From contig CACYHR010000020.1 of assembly GCA_902774265.1 (NCBI GenBank), forward strand, positions 1-64,000: a stretch of DNA of 64,000 nt, in the 5' to 3' direction. Source of the DNA: an uncultured Eubacteriales bacterium. Its GTDB lineage: Bacteria > Bacillota > Clostridia > Peptostreptococcales > Anaerovoracaceae. The notes below the pieces were generated by a model that did not search any database, was not told where the DNA came from, and saw nothing but the letters and a program-made list of their open reading frames with translations. A program made the position numbers and the translations under genes. Below, in pieces: positions 1 through 64,000 of this stretch (its first letter is position 1; every line of letters begins with the position of its first letter).

Positions 1-294
1 CTGAACAAGCGTTTTGATCAGAGTTTTGTTTCTTTTCTCCCGCTGCGGCATCAGCTATTATTCAGGTGCAGATAAATTGCGCGCGAGTATGGGCGGGATC
101 CGATTTGCAAGAGGGCGGGCGGAAACGAGCGCGCTTGGTGTGGTGGATGTATTGGGCCGGGTTCCAACCTCGTTATGTCATTCTTCTATTTCATTAGTCA
201 TTGCAATTCATCCCTCTACCTATAGAGGATAGGGGATTTCTTGCTAATTCATGTTAAATTATGTTTCTGATCCCTTGTGCAGGATCGATGTAAC
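1..294. other. Left edge, no supported gene
   Basis: This stretch lies downstream of the RNase P RNA and runs to the window edge. Short open frames exist on both strands, but none has a ribosome binding site or recognisable protein sequence. A minus-strand ATG near position 50 opens a frame that runs off the edge without a visible Shine-Dalgarno, so I do not call it. Confidence 0.5.
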
Positions 295-648
295 AAACGG
301 GCAGACCGTAAGCCGGGTTCTGTATTAGACGATCATCCATCTAGCACCGCAATTGCTTGCGGCATCAAGCGACTTACCTCGGGCGGGTACGGGCCGCACC
401 ACATATAGCCCTTCTCAGTCTTGCTCCGGATGGGGTTTACACGGCTGCTGTGTCTCCACAGCACCGGTGAGCTCTTACCTCACCATTTCAACCTTACCAC
501 GGCATTACCCGTTTCGGCGGAGTGTTTCTGTTGCACTTTCCCTACAGTTACCTGCGGCGGACGTTATCCGTCATCCCTGCCCTGCGGAGCCCGGACTTTC
601 CTCATGACCCAGTTGGGAGGGCCACGCGACCGTCTGGTCTACCCGTTT
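295..648 (-). ncRNA. rnpB: RNase P RNA (bacterial type A)
   Basis: This is the catalytic RNA of ribonuclease P, which removes 5' leaders from pre-tRNAs together with the RnpA protein. On the minus strand the ends form a 13-base helix P1: positions 648-636 pair with 307-295, with one G-U pair. Conserved core blocks are recognisable, including the GGAAAGTGCAACAGAAA-like segment near 530-550, the GAAGGGC segment near 408-416 and the 3' AGAACCCGGCTTAC-like segment near 308-325. The roughly 350-nt length fits type A. Ends are set by helix P1 and may differ by a few bases from the mature RNA. The open frames inside it are coincidental. Confidence 0.95.
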
Positions 649-665
649 TTTTACACTATTGAGTT

Positions 666-693
666 ATTATATACGCGGCGCAGATAATTTCAA
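666..693 (-). promoter_or_regulatory. Sigma-A promoter of rnpB
   Basis: On the minus strand a -35 TTGAAA (693-688) and a perfect -10 TATAAT (671-666) are separated by 16 bases. A start about 7 bases after the -10 would lie just upstream of helix P1 of the RNase P RNA. Confidence 0.7.
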
Positions 694-714
694 GCTTTTT
701 TGTAATTGTTATGT

Positions 715-1410
715 TTAAATCAGCGATTCAAGATAGGCCATGTCAGCTTTGAGTCTTGATATCAGCGAGCTGTTATCCTTTGTACTTTTTGACAGGTTTT
801 CCAGTTCTTCTGTAATGCTGCCGATCTTCCAGCTGATTCGTTTTACAGCCAGATCTCTGTCTGCTCTGACGATTGCTTCCGGATATTTCCACCTTATGTC
901 TTCTTCATGATAAGGCACATCACGGAGATCATCTGAAGGCACTGCTGTGATCACCTCGCAAACGAACTTTCCCTCCGGTGCCAGATCTTCATCTGTTATG
1001 TCCCATCCGTGTGTGTACAGATAATATCTCAGATTACCTGAATGCTTGCGCGGCTGCAGAATCAGTTTTTTAAAGCTTTTGCTTTTTTCTATATCCGAAT
1101 CCAGTATGTCTCTGATAGTAAACCCGCCGAGCCCGCCGATAATAACAGCATCGACCTCACCGGCATCGACTGTATCAAGACCGTCGCCCACCCTGAAGTC
1201 AGCAGGATCAGCCTCAAGTCCGCATAATTCAAATGTCTCAATGGCCTTAGCAAGAGATCCCTCGCTTATATCCGACATAATTGCTCTCGGAGATATACCA
1301 TCCCTTACCAGAATCATAGGGACGTATCCGTGATCCGTTCCTATATCCGCAACAGACTCGCCTGCGCTGACTTTTTCAGCTATTTTATAAATTCTCTTAC
1401 TCAGTCTCAT
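715..1410 (-). CDS. trmK: tRNA (adenine(22)-N1)-methyltransferase
   Basis: A 231-residue class I SAM-dependent methyltransferase of the TrmK family, which makes m1A22 in tRNA in the cytoplasm. The start MRLSKRIYKIAEKV and the SAM loop VADIGTDHGYVP (about residues 20-31) are typical. A central IIGGLGG motif near residue 90 and ILQPRKH near 115 follow, and the C-terminus is a predicted coiled helix as in the family. Full length. In many Firmicutes trmK sits directly downstream of rpoD. Here it is about 12 kb away, between rnpB and a secreted protein, so it has its own transcription unit. The upstream neighbour ends in a terminator at 1471-1498. Function is inferred from family membership. Confidence 0.9.
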   Translation of the reverse strand: MRLSKRIYKIAEKVSAGESVADIGTDHGYVPMILVRDGISPRAIMSDISEGSLAKAIETFELCGLEADPADFRVGDGLDTVDAGEVDAVIIGGLGGFTIRDILDSDIEKSKSFKKLILQPRKHSGNLRYYLYTHGWDITDEDLAPEGKFVCEVITAVPSDDLRDVPYHEEDIRWKYPEAIVRADRDLAVKRISWKIGSITEELENLSKSTKDNSSLISRLKADMAYLESLI

Positions 1411-1470
1411 AATTTCAAAATTTACCTCATATCATCAAACAAATCAATGAGTTCCCTTTGCATCGCAGCG

Positions 1471-1498
1471 AAAAACCGCCCGGAGCGATCCAGGGCGG
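1471..1498 (-). terminator. Rho-independent terminator after DUF1002 gene
   Basis: On the minus strand CCGCCC and GGGCGG form a stem around an 11-base loop and are followed by a run of five T. It lies about 95 bases after the stop codon of the DUF1002 gene and upstream of trmK. Confidence 0.8.
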
Positions 1499-1591
1499 AT
1501 AACTAAAATAAATTGTATCTTCTACTCATTTCCAACTAAACAACAGCGAGTTATTCATATGGAATATCCGGAGTCAACATAGCAACTGTAA

Positions 1592-2467
1592 TCATTTACC
1601 CATAATCCCTGAAAAGATATCAGATATCCAGTTGAAAAACTTTTCAAAAGCATTTTTTGTTTCGTCCGAACTTACGAAATCCTTAAACGACTCCATGATC
1701 GATGCAGACTGTTCTTTGATATTATCCCAATCCACACCGGAATCCTTCATCCTCTTGAGCATGTTTACGATCGTATCGATCTGTTCGTCTGTAAGCTCTA
1801 CTCCGGCCTTCTCAGACGCTTCGAGGATGATGTTTCTAATATCCTCATCTGACATATCCGGATCATCTGCCAGTTCTTCTTTTACTGATGCAATTATTGC
1901 TTCCGCTTTTTCCGTATCTCCTATATCCTCTCCTATATCTCCTGTTGTGAGGACTTCTTCTACGCTGCTTTCTATGACATCGTCATCCACTTCTTCGCCC
2001 GATAAAGCCTCATATGCCTTGATCGTCCCTACGAGTGCTGCTGTGCCGGAAATATCGAACGGTCCGGCAACAACTACATCAGCGCCCTTTACACCGGCTG
2101 TAGCAAGAGCATTTCGGTACATACCTTCTGTGCAGTACGTAATATTATGTGTTTCTACCGAGATCGTATTATCTGACGATTTTTCCCTGATCAGAACAGA
2201 AGAAAGAGCTCTTGAACCTATTTCAGAGGAATCAATATAGCTGTCGAGATACTTATGTTCATCATCGTTCGTTACCGTGATCACCTCCGCTCCGCCATAT
2301 TCGTTTTCTTCGCTGATATCCAACAGTTCCAGAACTGTTTCTTTTTCTGAATCTGAAAGATCAGCTCCGAGAGCGAGACATTCTTTGCCGCTATCTGCGA
2401 AGACTGAGCCTGCGGATAGAGATGACATCAAAACTGTTAACAATATAATAGTTATTTTCCTTTTCAT
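1592..2467 (-). CDS. Secreted DUF1002 family protein
   Basis: A 291-residue protein with an N-terminal signal peptide (MKRKITIILLTVLMSSLSAGSVFA, cleavage probably near residue 25). The body matches DUF1002/YpuA-like proteins of Firmicutes: an early alanine-rich part with a GVKGADVVVAGPFDISGTAAL-like stretch around residues 125-145 is diagnostic. The C-terminal half is acidic and helical (residues 170-290). The molecular function is unknown; members are secreted or wall-associated. The ribosome binding site is a GGGAG set rather far, about 14 bases, from the ATG. It is monocistronic, with a terminator downstream and a hairpin upstream. Confidence 0.75.
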   Translation of the reverse strand: MKRKITIILLTVLMSSLSAGSVFADSGKECLALGADLSDSEKETVLELLDISEENEYGGAEVITVTNDDEHKYLDSYIDSSEIGSRALSSVLIREKSSDNTISVETHNITYCTEGMYRNALATAGVKGADVVVAGPFDISGTAALVGTIKAYEALSGEEVDDDVIESSVEEVLTTGDIGEDIGDTEKAEAIIASVKEELADDPDMSDEDIRNIILEASEKAGVELTDEQIDTIVNMLKRMKDSGVDWDNIKEQSASIMESFKDFVSSDETKNAFEKFFNWISDIFSGIMGK

Positions 2468-2662
2468 AATATTCTTGGTCTCCCTTGCTAATTGCTTTTA
2501 TACATACAGGCAGAAAATCCGGATTACACCTCTAAGCTGCCCTCATGAATAAATTCATGGCTGACGTTATTGAAATTTCAAAGTTTGTTCCAGTATTTGT
2601 GTTATATCGTTTTTTCCGGTTCTTATAAATCCTAAAAATCTCCCTTGAAATATTCGGACAAT

Positions 2663-2712
2663 CCAAAAAACCTAATATAAAGCCGGGCTACTGTGATGAA
2701 GTCCGACTTTAT
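2663..2712 (-). terminator. Terminator after CAP-domain gene
   Basis: On the minus strand a 10-base imperfect stem (ATAAAGTCGG with CCGGCTTTAT) is followed within a few bases by a run of six T. It lies 40 bases after the stop of the CAP gene. The rest of the 284-base gap up to the DUF1002 start holds nothing else I can support. Confidence 0.6.
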
Positions 2713-2751
2713 AGTTTACAATAATTATTTTTTGTTAATCTTTTCAGGAGT

Positions 2752-3363
2752 TTAGCCGCCGAAGCACTGTACCCAGTAATAATAACCGCCTTCTGCATAG
2801 CAGGCTATACCGACTTTTTTGAAATGTTTTTCAAGCATGTTGCGCCTGTGTCCCTGACCGCCGTACTTTTCGTTTTCCTCAGCCCATGCCTCTGTCACTT
2901 GTTCTGCAGTCTGGAAATAGTTGAAGCCGTAAGCGATATTTTCACCGAGATACCTGAATTTCTTAGGATAGATAGTGAAACATCTCTTTCCGTTAGGTCT
3001 CGTATGATCAAATCTCTTTGCGATCTCTTTTGCTCTTTTCTTTGCAGTCTTCTCGAGATCTTTATCTCTTTTAAGTTTTTTCAGAGTATTGCTCTTTTTT
3101 GTGTTGAAATACTGCTTCTTTTTGCTGCCCTTCTTCCACTGCCACTGTTTCTTTTTGGTGCGGAACTTGTTGAGTTCTTTGTATGCCTTCGAACAATTGA
3201 GCTGTTTTCCGCTCTGTATCTCGATTGCAGATGTTTTAATTCCGGATGCAGCATCTTTCGGATCAACAGATGCTGTTTCAGCCATTACCGGCACAACTCC
3301 CGATAACATCAGGCTGATACTCAGGAACAAAACAGCACTCAGCCTGATAAACCTCTTCTTCAT
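2752..3363 (-). CDS. Secreted CAP/SCP domain protein
   Basis: A 203-residue protein with a signal peptide (residues 1 to about 29, ending VMAETA) and a C-terminal CAP (CAP/SCP1/YkwD-like) domain. Visible CAP signatures are FDHTRPNGKRCFTI (about 119-132), LGENIAYGF (about 140-148), a W-containing helix and HRRNMLEKHFKKVGIACY (about 173-190). The linker, residues 55-110, is very basic. Bacterial CAP proteins of this type are exported; their biochemical role is generally unclear. It has a strong AGGAGG ribosome binding site and its own promoter, so it is probably monocistronic. Confidence 0.85.
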   Translation of the reverse strand: MKKRFIRLSAVLFLSISLMLSGVVPVMAETASVDPKDAASGIKTSAIEIQSGKQLNCSKAYKELNKFRTKKKQWQWKKGSKKKQYFNTKKSNTLKKLKRDKDLEKTAKKRAKEIAKRFDHTRPNGKRCFTIYPKKFRYLGENIAYGFNYFQTAEQVTEAWAEENEKYGGQGHRRNMLEKHFKKVGIACYAEGGYYYWVQCFGG

Positions 3364-3437
3364 ATAAAACCTCCTCCTATCACAGCAACACGTATCCCAC
3401 TCTTTATGTGAAATTGTTAATACTTACCCTGCTGTTA

Positions 3438-3466
3438 TTATTACATACATCCACGTGAATTGTCTA
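3438..3466 (-). promoter_or_regulatory. Candidate promoter of CAP gene
   Basis: Minus strand -35 TAGACA (3466-3461) and -10 TAATAA (3443-3438) with a 17-base spacer, about 75 bases upstream of the CAP start and between it and the end of the adenylate-forming operon. Confidence 0.45.
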
Positions 3467-3474
3467 TGAACACA

Positions 3475-6400
3475 TCAGTCTTCGAAGTCGAAGTCTATGG
3501 ACTTGCGTCCGTTAGGTATGCCCGAGATCCTGTTGCCGTACTTGAGCAGCAGTTTCTTCAGCTCATCTGGAATCTCCGGCAATGCGGAACCCTTGTCTTT
3601 TTTGCCCTTTTCAGGCATGAAGAGCTTCCACGGTCTGAAGAGATCCATGAACGAGAACTCGTCCCCGGAATCCTTTGACGGAGGCGTGGTAAAGAGATCG
3701 AACACGTTGTATGCCGAGTTGTTCTCCATGCCCTGAGGCAGTGTCCCCGCAGTGATGCTATTGACCTTCTCGACATGCTTTGTCTTTATATCCGTCAGCT
3801 CTCCATCTGTCATTACAGGCACGATGTCGTACGCATCTCCCTCAAGCCTTTCACGCGTGATCCTGTAGATATCCAGCTTGCCGTTGGAGTTGAGCGGGAT
3901 ATCGTCCACGATCATGAACTGAGTCGGCAGATTGTCTGCTGCTATCTTTTTATCTCTGACATAGACATCCACAAAGGCCCTGCGTATGCTCTCAGCCGCA
4001 CCCTCTCCCTTATCAGCAGGGATGACATAGAACACAGGCACGGTATCGTGTATGCGCTTCTCCATGACAGGTACTACAGCGCATCTGTCAATCGCACTGT
4101 GCGCAGCCATGGCGTTGTCCACGATGCCGGAATCGAACTTTAGTCCCTCGTTGTTGACGAAGTACTTGTCAGCTCTGCCGGCAAACGAAATGCTGCCGTC
4201 TTCGTTGACGCGTACGAGGTCGTTAGTGCAGAGGAAGTCTCTGCCGTCTATATTCGTGTACTCGTAAAGGACCTCTCCGTCCAGCTTGTTGTCGGGACGT
4301 ATTTCGTTCATCCTGTACATAAGCCCGGTACGAGGACCCTCATCCGGTCTGTAGAACCTGCCGTCATTCTCGTCCTTGATACGTATCTCATCAGGATTAT
4401 CGAATGTACCGATCACATCCTTCTTTGAATCAGCTTTTGTTACGAGTGGTTTGCCGCCGGCCTCTGACATGCCGTATCCGGACATGAGATCATATTTGAA
4501 TCCGTGAGCCTTGAAGAACGCCTTGTATTTCTCAAGCTTGGCAGGTGAGGTGTATCCTCCCACCAGAGCAGCGACCTTGAGTGAGGAGAAGTCGACGTCG
4601 TCGATATCCGTCCTTTCGAGCCACTTATCAACCATAAATCCCGATATATTCAGGAAGCTGATATTATAGTAATCTATCGCACGTATGAACTTCGGATGCA
4701 TGAATCCGAAGAATGTCAGTACAACAGTCTCTCCGGTCACGAAAGCTCCGTTGAGCTGTCCTGCCAGAGCCATTATGGAGCTGAAGTCAAAAAGCTGTAT
4801 TACCCTGATCTGTCTGCCGTCTTCGATACCTTTGAAAAAGCTGCGAAGGCCGCCCGGTACAATATCAATTGAGCCGATGAATGCCTTATCTGTATATGGC
4901 AGGAGCTTGCGTGTTCCTTTTGTGGTACCGGATGAGTGTGTTATGAAGGCCAGGCGGTCTCCCTTTGACTCATCATATCTGATCTCTGTGTGTTTGTACT
5001 TCTCGCAGAGATCTTCCATGAATACAGTATCAGGTCTGCGCTTCAGCATATGATAGTTGAACTCGTTGAAGACAAGCTCTGCAGGGCCTACTGCCGGGCC
5101 GCCCATCAGAGAGTGCATCAGTATCACATTGCGAAGGCCGCACTTCCTGCTGACTTCCTTTATCTCCTCCCAGACCTCAGCTGTGACCATGATGTCTGAG
5201 ATCACAAGATCTGTAATGTGTTCCTTTTCGATCATGTCCTTCCACATGCCGTGAGGCAGGAAGTCCGGATATGAGAATAGCGAGACTTCGGCACCGACCA
5301 TATTGAGACCGTACATGGCAAACAGCGGCTCAGCTGTGATAGTGCCGCAGAGAGCGACTCTGGATTTATTCTCATAACCGATGCCGGCGCCCGTAAAGGC
5401 TCTTGCATAGCGCTCCCACTCCGCAAACATCTGCTCATATGTGTAAGTGCGCGTGCAGTCTATGACAGCAGGCTTTTTGAGAACTGCCGGATCTGCATCT
5501 ATCCTTTCCCTGATACTGCTCCAAACCTTCTGATCGGTAATGCTGCCGTCCTTGATTCTCTTTTCGACTTTTTTCTTTGCCCTGCTGACAGCGGAGTCAC
5601 TGCTGCGGCTGGCTCTTCTGATGTCTGCCTGCTCCTCAAACCACGCAAGCATCCTGTCGGTAGCCTCTATGCTCCTCGGATGCTCCGGATTTGTGATTGT
5701 AAAGACATGCTGGAGATCCTCGTCTCCGAAGTACAGAAGCTTTGAGACCTTACCGGCCTTTTTGAGCGCCCTGTTGTATCTGATCGAGTAGTTGTTGAAG
5801 CTGTCTCCGCAGCTCGTCAGCAGAAATGCCGGAGGCAGATTGTTCACTATCTCCGGATGCTCAGGGTTCATGTACTTAAGGAATTTCTCATCATCCCTCT
5901 TATCTCCGAATATCTGATCTTCAAGCATCTTTTTGGTATAGAACATGCCGCTCATGAAGCCGACGGCGGCATAAACCATTCTCGAAGGCTTGTATCCGAT
6001 GATGTTCTGGAGCTTTTCGGATTCGTGCATAGCCGTGACATAGCAGGCAAGATAAGCTCCTGCGCTGTCTGCCATGAGGAACATGCGGCTGAAGTCAACA
6101 TCGTAGTCTACGAGTTTCTGTCCGACAAGGTCCATGCCGGCGCATACGTCATCGAGCTGCTGTCCTATCGTGGCTCTCGGAGCGAGTCTGTACTCGAGCG
6201 AGAATACCAGGTAGCCCTTGTGGGCCAGCAGACGGCTGTATGGTCTTTCAAGTCCGCGGTCGCCCATAAAGAGGCCGCCTCCGTGGATTATGACAATAAC
6301 AGGAAGTTCTGTTCCCTTCGGGACCTTAGGCTCGAAGATATCCATCGCCAGAGCTGTCTCCTCACGGTTTACATATGCGACATTGAGAGTCTCCTCCACG

Positions 6401-6534
6401 TCATCGTACATGACCGGTTCCGAGGCACCGAAGGCGCTCATCATCTTCATCATGTCCATGCCCTGTGTACGCTCCATCACAGCTCGGAACAGTTCTCTTT
6501 TCAGCTTATTTCCGATTCCGTCGCTACTGCTCAT
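3475..6534 (-). CDS. Alpha/beta hydrolase fused to adenylate-forming enzyme
   Basis: A 1019-residue two-domain protein. Residues about 40-305 are an alpha/beta hydrolase of the hormone-sensitive-lipase type: oxyanion motif HGGG (84-87), nucleophile in ADSAGAY (Ser157), a likely acid in CGDSFNN (about 243) and His in LQHVF (about 276). Residues about 325-930 are an ANL-superfamily (AMP-binding) domain: P-loop HSSGTTKGTRKLLPY (533-547), SGYGMSEAGG, CTNDLVR in place of the usual TGD motif, and a C-terminal NSNGKLDIYRI that supplies the acylation lysine. Both active sites look intact. The C-terminal tail has no known domain but shares an AGTLPxGM...SA motif with the next adenylase. I start at the ATG at 6534, six bases after AGGAGGT; an upstream ATG at 6555 lies before this ribosome binding site. 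It overlaps the Met-rich gene by 11 bases. Substrate unknown. Confidence 0.85.
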   Translation of the reverse strand: MSSSDGIGNKLKRELFRAVMERTQGMDMMKMMSAFGASEPVMYDDVEETLNVAYVNREETALAMDIFEPKVPKGTELPVIVIIHGGGLFMGDRGLERPYSRLLAHKGYLVFSLEYRLAPRATIGQQLDDVCAGMDLVGQKLVDYDVDFSRMFLMADSAGAYLACYVTAMHESEKLQNIIGYKPSRMVYAAVGFMSGMFYTKKMLEDQIFGDKRDDEKFLKYMNPEHPEIVNNLPPAFLLTSCGDSFNNYSIRYNRALKKAGKVSKLLYFGDEDLQHVFTITNPEHPRSIEATDRMLAWFEEQADIRRASRSSDSAVSRAKKKVEKRIKDGSITDQKVWSSIRERIDADPAVLKKPAVIDCTRTYTYEQMFAEWERYARAFTGAGIGYENKSRVALCGTITAEPLFAMYGLNMVGAEVSLFSYPDFLPHGMWKDMIEKEHITDLVISDIMVTAEVWEEIKEVSRKCGLRNVILMHSLMGGPAVGPAELVFNEFNYHMLKRRPDTVFMEDLCEKYKHTEIRYDESKGDRLAFITHSSGTTKGTRKLLPYTDKAFIGSIDIVPGGLRSFFKGIEDGRQIRVIQLFDFSSIMALAGQLNGAFVTGETVVLTFFGFMHPKFIRAIDYYNISFLNISGFMVDKWLERTDIDDVDFSSLKVAALVGGYTSPAKLEKYKAFFKAHGFKYDLMSGYGMSEAGGKPLVTKADSKKDVIGTFDNPDEIRIKDENDGRFYRPDEGPRTGLMYRMNEIRPDNKLDGEVLYEYTNIDGRDFLCTNDLVRVNEDGSISFAGRADKYFVNNEGLKFDSGIVDNAMAAHSAIDRCAVVPVMEKRIHDTVPVFYVIPADKGEGAAESIRRAFVDVYVRDKKIAADNLPTQFMIVDDIPLNSNGKLDIYRITRERLEGDAYDIVPVMTDGELTDIKTKHVEKVNSITAGTLPQGMENNSAYNVFDLFTTPPSKDSGDEFSFMDLFRPWKLFMPEKGKKDKGSALPEIPDELKKLLLKYGNRISGIPNGRKSIDFDFED

Positions 6535-6961
6535 CTTTGACCTCCTGAGAATCACTATCTGCTTTTTTGTCAGGTATCATGGCGAATGCAAAGTCGAGCA
6601 CCTTCTGCAGCTTTTCGAGGTTCTCCGGACTCATATCCATCTGCATCAGCTTCTGGAGCATCTCAGGGGAAACGTTGAAATTCCCCATTTTGATAGTTCC
6701 CGGAGCCGCTTCTTCGGATTTCTCCCCGTTGTCCCCTTTCATGCCGCCTTTCATCATGTCTGTCATGGATTTCATCATATACATCGGCATCATAAACATG
6801 GATGCGGCAAACTGCATATGCATCATGAAGGCCTGCTGCATGAACATCATAGGATTGCCGAAGCCTTCAAAACTGAATGACTCCATCTTTTCCGCATCCT
6901 CTTCGTTCATATTCATCAGAAACATGAATGGATTCTTGTGATCATCAGAAAAATCAAACAT
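6524..6961 (-). CDS. Methionine-rich small protein
   Basis: A 145-residue protein that I do not recognise. 27 of its residues are methionine, concentrated in residues 12-75 in hydrophobic helix-like runs such as FMMHMQFAASMFMMPMYMMK. A charged Gly/Lys/Glu hinge follows (about 73-88). Residues about 95-130 look like an amphipathic or helical-hairpin segment (SPEMLQKLMQMDMSPENLEKL), and the end is acidic. There is no signal peptide. The clear GGAG ribosome binding site and the 11-base overlap with the downstream hydrolase-adenylase argue for co-translation. The composition recalls the Met-rich tail of the 855-residue adenylase in the same operon. A surface- or granule-binding (phasin-like) or lipid-binding role is only a guess from composition. 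Confidence 0.8.
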   Translation of the reverse strand: MFDFSDDHKNPFMFLMNMNEEDAEKMESFSFEGFGNPMMFMQQAFMMHMQFAASMFMMPMYMMKSMTDMMKGGMKGDNGEKSEEAAPGTIKMGNFNVSPEMLQKLMQMDMSPENLEKLQKVLDFAFAMIPDKKADSDSQEVKDEQ

Positions 6962-7006
6962 TTTTATATTCTCCTTTAACGTTGTATTAATAACAGATCA
7001 GGTCGA

Positions 7007-8917
7007 TCAGTTGTTGAAGAGTTCAAATATGCCGAGCGCTGAGCCGGCGCCCATGCCCTCAGGGAGTGTGCCTGCCTTGATGCTTTCGGTATGCTCTGTC
7101 AGCTCACAGCTGATGTCCGTGACAGCATCTCCTTTGTGCACGGCTATGATATTGTAAGCCTCTCCGTTCAATCTGTCCCTTGTGATCCTGTATATATCTA
7201 TCTTGCCGTTTGAGTTGCACGGGATCTCGTCCGTGATCACGAACTGTGAAGGCAGTATGCTCTTCGAGATGAGTCCGTCATCAACGAAGACCTTTTTGAG
7301 GGCCTTCCTGACGGTCTCTGCCTGATCATCAATTCCGCTGTCAGTAGTCACATACAGCACCGGCACAGTATCGTGTATGCGTTTATCGAGCACAGGAACT
7401 ATCGCACACATGGATATACCAGGCTGTCTCGACATCTCCGTCTCGACCGGACCCGCCTCAAAGCGCACACCATCGTTATTTACAAAATATCTGTCAGCCC
7501 TTCCGGCATACGAGAAGCTCCCGTCCTCATTGACCCTTACAAGATCGTTTGAACACAGGAAATCCCGGCCGTCTATCACGGTAAACTCGAACAGTATCTC
7601 TCCGTCAAGCTCGTTCATGCAGAGCGAATCAGAAGCGACATACATGACACCCGTCCTGACTCCCTCATCAGGAGAATAGAATAATCCGTCCTCGCTGTCC
7701 TGTATACGGTAGTCATCACTGTTGACAGGATATCCCAGGATATCGTCCATGCAGCCCGGAGGTGCGGTCAGCTGTGCACCTCCTGTCTCAGACATGCCGT
7801 ATCCTCTGAGCAGTTCTCCCTTGTATCCATGACTCCTGACATACTCTGTGTATTTCATGACCTTGTCAGGCGGCATGTATGAACCGCCGCATGAGAATAT
7901 CCTGACCGAAGTGAAGTCTATATCATCGTCATCAGTTCTGTTCATCCAGCTGTCGATCATGAAACCGGAAGTGAACAATACGTTGATGCCGTAATAGCCC
8001 ACCGCCCTGACGAACTTGGGATGCAGGAAACCGAAGAAGGTGAGCACTATAGTCTCGCCCTCGGAGAAATCCGCGTTGATAAGTCCGCACATGCAGAGGA
8101 AAGAGCTGAAGTCAAAGCTCGGCGTCAGACGCAGCTGACCGATATCCTCCGTACCGAAATACGAGCTGTGATATCTGCCTGTGAATTTTGTAGCTACTGT
8201 ATTTACAGACCTGTTGCTGTAAGGCAGAGGCTTGCGCGTACCCTTTGTAGTGCCCGAAGTGTGTGTGATTATGGCCAGATGATCCGGATTGCCTGTGCCG
8301 TACGAGATCGGCTCAGAAACATATCTTTTGATCAGATCGTCCATGAACACGGTGTCGCTGAGGTGCTTGAGAGCATGGTAGTTGAACTCGTTGTATACAA
8401 GCTCTGCCGGACCGCAGCACGGTCCTCCGAGCTTTGAATGAACAAGTATCACATTACGCAAGCCGAGTTTGTCTGCGGCTCCTTTGATTTCAGGCCATGT
8501 GTCAGGACTCAGCATGATATCGGATATGATCAGGTCGGTGATCTTTTCCTTTGCGGCCATGGTCTTCCACATACCTCCCGGCAGGAAGTCAGGATATGAG
8601 AACATCGAAACTTCCGCGCCTGTCATATTAAGGCCGTAGAACGCAAAGAGAGGCTCCGCGGAAATGGTGCCTGCAATAGCGACTCTGGAGCCGTTATTCT
8701 CTGTCATGCCTAGAGCCGAGAAGGCGCGCGCGTAATGCTCCCATTCGGTGAACATCTGCCCATAGGTATATTCCCTTGTGCAGTCGATCAGGGCTGTGCG
8801 GCAGAGCATGGCCGGATCAGCGGTGTTCTTCTCCCTGATATACTTCCATATGCTCTGCTCATTTATGCTGCCGTCTTTGATCCTGCTTTCAAGCTGTGTT
8901 CGTCTGTCGCCGCTCAA
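7007..8917 (-). CDS. Adenylate-forming enzyme (AMP-binding family)
   Basis: A 636-residue ANL-superfamily enzyme, closely similar to the adenylation domain of the hydrolase fusion (shared RIKDGSI, FNEFNYH, GRADRYFVNN). Motifs: P-loop HTSGTTKGTRKPLPY, RGYGMSETGG, CSNDLVR replacing TGD, and a C-terminal CNSNGKIDIYRI with the catalytic lysine. The tail ends IKAGTLPEGMGAGSALGIFELF, like the fusion protein. I place the start at a TTG (8917-8915) with GGAGG eight bases upstream. An open frame continues 58 codons upstream, but that part is Arg/Gln-only and overlaps the upstream gene out of frame, so it is not real protein. The gap to the upstream gene is 16 bases, as expected in an operon. Activated substrate unknown; no carrier protein gene is nearby. 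Confidence 0.8.
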   Translation of the reverse strand: MSGDRRTQLESRIKDGSINEQSIWKYIREKNTADPAMLCRTALIDCTREYTYGQMFTEWEHYARAFSALGMTENNGSRVAIAGTISAEPLFAFYGLNMTGAEVSMFSYPDFLPGGMWKTMAAKEKITDLIISDIMLSPDTWPEIKGAADKLGLRNVILVHSKLGGPCCGPAELVYNEFNYHALKHLSDTVFMDDLIKRYVSEPISYGTGNPDHLAIITHTSGTTKGTRKPLPYSNRSVNTVATKFTGRYHSSYFGTEDIGQLRLTPSFDFSSFLCMCGLINADFSEGETIVLTFFGFLHPKFVRAVGYYGINVLFTSGFMIDSWMNRTDDDDIDFTSVRIFSCGGSYMPPDKVMKYTEYVRSHGYKGELLRGYGMSETGGAQLTAPPGCMDDILGYPVNSDDYRIQDSEDGLFYSPDEGVRTGVMYVASDSLCMNELDGEILFEFTVIDGRDFLCSNDLVRVNEDGSFSYAGRADRYFVNNDGVRFEAGPVETEMSRQPGISMCAIVPVLDKRIHDTVPVLYVTTDSGIDDQAETVRKALKKVFVDDGLISKSILPSQFVITDEIPCNSNGKIDIYRITRDRLNGEAYNIIAVHKGDAVTDISCELTEHTESIKAGTLPEGMGAGSALGIFELFNN

Positions 8918-8933
8918 AAGAAATTCCTCCGCT

Positions 8934-11501
8934 TTACTCGTCTGCCTTCTCTGCCTTTGCCGGTTCCTTTGCTGTCTTTGCCGGCTTTGCTGCTGCCTTT
9001 GCCGGCTTCTTTTCCTTAGCGGCTGCCTTTGCCGACTTAGCTGCTGCCTCCGCCGGTTTCTCTTCCTCTGCGGCTGCCATAGGCATCTCACCTGCCGCCT
9101 GCTTCCCGGCTATCTCAAAGAACTGATTCATCATGGCGCAATGCTGATCGAACATCTTCTGCATCAGTTCAAGAGCAGTCTGGTTCATCTGACTCATGCA
9201 GGTCACCATCTGATTCATCTGCTGCTGCATGACAGGTATAGCTGTCTGAGCCTGATTCTGCATCATTCCCTGTACATCAGGCATGCCATTCATGAATTTT
9301 TTGTTCATCTCCTGCATATTGTCCATCATCCCGGACATATCAGGCATACACCCCATCATTTTGGACATGTCAGGCATACATCCCATCATTTTGGACATGT
9401 CAGGCATACATCCCATCATTTTGGACATGTCAGGCATACATCCCATCATTTTGGACATGTCAGGCATACCGGGCACGGAGTTCATTTTCTGACCCATCTG
9501 GCTCATCATATTCTGCATCATCTGCCTGCCCATCTTGTTCATTGCGTTCCAGTCTTCGAATGCTTTCTTAGCGTTCATTTTGTCTTCCTCCTGTGATTTG
9601 TTCTTATTGAATGACTTGAATGGCACATTCTCTTTGATCTCTGCCGTAATACCCTCAAATACTTCCCTGATCATATCCGCCGGACCGTCCTCATACGGCT
9701 TCATCATGAAGTTCCTGAGGCTGCCTCCGCTGCGGATACACTCTACTGAATATACATCTCCCTCGACCTCACCGCGGCTTATTCTGTAGAGATCTATCTT
9801 GCCATTGCGGTTAAGAGGTAGTTCTTTTGCTATCATCACGCGGCACGGTATATTGTCCTCTGAGAGCGTCTTTTCTGATATGAATATCTTAATAAAGTCC
9901 ATCCTGACCGTCTCAAGAGGGTCAGGGCAAGAGTCCAGGACCTTGATGCAGAGCATAGGGATATTGTCGTGTGTCGTCTTGATATATACAGGCACGATCC
10001 CGCAGCTCTCGATATCGCTCTGACGCGCGAATTCTGTCTCGACACGTCCTGACTCGTACTTCTTGCCGTCATCATTGATAAAGTAGCGGTTGGCTCTGCC
10101 GAGGAATGTCAGTTTGCCGTCTCTGTCCATTCGCACAAGGTCGTTGGTGCATATGTACTTCCTGCCGCCGCACTCCTCAGTCTTCATTATCTCAGCGCCG
10201 TCGAGCTCTGATGTCGCCAGTGCAGGCGAATTCAGATAAAGTACTCCCTCACACGGAGCGTCGTCCTGAGACAGGAAGACCTCCTTTTCATCATCGAAGA
10301 GACGCACGTTGAATCCCGGCAGCGCATAGCCTATGGCCTCGTCGTCTATGTCCGGAGTCGAAAGGCAGCATGCTCCACCGAGTTCAGAAACACCGTATCC
10401 GTTCAGAAGGGTTATATCGCCCGCGCCGTGCTCACGCATGAAATCATAGAAGCGGCGCTTGTCCGATGCGGATACAGCGGCCCCTCCCAGTACAACAAAG
10501 CGCAGGCTCGAAAAATCAAAACCCTTTTTGTTCTTCATCTTCATCCATCGCTCAAACATAGCGCTGATGGTAAACATAAATGTTATGCCGAACTCAGGAA
10601 TCGCCTTGTAAAACCATGGATTGAGTATGCCTCCCGGCACCACCGCCACGGTTGCTCCCATCGCGAACGGCACATGGACCTGATCGATCATGCTGTACGC
10701 ATTGCTGAGATCGACTATAACAGCCGTTACAAGATTATCCCATGGCAGATCAAGAGCATCCGTATCGTAGAAGCCGGCAGCTGCTGCATTGAGAGCCTTG
10801 TCCGACATCGCGACCGGCTTGCCCGTGCCGCTTGTGGTGCCGGATGTATGCAGTATGACCGAAGTATCAGTGCTGTCCTCCGGCGCATAGCTGACAGGAT
10901 GAGCATCGTAGGCCGCGAGCAGGCTGTCCATGTATACCGGAGCATACAGTCTTTTGAGGTATGCATACTTGGATTCCTGTATGGCTGTCAGCGCAGGATT
11001 GACCGAAGGTCCCTTGATAGGCACATGCAGTATCAAAACATTATTGATGCCAAGCTCCTTACGGCGCACCAGCAGATCGTTGATGATATTGGCCTGAGCA
11101 AAGTCATCCGTAACTATAAAGTCAGTGAGATGCTCGCTTTTTATCGTATTGAATACTCTCTTTGGCGTCAGAGCACTGTAAGCCGGCACGAGCGATACTC
11201 CGGCGCCGACCATATTGAGGCCGTATACCGCAAAGATGACTTCAGCGCATGTAGAGCCGAGTATGCCGACCCTCGAACCATTCCCGGCAGTCATTCCAAG
11301 CGAAGAGAAGACCGAAGCATATCTCTCCCACTCACGGAACATGAGTCCGTAAGTGTATTTACGGCTTCCGTCCACTACAGCTATCCTGTTAAGATCTCCG
11401 ACAGATGTGTTGTTCACATCCCGTATATATTTCCAGATCCTCTGATCCTTATTTATCATTTGCCTTGCCGCTGCAGCAGCAGGCCTGCTGTTATCCCCCA
11501 T
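8934..11501 (-). CDS. Adenylate-forming enzyme with Met-rich repeat tail
   Basis: 855 residues, first gene of the operon. Residues about 15-600 are an ANL-superfamily ligase: P-loop HTSGTTSGTGKP, NGYGVSELGG, CTNDLVR, and LNRNGKIDLYRI with the acylation lysine. After residue about 630 comes an unusual tail: MNKMGRQMMQNMMSQ, then four perfect copies of a 10-residue unit MPDMSKMMGC, further Met/Gln-rich helix to about 795, and a final 55 residues of Ala/Lys/Pro/Glu repeats resembling the tails of PHA-granule phasins or histone-like proteins. The catalytic domain is more divergent from the other two adenylases than they are from each other. Start at an ATG with AGGAAAGTGAG upstream. Function unknown; the tail suggests self-association or binding to a granule, membrane or polyanion (inference). 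Confidence 0.8.
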   Translation of the reverse strand: MGDNSRPAAAAARQMINKDQRIWKYIRDVNNTSVGDLNRIAVVDGSRKYTYGLMFREWERYASVFSSLGMTAGNGSRVGILGSTCAEVIFAVYGLNMVGAGVSLVPAYSALTPKRVFNTIKSEHLTDFIVTDDFAQANIINDLLVRRKELGINNVLILHVPIKGPSVNPALTAIQESKYAYLKRLYAPVYMDSLLAAYDAHPVSYAPEDSTDTSVILHTSGTTSGTGKPVAMSDKALNAAAAGFYDTDALDLPWDNLVTAVIVDLSNAYSMIDQVHVPFAMGATVAVVPGGILNPWFYKAIPEFGITFMFTISAMFERWMKMKNKKGFDFSSLRFVVLGGAAVSASDKRRFYDFMREHGAGDITLLNGYGVSELGGACCLSTPDIDDEAIGYALPGFNVRLFDDEKEVFLSQDDAPCEGVLYLNSPALATSELDGAEIMKTEECGGRKYICTNDLVRMDRDGKLTFLGRANRYFINDDGKKYESGRVETEFARQSDIESCGIVPVYIKTTHDNIPMLCIKVLDSCPDPLETVRMDFIKIFISEKTLSEDNIPCRVMIAKELPLNRNGKIDLYRISRGEVEGDVYSVECIRSGGSLRNFMMKPYEDGPADMIREVFEGITAEIKENVPFKSFNKNKSQEEDKMNAKKAFEDWNAMNKMGRQMMQNMMSQMGQKMNSVPGMPDMSKMMGCMPDMSKMMGCMPDMSKMMGCMPDMSKMMGCMPDMSGMMDNMQEMNKKFMNGMPDVQGMMQNQAQTAIPVMQQQMNQMVTCMSQMNQTALELMQKMFDQHCAMMNQFFEIAGKQAAGEMPMAAAEEEKPAEAAAKSAKAAAKEKKPAKAAAKPAKTAKEPAKAEKADE
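9341..9470 (-). repeat. 30-bp tandem repeat inside Met-rich tail
   Basis: Four consecutive 30-base units (9341-9370, 9371-9400, 9401-9430, 9431-9460) plus a partial fifth encode MPDMSKMMGC in frame. Three units are identical and one differs by a single base, so the array expanded recently, probably by slippage, and its copy number may vary between strains. Confidence 0.95.
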
Positions 11502-11603
11502 TAATACTCACTTTCCTAAATTCCTTTTGCGCTGCCAATGCAGTTGATGCAGAGCTAGAAAACAATAATATTATACACTTTCAAACCCGTATTCGTGTAG
11601 TAT

Positions 11604-11630
11604 AGCGTAGCTTTTTTCTTTTACTACGCT
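11604..11630. promoter_or_regulatory. Inverted repeat upstream of the adenylase operon
   Basis: AGCGTAG (11604-11610) and CTACGCT (11624-11630) form a 7-base dyad with a T-rich centre. On the minus strand it lies about 30 bases upstream of a perfect -10 TATAAT (11575-11570) that precedes the operon by about 70 bases; no good -35 is visible at 16-18 bases. The dyad could be an operator, which is inference. Nothing else is supported in the 11502-11671 gap. Confidence 0.4.
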
Positions 11631-11671
11631 TGATCATTTTTTGAAGCTTACGGCAGCCATTTTATTTCGCT

Positions 11672-11711
11672 CAAAAAGCCGGAGGCCTTGAAAACACAGG
11701 CTCTCCGGCTC
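11672..11711 (-). terminator. Terminator after HipA-like gene
   Basis: On the minus strand AGCCGGAG and CTCCGGCT pair around an 18-base loop and are followed by TTTTTG. It lies about 85 bases after the stop codon of the HipA-like kinase gene. Confidence 0.85.
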
Positions 11712-11795
11712 GTTACTTCTTTGCAACTGTCAAAGATGGGATTATAGAATACTTCTTTCATATTATCAATCGCTCTGAGCCTTTCAGTGACCTTT

Positions 11796-12890
11796 TCATC
11801 GCAAGACCTCCTCAAGTATGGCAAGTCTCCTGCTGAACATATCCCACATTTCATCGTTTGGGAACCACTCTCTTGCAACATTAGAAATCTTGTTCAGCCC
11901 GATTTCCCTGACGGCGGCTATGGCCGCGTCTTTTTGAGATATGTTAAACGGGGTCGTCTGGCAGCGTATACCTTCAATGGTCTCATAGGCCAGAAAGGCT
12001 TTGTTGAAGTCCATCAATGGATGGAGTTTCTGTATAGCATTTGTCTCATTGTCCACCCAGAATCCCCAGTTGCCCCAATGCCGGTCGTTGTTTCCAATCA
12101 GATAATCAGCGATATTCATGGCATGGTAGGCATATGGGTCTCTGTCCAGGACCATTCTGTAATAATCCTGATCGTGGTTCATAGCGTAGATATCGATATA
12201 CTCCATCGAAACTATGCTTCTGTCCAGCGATGTGATTATCTCGCTCGAGCTGACATCAATTCCTTCGTAAGTATCAGGCGTGTATTGTACATGGTCAAAG
12301 CAGAAACAATCGAGTATCCGGCTTGCCAGCAGTTCCGCCTCTACGTCACGTTTGTCGCCGTTTTTGAGCAGGCGAAAAGTCCCGTTTCTCAGTATCCACG
12401 CTTTTGGCGCAACTCCCTGCGTCGCAATATCGCCGGCCGCATCACGCGGATCGATTAATTCAGCATTCCGCACCGTGAAACTCCTGCCGCGCAAGCTGAC
12501 ATCGACAAAAGCATCGGACAACGAGTGTTCAAACAGATTGATATCGGAGAACAGGACTCTCTCGTATTGTCGCTTGACCCAGTAAACATCTGTCAGGGAC
12601 AGTGCGTGATAGGCTATGGCGATGCCGGCGCGGCCCCTATCTGTCACCGCCTGACTTTTGCCAATGCTGTTGAGTATTTCTTTGGCATATTTGCGGTCCA
12701 TGGTCAGGAGTCTTGTGGCGCACCAATATGTGAAGTTGCTAATATTGCTGACTCTTGTGTCCAAATCATCGGTGCTGTCATCCAAATAGAGGTTGTATGG
12801 CATGAATCGATGATTATAAACGGTGCAGCTGCCATTGCCGCGGACAGAAGCGACTTTTCTATCTTTGTGCATAATGATGTAATTCTGCAT
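11796..12890 (-). CDS. HipA/CtkA-like protein kinase
   Basis: A 364-residue protein whose C-terminal half carries HipA-type kinase signatures: TQGVAPKAW (about 157-165) and LLKNGDKRDVEAE (about 174-186) for ATP binding, the catalytic loop NNDRHWGNWGFW (267-278) and a metal-binding MDFNKAF (293-299). The family includes Ser/Thr kinases such as HipA toxins and CtkA; many members lack the HipA N-terminal subdomain, and the N-terminal 150 residues here are not recognisable. It begins 11 bases after a GGAGGAG that overlaps the end of a tiny upstream ORF, so the two are probably co-translated, as in toxin-antitoxin pairs. No HTH antitoxin is visible. Target unknown. Confidence 0.75.
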   Translation of the reverse strand: MQNYIIMHKDRKVASVRGNGSCTVYNHRFMPYNLYLDDSTDDLDTRVSNISNFTYWCATRLLTMDRKYAKEILNSIGKSQAVTDRGRAGIAIAYHALSLTDVYWVKRQYERVLFSDINLFEHSLSDAFVDVSLRGRSFTVRNAELIDPRDAAGDIATQGVAPKAWILRNGTFRLLKNGDKRDVEAELLASRILDCFCFDHVQYTPDTYEGIDVSSSEIITSLDRSIVSMEYIDIYAMNHDQDYYRMVLDRDPYAYHAMNIADYLIGNNDRHWGNWGFWVDNETNAIQKLHPLMDFNKAFLAYETIEGIRCQTTPFNISQKDAAIAAVREIGLNKISNVAREWFPNDEMWDMFSRRLAILEEVLR

Positions 12891-12898
12891 ATCCGGCT

Positions 12899-13036
12899 TT
12901 ACTCCTCCGATAATCCATCTTTATTAAGAGTATTCACTGACAGTATATCATGATAATAAACTTTAATTTCTTCTATAATCATTTCTTCGCTTTGATCTTC
13001 TAATGACGGGATTGTCAGCAAACTTGCTGCATACAT
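12899..13036 (-). CDS. Tiny ORF upstream of HipA-like kinase
   Basis: A 45-residue frame beginning MYAASLLTIPSLEDQ and ending LNTL-like then NKDGLSEE. It stops 8 bases before the kinase ATG, and its last codons contain the kinase ribosome binding site. The frame is open upstream to 13099 (ECSHLNTGGASEYKASLDRI) but has no ATG there, so the true start may be a non-standard codon or the 5' end may have been lost when it was joined to the adenylation fragment. The protein is acidic and helical and has no HTH. Its position suggests a partner or modulator of the kinase. The coding call rests on the good-looking protein sequence and tight coupling. Confidence 0.5.
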   Translation of the reverse strand: MYAASLLTIPSLEDQSEEMIIEEIKVYYHDILSVNTLNKDGLSEE

Positions 13037-13058
13037 AGTTATTCTGTCCAGGGAAGCT

Positions 13059-13223
13059 TTATATTCGGAAGCTCCCCCCGTATTCAGATGTGAGCATTCT
13101 TATGTGCGAAGCAAGAACATCTGACATTCGGTCAAGCTGTGCATATGAATAACTGCTGTCACTATCTGCAACTGCAGTCTTATCAGGATACTTAGCAGCA
13201 TAATATTTAAAACTCTGTACCAT
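13059..13223 (-). pseudogene. N-terminal remnant of an adenylation domain
   Basis: A 54-codon frame reads MVQSFKYYAAKYPDKTAVAD then SDSSYSYAQLDRMSDVLASHI, the characteristic start of NRPS-type or AMP-binding adenylation domains (PDKTAV...YxQLdxxsdxLA). It stops after about 54 of an expected 500 or more residues and no downstream part is present, so it is a deletion remnant. Its 3' end overlaps, in another frame, the open region leading into the HipA-partner ORF. It looks more like an NRPS A domain than like the three intact adenylases nearby, so it is probably not a broken copy of those. Confidence 0.55.
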
Positions 13224-13322
13224 TACAACTATCTTTTTTTACTACTCACTAATCTCATTTATCTATTCTAAACAAATTGTGTTTCTTTCACAGCTGCAAT
13301 TATATCATAAGGAAACGGATAC

Positions 13323-13360
13323 AAAAAAGAGTGGTTTCGATCAAAAGATCTTAACCACTC
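13323..13360 (-). terminator. Terminator after rpoD
   Basis: On the minus strand GAGTGGTT and AACCACTC form a stem around a GATC-containing loop and are followed by TTTTTTG, directly after the rpoD stop codon. Confidence 0.9.
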
Positions 13361-13365
13361 GATGC

Positions 13366-14619
13366 TTATTCGAGGTAATCTCTGAGTTTTTTGCTGCGGC
13401 TCGGGTGTCTGAGCTTGCGGAGTGCCTTGGCCTCGATCTGACGTATCCTCTCACGGGTTACGTTGAATTCGCGTCCTACCTCTTCGAGCGTGCGCGGACG
13501 TCCGTCATCGAGTCCGAATCTCAGAATGAGGACTTTTTTCTCCCTTTCCGACAGGGTATCGAGAACCTCTCTGAGCTGTTTCTGCAGCATGGAATATGCG
13601 GCAGCCTCAACAGGTGAAGGGATGTCCTCATCAGGAATGAAGTCGCCGAGATGGCTGTCCTCTTCCTCGCCTATAGGTGTCTCGAGAGAAACAGGATCCT
13701 GGCTGATCTTCTTGATTTCTCTGACCTTTTCTACAGAGATACCCATCTCCTTTGCGATCTCCTCAGAGGTCGGTTCACGTCCGTATTCCTGCAGTAGCTG
13801 TCTGGAGATCCTGATCAGCTTGTTGATAGTCTCTACCATGTGAACAGGGATCCTGATGGTCCTTGCCTGGTCCGCGATAGATCTTGTGATGGCCTGTCTG
13901 ATCCACCATGTCGCATAGGTCGAGAACTTGTAACCTTTGGTGTAATCGAATTTCTCGACAGCCTTGATCAGTCCGAGATTTCCTTCCTGGATAAGGTCGA
14001 GGAAAGAAAGACCTCTGTTCAGATAGCGTCTTGCTATGCTGACTACGAGTCTCAGGTTGCTCTCACAGAGTTTCTTCTTGGCATCCTCATCGCCCTGCTC
14101 TATCCTGATAGCCAGATCACGCTCTTCTTCTGCGCTGAGAAGAGGCACCTTGCCTATTTCCTTGAAATACATTCTGACAGGGTCGTCAGTAGGGATGCTG
14201 CGCGAAGCCGCGTCGCTTACTTCGATCTCACCCGTAGGCTTGATGACAACGCCACTCTTCTTCTCGTCCTCCTCATCATTAAGGAGATCGTCATCGTCGA
14301 GATCAATATCAAGATCGAGGTCCAGCAGATCATCGTCATCCCCCAGATCATCCTCAAGTTCACTTGAAGTCGGTTCCCTCGAATCCATGATGTTGATGTT
14401 CTTGCTCTCAACTATGTCGTAGATTTCTTCGAGCATATCCTTGCCCGGATTCACATCGGCCAGCATGATATTGATCTCGCCGTATGTAATCTCATTGTTT
14501 GTCTGCTTTGCAGCATCAATAATGGTCTGAGCGATTTCTTCAGCCTTGGACAAGCTGATATTTTTTTCGCCATCTGCTTCTTTGATACGTTTTTCTTTTT
14601 TGCTCTTGTTATCCGGCAT
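13366..14619 (-). CDS. rpoD: RNA polymerase primary sigma factor
   Basis: A 417-residue housekeeping sigma-70 (SigA/RpoD). Region 1.1-like N-terminus to about residue 75, then a highly acidic linker (about 80-125, [20 protein letters not shown]), region 1.2 from [11 protein letters not shown], region 2 with [22 protein letters not shown] and [15 protein letters not shown], region 3, and region 4 with [28 protein letters not shown]. Full length. The start is supported by GGAGG seven bases upstream. It overlaps the end of dnaG by 11 bases, the classical macromolecular synthesis operon arrangement. A terminator follows. Confidence 0.97.
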
Positions 14620-16423
14620 TACTTTCCTCCGTTAAACTATTGATGAGTCCGTCTACCTCTATCAGACTGCCTGCAAGTTTTTCAATTTCATCTGCGCGGC
14701 CCATGTTTTCGGCCACAGCCAGCTCATTAAGTATTTCGGCACGTCTGTCCCGGTAAATATTGATCAGATACCCGTTCTTTGCCTCTCTGTAAAAAGCCTC
14801 ATCATCAGGTCCGATCTGTATTGAATCGGCGGCTCCGCGAAAAGCACGCTCTTCATCCGGTTCCAGCGCTGCTGCGATATCTTCGGTTTCTATTCTGTGG
14901 ACTCCTGCAGGCAAATCATTGTCTACTGAGTTCATCGCAGACATTATCTTGTTCGCAAGCGCGGAACGGAATTCGATGCCATCTTCCGTGAAACGCCGTA
15001 AATAACGTGTATTGTTCATTGCCAGCACCAGCAGACTCATCTCAATTCTGCCGCTGATACTGTCAGTATCTGTCTGTCCACGCGTCTGCTGTCCGGCTCT
15101 GCGTCCGTGCAGCTCGCGTCTGTTCATCCTTGCCGACTGAGGCATCCTCCGTCCCGGTTCCTCAGTCCTGACAGCCATCGCTATCGCATTTTCGGAAACT
15201 CCGATTTCCGACGACAGCCGTCTTATATAAATATCCTGTTCGACAGGACCGAGACTCCTCAGAATCGGAACTATCCTTTCGACATATTCAAGTTTTTGCA
15301 TGTCATCGGAAAGATCCAGGCCTTCAGCTGCCAGCTTCAGCCGGAAATCCGCGGCCGGGACAGCATTGTCCGCAAGTCTCAGAAAAGCCTCCCTGCCGTG
15401 CTTTTTGACGAATTCGTCAGGGTCCTTGCCGTCTGTGACCGTCATGATCCTCGGTTTGCCGCCGGCACCGCTCACTACGGATATACCCCTCAGAGCAGCA
15501 TTGATACCTGCCTGATCCGAGTCATACGACAGTACTATGTTTTTGGAATATCTGCAGAGCAGCCTGGCCTGATTATCGGTCAGCGCCGTACCGAGCGAAG
15601 CGGTCACATTGTGTATGCCCGCCTGATACAGCGATATCACATCCATATAGCCCTCGACTATTATAGCTCTGTCCTCGTCGGATATCTCTCTTTTGGCAAA
15701 ATTCAGGCCGAAAAGGTTGTTCTTTTTAAGAAATATCTCACTTTCGGCGGAATTGAGGTATTTCGGTTTGAAGTCGCCGATGGCTCTGCCGCCGAATCCT
15801 ATGACCTTGTCCTGTGTGCTGATTATCGGGAACATGACCCTGTCCCTGAATCTGTCATACAGTCCGTTCTTACCCATGTTGGCAAGTCCGAGCTTTATAA
15901 GATCATCCTCTGCCACCCCTTCGGATAACAGATATCTGCTCAGATCATAGCCGGAAGCCGGCGCATATCCGAGTCCGAATTTCGTTATGGTTTCGTTGCT
16001 TAGCCCCCTGCTTCTGAAGTAAGCAAGGCCCTTGCCGCCGCCTCCTCTGCCGAGAGAATTATAGAAAAACCTCGCGGCCTTCGCGTTTATTTCATAATAC
16101 TTGTCGTAGTCTATGCGCGGGCCGTTCGACCTCCTCTCAGGCATCTTTATTCCGTATTCTCCGGCAAGCTTTTCCACGGCTTCCATAAATGAAAGCTTGT
16201 AGTGGTTCTGGACGAATTTGATGACATCGCCGTGTTCTCCGCAGCCGAAACAGTGGTAAAACTGTTTTTCCTCATTGACCGAGAACGAAGGCGTCTTTTC
16301 CGAGTGAAACGGACATAAGCCCATATAGTTAGAGCCGGATTTTTTGAGTTTTACCTCTCTTCCGACCACATCGACTATATCGATCTGCAGTTTTAAATCG
16401 TCAATGAAGTTATCCCAGGCCAT
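14609..16423 (-). CDS. dnaG: DNA primase
   Basis: A 604-residue DnaG primase that makes RNA primers at replication forks. Zinc finger residues are Cys37, His40, Cys58 and Cys61 (CPFH...CFGC). The RNA polymerase basic core follows, with YLNSAES, and the TOPRIM domain has [13 protein letters not shown] (about 255-268) and SYDSDQAG (about 303-310). The C-terminal helicase-binding domain is divergent, as usual. Its start is 8 bases after the dgt stop, and its 3' end overlaps rpoD by 11 bases. Confidence 0.96.
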
Positions 16424-16431
16424 TTGCCCGT

Positions 16432-17442
16432 CTACCTCCTGCTGTGCGGCACGAACAGTTCGTCATACAGATTGAGAGCAAATCTGTCTGTCATACCGGA
16501 AATAAGATCCTTGACAGCCTCCTGCGTGCCGTCTTCACTCTCTATCAATTTGTATATCCCCGGAATCTCTCCCGGATGCTCCATAAAGTAGCTGTAAAGC
16601 GAGCTGATGATAAGCTCGACCTTTTCCGAATCAGCAACCCCCGTCACCTTAGGCGAATAATAAACATTCTCGAACATGAATTTTCTGAGGCTCAGGAGAG
16701 CGTCACTGTACTTCGGCGAAAGTCCGACCGTGTTCTTTCCTTCGCTGTTTTCACACAGATCGACAATGAGATTGTTTATCCTGTCGCTGTGCGTGTGTCC
16801 GAGTATCTCTATTTCCCGCTGCGGCAGGTCATTTATGGAAATAATGCCGCTTCTGATCGCGTCGTCTATGTCGTGATTGATATATGCTATGCGGTCGCTG
16901 ATCTTGACTATCTGACCTTCGAGGGTCTGCGGAATCCCCGAACCTCTGTGATTCAGTATCCCGTCTCTGACCTCATAAGTGAGGTTCAGTCCGCGCCGCC
17001 TCGCTGTATCCTCTATCCTGTCAACAGTTCTGAGGCTCTGAATATTATGGCTGAATCCTCCCGGATGTATCCTGTTCAGCACTGCTTCCCCGGTGTGTCC
17101 GAAAGGAGTGTGCCCAAGATCATGTCCGAGTGCGATTGCTTCCGTCAGATCCTCATTATAAGAAAGGATGCGCGCGACAGTACGCGCGACCTGCGATACC
17201 TCGAGAGTATGGGTAAGCCGCGTTCTGTAATGATCATCCTCCGGAGCCAGAAAAACCTGAGTCTTGTTGATCAGGCGTCTGAATGCCTTCGAATGGATTA
17301 TCCTGTCTCTGTCCCTCTGGTAGTCTGTACGGAATTCACACTGCTCCTCCTCGACCACACGGCCCTTTGATTCGGCAGCCTTTGATGCGAGCGGTGACAG
17401 AATATCGTATTCCCTTTTCTCAATATCCTCACGCCTTATCAT
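16432..17442 (-). CDS. dgt: dNTP triphosphohydrolase, dGTPase-like (HD superfamily)
   Basis: A 336-residue HD-domain protein of the deoxyguanosinetriphosphate triphosphohydrolase-like family, which cleaves dNTPs to deoxynucleoside and triphosphate. Motifs: FRTDYQRDRDRIIHSKAFRRL near the N-terminus, TRLTHTLEVSQVARTVAR, and GHDLGHTPFGHTGE with the metal-binding HD pair. The location directly upstream of dnaG-rpoD is common in Clostridia. It overlaps the preceding hypothetical gene by 4 bases (ATGA). The exact nucleotide preference cannot be read from the sequence. Confidence 0.92.
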   Translation of the reverse strand: MIRREDIEKREYDILSPLASKAAESKGRVVEEEQCEFRTDYQRDRDRIIHSKAFRRLINKTQVFLAPEDDHYRTRLTHTLEVSQVARTVARILSYNEDLTEAIALGHDLGHTPFGHTGEAVLNRIHPGGFSHNIQSLRTVDRIEDTARRRGLNLTYEVRDGILNHRGSGIPQTLEGQIVKISDRIAYINHDIDDAIRSGIISINDLPQREIEILGHTHSDRINNLIVDLCENSEGKNTVGLSPKYSDALLSLRKFMFENVYYSPKVTGVADSEKVELIISSLYSYFMEHPGEIPGIYKLIESEDGTQEAVKDLISGMTDRFALNLYDELFVPHSRR

Positions 17443-17939
17443 TTTCCTATCAGGACATCGTAACCGTCAGGAACATAGCTGCATGCCGTCCTGAAATCAT
17501 AGTCGCTGTCATCCCCGAGGAATTTTGCAGCCATGATATCGAACCTCGCATCCCTGACGTTTTTTTCCTCGCCCGAAAGCTTATCAAAAACGTTCAGATC
17601 ATGCACATACCATTTGCGGAAACCCGAAATGGCATCGGCAAGAGAAGCGATCTCTTCGTCCGACATCTCATCAGCAATGAGACCGTTTATCGATCTTGCG
17701 ATATTGTCAACCGTCAGATACAGCTCATTCTCGTCGTCGGGCAGATTTTTGAGGAAATCTTCAAAATAAGAATCCATGTGCTCGGCAAGCTGCGCTCTGT
17801 CGACCTCTTTGATAAGGTCGATTATAAGATTTTTTTCGATGAAATCATCCTCTTCGAGCAGAGCAGCCAGGTTTTCATAGTACTTGAACTCATCCGGCGT
17901 TTCGATATCCAGTTTTTTATAAAGAACTGTTTTATCCAT
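17439..17939 (-). CDS. Conserved hypothetical protein of the dnaG operon
   Basis: A 166-residue acidic, helical protein (MDKTVLYKKLDIETPDEF) without signal peptide or recognised domain. The frame extends 109 codons further upstream, across the divergent pepF start, but that part is low-quality protein antisense to pepF. The ATG at 17939 is therefore the likely start, although its ribosome binding site is weak. It is translationally coupled (ATGA) to dgt and is the first gene of the primase/sigma operon, so a role linked to nucleotide pools or replication is possible. I do not recognise a function. Confidence 0.65.
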   Translation of the reverse strand: MDKTVLYKKLDIETPDEFKYYENLAALLEEDDFIEKNLIIDLIKEVDRAQLAEHMDSYFEDFLKNLPDDENELYLTVDNIARSINGLIADEMSDEEIASLADAISGFRKWYVHDLNVFDKLSGEEKNVRDARFDIMAAKFLGDDSDYDFRTACSYVPDGYDVLIGK

Positions 17940-17952
17940 TACACAAACATTA

Positions 17953-17981
17953 TTCAAAAAAGCTTTAGGTTTTGTTATAAT
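17953..17981 (+). promoter_or_regulatory. Promoter of pepF-nadK-rluD
   Basis: Plus strand -35 TTCAAA (17953-17958), 17-base spacer, perfect -10 TATAAT (17976-17981), 36 bases upstream of the pepF start. The divergent minus-strand operon starts in the same 78-base gap; I see no equally good promoter for it. Confidence 0.6.
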
Positions 17982-18017
17982 TGCTGACAGAATATTATAG
18001 CATATGGAGAAAGCAAA

Positions 18018-19859
18018 ATGAACACAGTAAAACAGAAAACCAGAGCGGAAATTCCTGAAGAATACAAATGGAACATATCCGCAATGTATCCCGACGAATC
18101 CGATGTGGACAGGGATATGGAAATCGCCGGTACATATGGAAAAAAGCTGGCCGAAATGCAGGGCAGTGTCATGAACTCTGCGGATTCCCTGCTTCAGGCT
18201 CTTGAGACATACGCCGAAGGAATGCGCTATGCCGAGAACGCCTTCGTCTATGCTCATATGAAGCATGACGAAGATAACGCAGACAGCAAATATACCGAGA
18301 TGTACGGAAGAGCCGTTTCCGCTATCACGCGTTTCAGTGCGGATGCATCTTTCCTCGAACCGGAGATACTATCATCAGACGCAGAAACGATAGATGGTTA
18401 TTTCAGCGAAAACAGCGGTCTCGAAAAGTACAGATTCATGATCGATCAGATAATGCACGGCAAGGATCATGTACTGACTACCGATCAGGAATATGTTCTT
18501 GCATCGATGAATGAAGTCCTCAAATCAAGCGGCAGCATTTATTCGGCACTTTGCGATGCAGACATGGTATTCGGAACCATCACGGATTCCGACGGCAAAA
18601 TCAGGGATCTCACCCACTCCACATACATTGGTTTTATGGAGTCAAATGACCGCAGAGTCCGTAAAGAAGCCTTTGATAAAATGTATGAAACATACAGAAG
18701 CCACAACAATGCGCTTGCTGCTCTGTACGGCACCAATGTCAGATATGACGCGGCGAACGCCAAACTGAGATCCTATTCGTCATCGCTCGAGGCAAGCCTT
18801 GCACCTGCAAATATACCGCTCAGCGTATACGACAGTCTTCTGGCCTCAGTTCATGAGCATCTACCCGCTATGTACAAATATGTTTCTATCAGGAAGAGAC
18901 TTCTCGGTCTCGATGATATGTCTATGTGGGATGTTTATGTCCCTGTAGCATCGCCTGATGACAGCAAATACACATTCGAAGAGGCAGTTGATCTTATCAG
19001 CGAAGCTCTCGCACCTATGGGAGAAGAATATGTCTCTGTCCTGAGAAAAGGTCTGCTCGAGGAGAAATGGGCGGATGTATTCGAGAACAAAGGCAAGACA
19101 TCAGGAGCATACAGCTTCGGTTCATACGACAGCTATCCGTACATGCTGCTAAATTTCACAGGCAAGCTCAGGGATCTTTTCACGCTCATACATGAAAGCG
19201 GACACTCGATGCATTCTTACTATACGAGAAGCAGCCAGCCTTACATATACGGCGATCATTCCATATTCACGGCAGAGGTCGCAAGCACGGTCAACGAGAA
19301 TCTGTTAATGAGATATCTGCTGGACCGTACGGATGATCCTAAGCTGCTTTCATACCTGATCAATTTCTACATTGATGAGTTCAAGGGTACTGTATTCAGA
19401 CAGACAATGTTCGCCGAATTCGAAAAAGCAGCGCACGAATATGTTGAACACGGCGGCTCCCTTTCTGCAGAATGGCTGAACAATGAGTATGACAGACTTA
19501 ACACTCTGTATTTCGGGCCTGACATGACTCACGATGATATGATACAGTACGAGTGGTCGAGGATACCTCATTTCTACAGCTCATATTATGTGTATCAGTA
19601 TGCTACCGGGTTCTCCGCAGCTACAGCGATCGCACATAATATTCTGACGGAAGGCGAAGCGGCAAGAGACAGATACATTGAATTCCTCAGAACAGGTTCC
19701 TCGGATTATCCTATCGAGCTTCTGAGAATTGCAGGTGTCGATATGGATACACCTCAGCCTGTAATGACAGCCCTCGACACATTCGATGAACTCGTCGAAA
19801 GGCTTGACACGCTGACGAAAGGATACTTTAATGCCAAAAAAAATCTATATATTCAGTAA
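18018..19859 (+). CDS. pepF: Oligoendopeptidase F (M3B family)
   Basis: A 613-residue cytoplasmic zinc metallopeptidase of the M3 family that cleaves short peptides. The catalytic motif is in LIHESGHSMHSYY (HExGH, about residues 393-397), and the third zinc ligand Glu lies in IFTAEVASTVNE about 25 residues later. Length and the YIYGDHSIFTAEVAST signature match PepF. GGAG lies eight bases before the ATG. The 3' end overlaps nadK by 29 bases, unusually long for this window but with a good AGGA site for nadK inside. Confidence 0.95.
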   Translation: MNTVKQKTRAEIPEEYKWNISAMYPDESDVDRDMEIAGTYGKKLAEMQGSVMNSADSLLQALETYAEGMRYAENAFVYAHMKHDEDNADSKYTEMYGRAVSAITRFSADASFLEPEILSSDAETIDGYFSENSGLEKYRFMIDQIMHGKDHVLTTDQEYVLASMNEVLKSSGSIYSALCDADMVFGTITDSDGKIRDLTHSTYIGFMESNDRRVRKEAFDKMYETYRSHNNALAALYGTNVRYDAANAKLRSYSSSLEASLAPANIPLSVYDSLLASVHEHLPAMYKYVSIRKRLLGLDDMSMWDVYVPVASPDDSKYTFEEAVDLISEALAPMGEEYVSVLRKGLLEEKWADVFENKGKTSGAYSFGSYDSYPYMLLNFTGKLRDLFTLIHESGHSMHSYYTRSSQPYIYGDHSIFTAEVASTVNENLLMRYLLDRTDDPKLLSYLINFYIDEFKGTVFRQTMFAEFEKAAHEYVEHGGSLSAEWLNNEYDRLNTLYFGPDMTHDDMIQYEWSRIPHFYSSYYVYQYATGFSAATAIAHNILTEGEAARDRYIEFLRTGSSDYPIELLRIAGVDMDTPQPVMTALDTFDELVERLDTLTKGYFNAKKNLYIQ

Positions 19860-20637
19860 TCATAAAGATCATTCGCGCTCCGCTCATGAGGAACTCACCA
19901 GAGTCGTCAAGGCACGCGGCTATGAGATTGTGCCGGAATACCGCGACGATGCCGATCTTCTCGTATGTATAGGCGGCGACGGGACATTCCTCAGTTTCAT
20001 ACATAAATGCAGATTCCCGAAAGCTCCTGTCATAGGGATCAACACCGGCCACCTCGGCTTCTTCCAGGAAGCCTCGCCCGACAACATAGAGCAAACGATA
20101 GATGATATCGAAAACGGCAGATATACTATTCAGAATATCCGCCCTGTAGAGGCAAAGATAATCACTAACCGGAACGAATTCCTGAGGATAGGACTGAACG
20201 AGGTACTCGTACGCGGTCAGTATTCCCATGTCTCGCAGTTTTCGGTCACCATAGATGATACAAAAATACAGGATTTCTCAGGAGACGGCATCCTTGTATC
20301 CACGCCTGTCGGATCAACTGCATATAACTATTCACTCGACGGCGCCCTTGTCGCCCCGGAGCTTGACGTTCTGCAGCTGACACCGGTCGCTCCTATGAAC
20401 ACAAATGCCTACAGATGCTTCCATTCGAGCATACTGCTTCCGGCAAGTGAAAAGATCCGTATCGCAGGCGCAGGACGCAGCACCGGCGGAACTATAATAC
20501 TCTCATTCGACGGACGTACACATGAATTCAGCAATGTCAACTATGTCGATGTGTATCAGTCGCGCGACAAGGAGATCCATCTTATACGTCAGGCTGATTA
20601 CGATTACTGGAAGAAACTCAGCAGCAAGCTGTTATAG
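19831..20637 (+). CDS. nadK: NAD kinase
   Basis: A 268-residue NAD kinase (PpnK) that phosphorylates NAD+ to NADP+. GGDGTFL (48-54) binds ATP/polyphosphate and holds the catalytic Asp; GINTGHLGFFQ (about 69-79), the NEV-type motif LNEVLVRG (about 128) and SGDGILVSTPVGSTAYNYSLDGA are family signatures. An AGGA ribosome binding site lies inside the end of pepF; seven bases separate it from rluD. Confidence 0.95.
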   Translation: MPKKIYIFSNHKDHSRSAHEELTRVVKARGYEIVPEYRDDADLLVCIGGDGTFLSFIHKCRFPKAPVIGINTGHLGFFQEASPDNIEQTIDDIENGRYTIQNIRPVEAKIITNRNEFLRIGLNEVLVRGQYSHVSQFSVTIDDTKIQDFSGDGILVSTPVGSTAYNYSLDGALVAPELDVLQLTPVAPMNTNAYRCFHSSILLPASEKIRIAGAGRSTGGTIILSFDGRTHEFSNVNYVDVYQSRDKEIHLIRQADYDYWKKLSSKLL

Positions 20638-20643
20638 ATCAAA

Positions 20644-21552
20644 ATGGCAAAATACGAACATACAGTCACGCCGGAAGAAGCCGGTCTTACCATCAATCAG
20701 ATACTGCGGCAGAATTACAAATTCTCATCGAGATTCCGCACCAAAATGAAATACCAGTCTCTCGTGGATCTCAACGGCATACAGTCGCCGGGCTATCTCA
20801 GACCTGAGCCCGGCGATGTTATTGGTGTGCGTCTTCCCGAGGAAACAAGCGATTTCCCTGCCGAAAACATCCCTCTCGATATAGTGTTTGAGGATGACGA
20901 CCTGGTACTTGTCAACAAACAGCCGGGCATTACCGTCCATCCTACAAAGGGTCATCCCGATCACACTATAGCCAATGCAATGATGTATTACATGCAGGAG
21001 ACCGGACAGTCTTTCAAGGTCAGATTCGCAAACCGCATCGACATGGATACATCCGGCATAATCATCGTATGCAAGAATGCCAATGCCCAGAACGACCTCT
21101 CCGACCAGATGCGCCGCAAAACCGTCAATAAAAAATACATTGCCCTCGTTGAAGGCAATGTAAGTGAAGATCATTTTATGATAGATCTGCCTATCGGGCG
21201 TCCCGATGAGATCTCGATCAGGCGCACTGTCATGCACGATGGCGGCAAACAGGCTCTCTCCGAGGTCACAGTGCTTGAACGCTTCGATTCGGAGAAATAC
21301 GGCCCGCACACTCTCGTGGAAGTCACTCTTCACACCGGACGCACCCATCAGATCAGAGTCCACCTCTCACACATCGGTCATGTAATAGCCGGTGACGAGC
21401 TGTACGGCGGCAGCGACCAGCTTTTGAGCCGCCAGGCCCTCCACGCCTATCACATCGAATTCACACATCCTGCGACAGGAGAACGAATGTCATTTGATTC
21501 AAACCTGCCTCAGGACATCGAGGCTGCAATCACAGCCCTCCGAGAAGCATAG
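20644..21552 (+). CDS. RluA-family pseudouridine synthase
   Basis: A 302-residue pseudouridine synthase of the RluA/RluD family. The N-terminal part (1-70) is S4-like. The catalytic motif is NRIDMDTSGIIIV with Asp133; the usual HRLDxxTSG is varied to NRID. Other signatures are LVNKQPGITVHPT (about 90-101) and LVEVTLHTGRTHQIRVH, as in RluD. Which RNA position is modified cannot be read from the sequence; 23S rRNA is likely. It is the last gene of the plus-strand operon and is followed by a strong hairpin. Confidence 0.9.
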   Translation: MAKYEHTVTPEEAGLTINQILRQNYKFSSRFRTKMKYQSLVDLNGIQSPGYLRPEPGDVIGVRLPEETSDFPAENIPLDIVFEDDDLVLVNKQPGITVHPTKGHPDHTIANAMMYYMQETGQSFKVRFANRIDMDTSGIIIVCKNANAQNDLSDQMRRKTVNKKYIALVEGNVSEDHFMIDLPIGRPDEISIRRTVMHDGGKQALSEVTVLERFDSEKYGPHTLVEVTLHTGRTHQIRVHLSHIGHVIAGDELYGGSDQLLSRQALHAYHIEFTHPATGERMSFDSNLPQDIEAAITALREA

Positions 21553-21592
21553 TATCCGAAGATTCTGTAACTATGCAGTATATTAATAGCAG

Positions 21593-21625
21593 CGGCTCAT
21601 AAGCCTGCGCAGGCTTTATGAGCCG
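21593..21625. terminator. Bidirectional hairpin between rluD-like and polC genes
   Basis: CGGCTCAT/ATGAGCCG with further pairing AAGCC/GGCTT forms a long, nearly perfect stem between two convergent genes. T-tracts are short on both sides, so it is terminator-like rather than a textbook terminator. Confidence 0.6.
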
Positions 21626-21646
21626 TTCTGAATAATTACCGGATAT

Positions 21647-24600
21647 TTATGCCATCATATCGAAAATGCTTACCTGCGCTGATTCCGGCAGTCCGGCAAA
21701 GAGGCCGTGTCTCTTCAGGTCGTCTATATTTGACGCCGAGAGCTTGGTTCTCGACCTTACATCGTCTATTGTGCTGAACGGTTTATTTTTGTAAGCTTCG
21801 ACCAGCGACTGCGCAGCCGTATCTCCTATCCCGTTTATCGCATTGAAAGGAAGCATTACCCTTCCGTCCACTACAGAGAACCTGCATGCTTCCGATACTC
21901 CGAGCACAGGTTCTGCGAATTCAAAGCCTCTCGACAGCATCTCGTACATGACTTCATATACTGTCATATGCTCTTTCTGCTTTGCGGTCGCCGTGTTTCC
22001 GAGCTTGTCGATCTCATCCATCTGCCTCTCAACCTCGCCTATTCCTCTGCCTATGGATTCAGCATCAAAGCTGTCCACCTTTGAAGTGAACCAGGCTGCA
22101 TAGAATGCTTCAGGATAGTTGACCTTGAACCAGGCCATACGTATCGACATCATGACATAGGCAGCTGCATGGGCGCGCGGGAACATGTATTTCAGCGTTT
22201 CACACGACCAGATATACCAGTCCGGAACGCCGTGATCCTTCATCATCTGCAGCTGTTCTTCACTCAGCACCCTGTTCTTACGCACTATCTCCATGATCTT
22301 GAACGCATCACTGTTAGGCAGTCCCTTGCTTATCAGGAAATTCATTATATCGTCACGGCAGGATATTACTTCATCGATCGTCGCCGTGCCCTTGCGCAGC
22401 AGCTCCTGCGCATTGTTCGTCCAGACGTCCGTTCCATGAGAGAATCCGGACATCTTTATCAGCGCGGAAACAGTTGTCGGATGTATATCGTCAAGCATGC
22501 CGCGTGTAAAGCTGGTACCGAATTCAGGTATGGCGTAAGTGCCGTGCGTGAAACGGTAATTCTCATTTTTGATATGAAGAGCGTCAAGCGATGTAAATAT
22601 GCTCAGCGTTTCCCTGTCATCGAGCGGGATGTTCATTGGATCCACGCCTGTCATTACCTGCAGATGCCTTATCAGCTGAGGCACATCATGGCCGAGTATA
22701 TCCAGCTTGAGCAGGTTCTCATCTATCTTGTGATAATCGAAATGAGTTGTGATAACATCGGTATCACGCTTGTTGGCAGGTTTTTGTATCGGGCAGAATT
22801 CATATATCTCGTGGTCGTCAGGTACGACAATGATGCCGCCCGGATGCTGGCCGGTCGTCCTCTTGACTCCGGTGCAGCCCTTTACGAGATAATCGATGTC
22901 ATATTTATTCGCCTTCATGTGGTTGTCTTCCACATAATGCTTCACATAGCCGTAAGCGGTTTTGTCCGCTATGGTCGCCACCGTCCCGGCCTTGAATACA
23001 TTCTTTTCGCCGAAGATTTCTCCAACATATCTGTGTGCGACAGGCTGATATTCGCCCGCAAAATTAAGGTCAATATCAGGCTCCTTGTCGCCCTTGAATC
23101 CGAGGAATGTAGCGAAAGGTATATTGAGTCCCTCTTTTTTGAGGCGGGCGCCGCACTTCGGGCAGGCCTTTTCCGGCATGTCATAGCCGGTATCATATTT
23201 TTCCTCGCCCTCATACCATTCAAAATGCTTGCATTCAGGGCATACGTAATGCGGTGCGAGCGGATTGACCTCTGTGATCCCCGCCATTGTCGCAGCAAAG
23301 GAAGACCCTACCGATCCTCTGGATCCGACCAGATAACCGTCGGAATTCGACTTGTGTACGAGCATCTGAGCCGCTATATACATGACAGCATAGCCGTTTC
23401 CTATAATAGAACTCAGCTCAGTCTCTAGCCTCTCCTCTATCTCTGCAGGAAGCGGCTTGCCGTATATAGACCACGCCTTTTCGTAGCAGCTGTTCCTGAG
23501 CTGATCCTCGGCGCCTGCGATCTTCGGAGGGAATTTACCTTTAGGAACAGGCAGCACATCGCCGACCATATCTGCGATCTTATTTGTATTCGTAATTACT
23601 ATCTCTTCAGCCCTGTCACCGAGATAAGAAAATTCCTCCATCATCTCATCGGTCGTGCGCAGGTAAAGAGAGTCGGAAGGCGTATCTCTGAACCCGATAC
23701 CGGCCATAATTATATTTCTGTAAATTGAAGCTTCTCTGGTCGGATAATGCGCATCTGTCGTGGCTACTGTCAGCTTGCCGAGCTTATCTCCAAGCTCGAT
23801 GATCCTGAGATTGTTCTTTATAAGATCTTCATTACTGCCGACTCTGCCTTCATCTACCATAAAACGGTTATTGCCGAGCGGCTGTATCTCGAGATAATCG
23901 TAAAATGATGCAATGCGTTCAAGCTCCTCGTCCGGAAGTCCTTTCTCAATAGCCTGATAAACCTCTCCTGCCTCACATGCGCTGCCTATAATCAGGCCCT
24001 CCCTGTGAGCCTGCAGCACAGATCTCGGCAGTCTCGGTCTCTTGTAGAAATAATCTATATGCGAGAGACTGACGAGTTTGTATATATTCTTCAGGCCCTC
24101 CTGATTCTTTGCGAGCAGGATTATGTGATAAGTCCTGTTCTTTTTGATATCTATATTGCCTTCTTCATCCACAGCATCCTCATCAGGATATAGATATCCC
24201 TCGACTCCGTAGATGATCTTGATTTCCTTGCCCTGCTTGGCCATCTTGCCGGCAGCCTTTGCAGCATCGGGGAATCCCTGAACTACGCCGTGGTCTGTGA
24301 TCGCAACAGCCGGCTGTCCCCATCTTGCGGCATTCTCAACGATCTCAGCGACCTCGTTGAAACCGTCATTGTCGCTCATCTTGCTGTGGCAGTGCAGCTC
24401 CACTCTGCGGCCGTTCGGATATGTATCCTGCTTGAGCTTTTTCTCGACTTTCTTGATATCCCTTGCCATCATCAGGTTCTCATGCTCATAGGTGTCATAT
24501 TCTATAGGACCCCTGGCCATTATCATATCGCCCTCGCTCAGATTCTCATCGATCTCCGCCATTTTATCAGCAGAAACAAAGGCCTTGAGGCAGTATGTTC

Positions 24601-25168
24601 TTGCCTTTTCAGCTATGAGAATAGTAACAAGCACCTTGCCGCTTCGTATAGGCATCGACTCAACTTTGAACACCTCGCCCTGTATAGCCGCCTTGTCCTT
24701 GATACCGACAAACTGATCCAGTTCGCTGTAGTCCTTAGGATCATCGCTGAAATCCCTGCCGAGTATTATCAGTTCTCCTATGGAATTTTTATGGACAGGT
24801 TCCTCCTTAGTCCTGCGCTTACCGCTCCATCCGCCGTTTCCGTTTCCACCGCCGCCGTTTCCGCCGCCGGAACCGCTGTATCCTCCGGACTGCACCGCTT
24901 CATTTGAATGATCGAGCACCTTAAGGCCGGAATACATGTAATTGAATCTGATCCTGCTGACAGAACCGAGCGCAGCCTTGATGCGCTCCTTCATCCTGTT
25001 CTCCAGATTTCGCGGCATAGAGAAATTGAGCCTGGTGTCTATTGTAAGCACCACGCCCGCTTTATCTACTGAGAGACCTGTGATCTCTATATCTATATCC
25101 TTTTCTTTTCTCCCTGTCGCCTCGTATATCTCTGCCGGCGACAGTATGCTGTTAGGAATCTTTATCAT
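21647..25168 (-). CDS. polC: DNA polymerase III PolC, apparently without exonuclease domain
   Basis: A 1173-residue PolC-type replicative polymerase. Order: N-terminal domain (1-90), a Gly/Asn-rich linker (about 93-117), OB domain (about 125-235, QGEVFKVESMPIRSGKVLVT), PHP domain (RRVELHCHSKMSDNDG... AITDHG... TTDAHYPT), then the polymerase core with zinc finger CPECKH/CPKCG, PDIDLNF and palm residues. PolC of low-GC Gram-positives is usually about 1430 residues because a DnaQ-like 3'-5' exonuclease (VFDVETTG) is inserted in the PHP domain after IIYGVEGYL. Here only about 20 residues (PDEDAVDEEGNIDIKKNRT) separate IIYGVEGYL from YHIILLAKNQEGLKNIYKLV, so the exonuclease is absent in frame. No frameshift is seen. 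Monocistronic. Confidence 0.93.
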   Translation of the reverse strand: MIKIPNSILSPAEIYEATGRKEKDIDIEITGLSVDKAGVVLTIDTRLNFSMPRNLENRMKERIKAALGSVSRIRFNYMYSGLKVLDHSNEAVQSGGYSGSGGGNGGGGNGNGGWSGKRRTKEEPVHKNSIGELIILGRDFSDDPKDYSELDQFVGIKDKAAIQGEVFKVESMPIRSGKVLVTILIAEKARTYCLKAFVSADKMAEIDENLSEGDMIMARGPIEYDTYEHENLMMARDIKKVEKKLKQDTYPNGRRVELHCHSKMSDNDGFNEVAEIVENAARWGQPAVAITDHGVVQGFPDAAKAAGKMAKQGKEIKIIYGVEGYLYPDEDAVDEEGNIDIKKNRTYHIILLAKNQEGLKNIYKLVSLSHIDYFYKRPRLPRSVLQAHREGLIIGSACEAGEVYQAIEKGLPDEELERIASFYDYLEIQPLGNNRFMVDEGRVGSNEDLIKNNLRIIELGDKLGKLTVATTDAHYPTREASIYRNIIMAGIGFRDTPSDSLYLRTTDEMMEEFSYLGDRAEEIVITNTNKIADMVGDVLPVPKGKFPPKIAGAEDQLRNSCYEKAWSIYGKPLPAEIEERLETELSSIIGNGYAVMYIAAQMLVHKSNSDGYLVGSRGSVGSSFAATMAGITEVNPLAPHYVCPECKHFEWYEGEEKYDTGYDMPEKACPKCGARLKKEGLNIPFATFLGFKGDKEPDIDLNFAGEYQPVAHRYVGEIFGEKNVFKAGTVATIADKTAYGYVKHYVEDNHMKANKYDIDYLVKGCTGVKRTTGQHPGGIIVVPDDHEIYEFCPIQKPANKRDTDVITTHFDYHKIDENLLKLDILGHDVPQLIRHLQVMTGVDPMNIPLDDRETLSIFTSLDALHIKNENYRFTHGTYAIPEFGTSFTRGMLDDIHPTTVSALIKMSGFSHGTDVWTNNAQELLRKGTATIDEVISCRDDIMNFLISKGLPNSDAFKIMEIVRKNRVLSEEQLQMMKDHGVPDWYIWSCETLKYMFPRAHAAAYVMMSIRMAWFKVNYPEAFYAAWFTSKVDSFDAESIGRGIGEVERQMDEIDKLGNTATAKQKEHMTVYEVMYEMLSRGFEFAEPVLGVSEACRFSVVDGRVMLPFNAINGIGDTAAQSLVEAYKNKPFSTIDDVRSRTKLSASNIDDLKRHGLFAGLPESAQVSIFDMMA

Positions 25169-25223
25169 ATAAAATCTATCTCAAAACTCTGTTTTTCTGA
25201 ATGGCATTTTAGCTGACATTAAT

Positions 25224-25318
25224 AACAGACACCGGATGTCCCCCGCCTCTTAGGCGGCGGGTTCCATTTTCGACCATCAGTGGTGGGTAACAATCCCCCA
25301 CTGATGCTCTCAGGAGCT
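25224..25318. mobile_element. Partial copy of MITE-like palindromic element
   Basis: About 95 bases nearly identical (one mismatch) to the reverse complement of the element at 62292-62440. It begins AACAGACACCGG, contains the hairpin CCCCCGCC...GGCGGCGGG and a second dyad CATCAGTGG...CCACTGATG, and stops before the second terminal repeat. It sits between ispG and polC and has no coding capacity. Confidence 0.75.
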
Positions 25319-25347
25319 TATCATAGCAAGCTGAGTGCAGAGCTCCA

Positions 25348-26412
25348 TCATGCTTCAGACTCAACTATCTCGATCAGCCTGTCGATCAGTCTGTTTTCAG
25401 GCACTTTTTCGATTATCTCTCCGTGAGAGAATACCAGACCCTCGCCGCGGCCGCCGGCTATGCCGTAATCAGCCTCACGGCTCTCTCCCGGTCCGTTTAC
25501 CGCGCAGCCCATAACGGCTATCTTAAGAGGCCTTTTGCCGAGCTCTTTTCTGCGAGCAGCAATAGGCTCAAGCCTCTCCTCGGCCTCATTTGCGAGTCCG
25601 ATCAGGTCTATCTCCGTCCTTCCGCATGTCGGACAGGAAACGACATCTATGCTTTTTTCTCTCAGTCCGACGGTCTCAAGTATCCTGCGCGCAAGCAGGA
25701 CCTCTTTGACCGGATCGTCGGTTAGAGATACCCTCATTGTGTCGCCTATGCCTGCAAGCAGAAGCGATCCGATACCGATGGCGGATTTGAGTTCTCCGTT
25801 CCTCGGAGTCCCGGATTCAGTAATCCCTATATGTATAGGAACATCGACCATATCTTTGAGCATCATGTGCGCATCATAATTCATCTTTACATTCGATGAT
25901 TTGATAGATACCACCAGCTGATCATACCCAAGATCCTCGATCATACGGACCATATTCGCACCGCTCTCCGCAAGAGCTCCTGCAGTGACGCCGCCGTATT
26001 TGCGGATCAGATCCTTTTCAAGAGAGCCGGAATTAACGCCGACCCTGATAGGGATATTTCTTTCCTTTGCCTTCTCAACAACAGCCGTTACTCTGTCAAG
26101 ACTTCCTATATTACCCGGATTGATCCGGATCTTGTCTGCGCCGTTCTCGATAGAGGCTATGGCAAGCTTATAGTCAAAATGTATATCCGCAACCAGCGGC
26201 ACCCTGACCAGTTTCTTCGCTCTGCCGAGCGACTCGGCAGCCTGCATATCCGGTACCGCGCATCTCACGATCTCGCATCCGGCATCAGCCAGCTCATTGA
26301 TCTGCCTTACAAGAGCATCAGTATCCCTCGTGTCAACATTAGTCATCGATTGTATAGAAACGGGAGCGCCGCCTCCGATGGCGACATCCCCGCAGTGAAC
26401 CTGTACAGACAT
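25348..26412 (-). CDS. ispG: 4-hydroxy-3-methylbut-2-enyl diphosphate synthase (flavodoxin)
   Basis: A 354-residue IspG of the MEP isoprenoid pathway, converting MEcPP to HMBPP with a [4Fe-4S] cluster. The TIM-barrel part holds SIQSMTNVDTRD, ADIHFDYKLA and RINPGNIG; cluster ligands are the two Cys of CPTCGRTE and the Cys of VMGCAVNGPGE, and the terminal Glu follows. GGAG is well placed before the ATG. dxr and rseP lie just upstream in the same orientation, but a 589-base repeat island now separates ispG from rseP. Confidence 0.96.
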   Translation of the reverse strand: MSVQVHCGDVAIGGGAPVSIQSMTNVDTRDTDALVRQINELADAGCEIVRCAVPDMQAAESLGRAKKLVRVPLVADIHFDYKLAIASIENGADKIRINPGNIGSLDRVTAVVEKAKERNIPIRVGVNSGSLEKDLIRKYGGVTAGALAESGANMVRMIEDLGYDQLVVSIKSSNVKMNYDAHMMLKDMVDVPIHIGITESGTPRNGELKSAIGIGSLLLAGIGDTMRVSLTDDPVKEVLLARRILETVGLREKSIDVVSCPTCGRTEIDLIGLANEAEERLEPIAARRKELGKRPLKIAVMGCAVNGPGESREADYGIAGGRGEGLVFSHGEIIEKVPENRLIDRLIEIVESEA

Positions 26413-26455
26413 GTTATTCTCCTTTACAATTATAATTTAGTGAACAGCCACTTTA

Positions 26456-26959
26456 GACTTCCGTCCCGGAGGCGTGTTTTCGACATTATGGACGGAAGTT
26501 TTCTATCCGGACTTTCTGAATTCATACACCACTTTTCACAAATATGGTGTATGGTCAGCGTAAATCGGCAATTTTTTACACCCAAAGGTCGTCAAATGGC
26601 ACTGTATATCCTCAAGATGAGGCAATCGGGTGTAATAATCTGCATTCTTTCAGACTTCATACACCGTTTTTGGCAAATCGGGTGTATGGATACCGCCCAA
26701 AAGTAATTTTTTACACCCTCCGGTGTAATATTCCGCGTTTTTTCTGAATTCATACACCGCTTTTAGCAAATCGGGTGTATGGATAGCGCCCAACAGTAAT
26801 TTTTTACACCCTCGGGTGTATTATTTTGCGTTCTTTCTGAATTCATACACCGCTTTTCACAAATATGGTGTATGGTCAGCGTAAGTCGGCAATATTTTAC
26901 ACCCGCCTGCAGACTTCCGTCCCGGGGGCGTGTTTTCGGCACTATGGACGGAAGTTTTC
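26456..26959. repeat. Palindromic repeat island (CATACACC hairpin array)
   Basis: A 504-base non-coding island between rseP and ispG. It is bracketed by two direct copies of a 48-49 base element (26456-26503 and 26911-26959), each with internal inverted arms ACTTCCGTCC/GGACGGAAGT. Between them are four hairpins with CATACACC/GGTGTATG arms at 26523-26553, 26658-26688, 26751-26781 and 26844-26874, spaced 135, 93 and 93 bases. Each is followed by a second dyad of the type TTTTTTACACCC...GGGTGTA. A related single unit lies at 48615-48835. The small open frames here are products of the repeats. Function unknown. Confidence 0.9.
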
Positions 26960-27001
26960 GCACAGTGTACACTTGAACTGCTGCGCAGCCGATGTAAATT
27001 T

Positions 27002-28009
27002 TTACTTTATCAAATTGCTGATATCGTTGAATGTGATGAATACTACGAATGCGATCAGCAGTCCCATTCCGACGATTGTGGCTTTTAATTCCATATCGTC
27101 AGTTATGCGTCCGCCGCTGAGGACCTTGAGTATGATGAAGAATATTTTGCCTCCGTCAAGTCCCGGTATAGGGAGTATGTTAAAGAAGGCAAGGTTGAGA
27201 CTGACCATCGCGAGCAGCAGCAGATATGATGTGAATCCGTATGACTTCGTGGTATTCACAACCTTGACCAGACCCACCGGACCTGCTACATCATCCTTAT
27301 CGAAACCTCCTGTGAACATCTGCTTAAAGGCTCCGAGCATCAGCTTATTCAGATTCCATGTCGACATTATCCCTGCCGGGACGCAGTATATAGGATTTCG
27401 CGTGACCTGCGGCGTTATGCCTATCATATAGCGATTCTCTTCGGTATTCATCTCAGGCGTAAGGAAAACGGTATTGTGCTTCGAATCTCTGACATATTCG
27501 ATCTCCATCTTATCACCCTTGTGATATGAACTGATGCAGTCCGTTATGTCAGACCAGCTCTTTATCGCCGTGCCGTCGATCGCGGTTATCCTGTCACCTG
27601 CTTCAAGACCTGCTTCGGCCGCCGGTGAATCCTTTACCACAGAAGCGAGCTTAGTCGAAGCCATTCCGCTTACTTCGAGAACAAGCGTCATCATTAAGGT
27701 TGCTATGATAATGTTCATAGTCACGCCTGCAAGCAGTATTGCAGTCTTCTGGAGATTGCTTTTGCTGCTGTAGGAACGTGGATCATTGCTCGCCTCTTCT
27801 TCGCCCTCCATCGCGCAGTAACCGCCGAGAGGCAGCAGACGCACGGAATACTGTGTCTCACCCCTCTGTTTCTTGAAAAGCAACGGACCCATTCCGACTG
27901 AAAATTCATTTACCTTTACATCACATAACTTCGCCACAATAAGATGACCCCATTCATGTGGGATCACCATTATCAGCAGCATCAGAATATATAAAACAGC
28001 TGTAACCAA
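27002..28009 (-). CDS. rseP: Site-2 intramembrane metalloprotease RseP/RasP-like
   Basis: A 335-residue S2P-family protease. The zinc motif HEWGH (18-22) is in the first membrane segment; a PDZ domain (about 115-190, AGLEAGDRITAIDGTAI) follows; the C-terminal GLDGG motif lies in the third membrane segment (about 278-285, LPIPGLDGGKIFF). It cleaves membrane-bound regulators and signal-peptide remnants. The start is a TTG (28009) placed six bases after GGGAGGT; no ATG alternative exists upstream with a better site. Located directly after dxr (36-base gap), the classic dxr-rseP pair. Confidence 0.94.
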   Translation of the reverse strand: MVTAVLYILMLLIMVIPHEWGHLIVAKLCDVKVNEFSVGMGPLLFKKQRGETQYSVRLLPLGGYCAMEGEEEASNDPRSYSSKSNLQKTAILLAGVTMNIIIATLMMTLVLEVSGMASTKLASVVKDSPAAEAGLEAGDRITAIDGTAIKSWSDITDCISSYHKGDKMEIEYVRDSKHNTVFLTPEMNTEENRYMIGITPQVTRNPIYCVPAGIMSTWNLNKLMLGAFKQMFTGGFDKDDVAGPVGLVKVVNTTKSYGFTSYLLLLAMVSLNLAFFNILPIPGLDGGKIFFIILKVLSGGRITDDMELKATIVGMGLLIAFVVFITFNDISNLIK

Positions 28010-28045
28010 TATTTACCTCCCGCGCAGGCATCCCGCGCCTGCCGA

Positions 28046-29272
28046 TTACTTAATTAATTCCCTGACTTTGATCCTCGTTTCGCGGTCGATCGCAAGTATC
28101 TCCTCGACGCTCGAAGGTGTGCCGAAGTCAGCCTCGTCCATGACACCTTCTATTGTATCAGGGATATCGGTAAATCCGATCTTACCTGCGAGGAACATTG
28201 CCACAAGTTCCTCGTTTGCGCCGTTCATAACTACCGGCGCCGCACCGCCTTCCTCAAGCGCTCTGTATGCCATGTCGATGCATCTGAAGACTTTGCGGTC
28301 CGCCTTTTCAAAATGAAGGTCAGAGCCTGTTGTAAAGAAATCAAGAGCTCCGTCAGTGCCTCTTCCTCTGTCTCCTTCGAAATCCGGCAGCAGATCCAGT
28401 CTGTCCGGATAGTTCAGCGCCAGTCCGATAGGAATCTTCATATCCGGAAGTCCCATCTGTGCGATGACCGATCCATCCATGAATTCGACCATCGAATGAA
28501 CGATACTTTCCGGATGAACATGGATATCTATCCTGTCAGCAGGGACATCGAAAAGCCATCTGGCTTCTATGACTTCGAGCCCCTTGTTCATCATTGTTGC
28601 GGAATCGATGGTGATCTTGCTTCCCATACTCCACTTCGGATGATTCAGCGCCTGCTGTATCGTCACATCTCTGAGTGATTCCGCACTTCTGCCGCGGAAA
28701 GGTCCGCCGGATGCGGTAAGCAGTATACGCCTTACCGGTCTTTGCACGGCATCGCTCTTATCCTGAGCTCTGTACGCCCTGCCGCATGCGCTGCCTCCGT
28801 TGCCCTCGAGACATTGGAAGATCGCACTGTGCTCGCTGTCAACAGGCAGTAGTCTCACGCCTTTTTCGCGGCACAGATCTGTAACAAGCGCACCGCCGGC
28901 TACCAGAGTCTCCTTATTCGCCAGAGCTATATCCCTGCCGAGACCTATAGCCGTATAAGTCGGAGCCAGGCCGCTTATGCCCATCAGTGAATTGAGCACT
29001 ATATCGCAGTCCATCTTTGCGATTTCTATAAGACCGGCTTCGCCGTAGAATACTTCTATCTCGGGAAATTCAGTATGTACCCTGATCGCATCCTCCGGAC
29101 TGCCGACCGAGACCGCTTCAGGTCTGAACTCCATTATCTGCTCAATCAGACTGTCGATCCTGCTCCTGCAGGTCAGTCCGACAGCCCTGAACTTATCCTT
29201 GTTATTCCTTATTATGTCGAGCGCCTGGGTCCCTATGGAACCGGTGCTCCCCATTATCAGTACTTTTTTCAT
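28046..29272 (-). CDS. dxr: 1-deoxy-D-xylulose-5-phosphate reductoisomerase
   Basis: A 408-residue Dxr (IspC), second step of the MEP pathway, NADPH-dependent. The nucleotide loop is LIMGSTGSIGTQAL (5-18); ALANKETLVAGG, LPVDSEHSAIFQCL (metal and substrate ligands), LTASGGPFRG, HPKWSMGSKITIDSATMMNKGLE and VHPESIVHSMVEF are all present. There is an extra approximately 20-residue loop after EHSAIFQCL (GNGGSACGRAYRAQDKSDAV) that is longer than in most homologues. In operon with uppS-cdsA upstream and rseP downstream. Confidence 0.96.
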   Translation of the reverse strand: MKKVLIMGSTGSIGTQALDIIRNNKDKFRAVGLTCRSRIDSLIEQIMEFRPEAVSVGSPEDAIRVHTEFPEIEVFYGEAGLIEIAKMDCDIVLNSLMGISGLAPTYTAIGLGRDIALANKETLVAGGALVTDLCREKGVRLLPVDSEHSAIFQCLEGNGGSACGRAYRAQDKSDAVQRPVRRILLTASGGPFRGRSAESLRDVTIQQALNHPKWSMGSKITIDSATMMNKGLEVIEARWLFDVPADRIDIHVHPESIVHSMVEFMDGSVIAQMGLPDMKIPIGLALNYPDRLDLLPDFEGDRGRGTDGALDFFTTGSDLHFEKADRKVFRCIDMAYRALEEGGAAPVVMNGANEELVAMFLAGKIGFTDIPDTIEGVMDEADFGTPSSVEEILAIDRETRIKVRELIK

Positions 29273-29344
29273 TTTTAATCTTAAATTATTTACCGATCAG
29301 TCCTGATCAAGTTTATATGGTTATGTCTGTTTACTGAATTGCAA

Positions 29345-30196
29345 CTATATAACCAGTAATCCGGTCAGAATGCATATCGCGTAATAAACCACAGGTGCTG
29401 TGAATATCACGCTGTCGAATCTGTCCATTATACCGCCGTGCCCCGGGATCAGATTGCCGTAATCCTTGATTCCCATCTTGCGTTTGAACGCCGATGCAGT
29501 CAGATCGCCGGCCATGCCGGCAGCACCGCCTACAAGACCCAGTACCAGGCAGACAAGAGCCATCTCTCTCATGAATATGAAACCGAACAGCCATGCGAAT
29601 AGAGAACTTCCAATGAGTCCGCCTACAGCTCCTTCGACAGTCTTCTTAGGGCTGAGGTTCGGCGCCATCTTGTGTTTGCCGAGAAAGTATCCGGTAAAAT
29701 ATGCGCAGATATCCGATCCGAATGCGGCAATCACAACGATCCAGATAAACAGTTTGTAAGGCGTCATATCTATCAGAACCATATGATATGTGAAAAAAGG
29801 AATATATACAAGCGCAGTCACTGTAGCTGCGGCGTCATATGCTCCTCTTTCGTTTATCTTCCAGCCGTAGATAAGGCTGACGGCAACTGCGACAAACATC
29901 CAGACAGACATAAACACCATATTTCTGCAGAATACAGGGACTGCAGAATCAGCCGCAGCAAGAGGCGAAAAGCCTTTGATACCTCCCGAAAGGAAATAGC
30001 CTGCGAAAAGAAGCACAGTCATCACATAGCATACCGGCAGAGATGGTTTAACATCGAGGCTGGTCCATCCTTTGCAGAATTCGTGAACTCCCATCAGAGC
30101 GATAATAAGCGCAGCAGCCCATAACACGATACCGCCGAAGTACAGCACCAGCAGAAGTGGCACCATAATAAGGCCGGAAATAATTCTAGTCTTCAT
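29345..30196 (-). CDS. cdsA: Phosphatidate cytidylyltransferase
   Basis: A 283-residue integral membrane enzyme making CDP-diacylglycerol from phosphatidate and CTP. About eight membrane segments are predicted. The family signature is clear: LSPKKTVEGAVGGLIGSS (about 180-197) followed by GDLTASAFKRKMGIKDYGNLIPGHGGIMDRFDS near the C-terminus, with the catalytic Asp residues. 17 bases after uppS, as in most bacteria. Confidence 0.96.
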   Translation of the reverse strand: MKTRIISGLIMVPLLLVLYFGGIVLWAAALIIALMGVHEFCKGWTSLDVKPSLPVCYVMTVLLFAGYFLSGGIKGFSPLAAADSAVPVFCRNMVFMSVWMFVAVAVSLIYGWKINERGAYDAAATVTALVYIPFFTYHMVLIDMTPYKLFIWIVVIAAFGSDICAYFTGYFLGKHKMAPNLSPKKTVEGAVGGLIGSSLFAWLFGFIFMREMALVCLVLGLVGGAAGMAGDLTASAFKRKMGIKDYGNLIPGHGGIMDRFDSVIFTAPVVYYAICILTGLLVI

Positions 30197-30213
30197 ACTT
30201 TAAAACTCCTTAA

Positions 30214-30945
30214 TCACTTATCTGTGTTTCGTCCGCCGAAACGTCTGTCGCGGTTTGCGTAAGCGTCTATCATCCGGGCGTACTCTTCAGGCGTAAAATC
30301 AGGCCATAGCGTGTCGGTAAACATCAGCTCGCTGTATGCAGCCTGCCATGTGAGGAAATTCGACATCCTCTCTTCACCGCTTGTCCTGATTATGAGATCC
30401 GGGTCCGGAACATCAAAATGAGCGCTGCCGGACCACAGATATCTGGAAATATCATCCTCAGTCAGCTCACCCGGATCACGTCCCTCGGCGATGCATTCAC
30501 TGCAGAGTCTCTTAACGCTCCTCAGTATCTCATCCCTGCCGCCGTAGTTGAGAGCTATATTAAACACCAGCCCGTCATTATCCGCAAGACGTCCGACCAT
30601 TTTATCAACCGCATCCACCGAAGCCTTTGGCAGCATATCGTACTGTCCGAAAATATTTATGTGTACATTGTTGGCGTCGAGTTCTTCAAGCTCTGAGTTG
30701 ACGTACTTGACGATAAGCTTGAAAATGCCGTTTACCTCTTCGGTGCTTCTCTTCCAGTTCTCGGTGGAAAAAGCATAGACCGTAAGATATTTTACTCCCA
30801 GATCGGAGCTGGCGATAACTATTTTTTTCATCGCCTGCATACCGGCATTGTGGCCCATAACACGCGGAACGCCGTGAGCCTTTGCCCATCTGCCGTTACC
30901 ATCCATGATTATCCCGACATGTGTCGGAAAACGTTTTTCTTCCAT
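30214..30945 (-). CDS. uppS: Undecaprenyl diphosphate synthase
   Basis: A 243-residue cis-prenyltransferase that makes the C55 lipid carrier for peptidoglycan. VGIIMDGNGRWAKAHG (10-25) contains the catalytic Asp15. Later signatures are YAFSTENWKRSTEEV, ALNYGGRDEI and DLIIRTSGEERMSNFLTWQAAYSELMF. The neighbourhood (frr upstream, cdsA downstream) is standard. Confidence 0.97.
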   Translation of the reverse strand: MEEKRFPTHVGIIMDGNGRWAKAHGVPRVMGHNAGMQAMKKIVIASSDLGVKYLTVYAFSTENWKRSTEEVNGIFKLIVKYVNSELEELDANNVHINIFGQYDMLPKASVDAVDKMVGRLADNDGLVFNIALNYGGRDEILRSVKRLCSECIAEGRDPGELTEDDISRYLWSGSAHFDVPDPDLIIRTSGEERMSNFLTWQAAYSELMFTDTLWPDFTPEEYARMIDAYANRDRRFGGRNTDK

Positions 30946-31030
30946 TACTGATTATCCTTCTCTGATTGCCCTTTAATACAGCAAACGTGGCCGGTAAAGC
31001 CACGTCTGCATATATGCTTATATGGTCTTA

Positions 31031-31582
31031 TTAGACTTCCATCAGTTCCTTGTCTTTTTCGGAAATGATCTCATCGATATCCTTGATCGCCTTTTCGATC
31101 TTCTTCTGAGTTTCTTCAAGTTCATCCTTGAGATCGTCTTCGGTCAGCTCGCCGTCCTTCTGCATTTTTTTGAGCTCGTCATTTACATCTCTTCTGAGAT
31201 TTCTGACAGCTACCTTTGCATCCTCGCCGTAGCCCTTAACAACCTTGGTAAGTTCCTTACGTCTTTCCTCTGTGAGCTGAGGGATTGCCAGTCTGATCAC
31301 CTTGCCGTCGTTTGCCGGATTGATGCCGATGTTTGCCTCATTGATGGCTCTCTCGATATCACTGACCGATTTTGGATCGAACGGCGAGATCATAAGAGTT
31401 CTCGGATCAGGAACTGAAATGTTCGCCAGCTGCTTGAGAGGCGTCGGTGTTCCGTAGTAGCTGACCATGATCTTGTCAAGCAGTGCAGGGTTTGCTCTGC
31501 CGGCTCTGACCGTATTGAGATTCTCCTTAAGGTATCCCTTGGTGTTTTCTATTCTCTCTTCAAGTGTTTTTTTGCCTGCCAT
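31031..31582 (-). CDS. frr: Ribosome recycling factor
   Basis: A 183-residue RRF, which with EF-G splits the post-termination ribosome. Family features: VRAGRANPALLDKIMVSYYG, PFDPKSVSDIERAI and IGINPANDGKVIRLAIPQLTEERRKEL. The long C-terminal coiled helix is intact. 20 bases after pyrH. Confidence 0.97.
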   Translation of the reverse strand: MAGKKTLEERIENTKGYLKENLNTVRAGRANPALLDKIMVSYYGTPTPLKQLANISVPDPRTLMISPFDPKSVSDIERAINEANIGINPANDGKVIRLAIPQLTEERRKELTKVVKGYGEDAKVAVRNLRRDVNDELKKMQKDGELTEDDLKDELEETQKKIEKAIKDIDEIISEKDKELMEV

Positions 31583-31602
31583 AACGTGCCTCCTATTGCA
31601 TA

Positions 31603-32307
31603 CTATTGAATCAAAGTTCCTACATTTTCGCCGTTAATGACTCTCATCAGATTGCCTTCTTCAGCGAGTGCAAATACATATATCCTGGTTCCTGTATCCT
31701 TGCACAGCGTAGCTGCTGTGAGATCCATGACCTTGAGATCCTTGTCGATAATGTCCATATACTTAAGCTCTGTATACCTCTCGGCATCCGGATTCTTTGC
31801 CGGATCATCTGAATATACCGCATCGATATTCTTGGCAAGAAGCAGGACATCAGCACCGATCTCAGCAGCTCTCAGTGCAGCGGTCGTATCTGTAGTGAAG
31901 AAAGGACTTCCCGTTCCTCCGCCGAATACGACGACCTTGCCCTCACTCAGATAGTCGAGAGCCTTGCGCCTTGCATAACCCTCAGCCATGTCTCTTATCT
32001 CGATAGCAGTCATGAGCTTAGCCTCGCAGCCGACCGACAGCAGAGAATCCTGAAGTGCCAGACCGTTCATAACGGTAGCAAGCATGCCCATATAGTCTGC
32101 AGTAGGTCTGTCGATATTCTCGCCTGTTCTGCCGCGGAAGAAATTGCCGCCGCCGCATACTACAGCTACTTCAACGCCTGCATCATGTATCTCTTTGATC
32201 TGCTTTGCGACAGCCTCTGTCATCGCAGGATTAACGCCGAAATGATCATCACCCGCCAGAGCCTCGCCGCTGATCTTGATAAGAACTCTTTTATATTTTA
32301 CGCTCAT
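31603..32307 (-). CDS. pyrH: UMP kinase
   Basis: A 234-residue hexameric UMP kinase of the amino-acid-kinase fold. KRVLIKISGEALAG at the N-terminus, VVCGGGNFFRGR, FGGGTGSPFFTTDTTAALRA and MDLTAATLC are typical. Here the usual rpsB-tsf genes do not precede it; thrS does, with a GC-rich hairpin (CCGGTCGG/CCGACCGG near 32355-32375) between, so pyrH-frr may have its own promoter. Confidence 0.96.
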   Translation of the reverse strand: MSVKYKRVLIKISGEALAGDDHFGVNPAMTEAVAKQIKEIHDAGVEVAVVCGGGNFFRGRTGENIDRPTADYMGMLATVMNGLALQDSLLSVGCEAKLMTAIEIRDMAEGYARRKALDYLSEGKVVVFGGGTGSPFFTTDTTAALRAAEIGADVLLLAKNIDAVYSDDPAKNPDAERYTELKYMDIIDKDLKVMDLTAATLCKDTGTRIYVFALAEEGNLMRVINGENVGTLIQ

Positions 32308-32496
32308 TGTATTTACCTCATAGTCTGTTGAAGTCTGTTAACAAGTATTTTCCCGGCCGGTCGGGCCGACCGGATATATTGTAACATTTTTGCAGTCTTA
32401 ACTCTATACTAAGTGAGAAATACTCTGCTTCCTCTGCTCATCATAAGCCATAGACTGTATGGCAGCGCCATCCAGTCTGTGATTGTAAAGACGTTC

Positions 32497-34536
32497 TTAC
32501 TTGTCGTCTTTTTTCTCGATCTTACGGATAGCCTTGCTGTTTATTTCCTCGCAGAGATCGGCGATGAACTCGTTAAGAGGCTTTACTCCCTCGTCTCCTG
32601 CGTATCTGGATCTTACGGAAACATTGCCTTCCTCGGCTTCCTTTGCACCGATTACGAGCATGTACGGAACTCTTTCCATCTGTGCGCGGCGGATCTTGTA
32701 TCCGATTCTCTCGCTGTCTGTGTCGACTGTGACATCCACGCCATTTTTGCGCAGCTCTTTGCGGACTTCCTCGGCATAATCAGCGACTTTATCGGAAATA
32801 GGCAGTATGCGTACCTGTTCAGGGCAGAGCCATGTCGGCAGATTTCCTGCATAATGCTCGATCAGCCATGCAAGTGTACGCTCGTAGCATCCGATCGAAG
32901 TACGGTGGATGATGTAAGGACGTTTCTTCTGGCCGTCTCTGTCGATATAGTACATATCGTAACGCTCAGCGAGGAAAGTATCGATCTGTATAGTGATCAT
33001 TGTGTCTTCCTTGCCGTATACGTTCTTTGCCTGGATATCGAGCTTCGGTCCGTAGAAAGCGGCTTCGCCGACTGCTTCCTTGAATTCGAGTCCGATATCT
33101 GTGAGGATGTCTCTCATGAAACCTTCGACGCGGTCCCATTCCTCAGCTGTTCCGAGATAGTTCTCCGCATGTTCAGGATCCCATTTTGACAGACGGTATG
33201 TGACGTCTCCCTCGAGGCCGAGTGTTGTCAGGCAGTATTTTGCGAGCTCAACGCAGCCCTTGAATTCCTCTTCGAGCTGATCCTGAGCGACTACCAGATG
33301 TCCTTCGGAAATAGTGAACTGGCGAACTCTTGTAAGTCCGTGCATCTCACCGGCCTGCTCGTTTCTGAACAGAGTCGAAGTCTCGCCCATTCTGTAAGGC
33401 AGATCTCTGTAGCTCTTCTGGCGAGCCTTGTATACATAGTACTGGAACGGGCATGTCATAGGACGAAGAGCCAGAACATCGCTGTCCGGATCGTTCTCGA
33501 TCAGCTTCAGATCCTGTACTCCGTGGATCTCGGCCGAACGGTCCTCGGCTGACATGATATCATCCATGTTATCATATCCAAGCAGGAACATGCCGTCTTT
33601 GTAGTGATACCAGTGATCCGAGATCTTGTAGAGTGTGGACTTGGCCATCAGAGGAGTCCTTGTGCGGACATAGCCCCAGTCGTATTCCTCGAGGTCCTCG
33701 ATCCATCTCTGCATCTTCTGTATGATCTTTGTTCCCTTAGGCATGAAGAGAGGCAGTCCCTGTCCGATAACATCGACAGTTGTGAAGATATCCATCTCTC
33801 TGCCGAGTCTGTTATGGTCGCGGTTCTTGATATCAGCGAGATATTCGAGATACTCGTTCAGATCGTCTTTTTTGGTATAAGCTGTGCCGTAAATACGTGT
33901 CAGCATCTTGTTGTGCTCATCGCCTCTCCAGTATGCTCCGGAGCTTGAAGTCAGAGCGAAAGCCTTGATAGGCTTGGTGCTCATGATATGAGGTCCCGCG
34001 CAGAGCTCAACGAAATCACCCTGCTTGTAGAAAGAGATAACCTCGTCCTCAGGCAGATCCTCAATCAGCTGGACTTTGTAAGGCTCATCCTTTTCCTTAT
34101 ACATCTGGATAGCCTCTTCTCTCGGCATCTCAAAATACTCGAGCCTTTCGCCCTTCTTGATGATCTTTTTCATCTCTGCCTCGATCTTGTCGAGATCCTC
34201 TCTTGAGAGAGGCGGCATGTCGAAATCATAGTAGAATCCGTTGTCGATCGATGGTCCGATAGCAAGCTTTGCCTCTGGATAGAGGTTCTTTACAGCTTCA
34301 GCCAGAACATGCGAGCATGTATGTCTGTAAGCGCGCTTGCCCTCGTCTGAATCGAATGTCAGGATATTGAGCTCGCAGTCATGGTCGACCATAGTTCTGA
34401 GGTCGCATGCCTTTCCGTCGATCTCTGCGATGCAGGCAACTCTTGCCAGCCCGTCGCTGATGTCTCTTGCTATGTCATAAGCCGACATCGGCTCAGCATA
34501 TTCCTTCTTGCTTCCGTCTTTAAGTGTAATGATCAA
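32497..34536 (-). CDS. thrS: Threonyl-tRNA synthetase
   Basis: A 679-residue class II aminoacyl-tRNA synthetase. TGS domain (about 1-62), editing domain with HTCSHVLAEAVK (HxxxH) and the later Cys/His pair LCAGPHI, catalytic core with motif 2 FRNEQAGEMHGLTRVRQF and motif 3 IGCYERTLAWLIEHYAG, then the anticodon-binding domain. I choose the TTG at 34536 as start because AGGAGG sits eight bases before it. An in-frame ATG at 34572 would add MRLRKNQKEDKQ with only a weak site. TTG starts are used elsewhere in this window. Expression is probably controlled by the T-box upstream. Confidence 0.95.
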   Translation of the reverse strand: MIITLKDGSKKEYAEPMSAYDIARDISDGLARVACIAEIDGKACDLRTMVDHDCELNILTFDSDEGKRAYRHTCSHVLAEAVKNLYPEAKLAIGPSIDNGFYYDFDMPPLSREDLDKIEAEMKKIIKKGERLEYFEMPREEAIQMYKEKDEPYKVQLIEDLPEDEVISFYKQGDFVELCAGPHIMSTKPIKAFALTSSSGAYWRGDEHNKMLTRIYGTAYTKKDDLNEYLEYLADIKNRDHNRLGREMDIFTTVDVIGQGLPLFMPKGTKIIQKMQRWIEDLEEYDWGYVRTRTPLMAKSTLYKISDHWYHYKDGMFLLGYDNMDDIMSAEDRSAEIHGVQDLKLIENDPDSDVLALRPMTCPFQYYVYKARQKSYRDLPYRMGETSTLFRNEQAGEMHGLTRVRQFTISEGHLVVAQDQLEEEFKGCVELAKYCLTTLGLEGDVTYRLSKWDPEHAENYLGTAEEWDRVEGFMRDILTDIGLEFKEAVGEAAFYGPKLDIQAKNVYGKEDTMITIQIDTFLAERYDMYYIDRDGQKKRPYIIHRTSIGCYERTLAWLIEHYAGNLPTWLCPEQVRILPISDKVADYAEEVRKELRKNGVDVTVDTDSERIGYKIRRAQMERVPYMLVIGAKEAEEGNVSVRSRYAGDEGVKPLNEFIADLCEEINSKAIRKIEKKDDK

Positions 34537-34613
34537 TTGCTTATCCTCCTTTTGATTCTTACGCAGCCGCATAGATTCCTGATCAACAGCTGCCTTATTT
34601 CCCGGAGAGGGAC

Positions 34614-34868
34614 AAAAAACAGTCCCCTCCGACGTTTATGTCAGAAGGGACGCATACTCTGTAAAAATGATTGAGTATTCGTGGTTCCACCCATCTTCCG
34701 GCTGAGTATTCCCGGCCGGCACTCTTTGAGGCTTTTGACGCGGCCAAAGCGGGCAGGATTGGTGCCACTCGGAGGTGGTGTTCGGTGCATCCGGGCCGGA
34801 ATGATCACAGCACCCATTCCTCTCTTGAGACCCTGCTGATGTACTTACTGTCCTCGTCAACGTTTTAC
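34614..34868 (-). promoter_or_regulatory. T-box leader of thrS
   Basis: A tRNA-sensing attenuator. On the minus strand: a stem I region from about 34868 with GACGAGGACAGTAAGTA; a candidate specifier ACC (34779-34777) directly after GAAC, matching threonine; the T-box sequence GGGTGGAACCACG (34692-34680) that pairs with uncharged tRNA; and a terminator of 10 base pairs (34649-34624) followed by six T (34619-34614). Binding of uncharged tRNA-Thr should favour read-through into thrS. The T-box and terminator are clear; the specifier assignment is less sure. Confidence 0.9.
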
Positions 34869-34874
34869 CTGCAA

Positions 34875-34903
34875 ATGCTAACATTTTGAAGCCGCATTGT
34901 CAA
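34875..34903 (-). promoter_or_regulatory. Promoter of the thrS T-box transcript
   Basis: Perfect -35 TTGACA (34903-34898), 17-base spacer, -10 TAGCAT (34880-34875) preceded by a TGT extension, just upstream of the T-box leader. Confidence 0.75.
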
Positions 34904-34937
34904 TAAGCGAAATGCGCTTCACATCGCCGCGACAGCA

Positions 34938-36116
34938 TTACGGTCTGATCTCGATGATTTCTTCGGATGCGACAGCAGCGTCCACGAGTGCCTGCACGTC
35001 GAGAGCAGCTTCGGATTTCTCTATTCTCGCGAGCTTCGGCTTGGTGACCGGATGCTTCGGCAGAAATACTGTGCAGCAGTCTTCGTATGGCTGTATGGAA
35101 ATGTCGTATGTGCCTATCTCGCGCGCCTTGTCCATGATGTCGACCTTGTCCATAGCGATAAGCGGTCTCATGACCGGCATTTTGACCACAGAATCGGTTA
35201 CGACCAGAGCTTCTGCAGTCTGGCTTGCTACCTGACCGAGATCCTCGCCCGTAATAAGCATCATGTTGTGGTTCTTTACCGCGATCTGCTCTGCTATCCT
35301 CATCATGAATCTCCTGACGAGAAGAGTTGTCTCGTCTTCAGGACAGTTCTGTACGATCTGTTCCTGTATAGGAAGCAGGTTGACGACGTGCATCCTGATA
35401 GTTCCCATGTATCCGGCCAGTACTTTGACAAGATCCTCGACCTTTTTCTGCGCCCTCTGGCTTGTGTAAGGATATGAATGGAAGTGAACGGCCTCTATGC
35501 TCATTCCCCTCTTTGCCATCATGAATGCGGCGACAGGGCTGTCGATGCCGCCTGACATCAGTATCATCCCCTTGCCGTTTGTGCCGAGCGGCAGTCCGCC
35601 GAAACCCTTGATCTTATCGCGGAAAATATAAGCGCCTTCTCGTCTCACATCAACTGTGAGCAGTACATCGGGATCATGTACATCAACGCTGAGTACCTTG
35701 CAGGTCTTGAGAATTATCGCTCCGACCTGTTTGCCGATCTCCGGCGACTGGACGGCAAATGATTTGTCCGCTCTCTTGCCCTTGACTTTGAAGGTCTTTA
35801 CGCCTTCCTCTTCGATGATCTGAAGCATGTATTCAGCGGCAAGGCGTCCGATCTCGTTGATATCCTTCGGCGCTTCTATTGCAGGGCTTACCGATGCAAC
35901 GCCGAATACTCTGACGCATCTGCCTATAACTTCATCTTCCGGAATGTCCGCAGGTATCCTTACAAACATGAGGCCGTCTATCCACCTTGCCTCGGCATCC
36001 TCATAGCATTCGATTGCCTTGCGGACTCTTTCGAGCAGTATCCTCTCGAAATAAGGCTTGTTCATACCCTTGAGAGCGACCTCTCCGCATCTTACGATGT
36101 ATAATTTCTTTTCCAA
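34938..36116 (-). CDS. thiI: tRNA 4-thiouridine synthase ThiI
   Basis: A 392-residue ThiI: N-terminal ferredoxin-like and THUMP domains (1-165), then a PP-loop ATP pyrophosphatase with ILMSGGIDSPVAAFMMAKRG and a later catalytic Cys in DCCTVFLPKHPVTKP. It adenylates U8 of tRNA and inserts sulfur. The rhodanese extension of enterobacterial ThiI is missing, as in Firmicutes. The start is a TTG (36116) with GGAG eight bases upstream. The cysteine desulfurase gene lies 49 bases upstream and probably supplies the sulfur. Confidence 0.95.
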   Translation of the reverse strand: MEKKLYIVRCGEVALKGMNKPYFERILLERVRKAIECYEDAEARWIDGLMFVRIPADIPEDEVIGRCVRVFGVASVSPAIEAPKDINEIGRLAAEYMLQIIEEEGVKTFKVKGKRADKSFAVQSPEIGKQVGAIILKTCKVLSVDVHDPDVLLTVDVRREGAYIFRDKIKGFGGLPLGTNGKGMILMSGGIDSPVAAFMMAKRGMSIEAVHFHSYPYTSQRAQKKVEDLVKVLAGYMGTIRMHVVNLLPIQEQIVQNCPEDETTLLVRRFMMRIAEQIAVKNHNMMLITGEDLGQVASQTAEALVVTDSVVKMPVMRPLIAMDKVDIMDKAREIGTYDISIQPYEDCCTVFLPKHPVTKPKLARIEKSEAALDVQALVDAAVASEEIIEIRP

Positions 36117-36165
36117 AACTATTTCTCCGTTCTATATGTTTATTTGTGATAAGCAGAAACTCTTA

Positions 36166-37371
36166 TTAACGAAAACTTCCAAGCTTGCGGAATCTGTTTA
36201 CAGCCATCTTTACCTTATCTATAACAATATCCATCTCTTCGACAGTATTGAATTCCGAAAAACTGAATCTTATCGCTCCTTCGATGGCCTTGTGATCGAG
36301 GCCCATTGCGCTGAGCACATGGCTGTCTCCGGTCTTATGGGATGCGCATGCCGAGCCCGTGGAAACGAATATCCCGTCCTGTTCAAGAGTATGGAGCAGA
36401 ACCTCGCCTCTCGTGCCTCTGAAAGTCAGGTTGAGTACAGCCGGACATCTTACAGCAGTGTGTGCAGATCCGCTTCCGGCTGAGGAAATGCTGCATCCGA
36501 GTTCTTTCGGACCGTTAAGCACGACATCCTTCAGTTCCGCGGTCAGTCCTTTATACAGATGATCATTGACTTCGCACATCCTTGCCATCTTGGCGTCAAG
36601 TTTTTCATATGACATCTTTGCCGCGAGAGCCATTCCGGCGATCCCCGGCAGATTTTCGGTGGAAGAACGATAATGGTTTTCCTGTCCTCCGCCTGTTATG
36701 AAGGCTGGCAGCTTCAAATCTTTTCTCATATAGAGAAATCCCGTTCCTCTCGGCCCGTGAAACTTATGAGCGCTCACGGAAACAAGGTCGGCATCAAGCT
36801 GCGAAAACGGCAGTTTGCCGAAGGCCTGTACTGCATCCGTATGAAAAACTATGCCGGTTCCGTGCTTCTTATTGTAATCGCGTATCATGCGGCCGATCTC
36901 ATTTACAGGCTGTATAGTGCCCGACTCGTTGTTTACGGTCATAACAGATACCATGATCGTATCATCCGTCATAGCCTGCATAAGATCTTCTGTTTTCACC
37001 AGACCGGTATCATCGACGCCGGCATAAACGATATCAAATCCGTCTTCTGCAAGTCTTTTGCAGGTCTCCAGAACCGCCGGATGCTCGACCTCAGTAGTGA
37101 TGATCCTCTTGCCGCGCCTTTTCATTTTGCGGGCAGTCGAAACAAGAGCCATATTATCGCTCTCTGTCCCGCCTGAAGTGAAAACTATTTCACCACCGGT
37201 TGCCATAAACGACTCCATATCACGCCGCGCGTCCGTAAGCATATTGTTTGCCTCGAAGCCCAGCGAATGCAGAGATGAAGGATTTCCGTATGTCTCCTTC
37301 GCGACACGATACATCAGCTCTGTCACTTCGTCATATTGCCTTGTTGTAGCACTGTTATCCAAATAGATCAT
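36166..37371 (-). CDS. Cysteine desulfurase (NifS/IscS family)
   Basis: A 401-residue PLP-dependent cysteine desulfurase. MIYLDNSATT at the start, TSGGTESDNMAL, EHPAV, HTDAVQAFGK, the PLP lysine in SVSAHKFHGPRGTG and the active Cys loop FVSTGSACASHKTGDSHVL are present. There is a short insertion with SISSAGSGSAHTAV before the Cys loop. Its place immediately upstream of thiI suggests a dedicated sulfur donor for tRNA thiolation (NifZ-like in Bacillus terms) rather than the general Fe-S desulfurase. Confidence 0.93.
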   Translation of the reverse strand: MIYLDNSATTRQYDEVTELMYRVAKETYGNPSSLHSLGFEANNMLTDARRDMESFMATGGEIVFTSGGTESDNMALVSTARKMKRRGKRIITTEVEHPAVLETCKRLAEDGFDIVYAGVDDTGLVKTEDLMQAMTDDTIMVSVMTVNNESGTIQPVNEIGRMIRDYNKKHGTGIVFHTDAVQAFGKLPFSQLDADLVSVSAHKFHGPRGTGFLYMRKDLKLPAFITGGGQENHYRSSTENLPGIAGMALAAKMSYEKLDAKMARMCEVNDHLYKGLTAELKDVVLNGPKELGCSISSAGSGSAHTAVRCPAVLNLTFRGTRGEVLLHTLEQDGIFVSTGSACASHKTGDSHVLSAMGLDHKAIEGAIRFSFSEFNTVEEMDIVIDKVKMAVNRFRKLGSFR

Positions 37372-37391
37372 TTTTATTTACCCACAGAGTC

Positions 37392-37416
37392 AAGGCTCCC
37401 CGTTACGAGGAGCCTT
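37392..37416. terminator. Hairpin after rny
   Basis: AAGGCTCC/GGAGCCTT stem with an 8-9 base loop between rny and nifS. T-tracts are short on both strands, so termination strength is uncertain. Confidence 0.5.
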
Positions 37417-37448
37417 CATTCATTATAATATAATAATCAATTGTTTTT

Positions 37449-38993
37449 CTATTTTGCGTATTCCGTCGCTCTGGTCTCTCTGACCACATTGACCTTGATC
37501 TGACCCGGATATTCGAGCTCTGCCTCGATCTTCTTGGCGATCTCCCTTGCCAGCATAGGAACTTCATCGTCCTTGACCTGGTTAGGCTTTACAGCAACAC
37601 GGATCTCGCGGCCCGCCTGGATGGCGTATGATTTATCAACGCCCTTTGTGCTGTTGGCTATCTGTTCAAGGTTCTCAAGTCTCCTGATATAGGATTCAAG
37701 AGTCTCTCTTCTTGCACCCGGTCTTGCAGCAGAAAGTGCATCCGCAGCGCCGACCAGCATCGACTCAAGTGTAGTAGCCTCGACATCGCCGTGATGCGAC
37801 TCAACAGCATTGATGACCTTCCAGGATTCCTTGTATTTCTTGCAGATGTTTACGCCGATCTCAACGTGGGTACCTTCTACCTCATGGTCGATAGACTTAC
37901 CGATATCGTGAAGCAGTCCGCCCCTCCTTGCAAGCTTAGGATCAAGTCCGAGTTCTTCAGCCATCATGCCGGCCAGTGTTGCGACCTCGATCGAGTGCTG
38001 CAGCACGTTCTGTCCGTATGATGTCCTGTATTTGAGACGTCCGAGCAGCTTGACCAGTTCAGGATGCAGGTTGTGAACGCCTGTCTCGAAGCATGCGCGC
38101 TCTCCCTCTTCCTTGATGATGGTATTTACTTCCTTTGTGGCCTTCTGGACCATTTCTTCTATCCTTGCCGGATGGATACGTCCGTCCACGATCAGCTTTT
38201 CGAGTGCGATCCTTGCGATCTCTCTTCTGACAGGATCGAAGCCTGACAGGATAACAGCCTCAGGAGTATCATCGATGATGAGATCAACACCGGTCAGAGT
38301 CTCGATAGCCCTGATATTACGGCCTTCACGACCGATGATGCGGCCCTTCATATCATCATTCGGAAGGCTGACAACAGATACAGTGCTCTCAGTAACCTGA
38401 TCCGCAGCATATCTCTGGATGGCAGTGGTAATGATTTCCCTTGCCTTTTTGTCGCCCTCTTCCTTGGCCTCGTTCTCGATCCTTACTATCATGTCTGAAG
38501 CGTCCTTGCGGATATCCGCCTCGACCTCCTGAAGCAGTATCTCTTTGGCTTCATCTCTGGTATAACCCGAGATCCTCTCAAGCTCAGCTACCTGCTTTGC
38601 GATATAGGAATCGATTTCCTTGTGCTTTTCGTCCATCGAATGCTCTCTCTTGGTGAGACCGTTTTCACGCTTCTCGATATTTTCGAGCTTGCGGTCGATG
38701 TTTTCCTCCTTCTGGAGTATCCTTCTTTCTGATTTCTGTACTTCGTTTCTTCTGATCTTGAACTCTTTTTCGTAGTCCTCTCTCAGCTTATGTATTTCCT
38801 CCTTTGCCTCAAGCACTTTTTCCTTCTTGAGGTTTTCTGCAGTATTCTGCGCATCAAGGATGAGGTTCTTTGCCTGCATCTCTGCGCTTCCGATCGTTTT
38901 TTCTCCTATGTTCTTACGATAGATATAGCCAATCAGTATACCGACAATAAGGAATACAATGCCGACGAGAACAGCAATTACTGCTGGTGTCAT
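37449..38993 (-). CDS. rny: Ribonuclease Y
   Basis: A 514-residue membrane-anchored endoribonuclease that initiates mRNA decay. One N-terminal membrane helix (about 4-24), a long charged coiled coil (about 30-200), a KH domain with [19 protein letters not shown], and an HD domain with [13 protein letters not shown]. Length matches the family. I use the ATG at 38993, five to six bases after GGAGGT; the GTG two codons upstream is part of the Shine-Dalgarno itself. It has its own strong promoter and a structured leader. Confidence 0.97.
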
Positions 38994-38999
38994 AAGCAC

Positions 39000-39145
39000 C
39001 TCCTTATGTTATTAAATTGAAAATATATACATAGTCTACGCCGAATAGCTGCGGCCGTACGATGATGTTAAGCTTCATCCCCCAAATAAGAGCCGGTCAC
39101 CGTACATAATGGCCGCAAAATTGCGGTAAGATTGCATAAATTTAC
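39000..39145 (-). ncRNA. Structured 5' leader of rny
   Basis: The rny transcript should have about 145 untranslated bases. Minus strand: a small CGCAA/TTGCG hairpin near 39125, then GCGGCC (39113-39108) pairing with GGCCGC (39055-39050) and GTACG with CGTAC, enclosing GGTGACCGGCTC and GGGGGATGAAG. I do not recognise a known riboswitch class. Autoregulation by RNase Y or a ligand-binding role is inference. Confidence 0.5.
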
Positions 39146-39151
39146 CCAAAT

Positions 39152-39180
39152 ATTATACATGCACTATAGCCGCAAGTCAA
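39152..39180 (-). promoter_or_regulatory. Sigma-A promoter of rny
   Basis: -35 TTGACT (39180-39175), 17-base spacer, perfect -10 TATAAT (39157-39152). Confidence 0.85.
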
Positions 39181-39196
39181 CGATACTGACAACACT

Positions 39197-39244
39197 AAAA
39201 ACGGCGTCACGACCAAATTCTTACAAAATCTGACATGACGCCGT
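39197..39244 (-). terminator. Terminator after ATP-grasp gene
   Basis: Minus strand ACGGCGTCA/TGACGCCGT stem with a 26-base loop followed by TTTTAG, starting seven bases after the stop codon. Confidence 0.85.
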
Positions 39245-39251
39245 ATGGCTG

Positions 39252-40595
39252 TTACTTATTGTATTTGCGGAAGCTGCGCATTATTCTGCGTTCGAGACGA
39301 CTCATAGTGATGAGATTCTTCAGGCTCCTGTCATACGGTGCGAGCTGGAACCAAAAGAATTTAGATGATGGAACACGCTCAACCTTTTCGCGTCCGACAG
39401 CCTTAATCAGGTTGCGGCGTGAAACGTTACTGACTATGAACGGCTTGTTTGCCACGGCATAGCCGTAATCCGGTTTCGGTCCGGATGAAGTATCACCGGC
39501 TCTTTCCGTGCCGTCACATTCCTTTACATCGAAACTATTATTGTAAATATATTCATTTACAAGCAGTTTCGCATAGTTCATGCCGCTCGCCGTCATATAG
39601 TAATTGCTGCGTCCCTGTCTGATGTTTATTTCATAGACCACATAGTCGCCGCGCCTTGCGTCGTACTGTACATCGAAATGGCAGATACCGACAAATCCTG
39701 TCTTTTCGAGGAAATCGCGCAGTCTGTCGGTCAGCCTGTCGTCTCTGGCGTCAGTTATCGCATTGTAATTGCCGATAAGCTCAGGCGTGCGGTCATGCAT
39801 CAGTATGCGTCCGCCCGAAGTCATCCTCACTCTGCCGCTGTGATCGCAGTACGCGGAAAAAATATACATCGAGTCGTCGTCGCCTTCGATATATTCCTGG
39901 AATACGAATTTTCCCGGATATCCGGCACCCTGTATGCGTCCCATGACCTCACGCAGTTCGGCAGCATCGTTTATCTTATATCCCTTCTGCTTGCCCTCGA
40001 ACTCAAAATTAAAATAAATAACATTGCTCGCAGGCTTGATGAAGATCGGATATTCAAACGGCAGCTCAAAGCTTGAGACATCATCCTCAGCGCAGTCGAA
40101 TACAACGCTCTTCGGATAAGGCAGTCCGTACTCCTCGCACATCGCATAGAAGGAATCCTTATCGTCGAGCTTATCGAACAGCTCCTCCTCTATAGTCGGA
40201 ACTATGTACCCGCCCTGATTAGCCGAACGTGAGCCTGAAGCTGATTTTGCGCTCCCGCTCCGGCCGATCGCTTCGATCGCGGCCTTGTTGTGGATGACAT
40301 GTCTCACATAATCATCATTAGTCGCAAAAAGAAATTTCTTTTTGTCCGGATATTTCCCGTCTATCTCGCCGAGTATCCTGAGAAGCGGCTCATCCTCCAG
40401 GAGATCCGCGTCATAATATCTCTCGACGAGATCGCTGTGTGCCGTCGGGAAAACCGGCATTCTGCCGATCATCACAGTCTTTATACCGAAAGCCTCATAA
40501 AAAGTCCGTGCAACGCCGTAGCAGTTCATATCACCGCCGAGTGCCACAGCCATAAAAGGCATTTCCTGAGTTGTTTTTTTATTCCTGATCTTCAT
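39252..40595 (-). CDS. ATP-grasp ligase, D-aspartate ligase-like
   Basis: A 447-residue ATP-grasp carboxylate-amine ligase. The N-terminal pre-ATP-grasp part has MAVALGGDMNCYGVARTF; the ATP-grasp core contains YPIFIKPASN, FVFQEYIEGDDDSMYIFSAY and the metal-binding VVYEINIRQGRSNYYM. The arrangement resembles the Aslfm family, which adds D-aspartate to the lysine side chain of peptidoglycan precursors in lactic acid bacteria and enterococci, but substrate specificity cannot be proven by eye. Start: ATG at 40595; an in-frame TTG at 40607 is an alternative and both have weak ribosome sites. Last gene of the murE-like/femX-like cluster, followed by a terminator. Confidence 0.75.
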   Translation of the reverse strand: MKIRNKKTTQEMPFMAVALGGDMNCYGVARTFYEAFGIKTVMIGRMPVFPTAHSDLVERYYDADLLEDEPLLRILGEIDGKYPDKKKFLFATNDDYVRHVIHNKAAIEAIGRSGSAKSASGSRSANQGGYIVPTIEEELFDKLDDKDSFYAMCEEYGLPYPKSVVFDCAEDDVSSFELPFEYPIFIKPASNVIYFNFEFEGKQKGYKINDAAELREVMGRIQGAGYPGKFVFQEYIEGDDDSMYIFSAYCDHSGRVRMTSGGRILMHDRTPELIGNYNAITDARDDRLTDRLRDFLEKTGFVGICHFDVQYDARRGDYVVYEINIRQGRSNYYMTASGMNYAKLLVNEYIYNNSFDVKECDGTERAGDTSSGPKPDYGYAVANKPFIVSNVSRRNLIKAVGREKVERVPSSKFFWFQLAPYDRSLKNLITMSRLERRIMRSFRKYNK

Positions 40596-40674
40596 ATTAC
40601 TTATCAATCTCGTTTTTTCAGAGTTGTGCTACCGGAACAGCAGTGATCATGCATATCGATCATGCATATATTTG

Positions 40675-41970
40675 CTATTCCGCTTCCTCCCTTACTTTTT
40701 TCCTGAGTCTCTTGTTCATCATATTGTGATACAGCGGTATCAGTTTGCTGTAAGCCAGATATACAGGTTTATTGAGGATATAGTCGAACTCACCGATGAA
40801 CTCAGTAAGCTCTCCGCCCCATTTTTTCTTGAATTCGTACAGGCCTGCCGTACTGCCTGCCTCTTCAGGTCTTCCGACAGTACCAAAGACATCGAACACT
40901 TCTCTGCCTTCGTCCTTCGAATCCCTTATCTGCTGCTGATAAACGGCATAGTTGGCAAAATAACGTCCGTAATCCATATCGTTGGCAGCGTAGAGCGCCC
41001 ACGCCTTATCGGCATAATGTGAAATGAGATATGTGGAAACGGTCACCACTTCGCGAGGTTTGTCCGAAAGAGCATCCAGCTGTTTTTCGATGGAAACCAG
41101 CTTCTTTTCTGCTTCCTTGATCCTGCCCGCGACCTTCTTTCCTGTCTTTCCCTCGAGATCCTTCAGTGCAGCGGCAGTCGTTTCTCTGTCGCGCTCGAGT
41201 CCGTCGATCACCTTGCCTACATCCAGTCTGCCGAAATACAGTGTTACCATATCGCTTGCAGACATAATATCGTAAAAATACCGGTAAAAATCAGCTTCAT
41301 GCGAAAAGAATCCCTGTCTTTTCTCTGTCATGGTCATCAGCCTGACGAATTCAGGGATATCCTCCGAGCTGCCTCTTACGACCTCGACGCCCGCTTCGTG
41401 CGCCTGCCTGATCCTCGTCTTCGTCGTGCGGCTGTATCCCGATTCTATCTCATCTATGCTGCCGCCAAGCGGTATACGAAAAGTAAAGCGCGGCTGCTCA
41501 TTCTCGAAGCCGTAGTTGAGAGGCTTATGCCTGTAACCGAGCTTTCCGAGAAAGGCAACAAGAGCTTCGTTCTTCTCACCCGGAACCTCATTGCCGTCGA
41601 TATCGACAGTGTGCAGCTTAATATCAGGATCTATCTTGAAATACAGAGCTTTTCTCTTCTTACCGAATTCGGCAATGCAGCCCGTCAGATAGCGGAGCAG
41701 CTCCAGGTCCTTATAGTTCATGGTAAAGCCGCGCGGGATGTAAAAATATGTATAACCCGCAACAAGCGATTTTTCAAGCACCAGAGCTGTCGCAACAAGC
41801 TTTCCGTCCTCATATACGCCTGTATAATGCGGCACTCTGCCCCTTCGGGACGAAACCTCGCCCCATTCATATGATCCGAGGAAATGAGCCTTCACACCGG
41901 CTCTTCCGTTCATCGCCAGGCTGTTGAATTCCTCTCTGTCAATTTTTTCCTTAAACTCAAAATTTCTCAT
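40675..41970 (-). CDS. FemX/MurM-like aminoacyltransferase
   Basis: A 431-residue protein of the FemABX family, which transfers amino acids from aminoacyl-tRNA to the lipid-linked muropeptide to build the interpeptide bridge. The double GNAT-like fold is suggested by FLGSYEWGEVSSRRG (about 30-44), FYIPRGFTMNY (about 76-86), SGYSRTTKTRIRQAHEAGVEV (about 177-197) and, near the end, LYEFKKKWGGELTEFIGEFDY. A long helical pair of the seryl-tRNA-synthetase-arm type (about 255-305, KDLEGKTGKKVAGRIKEAEK) is inserted, as in FemA/FemX. It lies 9 bases after the MurE-like gene. Amino acid added unknown. Confidence 0.85.
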   Translation of the reverse strand: MRNFEFKEKIDREEFNSLAMNGRAGVKAHFLGSYEWGEVSSRRGRVPHYTGVYEDGKLVATALVLEKSLVAGYTYFYIPRGFTMNYKDLELLRYLTGCIAEFGKKRKALYFKIDPDIKLHTVDIDGNEVPGEKNEALVAFLGKLGYRHKPLNYGFENEQPRFTFRIPLGGSIDEIESGYSRTTKTRIRQAHEAGVEVVRGSSEDIPEFVRLMTMTEKRQGFFSHEADFYRYFYDIMSASDMVTLYFGRLDVGKVIDGLERDRETTAAALKDLEGKTGKKVAGRIKEAEKKLVSIEKQLDALSDKPREVVTVSTYLISHYADKAWALYAANDMDYGRYFANYAVYQQQIRDSKDEGREVFDVFGTVGRPEEAGSTAGLYEFKKKWGGELTEFIGEFDYILNKPVYLAYSKLIPLYHNMMNKRLRKKVREEAE

Positions 41971-41979
41971 CTGATCCTT

Positions 41980-43668
41980 TTATTTCATGTACTCAATTAC
42001 GACATCGGCATCTGAAGGTGTGTCGATATACTCTATTCCCCTCTTTTCCCTTGTCTCACGGCCCTTTCCGGGCAGGAAAAGAATTGTATCGTCATCCATA
42101 AGAGTAATAGCTTTTTTGATGGCCTCGACCCTGTCAGTGATGATCTCGAACCTGCCGCCCGCAGCAGCTACGAATTCGCCTATCTCTCTGCAGATCTTAT
42201 TGACATCCTCTTCACCGTAATCCTCCTCGGTAACTATGGTGTATTCGCAGCATTTGCCGGCTATCGTACCGAGTTCCTCCCTGCGTGCAAAGGCTTTGCC
42301 GCCAGGGCAGCCGAATACGATTATCATCTTTTTATCAGGGAATTCGTCCCTTATCGTTTCAAAAAATCTCTCATAGCTAAGCTTGTTGTGGGCGTAATCT
42401 ACGATGGCGATGCGTTTGCCGTCTTCGCTGTAGAAGACCTCCATGCGTCCCGGAGAAATAGCCTTTGCAAGGCCTGATTTCACATATTCAAGCGGAACGC
42501 CCGCAAGTGCGGACAGCGAGACCGCAGCCAGCGCGTTCTCGACATTTATTGTCCCGAACGTACCGAGAGTGAATTCCTCATCAAAATCAGCATAATCCCT
42601 GATGTCTTTGCCGCGTATCCTCAGGCTGACTTTACCTTCTTCGGATCTTACATCATATCCGTAAACATCGGCGCTGTCATCCCTGCAGCTGAATGTGATC
42701 ACATACGGGCAGTCAGCTGATGCTGCCTTTATCCTTTCCTGTTCATCGCAGTCCAGGTTATAGCATGCCTTACGGCAATGTCCGAATATCTTAAGCTTTG
42801 ATTCGAGATAATCGTTGAAATCAGGATGCTCTATTGCGCTGATATGGTCGCTTCCGATGTTCAGAAAAGCTCCGGCCTCAAAATCCACGCCCTTCACTCT
42901 GTCATACTTGAGACCCTGACTGGATACCTCCATAGTCATATAAGTGATTCCTTTTTTCAGGGCGTTGTCCATATGATGGCAGAGCTCAAAAAGTTCAGGT
43001 GTTGTCAGGTGGGATTCCTCCTCGATCACTCCGTCATAATTGTCTATTCCGGAGCATATCGCGCTGCGTCTGCCGCCTGTTGCCGCCATCCATTCATCAA
43101 GAATAAACCTCATATAATAGGCAGTTGTGGACTTTCCCTTGGTTCCTGTAATGCCTATCATCTTAAGCTCATCACTCAGTTTGCCGTAAAATGTCGCAGC
43201 GATAACAGGCATTGCGTCTCTGATGTCGCTTACAAGTATCTCCACAGGTTTTCCCGGTGTGAAGCAGTCTCCAGTGCCCTTCCCTGCAGAGCCCTGTCCG
43301 TCAGAGCTCCGGCCATCAGATTCCTGTCCGTTATTCTCAGCATCTATGCTGCATGCAGAAGCTGCCGCTTTCACTGCCTCATCTCCTGCCTGCCTAACGT
43401 AACAGACCGCTCCGGCCGCAACAGCATCCTCAAGGAATTTCTCCCTGAAATGAGCGCCCTTGCATACGAAAAGTGAGCCTTTTCCGGCAGCTCTTGAATC
43501 ATATGTGATGTCTGTGACCTGTCTCGCAGCGGATGCCTTTTTATCAGGATCCGAGATATATGATATTACCGAGCTGCAGGCCGATTCACCGTTTACGGAA
43601 ACAAGCAGTCCGGCCATCCCCAGCGCATCGATATAGTCGATTATCTTAGTAGTTTTTCCCGCTTTCAT
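41980..43668 (-). CDS. MurE-like UDP-MurNAc-peptide ligase
   Basis: A 562-residue Mur ligase. N-terminal domain (1 to about 160) binds UDP-MurNAc (ITYDSRAAGKGSLFVCKGA). The central ATPase has GITGTKGKSTTAYYM, STAPELF-like LTTPELFELC, TMEVSSQGL, the carbamylated-lysine motif YLESKLKIF and GRMEVF. The C-terminal domain has VDYAHNKLSYERF and FGCPGGKAFARREELG. The meso-DAP motif DNPR is absent; the aligned stretch is VTEEDYGEED, so a substrate other than DAP is likely. A hydrophilic Gly/Ser insertion at about 108-142 (NNGQESDGRSSDGQGSAGKG) is unusual. It may be the main MurE or a second, specialised Mur ligase (MurE2). Confidence 0.85.
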   Translation of the reverse strand: MKAGKTTKIIDYIDALGMAGLLVSVNGESACSSVISYISDPDKKASAARQVTDITYDSRAAGKGSLFVCKGAHFREKFLEDAVAAGAVCYVRQAGDEAVKAAASACSIDAENNGQESDGRSSDGQGSAGKGTGDCFTPGKPVEILVSDIRDAMPVIAATFYGKLSDELKMIGITGTKGKSTTAYYMRFILDEWMAATGGRRSAICSGIDNYDGVIEEESHLTTPELFELCHHMDNALKKGITYMTMEVSSQGLKYDRVKGVDFEAGAFLNIGSDHISAIEHPDFNDYLESKLKIFGHCRKACYNLDCDEQERIKAASADCPYVITFSCRDDSADVYGYDVRSEEGKVSLRIRGKDIRDYADFDEEFTLGTFGTINVENALAAVSLSALAGVPLEYVKSGLAKAISPGRMEVFYSEDGKRIAIVDYAHNKLSYERFFETIRDEFPDKKMIIVFGCPGGKAFARREELGTIAGKCCEYTIVTEEDYGEEDVNKICREIGEFVAAAGGRFEIITDRVEAIKKAITLMDDDTILFLPGKGRETREKRGIEYIDTPSDADVVIEYMK

Positions 43669-43786
43669 CCTTTAATTTCCTCTGATATTTTCATCTTCTT
43701 AAAAATACTATTATCCGTCTGTTCAAAGACCATTGTCCGGGCATTGGTCTGATCCAGGTAATATATCCTGATGATCAATCCGCGTT

Positions 43787-44473
43787 TTAATCCTGTATAT
43801 GCCCTTCGGCTCTGAGGCTGACAAAGCTGCTTCGCCCAATTATCAGGTGGTCGAGCAGTCTTATCCCCATTATACGGGAAGCTTCGAGCAGCCTGCCTGT
43901 GACTGCTATATCCTCATCACTCGGGGTCGGATCTCCGCTCGGGTGGTTATGCGCAACGATAACTGCTGCCGCGCCCCTCCTTACCGCCGGTCCGAAAACC
44001 TCTCTCGGATGAACCGGAGCATTACTGATATTACCGATTGCGATAACAGATTTTGATTCCACCTGCAGTTTGACATTGAGATTAAGAGACATAAATATCT
44101 CACGCTTCTCATACATCAGTTCCTGCATCAGCAAATCAGCAACTTCAGTACTGTCGCCGACTCTGCATTTTACAGAGTTCATATGATCTGAAGTCATTCT
44201 GCGGCTGAGCTCCATCGCGGCAACGACAGAGCAGGCTTTGGCTTCCCCCACGCCGCCTATCTGAGTCAGTTCCCTGACCTCGGCAGCCCCGAGAGTACCG
44301 ATATTTGCATCGGCATAGGCTATCAGTTCTTCGGCCAGCTGTACAGCCGATTTTTCACCTGTACCGGTACGCAGAACAAGAGCCAACAGTTCAGAGTTAC
44401 TGAGGCTCCCCGCACCGTAATACAGCATCTTTTCCCGCGGCCTTTCGCTCGCAGGCAGTTCCTTGATATGCAT
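43787..44473 (-). CDS. radC: RadC/JAB-domain DNA repair-type protein
   Basis: A 228-residue RadC family protein. A helix-hairpin-helix region (LTQIGGVGEAKACSVVAAMEL) is followed by a JAB/MPN metalloprotease-like domain with the motif AHNHPSGDPTPSDED, which holds the metal-binding His, His and Asp. Real function unsettled despite the name. I begin at the ATG at 44473 (MHIKELP), which has GAGGAG in front; the ATG seven codons upstream overlaps that site. Confidence 0.92.
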   Translation of the reverse strand: MHIKELPASERPREKMLYYGAGSLSNSELLALVLRTGTGEKSAVQLAEELIAYADANIGTLGAAEVRELTQIGGVGEAKACSVVAAMELSRRMTSDHMNSVKCRVGDSTEVADLLMQELMYEKREIFMSLNLNVKLQVESKSVIAIGNISNAPVHPREVFGPAVRRGAAAVIVAHNHPSGDPTPSDEDIAVTGRLLEASRIMGIRLLDHLIIGRSSFVSLRAEGHIQD

Positions 44474-44515
44474 TATTTCTCCTCTCCGGAGCACACATAC
44501 ATATCATAACATTTG

Positions 44516-44543
44516 AAAAGCCACGTTCATGGGAACGGGGCTT
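44516..44543 (-). terminator. Terminator after cmk
   Basis: Minus strand GCCCCGTTC/GAACGTGGC hairpin with a short loop followed by TTTTC, 18 bases after the cmk stop. Confidence 0.65.
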
Positions 44544-44560
44544 GTGGTTTATGTGATTTT

Positions 44561-45253
44561 TTACTGCATATCCTCAGATTTTGGCCCGTCGCAGGATATA
44601 TCGCCGCATTTCTCAGAAATAATGTCCGCGATCGCATTGATATTCTGTTCTATTGTGAGATCGGATGTATCCAGCAATACCGCATCATCCGCCTGACGCA
44701 GAGGATTGAGATCCCTGTGAGTGTCCTGATAATCCCTCTGCTGTATATCTCTGAAAATCTCATCGTAGTCAGCGGTTTTGCCGGCAGCAATCATCTGATC
44801 GTAACGTCTCTGAGCCCTTACCTCAGGAGCGGCAGTCATGAATATCTTGACTTCGGCGTCCGGTATAACGGCAGTTCCTATATCCCTGCCCTCCATGATC
44901 ACATTTCTGACAGACGCTATATATTTACTGAGTGCATCGACTTTTGCCCTTACACACGCATGCCTGCTGACATTTGATGCTGCCATCGATACCTCATTCG
45001 TTCTGATGAATTTCTCAACAGCCTCTCCGTCAAGAAAAATCTGTCCGTTGCTGAAATCGATTGTCGTAGTGCCGAGCATTTCGGATATCGCAGCTTCATC
45101 ATCCGGCGAAATGTTTTCCCTTATAGTCTTAAGCGCTATGGAGCGATACATTGCTCCAGTATCTATATATTCGAGTCCGAACCGTTCAGCAACCATCTTT
45201 GCAATTGAGCTCTTGCCCGTACCTCCCGGTCCGTCTATAGCAACTCTCAGCAT
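44561..45253 (-). CDS. cmk: Cytidylate kinase
   Basis: A 230-residue CMP/dCMP kinase. P-loop IDGPGGTGKSS (6-16), IDTGAMYRSIAL, GRDIGTAVIPDAEVKIFMTA and RAQRRYDQM lid are typical. The frame is open to 45295, but the ATG at 45253 has AAAGGAGG eight bases upstream and clears the nrdR stop, so it is the start. In many Firmicutes cmk is followed by rpsA/ispH or plsC; here the unit ends after cmk. Confidence 0.94.
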   Translation of the reverse strand: MLRVAIDGPGGTGKSSIAKMVAERFGLEYIDTGAMYRSIALKTIRENISPDDEAAISEMLGTTTIDFSNGQIFLDGEAVEKFIRTNEVSMAASNVSRHACVRAKVDALSKYIASVRNVIMEGRDIGTAVIPDAEVKIFMTAAPEVRAQRRYDQMIAAGKTADYDEIFRDIQQRDYQDTHRDLNPLRQADDAVLLDTSDLTIEQNINAIADIISEKCGDISCDGPKSEDMQ

Positions 45254-45272
45254 TATAAAGCCTCCTTTATGA

Positions 45273-45719
45273 TTATTTGAGTTTATTGATCTCATCGATG
45301 AATGTATCTACACTCTTGAACTCCTGATATACAGAGGCAAATCTTACATATGCCACTTGATCAATTTCCTTGAGTTCCTCCATTATGAGTCTGCCTATCA
45401 TAGTCGATTTGATCTCTTTTTCCATCGTATTGCTTAGGCCGCGCTCTATATTGTCGGCTATTCTCTGTACGTCATCATAAGTGACCGAAGTCTTCTGACA
45501 GGCTTTCATTATACCGTTCACGATCTTGTTTTTGTCAAAGCTCTCACGTGTACCGTCTTTTTTGACCACGACAAGCAGAGAATTCTCTATCTTTTCAAAT
45601 GTAGTGAATCTCTTCCTGCACTTGGTGCACTCTCTCCTGCGCCTTGTCGCCAGTCCGTCCTCTACCGGCCTTGAATCGACTACCTTTGTGTCCTCATAAT
45701 TACAGTATGGACATTTCAT
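45273..45719 (-). CDS. nrdR: Transcriptional repressor NrdR
   Basis: A 148-residue regulator of ribonucleotide reductase genes. Zinc ribbon with Cys3, Cys6, Cys31 and Cys34 (CPYC...CTKC), then an ATP-cone (about 48-138, VVKKDGTRESFDKNKI) that senses ATP/dATP. Full length. Its nrd targets are outside this window. Confidence 0.97.
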   Translation of the reverse strand: MKCPYCNYEDTKVVDSRPVEDGLATRRRRECTKCRKRFTTFEKIENSLLVVVKKDGTRESFDKNKIVNGIMKACQKTSVTYDDVQRIADNIERGLSNTMEKEIKSTMIGRLIMEELKEIDQVAYVRFASVYQEFKSVDTFIDEINKLK

Positions 45720-45785
45720 CTCTGTTTCCTCCGCATTCTGCTGGATCAGCCTGATCTGTAGATTAATGCATCCTCCGCGCAGCCT

Positions 45786-46880
45786 TTACTTTGCCACGCT
45801 GTATTCCATCACTTTATCCATTACCTTTTTATACAGATAGTTGCCGTAAAGATTATTGTCAGCAGCATATTCCTGAACAGTCTGGTTTTTTTCCTCTTCG
45901 AATGATTTCTCTGTATAACCGGACTGTTCAAGAAGATCTTGCAGATACGACTCATAATCCTCATCCGAAAGATCGATCTTCTCAAGTCTTGCTATCTGGT
46001 TAAGAATAAGCTCCGCCTCTACAGTCTGCTCGGCGTTCTGTTTAGCGGTAGTTTCAAATTCCTCCTCAGTCATACCCATCTGGTCCTGCAGATAAGCATC
46101 CCATTCAGTACCTGCAGCCTCAGCGTATGATTTGTAGGAATCCACCAGCTTGTCGTATCTTGCCTGATATTCGGCTTCAGGAAAACTGATGACCTCGCTG
46201 CCCTCTATTATCTGGTTGAATACCTCAAGCCTCTCATTGCTCTCCGCATCGCTCCTCTTGCTGTCTTCAAGCTCTTTGCGAACGGAATTCTCATACTCAG
46301 CCATAGTGCTGTAATCAGTATTGTCGGCTACCCATTTATCATTATAAAGAGGAACAGTCTTTTCAATTATGTAATTGATCTTAGTCTCAAAAACAGCATC
46401 CTTGCCGTTCAGCTCCTCTTTGCCGTAATCCTTCGGAAATTTCACATGCAGATCAAATGTTTCACCGACCTCATGCCCGACTATTCCTTCGGCAAAGCCG
46501 TCGATATAATGGCTGTTTGCAATGTCCAGTTCCTGATCCTGCGCTGTACCGCCTTCGAACTTTTTACCGTCAACACTTCCCGAATAGTCGATGTTAACGA
46601 CGCTGTCTTTCTTTACCTTGCCTTTTGTGATCTTCGTATCAACAGCTGACTCTTCGACTACGTTATCGACCTGAGTCATTACCTCTTCGTCAGTGACCTC
46701 TATATCCGCCTTATCATATTTGAGACCTTTATATTCGCCAAGCTTGATATATTTGCTCAGATCGTCATATGCATACTCTTCGGGAGCAGCGGGTTCAGAT
46801 GAGCATCCCGTCAAAACGATCACCGGAACGATCATAAACAAGATCAGAATAGCAGCTCCGCTACGTTTGATAAAGTCCAT
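45786..46880 (-). CDS. Lipoprotein trigger-factor-like peptidyl-prolyl isomerase
   Basis: A 364-residue exported lipoprotein. The signal ends in the lipobox VLTGC with lipidated Cys26. Residues about 85-170 are an FKBP-type isomerase domain (VNIDYSGSVDGKKFEGGTAQ, GFAEGIVGHEVGE), and residues about 175-360 match the helical C-terminal chaperone arms of trigger factor (NSVRKELEDSKRSDAESN, ELILNQIARLEKIDLSDEDY). The ribosome-binding N-terminal domain of true Tig is replaced by the lipoprotein signal, so this acts outside the membrane, probably in folding of secreted proteins like PrsA. Clostridial genomes often annotate such proteins as trigger factor. Confidence 0.88.
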   Translation of the reverse strand: MDFIKRSGAAILILFMIVPVIVLTGCSSEPAAPEEYAYDDLSKYIKLGEYKGLKYDKADIEVTDEEVMTQVDNVVEESAVDTKITKGKVKKDSVVNIDYSGSVDGKKFEGGTAQDQELDIANSHYIDGFAEGIVGHEVGETFDLHVKFPKDYGKEELNGKDAVFETKINYIIEKTVPLYNDKWVADNTDYSTMAEYENSVRKELEDSKRSDAESNERLEVFNQIIEGSEVISFPEAEYQARYDKLVDSYKSYAEAAGTEWDAYLQDQMGMTEEEFETTAKQNAEQTVEAELILNQIARLEKIDLSDEDYESYLQDLLEQSGYTEKSFEEEKNQTVQEYAADNNLYGNYLYKKVMDKVMEYSVAK

Positions 46881-46957
46881 TGTTCACCTCTCAAAGTCGC
46901 AAATGCCGTAAATACAAGCTGATGTTACCATAAACGCATAGCATTTTTCAAGGTACG

Positions 46958-46985
46958 CAAAACCCCGGGACCGTTGCCCGGGGCC
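46958..46985 (-). terminator. Terminator after the 55-residue ORF
   Basis: Minus strand GCCCGGG/CCCGGGG stem with a 7-base loop followed by TTTTGCG, 13 bases after the stop codon. Confidence 0.8.
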
Positions 46986-46997
46986 ACCCGTAAATAA

Positions 46998-47165
46998 CTA
47001 TTCCTGTTTGTCTGTCTGTTTTGCGGCAGCCTTCTTTCTTGCTTCTGCGCGCTGTCTTTTGAGCCGTGCATTCTTGTCGGTCAGATACCACCATGCAACG
47101 GCTGCAAGTGCAACAAAACATGCAGCACCGAATATCACGCCGAGATGGCTTACAAAATAATCCAT
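46998..47165 (-). CDS. Small single-pass membrane protein (55 aa)
   Basis: MDYFVSHLGVIFGAACFVAL continues AAVAWWYLTD and then a very basic tail (KNARLKRQRAEARKKAAAKQ). One membrane helix (about 8-27) with a cytoplasmic Lys/Arg/Ala tail by the positive-inside rule. GGAG lies seven bases before the ATG and a terminator follows, so it is very likely expressed, perhaps with rplT. I do not recognise a family. Confidence 0.75.
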   Translation of the reverse strand: MDYFVSHLGVIFGAACFVALAAVAWWYLTDKNARLKRQRAEARKKAAAKQTDKQE

Positions 47166-47187
47166 ACTTTTTCTCCGCTAATGATAA

Positions 47188-47219
47188 CGCCTGACCGGAT
47201 CATATATGATAGTCAGGCG
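47188..47219. other. Hairpin between rplT and the small ORF
   Basis: CGCCTGAC (47188-47195) and GTCAGGCG (47212-47219) form a stem 22 bases upstream of the small ORF start. On the minus strand no T-run follows, so it would not terminate rplT transcripts well; the T-run is on the plus side. It may limit read-through or stabilise the mRNA end. Confidence 0.5.
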
Positions 47220-47239
47220 CTGAATCATTTTTTTAATTA

Positions 47240-47593
47240 TTAGTTATACTTTTTGGCAGTCTCGCAGAGGCTTGCAAAACCAGCTGCATCATAGATAGCC
47301 ATCTCGGACAGCATCTTACGGTTGATTTCGATGCCGGCCTTCTTGAGTCCGTTCATGAGTTTGCTGTAGGAAAGACCGTTAGCTCTGGAAGCTGCATTGA
47401 TTCTTGCGATCCAAAGTCTTCTGTATTCTCTCTTCTTGTTCTTGCGGCCTGCATATGCAGATCTCAGGCTTCTCATAACTGCAGGGTTAGCAGCTCTGAA
47501 AGTGTTCTTTCTTCTGCCATAGAAACCCTTAGCCTGCTTCAGAATTTTCTTATGTCTCTTGTGAGCGTTTACGCCCTTTTTAACTCTTGCCAT
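47240..47593 (-). CDS. rplT: 50S ribosomal protein L20
   Basis: 117 residues, full-length L20 ([48 protein letters not shown]). Binds 23S rRNA early in assembly and, in Firmicutes, represses its own operon by binding the infC leader. 18 bases after rpmI. Confidence 0.98.
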
Positions 47594-47611
47594 ATCGTTA
47601 CACCTCCTGAA

Positions 47612-47812
47612 TTATTTAGCCATTGATCTCAGCATACGCTTCAGATCTGCACTTGTAAGAGTAGTAGCCTTGCGCAGGCCTCTCTTTCTCTTTGCTGTCT
47701 TCTTAGTAAGGATATGGCTCTTATAAGCCTTGTTTCTCTTAACCTTACCGGAGCCTGTAACGTGCAGACGCTTCATCGCGCCTCTGTGTGACTTCATTTT
47801 GTTCTTAGCCAT
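47612..47812 (-). CDS. rpmI: 50S ribosomal protein L35
   Basis: 66 residues, typical basic L35 ([31 protein letters not shown]). Second gene of the infC-rpmI-rplT operon, 24 bases after infC. Confidence 0.98.
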
Positions 47813-47836
47813 TTGTGTCGTCCTCCTATGTAAACT

Positions 47837-48367
47837 CTATTTTTTGTCCTTTTTTGGCGCGAGGAACATATTCATCCTCCTGCCTTCCATCTTTGCCGGC
47901 TTTTCAACCACACCATACTCGCTGACCATGTCTGCGAATTTGTTCATTGCATCGAATCCGAGCTGTGTATAATCACGCTCTCTGCCTCTGAATCTCAGAG
48001 AAACCTTGACCTTATCCCCATCCTTAAGGAATTTGGTAGCAGCCTTTGCCTTTACCTCAACATCGTGATCCTCTATACTGGCTGACAGCCTGATTTCTTT
48101 GATCTCGGTAACGTGCTGATTCTTTTTAGCAGTTTTCTCTTTTTTCTGCTGTTCGTAACGGTATTTTCCGTAGTCGAGTATCTTGCATACAGGAGGATCT
48201 GCATTAGGTGAAATATTCACCAGATCGAGATCTGCCTTTTCAGCAAGAGAAAGTGCTTCGTCGATGCTGACTATACCACGCATCTCACCGTTTTCGTCAA
48301 TGAGACGGACTTCAGAAGCTCTGATATCCTCATTGATCTGTGTTCTTTTGTTATCCTTAGCGCTAAT
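47837..48367 (-). CDS. infC: Translation initiation factor IF-3, ATT start
   Basis: 176 residues. IF-3 controls initiation codon selection and subunit dissociation. The first in-frame ATG (48283) would delete the conserved N-terminal start INEDIRASEVRLIDENGEMRG. Reading upstream, the frame begins with ATT (48367-48365), with GGAGGT eight bases before it, giving (M)SAKDNKRTQINEDIRA. A non-standard ATT/ATC/ATA start is well known for infC and allows IF-3 to repress its own translation. C-terminal domain with KEIRLSASIEDHDVEVKAK and SLRFRGRE is intact. Confidence 0.95.
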   Translation of the reverse strand: MSAKDNKRTQINEDIRASEVRLIDENGEMRGIVSIDEALSLAEKADLDLVNISPNADPPVCKILDYGKYRYEQQKKEKTAKKNQHVTEIKEIRLSASIEDHDVEVKAKAATKFLKDGDKVKVSLRFRGRERDYTQLGFDAMNKFADMVSEYGVVEKPAKMEGRRMNMFLAPKKDKK

Positions 48368-48441
48368 TGTTCTTTACCTCCAATTATTCACCGGGGAAGC
48401 CCGCATTCACTTGATATTAACCTGATTATAGTTTTATAATG

Positions 48442-48547
48442 AAAAAATCGCGGACACACAAGTATCCGCGAATCAGAATCATTCTGAGATATATAGCCCT
48501 GCCAACGCAAGTCTGCAAGGCGAGAAGCGGATAACTTCTGCTTTAAC
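48442..48547 (-). promoter_or_regulatory. L20-type leader of infC-rpmI-rplT
   Basis: Between promoter and infC the minus strand carries the L20-leader pattern: GCAGAAGTTATCCGCTTCTCGCCTTGCAG blocks (48540-48512 region), then a strong terminator TCGCGGATAC/GTGTCCGCGA followed by six T (48471-48442). L20 binding should favour termination. Identification rests on the familiar CGCTTCTC-CCTTGC segment and the terminator before infC. Confidence 0.85.
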
Positions 48548-48554
48548 CTCGGAT

Positions 48555-48583
48555 ATTATATGCATTCGGGCTTGGAATGTCAA
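48555..48583 (-). promoter_or_regulatory. Consensus promoter of the infC operon
   Basis: TTGACA (48583-48578), 17-base spacer, TATAAT (48560-48555): a perfect sigma-A promoter. Confidence 0.95.
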
Positions 48584-48614
48584 CACTTTCCTGCTAAAAT
48601 CTTTTTGCAACTTT

Positions 48615-48835
48615 CAATCCGGTGTACAATTCAGTGAGCATCAGGCTCCCTGGCCCAATTTCCTCATAATGAGCCCATCGGGTGTATTATTTTGAGTTCC
48701 TGCCGATCTCATACACCCTTTTTTCACAAATCGGGTGTATGAGTTGTGCTTACCGGTATATTTTTACACCCGAAGGCCGCTATACAGCACTATTTAGCCT
48801 CATAATGAGTCTATCGGGTGTATTAACTTAAGAAA
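48615..48835. repeat. Second palindromic repeat island
   Basis: Non-coding region between the infC promoter and maf with the same building blocks as 26456-26959: a CATACACCC/GGGTGTATG hairpin (48710-48718 with 48733-48741), a TTTTTACACCC...GGGTGTATT dyad (about 48760-48825) and two CCTCATAATGAG palindromes. One unit instead of four, and without the outer ACTTCCGTCC elements. Confidence 0.85.
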
Positions 48836-48913
48836 CTGCTCGAATATTACACCGCAGAATGTAAAAAAGCTACTGTACATCAGATGGCGGGCAAACAATC
48901 AGGAGAAAAGATA

Positions 48914-49537
48914 ATGAAGATAATACTTGCATCAAAGTCGCCGAGGCGCAGAGAGATATTACAGAATCACGGTATCGATCCGGTAATTATGCCGACCGAC
49001 ACTGATGAGTCTCTGCCGGAAGGCCTGGGAATGACTGAATCCGTCGAGCTTCTTGCCTCCCGTAAGGCTGAGGCCTGCTATGAATATATCATGTCAGATC
49101 CGGAGCTGAGGAGCAGATATGCCTCCCGTGATGATTCCCATAATGATTCCGGGGATGATTCCGGTAAGGACAGATATATGATCATCGGTTCTGATACGAT
49201 AGTATGGAAGGATGAGATTATGGGCAAGCCTGCGGATCACGACGATGCGTTCCGCATGCTCGACAAGATACGCGGGACCAACCATTTTGTCGTGACAGGA
49301 GTCTGCCTTATCGATGCAGCGAGCGGTGAAAAAACAGTTCTGAGTGATACGACGACAGTATACTGTGTAAACTATTCAGATGATGATATAATTGAGTATA
49401 TCTCAGGCGAGGAACCGTATGATAAAGCGGGGTCCTATGCTATACAGGGAAAATTCGGCAAATACATAGATCACATCGAAGGCGACTATGAGAATGTCGT
49501 CGGTCTGCCTTTCTACAGAATCAAAGAATTCCTGTAA
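48914..49537 (+). CDS. maf: Maf-family nucleotide pyrophosphatase
   Basis: A 207-residue Maf protein (house-cleaning nucleoside triphosphate pyrophosphatase, dTTP/UTP or modified nucleotides; linked to septum inhibition). Start MKIILASKSPRRREIL is the family signature; the ATG at 48914 has AGGAG upstream. SDTIVWKDEIMGKPADHDDAFRML and EPYDKAGSYAIQGKFGKYIDHIEGDYENVVGLP are conserved. A small acidic insertion, RDDSHNDSGDDSGKDR, at about residues 76-91 is unusual. Confidence 0.94.
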   Translation: MKIILASKSPRRREILQNHGIDPVIMPTDTDESLPEGLGMTESVELLASRKAEACYEYIMSDPELRSRYASRDDSHNDSGDDSGKDRYMIIGSDTIVWKDEIMGKPADHDDAFRMLDKIRGTNHFVVTGVCLIDAASGEKTVLSDTTTVYCVNYSDDDIIEYISGEEPYDKAGSYAIQGKFGKYIDHIEGDYENVVGLPFYRIKEFL

Positions 49538-49563
49538 CATACACTATATCAAGGAGAAAAAGC

Positions 49564-50274
49564 ATGAAGACTCTGGGAATACTGGGAGGCATGGGGCCAA
49601 AGGCTACTTCTGTCCTGTATGACAGGATAGTAGACCACACCGATGCCCATACCGACCAGGAACATATTAATACCATTATACTCAGCGACGGTTCGATACC
49701 TGACAGGACGGTCGCCATCGTAAGCGGAGATACGGCAGACTGCCGCAGGGCTCTTGTTGAGGGCGCCAGAAAGCTCGAAGCCATGGGCGCTGAGGTCATT
49801 ATTATGCCATGCAACACGGCTCACTATTTCATAGATGATATACAGCAGGCGGTCAGCGATAATATAACGGTGCTCAATATGAACAGGCTGGCCGTTGAGG
49901 ATGCCCTTGCCCTCTGCGATCCATCTGTATCCGAACCGCGCATAGGGATAATGGCAACTGACGGAACTCTTGCTACAGGTCTTTATGACAGTATTGTTTC
50001 AGAATGCGGTGCAGTACCTGTATCTCCGGATGAAAAATCCCAGGAGGAGCTGATGTCCCTGATCTATGATGATATCAAGGCAGGTCTCAAAGGAGACAGC
50101 AGCAAATTCAAACGCTGCTCCGATGATCTGAACGGACGCACGGATGCCGTCATTCTGGCATGTACGGAGCTTTCGGTATATAAAGAAGAGAACCCTCTGC
50201 CGCCGAACTATGTCGACGCGATGGATTCTCTGGTAAAAGCCGCAGTCACTGAATGCGGAGCTGCATACAAATAG
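49564..50274 (+). CDS. Aspartate racemase family protein
   Basis: A 236-residue Asp/Glu/hydantoin racemase-fold protein. KTLGILGGMGPKATSVLYDRI at the start, first catalytic Cys in IIMPCNTAHYF (about 78-88) and second in ILACTELSVY (about 199-208) fit cofactor-independent aspartate racemases (RacD/YgeA type). GGAG lies eight bases before the ATG; 26 bases after maf. It may supply D-Asp for the D-Asp-ligase-like protein at 39252-40595, which is inference. Confidence 0.88.
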   Translation: MKTLGILGGMGPKATSVLYDRIVDHTDAHTDQEHINTIILSDGSIPDRTVAIVSGDTADCRRALVEGARKLEAMGAEVIIMPCNTAHYFIDDIQQAVSDNITVLNMNRLAVEDALALCDPSVSEPRIGIMATDGTLATGLYDSIVSECGAVPVSPDEKSQEELMSLIYDDIKAGLKGDSSKFKRCSDDLNGRTDAVILACTELSVYKEENPLPPNYVDAMDSLVKAAVTECGAAYK

Positions 50275-50370
50275 AGGATATTTATTCTGCTTTCTCCGAT
50301 AAGTATGACGTCGCTCGCTCCCATCAGGCGGGATTGCAGGCGCTTTGCTCATGGTTGAAAAACGTATTTT

Positions 50371-50910
50371 CTACTGTATATATACGATAGCCGTCTTACG
50401 GAACGCGTTTACTATCCTTACGGCAGCCGAATAAAGCAGACCAGAAGCATATATGTATACAAGCATATCTTTATCCTTTTTTACAAAACCATAGTACACG
50501 CATGATGCAGCGACTAGCAGATTTATTATGCCGTGGAGCATCTTGCCCTTCCAAGGTGTGTCAAGTCCTTTTGCCTGAAATGCGTTCAGCACTTCCACCC
50601 CGCCTGAAAAAGCATGGACTCCCAGCAGATATACGATCAGATATGACGCAGGAAATTTACTAAGCATCAATCCGAAAATACTTACATCGATCAGCAGTAT
50701 CCCCTCAATAAGTGTTACCGTTCCCTCGACCATGTATCTGCCCATCCTTAGATAGTAGATTATAAATCTGATCCCGGACAGCAGGAGCGCAATGCAAAGC
50801 AGATCAGCTACCATTCTGAATCCGCTGTGCGGATACAAAAGCAGGAAGATAGACAGCGCAATCATAAGCAGGCCTAAAAACACATTTCCGATTCTCTGCA
50901 AACTGGTCAT
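50371..50910 (-). CDS. HdeD/DUF308-like membrane protein
   Basis: A 179-residue integral membrane protein with about six helices and the DUF308/HdeD pattern (short TM pairs with SGIRFIIYYL, EGILLIDVSIFGLM). Role unknown; some relatives are acid-stress membrane proteins. Last gene of the Mrp operon, overlapping the preceding gene by 4 bases. Confidence 0.75.
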   Translation of the reverse strand: MTSLQRIGNVFLGLLMIALSIFLLLYPHSGFRMVADLLCIALLLSGIRFIIYYLRMGRYMVEGTVTLIEGILLIDVSIFGLMLSKFPASYLIVYLLGVHAFSGGVEVLNAFQAKGLDTPWKGKMLHGIINLLVAASCVYYGFVKKDKDMLVYIYASGLLYSAAVRIVNAFRKTAIVYIQ

Positions 50911-52196
50911 TTCTTACTTTTCCCTCCGGAATTATTCTCTGCTGAATCTTTCTCCATGATATCTTCCTCTAAGCAGGCTAATGCTTCAGCGGTTTCCTCG
51001 GCAAACGCCGATACATCCTCAGCCATATCATTGATTTCAAATTCAGTGTTTTTCTTCAGAAGACGGAAGTAATCCCTGATACCTCCCAGTCCCTTCGTTT
51101 CATAGTCGATCGAATAACCCGCCAGCTTATTGCCTGATTTAAAAATGCGGTTAGTGACCATGCTCTTCTGTGCCATGGCTGCTATGATGAAACGTCCCAG
51201 AAAAGTATTATCTTTTTCAGAATCCTTAGCCGAAATGTATTCCTCACGATATCTGTCTATATCAAATTCATCTATGACGCAGCCTGACAGCCTCTCGCCG
51301 AAAGCCTTCCAGTCCGCGCATGCATCCAGCTGGCGTTTTGTGATGATATCCCTTATCTCATCTTTGTACATCGAGATCGCCGCGACATCATAAGTGTCTG
51401 TTTTGAATTCACTTTCCACGCCGCGAAGATATTTCAGAGCATAAATCATCTGAGTGAATGCATAAGTATAATCGAGAGGATTATCCTTTATGATGACCTT
51501 ATAATCTCCCCAGGCAGGCATATATCTATATATTGCCCAACTGTAGTCAGGCAGATGGCCCGCTCTGCCGTGTCCGAGATTCATAATGGAATTCTCATTA
51601 TTCTGATGCACGCTGTTAGTATAATGGCTGTTCACAATATCATCAATCGATCCCGGATTGTGATTGAATTTAATGCGTGCTTCGACAATCTCACCGTCCT
51701 CCGGCCGGTATTCGAAGAAATATTTATAAGTGTTGTTGATGGCAAGCGACGGAGTTCCTGCGAAATATCTGTGTGCCCAGGTATCAGCCAGTACATGCAT
51801 CGCCAGACCCGCAGCCTGAAGTGTCCTGCCTTTGGCCAGATTTACCGTATCGATAAGCAGATCGCCGTTCGGTCCGCATATCAGGCGGTATTTGTTCTTA
51901 TACCTCTTAGCACACTTGCGATCCGGTTCGGCTTTGAGATCACGAGGCAAAAAATGAAAAGACGCCCATATCCTCGTCATGTCCTGCAGACTTATTGGAT
52001 CTGCTCCCGATTCTGCAAGCTCAAGCTGCAGCTGTGTTGTCGCAGCAGAAAGAGGTGCCCTGATCCCGGCCAGATATGTTCTGGTGCAAAGATCGACAAA
52101 CTGGGCACTGTAACATATGTCCATGCTTTCCTCATGGCTGTATCCTGCAATATATGCGGCGCAATATGTAGCGTAATAGTGAAAATCTTCCTGCAT
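50907..52196 (-). CDS. DUF6765-like protein with zinc-PLC-type His motifs
   Basis: A 429-residue soluble protein. The N-terminus QEDFHYYATYCAAYIAGYSHEE and the motif AMHVLADTWAHRYFAG (about 133-148) resemble the metal-binding His/Asp helices of zinc-dependent phospholipase C/nuclease-like folds and the DUF6765 family. Later, HVQNNEN-like SVHQNNENSIMNLGHGRAGHLPDYSW adds more His/Asp. No signal peptide, so probably cytoplasmic. Function unknown; it is coupled to the antiporter operon. Confidence 0.65.
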   Translation of the reverse strand: MQEDFHYYATYCAAYIAGYSHEESMDICYSAQFVDLCTRTYLAGIRAPLSAATTQLQLELAESGADPISLQDMTRIWASFHFLPRDLKAEPDRKCAKRYKNKYRLICGPNGDLLIDTVNLAKGRTLQAAGLAMHVLADTWAHRYFAGTPSLAINNTYKYFFEYRPEDGEIVEARIKFNHNPGSIDDIVNSHYTNSVHQNNENSIMNLGHGRAGHLPDYSWAIYRYMPAWGDYKVIIKDNPLDYTYAFTQMIYALKYLRGVESEFKTDTYDVAAISMYKDEIRDIITKRQLDACADWKAFGERLSGCVIDEFDIDRYREEYISAKDSEKDNTFLGRFIIAAMAQKSMVTNRIFKSGNKLAGYSIDYETKGLGGIRDYFRLLKKNTEFEINDMAEDVSAFAEETAEALACLEEDIMEKDSAENNSGGKSKK

Positions 52197-52212
52197 CAGC
52201 TACTCCATAAAA

Positions 52213-52758
52213 TTAAACATTCAGTGATCCGTCATCCTGCTGACCGTTCTGAGAAAGCTGCTTATAACTGTTTCTCGCTTTTCTGAATTTCATGCCGGCG
52301 TATATCAGTCCGAACACTGCTCCGAGAGAAGTTATATCAAGCATGATAGATACGATATTCCTGAGAGCATTAGAAGGATCATTTATGATAGCTTTCACCT
52401 CTAAAACAATACCTACGAGGCCCTCGAAAATAAGGAAAACGGCAAATACAGAATATCTGGTCTTACTTATCAGATCTTTGCTGACCAGAAGTGCCGTTCT
52501 TGCGATATATAATCGTATGAGAAGATCCACAATTATCAGGATAATCACAACAGATAAAGTTACAACCTTTGCGTATAGCGGTGCCGATCCGCTTTCAGCG
52601 GAAAAAATTTCTTCCGGATCAGTCATCAACTGTAGAAAGAATTTGATAATGCTCCATACTGCAAAAGCAACGATACACAAACTGCAGATTTCCATCAGAC
52701 TGCGGTATCGCCTCATCTCTATTCTCAACGGGTTATTAATATCTTTAATATCTTCCAT
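52213..52758 (-). CDS. Hypothetical membrane protein in Mrp operon
   Basis: 181 residues with about four hydrophobic helices (around 20-45, 63-90, 102-122, 135-158) and a polar tail. No recognised domain. Its ATG lies 1 base after the stop of the 588-residue antiporter subunit and it is followed by the DUF6765-like gene at 16 bases. Confidence 0.7.
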   Translation of the reverse strand: MEDIKDINNPLRIEMRRYRSLMEICSLCIVAFAVWSIIKFFLQLMTDPEEIFSAESGSAPLYAKVVTLSVVIILIIVDLLIRLYIARTALLVSKDLISKTRYSVFAVFLIFEGLVGIVLEVKAIINDPSNALRNIVSIMLDITSLGAVFGLIYAGMKFRKARNSYKQLSQNGQQDDGSLNV

Positions 52759-52759
52759 A

Positions 52760-54526
52760 TCAACCTGCTATATATGCAGCTCCGGTGATCAGGATAACGA
52801 ATGCAGCAAGAATTACCGATATCATATCACCGACGAGCCGGTTTTCATTTTCCAGAGACAGCTTCCTTATCCGTACATTACTGTTTGCCCGGGTCCACAG
52901 ATAAGGATCGCCGAAATGCGTCCTCAGATAACCCGCAAACGCTGCAGCATGCCTGTCACACCAATCATACACCGAATAAATGACTTTTGAAATAATTAGT
53001 ACAAGCGAATTCAGCGGTTTTCTGTAAAACCAGTCGAAATCCAGGCTTATCTCATCATGCGGCTTCATCTTCTTCAGATAGAGGAAGAACGGTATGGAAC
53101 CGCCTGCGAATATTGCGATATACTCCATCACATGACCGATATGATAAGGATGAACGATAGTCATATTCGGCATAATCGAATAGAACTTCGCCGGGAAGAT
53201 GCCTATCAGCACCGTAATGACTGTACCGAGTATCATCGCAAAGTTCATCGTCCACGGCACCTGTCTCTCGATCTCAGGTATATCCGACTCATCACACGGT
53301 CCGAAAAATACGTAATAGTTTATCTTGAGCGTAATGGAAAGCAGAGTACCTACACCTCCGGCAGTTACCGCAACTGCGAATATATTGTATCCTCCCTCAT
53401 TAAGCGCATCCATTATAAGGGCCTTGCTGACAAAGCCGGAGAGACCCGGCAGTCCCGCGATCGCAAGCGAGCTGATAAGGAAACAGTATGCAGTAACAGG
53501 CATCTTTTTTGCCATCCCGCACAGCTCTGTTATCTTGCTGCGGCCGGTCGCATAAATGACTGCGCCCGCGCCCATCATCAGCACGCCCTTGAACATGATA
53601 TTCGTTATGGCATGGGCAGCCGCGCCGTCAACGCCTATCTCTCCGCCGGCGCCGATAGCCGCTATCATCATTCCCAGCTGGCTGATAATGTGGTAAGCAA
53701 GCAGTCTGCGCAGTCCGTTCTCCATTATAGCCATGCAGGCAGCGTAGATTGCAATAGCCGCTCCCATCCAGACGAGAACCTCCATGCCTGCGAACATTCT
53801 GATCATCAGATATATCGCAGCTTTGGTCGTAAAGGATGAAAGATAAACCGTTCCGGTAGCAGTCGATTCCGGATATGCATCAGGCAGCCATGCGTGAAGC
53901 GGCGGTATAGCCGCGTTTACAGCAACGCCTACGGCGATCAGCCAGAAGCACGGAGTGCCGTAAATATCAAGAATGTTGTCGATCTGATTGCCGTAATGGA
54001 ACATATAAACTATAAGTCCGGCAAGCAGCATATTTCCGCCGAATGCGTGTACAAGGATATATCTGAAAGATGCCCTTGCGGATACAAAATCGTGTTTCGC
54101 AAAAATGACATACGTCGAAGCAAAAGCGGAAATCTCCCAGAAAATGATCAGAGAAATGCAGTCTCCCGCAAGCACGACACCCATTACGCTTCCGGCGTAA
54201 ATCAGCGACATACCGCACTCATATCTGTGCTGTATGCCCTCTCCGTAAATACCGTTGAGCACGGCAATAATACAGAATGCGAGCATAAATGCATATGCAA
54301 GACTGTCAAAATGAATAAACTCCATTTTGATATATGATGCCAGCTCATATGTAAGACTGCTTTGCTCAGACATCTGAAAAAATGCCCATGTCGCAGTCAG
54401 AGGAGCGATCAGTCCCAGAGGTTTGCGGCACGGCCTCGGCAGCAGCATCACAAGAACACCGAAGCCTATCATGATAAGCCCCGGGTGCAGCATATTCTTA
54501 ATAGTTTCAAATGTGATGCCTGTCAT
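52760..54526 (-). CDS. NuoL/MrpA/MrpD-type antiporter subunit (588 aa)
   Basis: A proton/sodium antiporter-type subunit with about 14-16 membrane helices. Key residues: Glu in IIFWEISAFASTY (helix 5), AAIPPLHAWLPDAYPE and the Lys-bearing FTTKAAIYLM (helices 7-8), and HAITNIMFKGVLMMGAG (helix 10-12 region). The C-terminus (about 470-588) has an extra amphipathic/soluble extension as in MrpA/HyfB-like subunits. Third antiporter subunit of the operon. Overlaps the preceding gene by 4 bases. Confidence 0.85.
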   Translation of the reverse strand: MTGITFETIKNMLHPGLIMIGFGVLVMLLPRPCRKPLGLIAPLTATWAFFQMSEQSSLTYELASYIKMEFIHFDSLAYAFMLAFCIIAVLNGIYGEGIQHRYECGMSLIYAGSVMGVVLAGDCISLIIFWEISAFASTYVIFAKHDFVSARASFRYILVHAFGGNMLLAGLIVYMFHYGNQIDNILDIYGTPCFWLIAVGVAVNAAIPPLHAWLPDAYPESTATGTVYLSSFTTKAAIYLMIRMFAGMEVLVWMGAAIAIYAACMAIMENGLRRLLAYHIISQLGMMIAAIGAGGEIGVDGAAAHAITNIMFKGVLMMGAGAVIYATGRSKITELCGMAKKMPVTAYCFLISSLAIAGLPGLSGFVSKALIMDALNEGGYNIFAVAVTAGGVGTLLSITLKINYYVFFGPCDESDIPEIERQVPWTMNFAMILGTVITVLIGIFPAKFYSIMPNMTIVHPYHIGHVMEYIAIFAGGSIPFFLYLKKMKPHDEISLDFDWFYRKPLNSLVLIISKVIYSVYDWCDRHAAAFAGYLRTHFGDPYLWTRANSNVRIRKLSLENENRLVGDMISVILAAFVILITGAAYIAG

Positions 54527-55725
54527 TTCTCCTGTTTCTTATCCTGTTTCTGATTTTTATTTTGCTTCTGTTCCTGTTTTTTATTTGTATTCTTTTTATT
54601 ATTATTATTCTTTGCGCCAGAATCTTCTTTCTTCTTCCGGTTCCGGTTACTATTGTTCTTATTCCGGCTTCGATTATTCCCGTCTTTATTCCGGTTATTC
54701 CCGTTCTTATTCCGGCTCTTATTATCTTCAGATTCGTTTGCGTTTATCAGCTCGATTATTTCTTTTTTGGTGAAATGATCAGGAACATCTATGCCCCTTT
54801 CAGCCGCCATGGCGAGCAGCTCATCCTTACGCATCTTGATTGAAGGATATCTGCCTCTTTTCCTTTCACCCTTTCCTTTGTCCTTCTTCTCTTTCTTTTC
54901 TTTTGTATCTTTATTTTCTTTCAGGTCCTTCTTTTCCTTCGGATTCTTCCCTGCTTTTTCATCTGATTTAGCTATACCGGATTCAGTACCTGCTTCAGCT
55001 GCATTGGCTACGCCTCCTGCTTCGGCAGATTCTGTTTCGGCAGATTCCGCTTCGCCCGCACCGGTTTTAAGTTCCGCTTCTGATGTATAAGCTTCGAACA
55101 TATCCGCTTCGGCACGCGTTTCAGACGTATCGGCTTCGCTATCAGTTTCGAAGGTATCGGCTTTGGTATCTGTTTCAAACGTATCGGCTTCAGCCTGAGC
55201 GCTTCCGAGTATGATCTCACGCAGTTCATCCATCTCCGGTATGGAATCAGTATCACTGCCGGCTTTATCGCTGCCTTCATCAGGCGATTCCGGCGTTTCC
55301 GACGATCCAGACAATTCCGGTGATTCCGGAAAATCTCTGAAAATTTCTTTCATCTCGTCAGAAGCAGCATTTGCATTTTCTCTTATGTCATCTACGGACT
55401 GCTTAATATGATCGCTTTCTTCGATGAATCTTTCCGGTACTTTTTCTCTTTCAATCAGGTGCATATCTACAGTTTCATCAACAGTGAACCTAGGTGTAAC
55501 CGAAATATGCTCTGAGGTCATCTCTCCCTCCGGATTTGTTTCGATCTCTTCCGTGATGCTGAGGCCTGCGCTGTTGAGCATCATCTCTTCCTGCTTCAAT
55601 TCTTCCGCAAGATAATAATCCGCAGGTCTTCTGATGAGATTCTGCAGTATTATCTTGCTCAGTACTATCAATACAGCCGAGCTTATAAATGCTATTACAA
55701 AATACTCTAATGTTTCGGCTATCAT
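54523..55725 (-). CDS. Membrane-anchored protein with acidic repeats and SAP/HeH-like motif
   Basis: 400 residues, no known family. One N-terminal membrane helix (about 8-28), then an acidic disordered stretch (40-255) with imperfect EADTFETDTKADTFETDSEADT repeats, a Lys/Glu segment (260-292), a helix-extension-helix/SAP-like motif at about 296-328 (MRKDELLAMAAERGIDVPDH, then FTKKEIIELI), and a strongly basic Asn/Arg/Lys tail (335-400). The tail should be cytoplasmic. The same motif occurs in the MrpG protein of this operon. It sits between two antiporter subunits with a 4-base overlap downstream and a 14-base gap upstream. DNA or RNA tethering is a guess. Confidence 0.7.
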   Translation of the reverse strand: MIAETLEYFVIAFISSAVLIVLSKIILQNLIRRPADYYLAEELKQEEMMLNSAGLSITEEIETNPEGEMTSEHISVTPRFTVDETVDMHLIEREKVPERFIEESDHIKQSVDDIRENANAASDEMKEIFRDFPESPELSGSSETPESPDEGSDKAGSDTDSIPEMDELREIILGSAQAEADTFETDTKADTFETDSEADTSETRAEADMFEAYTSEAELKTGAGEAESAETESAEAGGVANAAEAGTESGIAKSDEKAGKNPKEKKDLKENKDTKEKKEKKDKGKGERKRGRYPSIKMRKDELLAMAAERGIDVPDHFTKKEIIELINANESEDNKSRNKNGNNRNKDGNNRSRNKNNSNRNRKKKEDSGAKNNNNKKNTNKKQEQKQNKNQKQDKKQEK

Positions 55726-55739
55726 ATCTCTTATTCTTC

Positions 55740-57260
55740 TTACATCAGCGGCTGGAATATCGAATTGCCCGCCATCAGTGACAGATCAAACAGGTGAAGC
55801 CCCATATTCGGCCATATCCCGAGAAGCACCGACAGAATCGCGGCCATCAGCAGAGGCAGCAGCATACGCAGATCAGCCTCACCAAACTCCATGAATTCCG
55901 GATTTTCTACTTCCTTTTTGAATGATACGAGAACGACCGGCATCAGATAAGCAAGTGCCAGAAGAGCGCTGGCGATCAGTGTTGCAACATACAGAGGCTG
56001 TCCTGCCTCAACAGCACCGAAAATTATATTTGCCTTGCTTACGAAGCCTGCAAAGAACGGGAAACCTGCAATTCCTATCGATGCAAGGGCAAAAGCACCC
56101 ATGGTAAAAGGCATCCTGCGGCCGATACCGACCATCTCCGTTATATCTTTTTTATGCGTCGTGACAAATACAGCGCCGGCAACCATAAACAAAGTGATCT
56201 TCATAAAGGCATGAGCCACGATGTGATAAAGCGCTCCGGCAGTGCTGAAAGGCGTCAGTATGCAGATACCGAGCACTATGTACGAAAGCTGTCCTACAGT
56301 CGAGAAGGCCAGTCTGGCTTTGAGATTCGTCTTACGCATGGCGATAAACGACGAAACTATTATTGTAAATACTGCCATCCATGCAAGGGCCTTCGCGCCG
56401 CCGCATGATTTCGCGAGCTCAGGTCCGAAAACATAGAGAACAACTCTCAGAGTACAGAAAGCTCCGGCCTTGACTACAGCTACAGCGTGAAGCAGCGCGC
56501 TTACAGGAGTAGGCGCTACCATAGCAGCAGGCAGCCAGCTGTGAAGCGGCATAACACCTGCTTTTACTATACCCGCTCCCACCATCATGAAAAATACAAT
56601 AAGCGCCCATGGTGCAGGAAGCATTTTAGCGTCCAGGAAGCCGCCCGGAGTAAACTCCGTAGTTCCGGATACGGAATAAACAATAACTATCGCAGCGAAG
56701 AAAATCTGCCCGCTTATCAGTGTATATGCAAGATATTTGCGGCCGGATGCGATCCCCTCATCGTCTCTGTAATGGACAACCAGAGGATAAGTCGAAACGG
56801 TCAGTATCTCATAGAATACAAAGAAAGTCAGCAGGTTAGATGCAAAACACAGACCCGTTGCAGACGACAGACACATTGCGAACGCCGCAAAGTATCCCGT
56901 CTGATTCTTTTCACCGTGGCCGCGCATATAACCTATGGAATAGATCGATGTCAGCAGCCAGAGAGTGGATGCTACGCACGCAAATACCATTCCCGCCGGA
57001 TCGACGCTTAGTGCAAAGGACACGCCTTTTACTATCCTGAAAAGCTCCAGCCTGACCTCTGTCCCGGCAAGAGCCGCCGGGATAAGCGAATATACAAGCA
57101 CGATTTTGAGCACCGAAGCAATCAGAGTGATCGCCTCTCTCAGATTTCGGTGGATATGTTCACCCAGTACATATATCAGGCCTGCAGCAATCATAGAAAC
57201 AAGAACTGCACACAGCGGCCTGTATTCAAGAGGAAGCCAGCTCAGCCAGTTAAAATCCAT
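55740..57260 (-). CDS. MrpD/NuoM-type antiporter subunit (506 aa)
   Basis: About 14 membrane helices. Key residues: Glu in FFVFYEILTVSTYPL, Lys in GIVKAGVMPLHSWLPAAMV, Lys in VAVVKAGAFCTLRVV, Lys in HAFMKITLFMVAGA. It is complete and resembles MrpD and the large Mbh/Hyf antiporter subunits. Start: ATG at 57260; a GTG one codon upstream is equally possible, because GGAGGT lies within reach of both. The start overlaps the stop of the upstream subunit (TGATG). Confidence 0.88.
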   Translation of the reverse strand: MDFNWLSWLPLEYRPLCAVLVSMIAAGLIYVLGEHIHRNLREAITLIASVLKIVLVYSLIPAALAGTEVRLELFRIVKGVSFALSVDPAGMVFACVASTLWLLTSIYSIGYMRGHGEKNQTGYFAAFAMCLSSATGLCFASNLLTFFVFYEILTVSTYPLVVHYRDDEGIASGRKYLAYTLISGQIFFAAIVIVYSVSGTTEFTPGGFLDAKMLPAPWALIVFFMMVGAGIVKAGVMPLHSWLPAAMVAPTPVSALLHAVAVVKAGAFCTLRVVLYVFGPELAKSCGGAKALAWMAVFTIIVSSFIAMRKTNLKARLAFSTVGQLSYIVLGICILTPFSTAGALYHIVAHAFMKITLFMVAGAVFVTTHKKDITEMVGIGRRMPFTMGAFALASIGIAGFPFFAGFVSKANIIFGAVEAGQPLYVATLIASALLALAYLMPVVLVSFKKEVENPEFMEFGEADLRMLLPLLMAAILSVLLGIWPNMGLHLFDLSLMAGNSIFQPLM

Positions 57261-58738
57261 CACAGGCCCACCTCCCCAAGTGTCAGCAGCAGAACATCAA
57301 CTATCTTTGCATTGAAAAGTCCTATGCCCAGTATAGCGACAAAGCATACAACTATCGGAATAAGCATGGTCAGAGGCAGCTCAGGACCCCTGCTCCATTT
57401 ATCTTTGAGACCCGCGTCCTCATTTATGAACACTTTTTCAATGAGTTTGAAGAAATATACGGCATTCAGCAGACTGGAGATCACCAGCACGGCAATATAT
57501 ATCCAGTAATGCTGATCTGCAGCTCCGGATGCAAGATACCATTTGCTGAAAAATCCTGCCGTCGGCGGTATTCCTATCATCGACAGCGCAGCTACCGTCA
57601 GCAGACCGCATGTGAGCGGCATCTTCTTATATATCCTGCCGAAATCATTCAGATCAGTCGTTCCAAATTTGTATCTGATCGCACCAGTACAGAAGAACAG
57701 ACCGCCTTTCATGAAGGCATGACCGATCATGTGAAGGAAGGATCCCGCAAGAGCTATCGGGGTGCCTATCGCGAATCCCAGAGAGATATAGCCGATCTGA
57801 GCGACAGATGAATAAGCAAGCATTTTGCGAATATCATTCTGCCACATAGCCATCAGCGATCCATACAGCATGCTGCATACTGAGAATACACCTAGAGCCA
57901 GCATCAGATACCTCACATACCTGAAATCCGTACCGAATATGCAGTAAAAGAATCTGAACATGGCGTATGCAGGCAGCTTGCCCATAACGCCTGTTATCAG
58001 AGGCCTTGTACCCGCTTCGGCATGTGTGTATGCTGACGGCTGCCATCCGTGAAACGGGAAGAGCGCCATCTTGATACCGAACGCCGGAATCAGGAAGCAC
58101 ATCGACAGCAGCATCACGGTATCGTAATCGCCGCTGCTGAGTATCTTCGCCATATCGTCCATGTTGAGCGTTCCCGTAGCTCCATAGAGCAAAGCTGCCG
58201 CAACCAGATAAAATGTAGCAGCAATAGTTCCGACCAGCATGTATCTGTAAGCGGAAACTATGCCCCGGCTGCCGCCGAGAGCTATCAGACAGTACGCGGA
58301 AAGCGATGTTATTTCAAGGAAAACATATAAATTGAATACATCACCCGTCGACGCCATACCGAGAAGTCCCGTGATCAGCAGAGCTATTATCGTATTATAT
58401 GCACCGTGAAGCAGAGGTCTTCTGTCGGTGACGAAATGATCTGCATAAACCGCGGAAATAAAGCCTATGGTTGATATCATTACAATGATGACAGCATTAA
58501 GAGAATCGATAACGAATTCTATGCCGAAAGGAACTTTGTAATTACCGATAGCATAATGTATAGGTCCGTTTTTGATAACGAGCCCCAGCTGCATAACAGA
58601 CATGACAAGAGAAGCCAGCACAGCCAGCACCACAACTGCACGTCCGAGATGTCTGTTTATCCCGGTCAGCAGCAGGCACAGCAAAGCCGCACACAGCGGG
58701 ACGATTATTATCAAAACCGGTAAATTATTTTCTATCAT
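57260..58738 (-). CDS. MrpD/NuoN-type antiporter subunit (492 aa)
   Basis: About 14 membrane helices of the NuoM/N/MrpD family. Glu in LYVFLEITSLSAYCLIALGG, Lys in IPAFGIKMALFPFHGWQPSAYTHAE, GHAFMKGGLFFCTGAIRY. Typical MrpD; second in the series of three antiporter-type subunits. It is preceded by a short repeat-rich gap after mrpC. Confidence 0.88.
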   Translation of the reverse strand: MIENNLPVLIIIVPLCAALLCLLLTGINRHLGRAVVVLAVLASLVMSVMQLGLVIKNGPIHYAIGNYKVPFGIEFVIDSLNAVIIVMISTIGFISAVYADHFVTDRRPLLHGAYNTIIALLITGLLGMASTGDVFNLYVFLEITSLSAYCLIALGGSRGIVSAYRYMLVGTIAATFYLVAAALLYGATGTLNMDDMAKILSSGDYDTVMLLSMCFLIPAFGIKMALFPFHGWQPSAYTHAEAGTRPLITGVMGKLPAYAMFRFFYCIFGTDFRYVRYLMLALGVFSVCSMLYGSLMAMWQNDIRKMLAYSSVAQIGYISLGFAIGTPIALAGSFLHMIGHAFMKGGLFFCTGAIRYKFGTTDLNDFGRIYKKMPLTCGLLTVAALSMIGIPPTAGFFSKWYLASGAADQHYWIYIAVLVISSLLNAVYFFKLIEKVFINEDAGLKDKWSRGPELPLTMLIPIVVCFVAILGIGLFNAKIVDVLLLTLGEVGL

Positions 58739-58813
58739 TATGCCTGTTCTTAGTATCTTTTTTAATTATCTGCTCTATGTATCTGCTCTAAATAACTGCT
58801 TTAAGTACCTATT
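58739..58813 (-). repeat. Degenerate 15-base repeats between mrpC and mrpD-like gene
   Basis: The 75-base gap reads as imperfect 15-base units on the minus strand, each of the type AGATACTTAGAATAG / AGAGCAGATACATAG / AGATAATTAAAAAAG. The first unit overlaps the end of mrpC. No coding potential; there is no clear terminator or promoter. Confidence 0.6.
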
Positions 58814-59245
58814 CTAAGTATCTATCCTTTGCAGCTCCTGTTTTCTTCTCTGTCTCTCTTCCATGCTCAGCAGTTCCTGACGCATGAGCAGGTCATCTTC
58901 CTCGATCGTTCCGTACTTTTCGCGTATCCTCAGGAGCAGCGACAATCCGACAGCTGTTGTACCGAGGCTGACTACGATAGCTGTCAGCATAAGTCCGTGT
59001 GGCAGAGGATTTATATAATCCGCGGCTTTTTCCAATCCTTCCACTGCGACCGGGATAGTTCCCTTCGACTTCTGTCCGAGGCAGAGGAACAGAAAGATAA
59101 CCGCAACCTGCATGATATTCATGCAGATCAGTTTTTTCATATAATTATTGCATGTTACTATTCCCGCTACTCCGAGAGAAAGCAGGATAAAGGTCAGCAG
59201 ATATATTCCCTTTTCGGCAAGAAATGTGCTAATCGTTATCATCAT
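58814..59245 (-). CDS. mrpC: Na+/H+ antiporter subunit C (NuoK-like)
   Basis: 143 residues, three membrane helices of the MrpC/MnhC-NuoK family (GIVTCNNYMKKLICMNIMQVA, then LMLTAIVVSLGTTAVGLSLLL) and a charged C-terminal tail longer than usual. Overlaps mrpB by 17 bases. Confidence 0.9.
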   Translation of the reverse strand: MMITISTFLAEKGIYLLTFILLSLGVAGIVTCNNYMKKLICMNIMQVAVIFLFLCLGQKSKGTIPVAVEGLEKAADYINPLPHGLMLTAIVVSLGTTAVGLSLLLRIREKYGTIEEDDLLMRQELLSMEERQRRKQELQRIDT

Positions 59246-60002
59246 CGAATGATATCCTTTCCATCAGAGCATTGATTATAGTTATTATAGTTCCGGCAAC
59301 ACCTATAGTTACCCCGATTTCAACGGCCGTGATCCCGATAGAATGCAGCTCGGCCTGATGCACAGGCAGCGGAAGCCTGTTATATTCAAGGTACATTCCT
59401 CCGGCAAAAACAGAAATCAGTCCGGTAAGCGCATAAATAAACGGTCCGACGCCGGCAAGTGCAGCGGATCTGAACTTAGAAAGATTGAATATCGGTCGCT
59501 GACGCTTTCCGACCATGACATCCAGCAGATAAGTCATTCCTATCAGCGCACCGGCCTGGAATCCGCCTCCCAGACTCACTTCACCGTGGAACAGAACATA
59601 GACGGCATAGATCAGTATCAGAGGTTCTATCAGCGAGATCATTACATCCTTGTTGACAGTCTCGTAAACAGCTTTACCTCTCACAGTTCTGCCCCTCTTC
59701 TTGACGGCAGACGGCGAAATAAGTCTCCTCTTCGGTCTTCCGGCAAGTAAAAGTACCACTGAAACACCTGCGAGGAACATCACAGTAGTCTCGAACATGG
59801 TATCAAATGCCCTGTAATCAACGATAACAGCGGTTACCATATTTGGTGAATTGCACTCTTCAACGGCATGTTCTATATAATGATCCGAGACATGAGAATT
59901 AGGGGCCGAATCAGGGTCCCCGATCACCGGAAGCACATCAAAAGCAAAGAACGGTGTGCTTATCGCGACTATTAAAATAATAACAGTGAATAACTTTCTC
60001 AT
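59229..60002 (-). CDS. mrpB: Na+/H+ antiporter subunit B with MbhE-like N-terminus
   Basis: 257 residues in two parts. Residues 1-90 have a membrane helix, a periplasmic loop and VTAVIVDYRAFDTMFETTVMF, as in MbhE or the end of MrpA. Residues about 120-250 are the MnhB domain (EPLILIYAVYVLFHGEVSLGGGFQAGALIGMTYLL). The MrpA C-terminal module and MrpB thus appear split and recombined compared with Bacillus Mrp. Overlaps the DUF4040 gene by 4 bases. Confidence 0.88.
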   Translation of the reverse strand: MRKLFTVIILIVAISTPFFAFDVLPVIGDPDSAPNSHVSDHYIEHAVEECNSPNMVTAVIVDYRAFDTMFETTVMFLAGVSVVLLLAGRPKRRLISPSAVKKRGRTVRGKAVYETVNKDVMISLIEPLILIYAVYVLFHGEVSLGGGFQAGALIGMTYLLDVMVGKRQRPIFNLSKFRSAALAGVGPFIYALTGLISVFAGGMYLEYNRLPLPVHQAELHSIGITAVEIGVTIGVAGTIITIINALMERISFDDDND

Positions 60003-60232
60003 TTAATCTTACGGTCAATAGATCTCAGCAGGATTATAAATATTACTGTGGAAATAACACCGATAACAGCCTCGGTAAATGCGACATCCGGCGCTCCCAT
60101 CACAATATAAAGAAACATCGTCAGGAAGCTGAACGCACAATAAATCACTACAGCGACCATCAGGTCGGTGCCGAAAATAATTGCAAGCGTTATTCCTATG
60201 AGTCCAAGCAGCAGAACTGCCTCGAGTATCAT
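59999..60232 (-). CDS. DUF4040/MbhD-like antiporter subunit
   Basis: 77 residues with three helices: AIIFGTDLMVAVVIYCAFSF and MGAPDVAFTEAVIGVISTV are the MbhD/DUF4040 signature, equal to part of the MrpA C-terminal region in Bacillus. Overlaps mrpG and mrpB by 4 bases each. Confidence 0.88.
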   Translation of the reverse strand: MILEAVLLLGLIGITLAIIFGTDLMVAVVIYCAFSFLTMFLYIVMGAPDVAFTEAVIGVISTVIFIILLRSIDRKIK

Positions 60233-61278
60233 ATCTGTCTTCCCCTATCTTTAGATTTTCTTTTATAACTGCCGGCCTTGCCGTCAGCATTTTTGCTGTT
60301 GCTTCTGCTGGATCTTCTGTTGCTGCTGCTTCTGCTGGAACTCCTGTTGTTGCTGCTTCTGCTGTTCCTGTTTGTGTTATTGTTGTTTTTGTTGTTGCTT
60401 TTGCTTTTGTCTGCGCTTTTTTTGCTGTTAGTTTTACTGCTGTTTCCGCTGTTATTATTCTTTGCAGATGATCGTTTAGAAGAGGCTCGATCTGAACCGG
60501 AATTCTTTGAACCTGACTTATTCGATCCGGATTGTTTAGACCCGGATTTCCCTGTGCCTGACTTATTTGATCCGGATTGCTTAGACCCAGACTTCCCTGT
60601 GCCTGACTTTTCCGGTCTCAGTTCAGGCTTCTCCTGATAAATAAGTTCAAGTATGCCCTTCTTAGTCGCATGATCAGGAACATTTATCCCCATTCCTTCG
60701 GCAATCTCAATCAGCTCGGCACGTGTTTTCTTCATCGACGGTCTCGACCGACCTGATCTGTGCTCTTTTCCGCTGTCAGTTTCGGTTTCTGTTCCGGTTT
60801 TTGTTCTGATTGCAGTTTCAGGAGCATAAATTTCCTTTTTTTCTGTATCGGAAACAGCAGGCTTGTCAGTCACTATTACAGCAGGCTTTTCGATTTCCGT
60901 TTTTGATATATCAGTGCTATGCGCTATATCTGTTTCATGCGGTAAATCTGTATCATGAGGCTTGTTTTCCGGTCTCGTCCAGGTATACGCCTGATAATTC
61001 TTATCGAATATAGCAGCGATCATCATAAGATTTGTTCCGACCGGATTGGTGAGCATAATAACCAGAAAGATCAGAAATATCTTAATAGTAATCAAATGTG
61101 CGCCGGTAGCTGCCATCATTCCGAGAATAATGAGAAACGCGCCAAGAGTATCACCAACTCCCTGGATATGCAGTCTGGTAAAAAAATCCGGGAATCTGAT
61201 GAGTCCGATCAGCGAAATGATCATAACGATCAGACCTGCCGCTGCAAGTATTAAAGAAACGATTCCTGCTGCGGTCAT
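60229..61278 (-). CDS. mrpG: Na+/H+ antiporter subunit G with long basic tail
   Basis: 349 residues; normal MrpG is about 110-130. Residues 1-92 are MrpG with three membrane helices (GLIRFPDFFTRLHIQGVGDT, then TNPVGTNLM). Residues about 95-180 are a Thr/Asp/Glu-rich linker. Residues 181-214 hold a SAP/HeH-like motif (MKKTRAELIEIAEGMGINVP, then DHATKKGILELI). Residues 222-349 are low-complexity, Ser/Lys/Gly then Ser/Asn/Arg repeats (SGTGKSGSKQSGSNK, RSSSNRRSSRSNSKN), very basic. The extension is in frame with no stop and should be cytoplasmic. It is related in design to the 400-residue protein at 54523-55725. Confidence 0.85.
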   Translation of the reverse strand: MTAAGIVSLILAAAGLIVMIISLIGLIRFPDFFTRLHIQGVGDTLGAFLIILGMMAATGAHLITIKIFLIFLVIMLTNPVGTNLMMIAAIFDKNYQAYTWTRPENKPHDTDLPHETDIAHSTDISKTEIEKPAVIVTDKPAVSDTEKKEIYAPETAIRTKTGTETETDSGKEHRSGRSRPSMKKTRAELIEIAEGMGINVPDHATKKGILELIYQEKPELRPEKSGTGKSGSKQSGSNKSGTGKSGSKQSGSNKSGSKNSGSDRASSKRSSAKNNNSGNSSKTNSKKSADKSKSNNKNNNNTNRNSRSSNNRSSSRSSSNRRSSRSNSKNADGKAGSYKRKSKDRGRQI

Positions 61279-61538
61279 CTGCGTCTGCCTCCGATATATT
61301 TAGCAAGTATGACAGAAGTCACGAAGCCCAGTATAGAGTAACTGAGCGCTATATCAATATACATATCCACCCTGCCATCAATAAATCCGACAGTCATTAT
61401 GAGCAGCACAACTACTGTATTCATTGCGAATACAAAATTAAGCCTGTCAATAAGGGGCTTTTTGACCAGCATCATGATGACCATAACAATAAGTATGGAG
61501 ACAAGACCTATTAATAAAACAGTCCAGTAACTGATCAT
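61275..61538 (-). CDS. mrpF: Na+/H+ antiporter subunit F
   Basis: 87 residues, three membrane helices; DRLNFVFAMNTVVVLLIMTVGFIDGRVDMYIDIALSYSILGF is the MrpF/MnhF pattern. 4-base overlaps with mrpE and mrpG. Confidence 0.9.
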   Translation of the reverse strand: MISYWTVLLIGLVSILIVMVIMMLVKKPLIDRLNFVFAMNTVVVLLIMTVGFIDGRVDMYIDIALSYSILGFVTSVILAKYIGGRRR

Positions 61539-62152
61539 GAAATCTTTTTCCCCCTGTAAACTCCCTTTTTCAGACCGGCCATAGGCAGCTCCTCCCTCTG
61601 CTCTTCAGGGATCTCATAAGTCTCCACTATCTCGAAATGGATTTCCTCACCAAACACCCATGCAACCTTTTGCTGCATAGAACCGTCAAGCAGTCCTTCT
61701 CTCAGCTTTCCGCTAAGTGCATGTACCGAATAAATTCCATCATCACTAATATCGATTGTGACAGTACCCGGCGTAAGGGTTATGGAATTAGCCAGAAGAG
61801 CACTGGCTGCCGGATTGTCATAATCCGCTCTGAACCATGCGATCGACGGATCAAGCTCATCCATCCTGATAACAGCCACTTTTGCAACATAAAGAGCAGA
61901 TTTGATTATCTGTATAATGAGCCAAATAAAGTAAGCAATTCCTTTTACAGGATTCATAGCCGCAACATAGTACAACTTATCCGTCTTTTGTCCCGGAAGG
62001 GTGAGCGTTCTCAGGCATACAAATGATATAAGCATACTTGAGACAGCACCGATGATCAGGAACTTAGGCTCAGTTTTTTCAGACATAACAAACCACAGTG
62101 CCATAAGCAGCACTGCAGTCCATATCCAGTTGATCACGGTGTTCTTCTTCAT
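61535..62152 (-). CDS. mrpE: Na+/H+ antiporter subunit E
   Basis: 205 residues, MrpE/MnhE family: two N-terminal membrane helices, NPVKGIAYFIWLIIQIIKSALYVAKVA, and the soluble ALLANSITLTPGTVTIDISDDGIYSVHAL segment. First gene of the 13-gene operon. The ATG is only 7 bases after a promoter -10 and has no Shine-Dalgarno, so it may be leaderless. Confidence 0.9.
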   Translation of the reverse strand: MKKNTVINWIWTAVLLMALWFVMSEKTEPKFLIIGAVSSMLISFVCLRTLTLPGQKTDKLYYVAAMNPVKGIAYFIWLIIQIIKSALYVAKVAVIRMDELDPSIAWFRADYDNPAASALLANSITLTPGTVTIDISDDGIYSVHALSGKLREGLLDGSMQQKVAWVFGEEIHFEIVETYEIPEEQREELPMAGLKKGVYRGKKIS

Positions 62153-62159
62153 GAGTATT

Positions 62160-62188
62160 AGTATACATTATATTGCTGAATATGTCAT
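62160..62188 (-). promoter_or_regulatory. Promoter of the Mrp operon
   Basis: -35 ATGACA (62188-62183), 17-base spacer, -10 TATACT (62165-62160); a TATAAT at 62172-62167 is an alternative -10 without a good -35. Either puts the transcription start within about 8 bases of the mrpE ATG. Confidence 0.55.
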
Positions 62189-62291
62189 ATAACATTGCGT
62201 ATGTTTACAAAAAAAAGAAATAAAAGATGGATGAATTCAACCAGGAGCAAAGCTCCAACAAGCTCGCTTGATTGGAGCGAGCGACGCCGTC

Positions 62292-62440
62292 AACAGACAC
62301 CGGGAGCTTCAGCTCCTGAGAGCATCAGTGGACACCGGGAGCTTCAGCTCCTGAGAGCATCAGTGGGGGATTGTTACCCACCATTGATGGTCGAAAATGG
62401 AACCCGCCGCCTAAGAGGCGGGGGACATCCGGTGTCTGTT
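62292..62440. mobile_element. MITE-like element with perfect 12-bp terminal inverted repeats
   Basis: 149 bases bounded by AACAGACACCGG and CCGGTGTCTGTT (perfect 12-base inverted repeats). Inside are two tandem copies of a 35-base unit GACACCGGGAGCTTCAGCTC... and the same hairpins as the copy at 25224-25318 (CCCGCCGCC...GGCGGGGG). No coding capacity, hence non-autonomous; no related transposase is in this window. Flanking bases 62190-62291 hold further GGAGC/GCTCC palindromes, and no gene. Confidence 0.75.
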
Positions 62441-62453
62441 ATAACAACGGATC

Positions 62454-62507
62454 AAAAAATTAACAGCGGGCTGATGTCTGCTGCCCGAAGCAGAGACAAA
62501 TGCCCGC
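62454..62507 (-). terminator. Terminator after lexA
   Basis: Minus strand GCGGGC/GCCCGC outer stem with inner GTCT-CTGC/GCAG-AGAC-type pairing around TTCGG, followed after six bases by TTTTTT. About 46 bases after the lexA stop. Confidence 0.6.
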
Positions 62508-62553
62508 CTATGAACACCGCATAAAAATTGGTTATGCGATGGAAGATAGCAAA

Positions 62554-63195
62554 TCAGCTGAAGAATCTGAATACACCTTTGACCTTGCCGACTACGGTTA
62601 CATCCCTTGCAATGATAGGATCCATATAGTCATTTTCAGGCTGCAGTCTGATATGATCAGATTCCCTGAAGAATCTCTTAACTGTTGCGCCTGATTCATA
62701 TCCGTCATTTACCATAGCAACAACGATTTCCCCGTTGCTTGCATCATGCGATTCCTGAACAATCAGATAATCACCGTCATTGATGCCGATATTGACCATA
62801 CTGTCTCCGTGTACAGTAAGGATGAAATTATTGCCCTGACTCACAAATCTCGAAGGAACAGGCAGCTCATCTACTATGTTCTGCTGTGCCAGAATCGGTT
62901 CGCCGGCTGCAACATCTCCGATAACAGGCAGAGAAACTATATTGCTGTAATCCGCTGCCGGAGCCTGCGGTCTTGCCGGTGCCATATCAACAGGCAGCAC
63001 CGTACGCGGTTTGGCAGGGTCCTTGCGGACCAGTCCTTTTTCCTCAAGTGTCTTGATATCGCTGTGTACAGTTGACGTGGACCTGATATCAAGCGCCTGA
63101 CAAATCTCTCTTACTGTAGGTGAATAGCCCTTTTCCGTAATGATCTTTTTCATATAGGCCAGGATATCCTGCTGGCGCTGTTCACTCTTTTTCAT
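62554..63195 (-). CDS. lexA: SOS repressor LexA
   Basis: 213 residues. N-terminal winged helix (SEQRQQDILAYMKKIITEKGYSPTVREICQAL), linker, then an S24 autoprotease domain: cleavage site Ala-Gly in GDVAAGEPIL, catalytic Ser in VHGDSMVN and Lys in GATVKRFF. Start at 63195 because AGGAGG lies five bases before that ATG; the upstream GTG/ATG at 63213 is inside the Shine-Dalgarno region. I see no clear SOS box (GAAC-N4-GTTC type) in the 46 bases upstream. Confidence 0.95.
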   Translation of the reverse strand: MKKSEQRQQDILAYMKKIITEKGYSPTVREICQALDIRSTSTVHSDIKTLEEKGLVRKDPAKPRTVLPVDMAPARPQAPAADYSNIVSLPVIGDVAAGEPILAQQNIVDELPVPSRFVSQGNNFILTVHGDSMVNIGINDGDYLIVQESHDASNGEIVVAMVNDGYESGATVKRFFRESDHIRLQPENDYMDPIIARDVTVVGKVKGVFRFFS

Positions 63196-63241
63196 GGCAT
63201 CCTCCTGACGCATCCCTTGTTCTGTGAATGTTTTGAATGTG

Positions 63242-64000
63242 CTATTTATATTGATGACTTACGAGATCGTTGATGTTGAGTTCGTGTCCGTATTCGTTCC
63301 AGTCATCATAAATACGGCCGTTTTGTCTGATGATTATATCCCCCACTATTCCATCAACCTTTGCGAACGGAAGAGTCTTGTGATAAGTGATCTTACTGCC
63401 GTTTCTTTCAAATACATATCCTGTTCTGAAGCGTTCCTTTTCCAGAGCATATTTGAATTCACATATCTCTGAAATTAGTTTGAACAGATTGTCTTTATCC
63501 GTATCGAATACATTTTCGAGATTCAGATATGAATAATTTGCTCTCAGCTGTATCTCATGGCCCTTGAATCTGTCAAGAAAAGCAACAAGCTTGTCAGCGG
63601 TAGCAGGATCCTTTGCATCTTCGAATACAACGCAGTTGATCCTTGTCCTGAAGTTCAGAAGATCGAAAATCTCATCCGGGCATTCCTTAACATAATGCTT
63701 GAGATGCCGTGAAACATTTACGCAGCTGATCCTGTCCTCATATCTGTTGAGTATGTCGGCTACATCCTGAATAGTCTGACCTTCACCCACAGGCATAGTA
63801 GTATTGATATATATATGATGACCTTCGTTTATATGGTCAAGTATATCCTGCAGAGAATCAAGCTCTGCCAGCGGTTCACCTCCGGTCAATACCACATCAT
63901 TATTAGGAAATATCCTGTCCATCAGATCAAGTGCCTGGTAGCACCTGTTTAGATCAAACCCTGATGTATCTCTGTACTCTTTCTTGTTTACGCAGAACGG
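63242..64000 (-). CDS. Radical SAM protein, 5' end outside window
   Basis: 252 codons visible, open at the right edge. The first visible residues PFCVNKKEYRDTS may include the last cluster cysteine of a CxxxCxxC that lies mostly outside; VVLTGGEPLAELDSLQ is the GGE motif after the second strand. TIM-barrel-like repeats IYINTTMP, CVNVSRHL and INCVVFED follow. No recognised C-terminal domain. Substrate unknown. 46 bases upstream of lexA in the same direction, so the two may be co-transcribed. Confidence 0.75.
   Translation of the reverse strand, partial: PFCVNKKEYRDTSGFDLNRCYQALDLMDRIFPNNDVVLTGGEPLAELDSLQDILDHINEGHHIYINTTMPVGEGQTIQDVADILNRYEDRISCVNVSRHLKHYVKECPDEIFDLLNFRTRINCVVFEDAKDPATADKLVAFLDRFKGHEIQLRANYSYLNLENVFDTDKDNLFKLISEICEFKYALEKERFRTGYVFERNGSKITYHKTLPFAKVDGIVGDIIIRQNGRIYDDWNEYGHELNINDLVSHQYK

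Follow-up and report, generated by a model that had tools for sequence, protein, structure and literature searches.

A PolC-type DNA polymerase III lacking its inserted exonuclease and retaining an intact PHP metal site in a Mogibacterium-like gut bacterium

Which activity proofreads DNA synthesis by a PolC that lacks the exonuclease normally inserted into its PHP domain? This question is raised by the polC gene at positions 21647..25168 on the minus strand of the window, the stretch of 64,000 nucleotides analysed here, which encodes an exonuclease-less PolC-type DNA polymerase III alpha subunit of 1173 amino acids. The architecture as such is known, as it is in print in PMC3919608 (Timinskas et al.). 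According to the available text of that study, PolC and DnaE1 occur together in the groups concerned, nine positions of PHP are strongly conserved in PolC, and 6% of PolCs lack the exonuclease, all in Clostridia and Negativicutes with the exception of one additional copy in Thermotogae. Its authors call this absence surprising and ask whether PolC is secondary in such cases. A well-described loss in the lineage, which the earlier note had named as a ground for refuting its observation, has thus largely been reported at the level of the class. Genus names of the family were not found for exonuclease-less PolC in the available part of PMC3919608, and its supplementary lists may already name the family.

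The polC gene and its missing exonuclease

The gene forms a single unbroken and intact frame, and its product scored 1392.7 bits against the NCBIfam model PRK00448 (cut-off 873) and 1301.8 bits against TIGR01405 (cut-off 1043.45). Pfam matched the PHP, pol3_alpha, fingers and HhH domains, and their order, with an OB domain N-terminal to PHP followed by polymerase and HhH, is the layout of PolC. The protein is a PolC-type DNA polymerase III. No second PolC was found in its genome, a draft of 3.26 Mb in 110 contigs that is 90.8% complete; the sole other match was DnaE1, which is encoded on a different contig. With its uninterrupted PHP domain and a DnaE1 in the same genome, the protein represents the exonuclease-less PolC variant of PMC3919608.

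Upstream of polC lies ispG (GcpE; 25348..26412, minus strand), followed by rseP (M50 peptidase), dxr and cdsA (27002..30196, minus strand), all assigned by Pfam. Among the named records, which comprise the best 80 matches, ispG was present at 74 of the 80 loci (at the other 6 the contig ends near polC), rseP at 71 and dxr at 53; the polC locus is therefore regarded as native. In all 80 records (identical proteins merged) the linker at the exonuclease site comprises 39 residues or fewer, but the records were chosen for likeness to the exonuclease-less query. Among them are Mogibacterium-like MAGs, Candidatus Crickella, Baileyella, Mogibacterium kristiansenii, Emergencia, Aminicella, Eubacterium pyruvativorans and Clostridium aminobutyricum; the family of the window bacterium and its relatives is presumably Anaerovoracaceae. 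We conclude that a Mogibacterium-like gut bacterium encodes this protein as its native PolC. A leader that seemed to be shared 5′ of polC and dnaE1 turned out to be a dispersed repeat.

Read from the N-terminus, the AlphaFold model (mean pLDDT 80.1, pTM 0.59) starts with a small domain and a Gly-rich linker of low confidence, which are followed by OB, PHP, polymerase and HhH. In the model, residues 1-80 (24929..25168, like all following features on the minus strand) form one small alpha/beta domain without a Pfam match, where PolC usually has two KH-like domains; PF11490 (N-terminus II) was not detected in the protein and scored below its cut-off in the relatives L106 and L040. The Gly-rich linker spans residues 81-125 (24794..24928), with a pLDDT below 50 over residues 81-120. 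The OB domain, at residues about 130-245 (24434..24781), is indicated by the strands of the model and by the alignment with PDB entry 3F2B, which starts at residue 149; its Pfam match is weak (E 0.11). The first part of PHP (residues 255-323, 24200..24406) carries the metal ligands H259, H261, D268, H293 and E323, and the second part, from residue 348 to an approximate end near 540 (23549..24127), carries H348, C398, D472 and H474. The polymerase Asp pair D698/D700 in PDIDLNF (23069..23077) is invariant in the 37-row family alignment A1. The same holds for Q1165 of the C-terminal QVSIF (21662..21676), a candidate beta-clamp motif picked by eye.

The ligands E323 and H348 are spaced by 24 residues (324-347, 24128..24199), whereas this site comprises 197-237 residues in PolCs whose exonuclease is complete; the insert holds a DEDDh exonuclease, in most homologues with a motif like FDxETTG. 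Pfam listed no RNase_T match in the window PolC at E values up to 1, and neither Pfam, the AlphaFold model nor Foldseek revealed an exonuclease hidden elsewhere in the chain. In a Foldseek search against the PDB the model matched 3F2B first (TM 0.89 by target length), and a free DnaQ-type exonuclease was absent from the best 50 PDB matches listed; the alpha-epsilon chimeras 4gx8 and 4gx9 were among the matches, with a sequence match that corresponds to the PHP region (query residues 253-516). 3F2B is the PolC of Geobacillus kaustophilus, from which the exonuclease was removed for crystallisation according to the available text of PMC12592400. Both proteins have the fold without the exonuclease; however, the deletion in 3F2B is man-made and one of its ligands is altered, whereas the window PolC is natural and has all nine.

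The alignment with other PolCs, which the earlier note had proposed, confirmed the short linker in place of the exonuclease. The view of the note that the uninterrupted frame speaks against a sequencing break was borne out by the single frame and by relatives that share the linker. An assembly error or a pseudogene, for which the draft state of the genome with its 110 contigs could be invoked, has practically no standing as an explanation, because the linker of identical length recurs in L054, a protein with 93% identity encoded by a goat-ileum MAG, and in most family members, and independent genomes share the 24-residue junction, as do the records of Emergencia timonensis, Aminicella lysinilytica, Baileyella intestinalis, Mogibacterium kristiansenii and Clostridium aminobutyricum.

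Distribution of exonuclease-less PolC and changes of state

In the genus, 46 of 47 genomes, including that of the window, gave a match to a PolC without insert, and G019, which is 59% complete, gave no PolC-scale match. Among 13 genomes of the family outside the genus, eight encode an exonuclease-less PolC, one (G054) encodes an exonuclease-bearing PolC, and four, which are only 72-84% complete, lack a PolC-scale match. Within the family the linker mostly comprises 24 residues and otherwise 16-39. The class sample of 136 other genomes yielded 19 exonuclease-less PolCs in seven families, all 19 of which were read directly; seven genomes were without a PolC-scale match, and most others bear the insert as judged by frame length and, for a part, by reading.

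In the phylum sample of 138 other genomes we observed 61 exonuclease-less and 41 exonuclease-bearing PolCs, three fragments (G293, G267 and G357) that were left unclassified, and 33 genomes without a PolC-scale match. The exonuclease-less form is the majority in this sample, since 61 of the 102 classifiable PolCs lack the insert; this classification is based on match extent and frame length for all 102, of which 63 (40 of the 61 exonuclease-less and 23 of the 41 exonuclease-bearing) were also read residue by residue in agreement with their class and 39 were not. PolCs with the textbook layout are consequently a minority among those classified in this sample. The variants described in PMC3919608 are alike in that the exonuclease is missing from the PHP domain of a PolC paired with DnaE1. 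They differ in frequency, 6% in the available text against 61 of 102 here, a contrast that may reflect sampling, and the present analysis moreover comprises repeated change, dead inserts and a genome-wide look at RNase_T. The dead inserts of L190 and L195 (family f44) and of L199 (family f47) are diverged and devoid of the DEDDh residues, and L150 contains a 57-residue linker rich in Ala, Ser and Lys; these represent other routes to loss of the exonuclease.

In a tree of 113 PolCs, calculated with the insert columns excluded, a minimum of 7 changes of state is required, 6 of them forced by starred branches. A tree of 172 PolCs shows 16 changes, 7 of which are forced by starred branches; both trees are quick searches, unrooted and without an outgroup, and their deep supports are poor. 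Judged from these trees, at least 7 changes of state are needed across the phylum. As the inserts have their site and their DEDHD residues in common, we prefer the interpretation that the exonuclease was lost and not simply never gained, and its loss in the ancestry of the family of the window PolC is the best reading. The best tree places the exonuclease-bearing G054 inside the family, and a single family loss is not rejected (AU p = 0.22). In path length, the row closest to the exonuclease of G054 is L044, which is an order relative, followed by a class relative, and when regain by transfer was tested, no starred set held the G054 exonuclease.

The PHP metal site

All nine PHP ligands, HHDHEHCDH, are present in the window PolC and invariant in the 37-row family alignment. 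The final alignment of 172 rows combines 60 new PolCs with 112 that were kept from the 182 of the first set (identical proteins merged) when near relatives were thinned. Here the nine ligands are complete in 83 of 83 insert-free PolCs and in the three with dead inserts. Among the 86 PolCs with intact DEDHD, PHP is damaged in 7 and intact in 79; all 7 PolCs with a damaged PHP keep DEDHD in the exonuclease. The exception is L213, a PolC-like second copy of 728 amino acids in G227 with no insert, a broken PHP and an altered polymerase Asp. It was taken for a degenerate paralogue and left out of later counts; the final alignment is likewise without the fragment L049 and without L052, a near-copy of L051. 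Beyond the kept rows, the nine ligands were found in every insert-free row of the first set except L213 and L049 and L126, the latter two being fragments without part of PHP. Because PHP is also intact in 79 of 86 exonuclease-bearing PolCs and the rows are related, its intactness in the exonuclease-less proteins, of which few would be expected to have a broken PHP in any case, counts as weak evidence.

The ratio of PHP change to polymerase-core change was 1.34 in PolCs without a working exonuclease, 1.50 in exonuclease-bearing PolCs with an intact PHP and 2.53 in those with a broken PHP (170 of the 172 rows), and the terminal branches of exonuclease-less and exonuclease-bearing PolCs did not differ significantly in their PHP rate (p = 0.46). 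These ratios therefore indicate that PHP is under constraint and not relaxed, with no significant increase of this constraint.

In PolC of Geobacillus the DnaQ-like exonuclease is inserted into a loop whose counterpart in DnaE1 of Mycobacterium tuberculosis lines the PHP nuclease site, and the Geobacillus protein, in which one ligand is altered, has no exonuclease activity at the PHP site (PMC5636811, available text). In our alignment the position of D472 is Asn in Geobacillus PolC. The window PolC resembles the M. tuberculosis enzyme in its nine ligands and in the short loop at the site where other PolCs carry the exonuclease; however, the M. tuberculosis enzyme is a DnaE1 and not a PolC. The loop between the equivalent two ligands comprises 24 residues in the window PolC and 20 in DnaE1 of the same genome, and DnaE1 had an intact PHP in all 30 genomes in which it was tested. 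By the ligand pattern HHDHEH[C/H]DH, taken from the available text of PMC12926913, which also states that Clostridia mostly possess three active proofreaders, the window PolC would be placed among the PHP-proofreading C-family polymerases.

Candidate proofreaders and implications

According to the earlier note, proofreading has to be supplied by another protein or else is weak. While the loss itself stands, this alternative overlooked the PHP site of the same chain with its nine intact ligands. The search for a stand-alone DnaQ or epsilon protein, which the note had also suggested, did reveal two RNase_T-family proteins in the genome, but such proteins are not general across genus and class. 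One of them, L001, is a DEDDh protein of 176 amino acids with the motifs DVET and HNAAFD; the other, L002, is nearest to KapD, below the cut-off. PF01612 (Pol I type 3′-5′ exonuclease) gave no match in the genome, and the Bacillus subtilis control was also blank. The genome further encodes two MutS-family genes.

A stand-alone DEDDh exonuclease such as L001 could bind PolC or DnaE1 and proofread in trans. The motifs of L001, its Pfam RNase_T score of 75.1 bits (cut-off 24) and the DNA polymerase III epsilon model as its nearest NCBIfam model would be in line with such a role, as would some RNase_T match in 29 of 40 exonuclease-less genomes of the phylum sample. However, L001 stays below the cut-off of every NCBIfam model listed for it, and its only close homologue in the genus is in G016 (71% over 106 residues), with weak matches of 23-31% in nine further members. 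Of 35 further genomes of the genus that were scanned, 22 were without an RNase_T match, and 9 of these 22 are at least 90% complete. An RNase_T match was also absent from 18 of 25 genomes with exonuclease-less PolC (9 from the family and 16 from elsewhere in the class; G000, G005 and G023 are counted in both scans). It was likewise absent from 11 of 40 such genomes of the phylum sample, which gives 29 of 65 near-complete genomes with exonuclease-less PolC (25 and 40). Moreover, loss of the exonuclease is not accompanied by a clear enrichment of RNase_T proteins other than PolC (29 of 40 exonuclease-less versus 13 of 20 exonuclease-bearing genomes of the phylum sample; 7 of 25 in the family and class set). 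Proofreading in trans thus appears very improbable. Excision of the PolC exonuclease to a stand-alone gene was rejected, as L001 is sporadic and scores below the NCBIfam cut-offs.

Alternatively, PolC might have been demoted, an idea raised in the available text of PMC3919608: DnaE1 with its intact PHP would accurately synthesise the bulk of the DNA, and PolC would be confined to short or special stretches where missing proofreading is tolerated. Some relatives seem to have dropped PolC entirely. In favour of this possibility, the median ratio of PolC to DnaE1 change on terminal branches was 0.79 in 16 tips without a working exonuclease versus 0.55 in 13 tips (p = 0.027), suggesting that PolC matters less there, though the test treats tips as independent and leaves out G162, whose DnaE1 is in two frames with only the first piece read. 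In addition, 4 of the 13 genomes from the rest of the family and 33 of 138 genomes of the phylum sample gave a DnaE-scale but no PolC-scale match; the four family genomes are, however, the incomplete ones mentioned above. The ratio in the window genome is 0.59, and the exonuclease-bearing G054, G063 and G070 show ratios of 0.99, 1.23 and 1.05. Moreover, A1 shows no variation at the polymerase Asp residues, and the PHP domain is not relaxed. We therefore consider a demotion of PolC unlikely, albeit the most serious of these alternatives.

We favour, with a probability of roughly 0.6, the reading that the exonuclease was lost in the ancestry of this PolC and that any proofreading PolC may perform is due to the PHP site of its own chain. 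The DnaQ-type 3′-5′ exonuclease in the PHP loop would have been deleted back to a short, DnaE-like loop, and the PHP metal site of PolC, together with that of its partner DnaE1, would remove misincorporated nucleotides as in M. tuberculosis DnaE1. Since the PHP site would do the proofreading, the DnaQ-type domain could be lost repeatedly while PHP stays intact. Proofreading by PHP fits the anatomy of PolC, and we infer a nuclease activity of PHP in the exonuclease-less proteins from the conserved ligands. We know of no PolC whose PHP nuclease was measured to be active or for which PHP proofreading was demonstrated. More tentatively, and at somewhat less than even odds, PolC may possess two interchangeable proofreaders, PHP and the inserted DnaQ, either of which a working PolC can lose but not both; the Mogibacterium-like family and many lineages of the phylum would then proofread by PHP sites alone, many of their genomes being without a DnaQ-type enzyme.

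As far as the literature searched is concerned, which did not extend to supplements, the extent in the phylum, the at least 7 changes of state, the many genomes without RNase_T and the near-exclusive damage of either PHP or the DEDDh exonuclease, a pattern broken by L213, were not found and appear to be new. Such bacteria would provide natural replication systems with two polymerases and no recognised proofreader other than PHP, so that the role of PHP in PolC becomes directly testable; Emergencia timonensis, Aminicella lysinilytica and Clostridium aminobutyricum are named strains offering them. That most PolCs classified in the phylum sample lack the exonuclease is relevant to models of how PolC evolved and to its use as a drug target.

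The 97-nt repeat beside polC and dnaE1

Directly upstream of polC, a strongly folding element of 97 nt occupies window positions 25222-25318 (minus strand), and the element is also present upstream of dnaE1 in the same orientation as at polC. Besides 25222-25318, the element occupies 62346-62442 of the window (plus strand) and positions 1295-1391 of the locus L238. Within 483 kb of the genome to which the window belongs, the element is a dispersed repeat, represented by 10 pieces of 93-97 nt, nine of which share a rounded identity of 98-100%, together with 5 shorter pieces. Possibly, it represents the end of an IS200/IS605-like element, a label that we offer as a guess.

Intergenic repeats and structured RNAs

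In the gap between rseP and ispG (window 26413-27001), a palindrome-bearing repeat of 93 nt occurs four times in near-tandem arrangement (26491-26904), and a direct repeat of 49 nt flanks this array on both sides. A related stretch is found at window 48658-48868. In the relative L056, the corresponding gap measures approximately 19 bp as judged by the match edges. Moreover, Rfam places a class A RNase P RNA at window 294-645 and a ribosomal protein L20 leader at 48436-48549, both on the minus strand.

Variant polymerases and the PolC N-terminus

Three PolC proteins, L190 and L195 of family f44 and L199 of family f47, retain the exonuclease insert and an intact PHP domain, while the DEDDh residues are gone. 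In two other f44 genomes, G130 and G200, no PolC-scale match was obtained. Genome G227 encodes a full PolC (L181) and, in addition, a second PolC-like ORF of 728 aa (L213) lacking the insert, with a broken PHP domain and a changed polymerase Asp. In G162, a genome with an exonuclease-less PolC, DnaE1 (L243) extends over two adjoining frames of 700 and 485 aa; either the gene is split, or a frameshift or a fault in the assembly accounts for this.

Residues 1-125 of the window PolC, together with the proteins L088, L089, L132 and L037, point to an apparent loss of PF11490, the second domain at the PolC N-terminus, in the genus of the window and, based on N-terminal length, in other branches of the family too.
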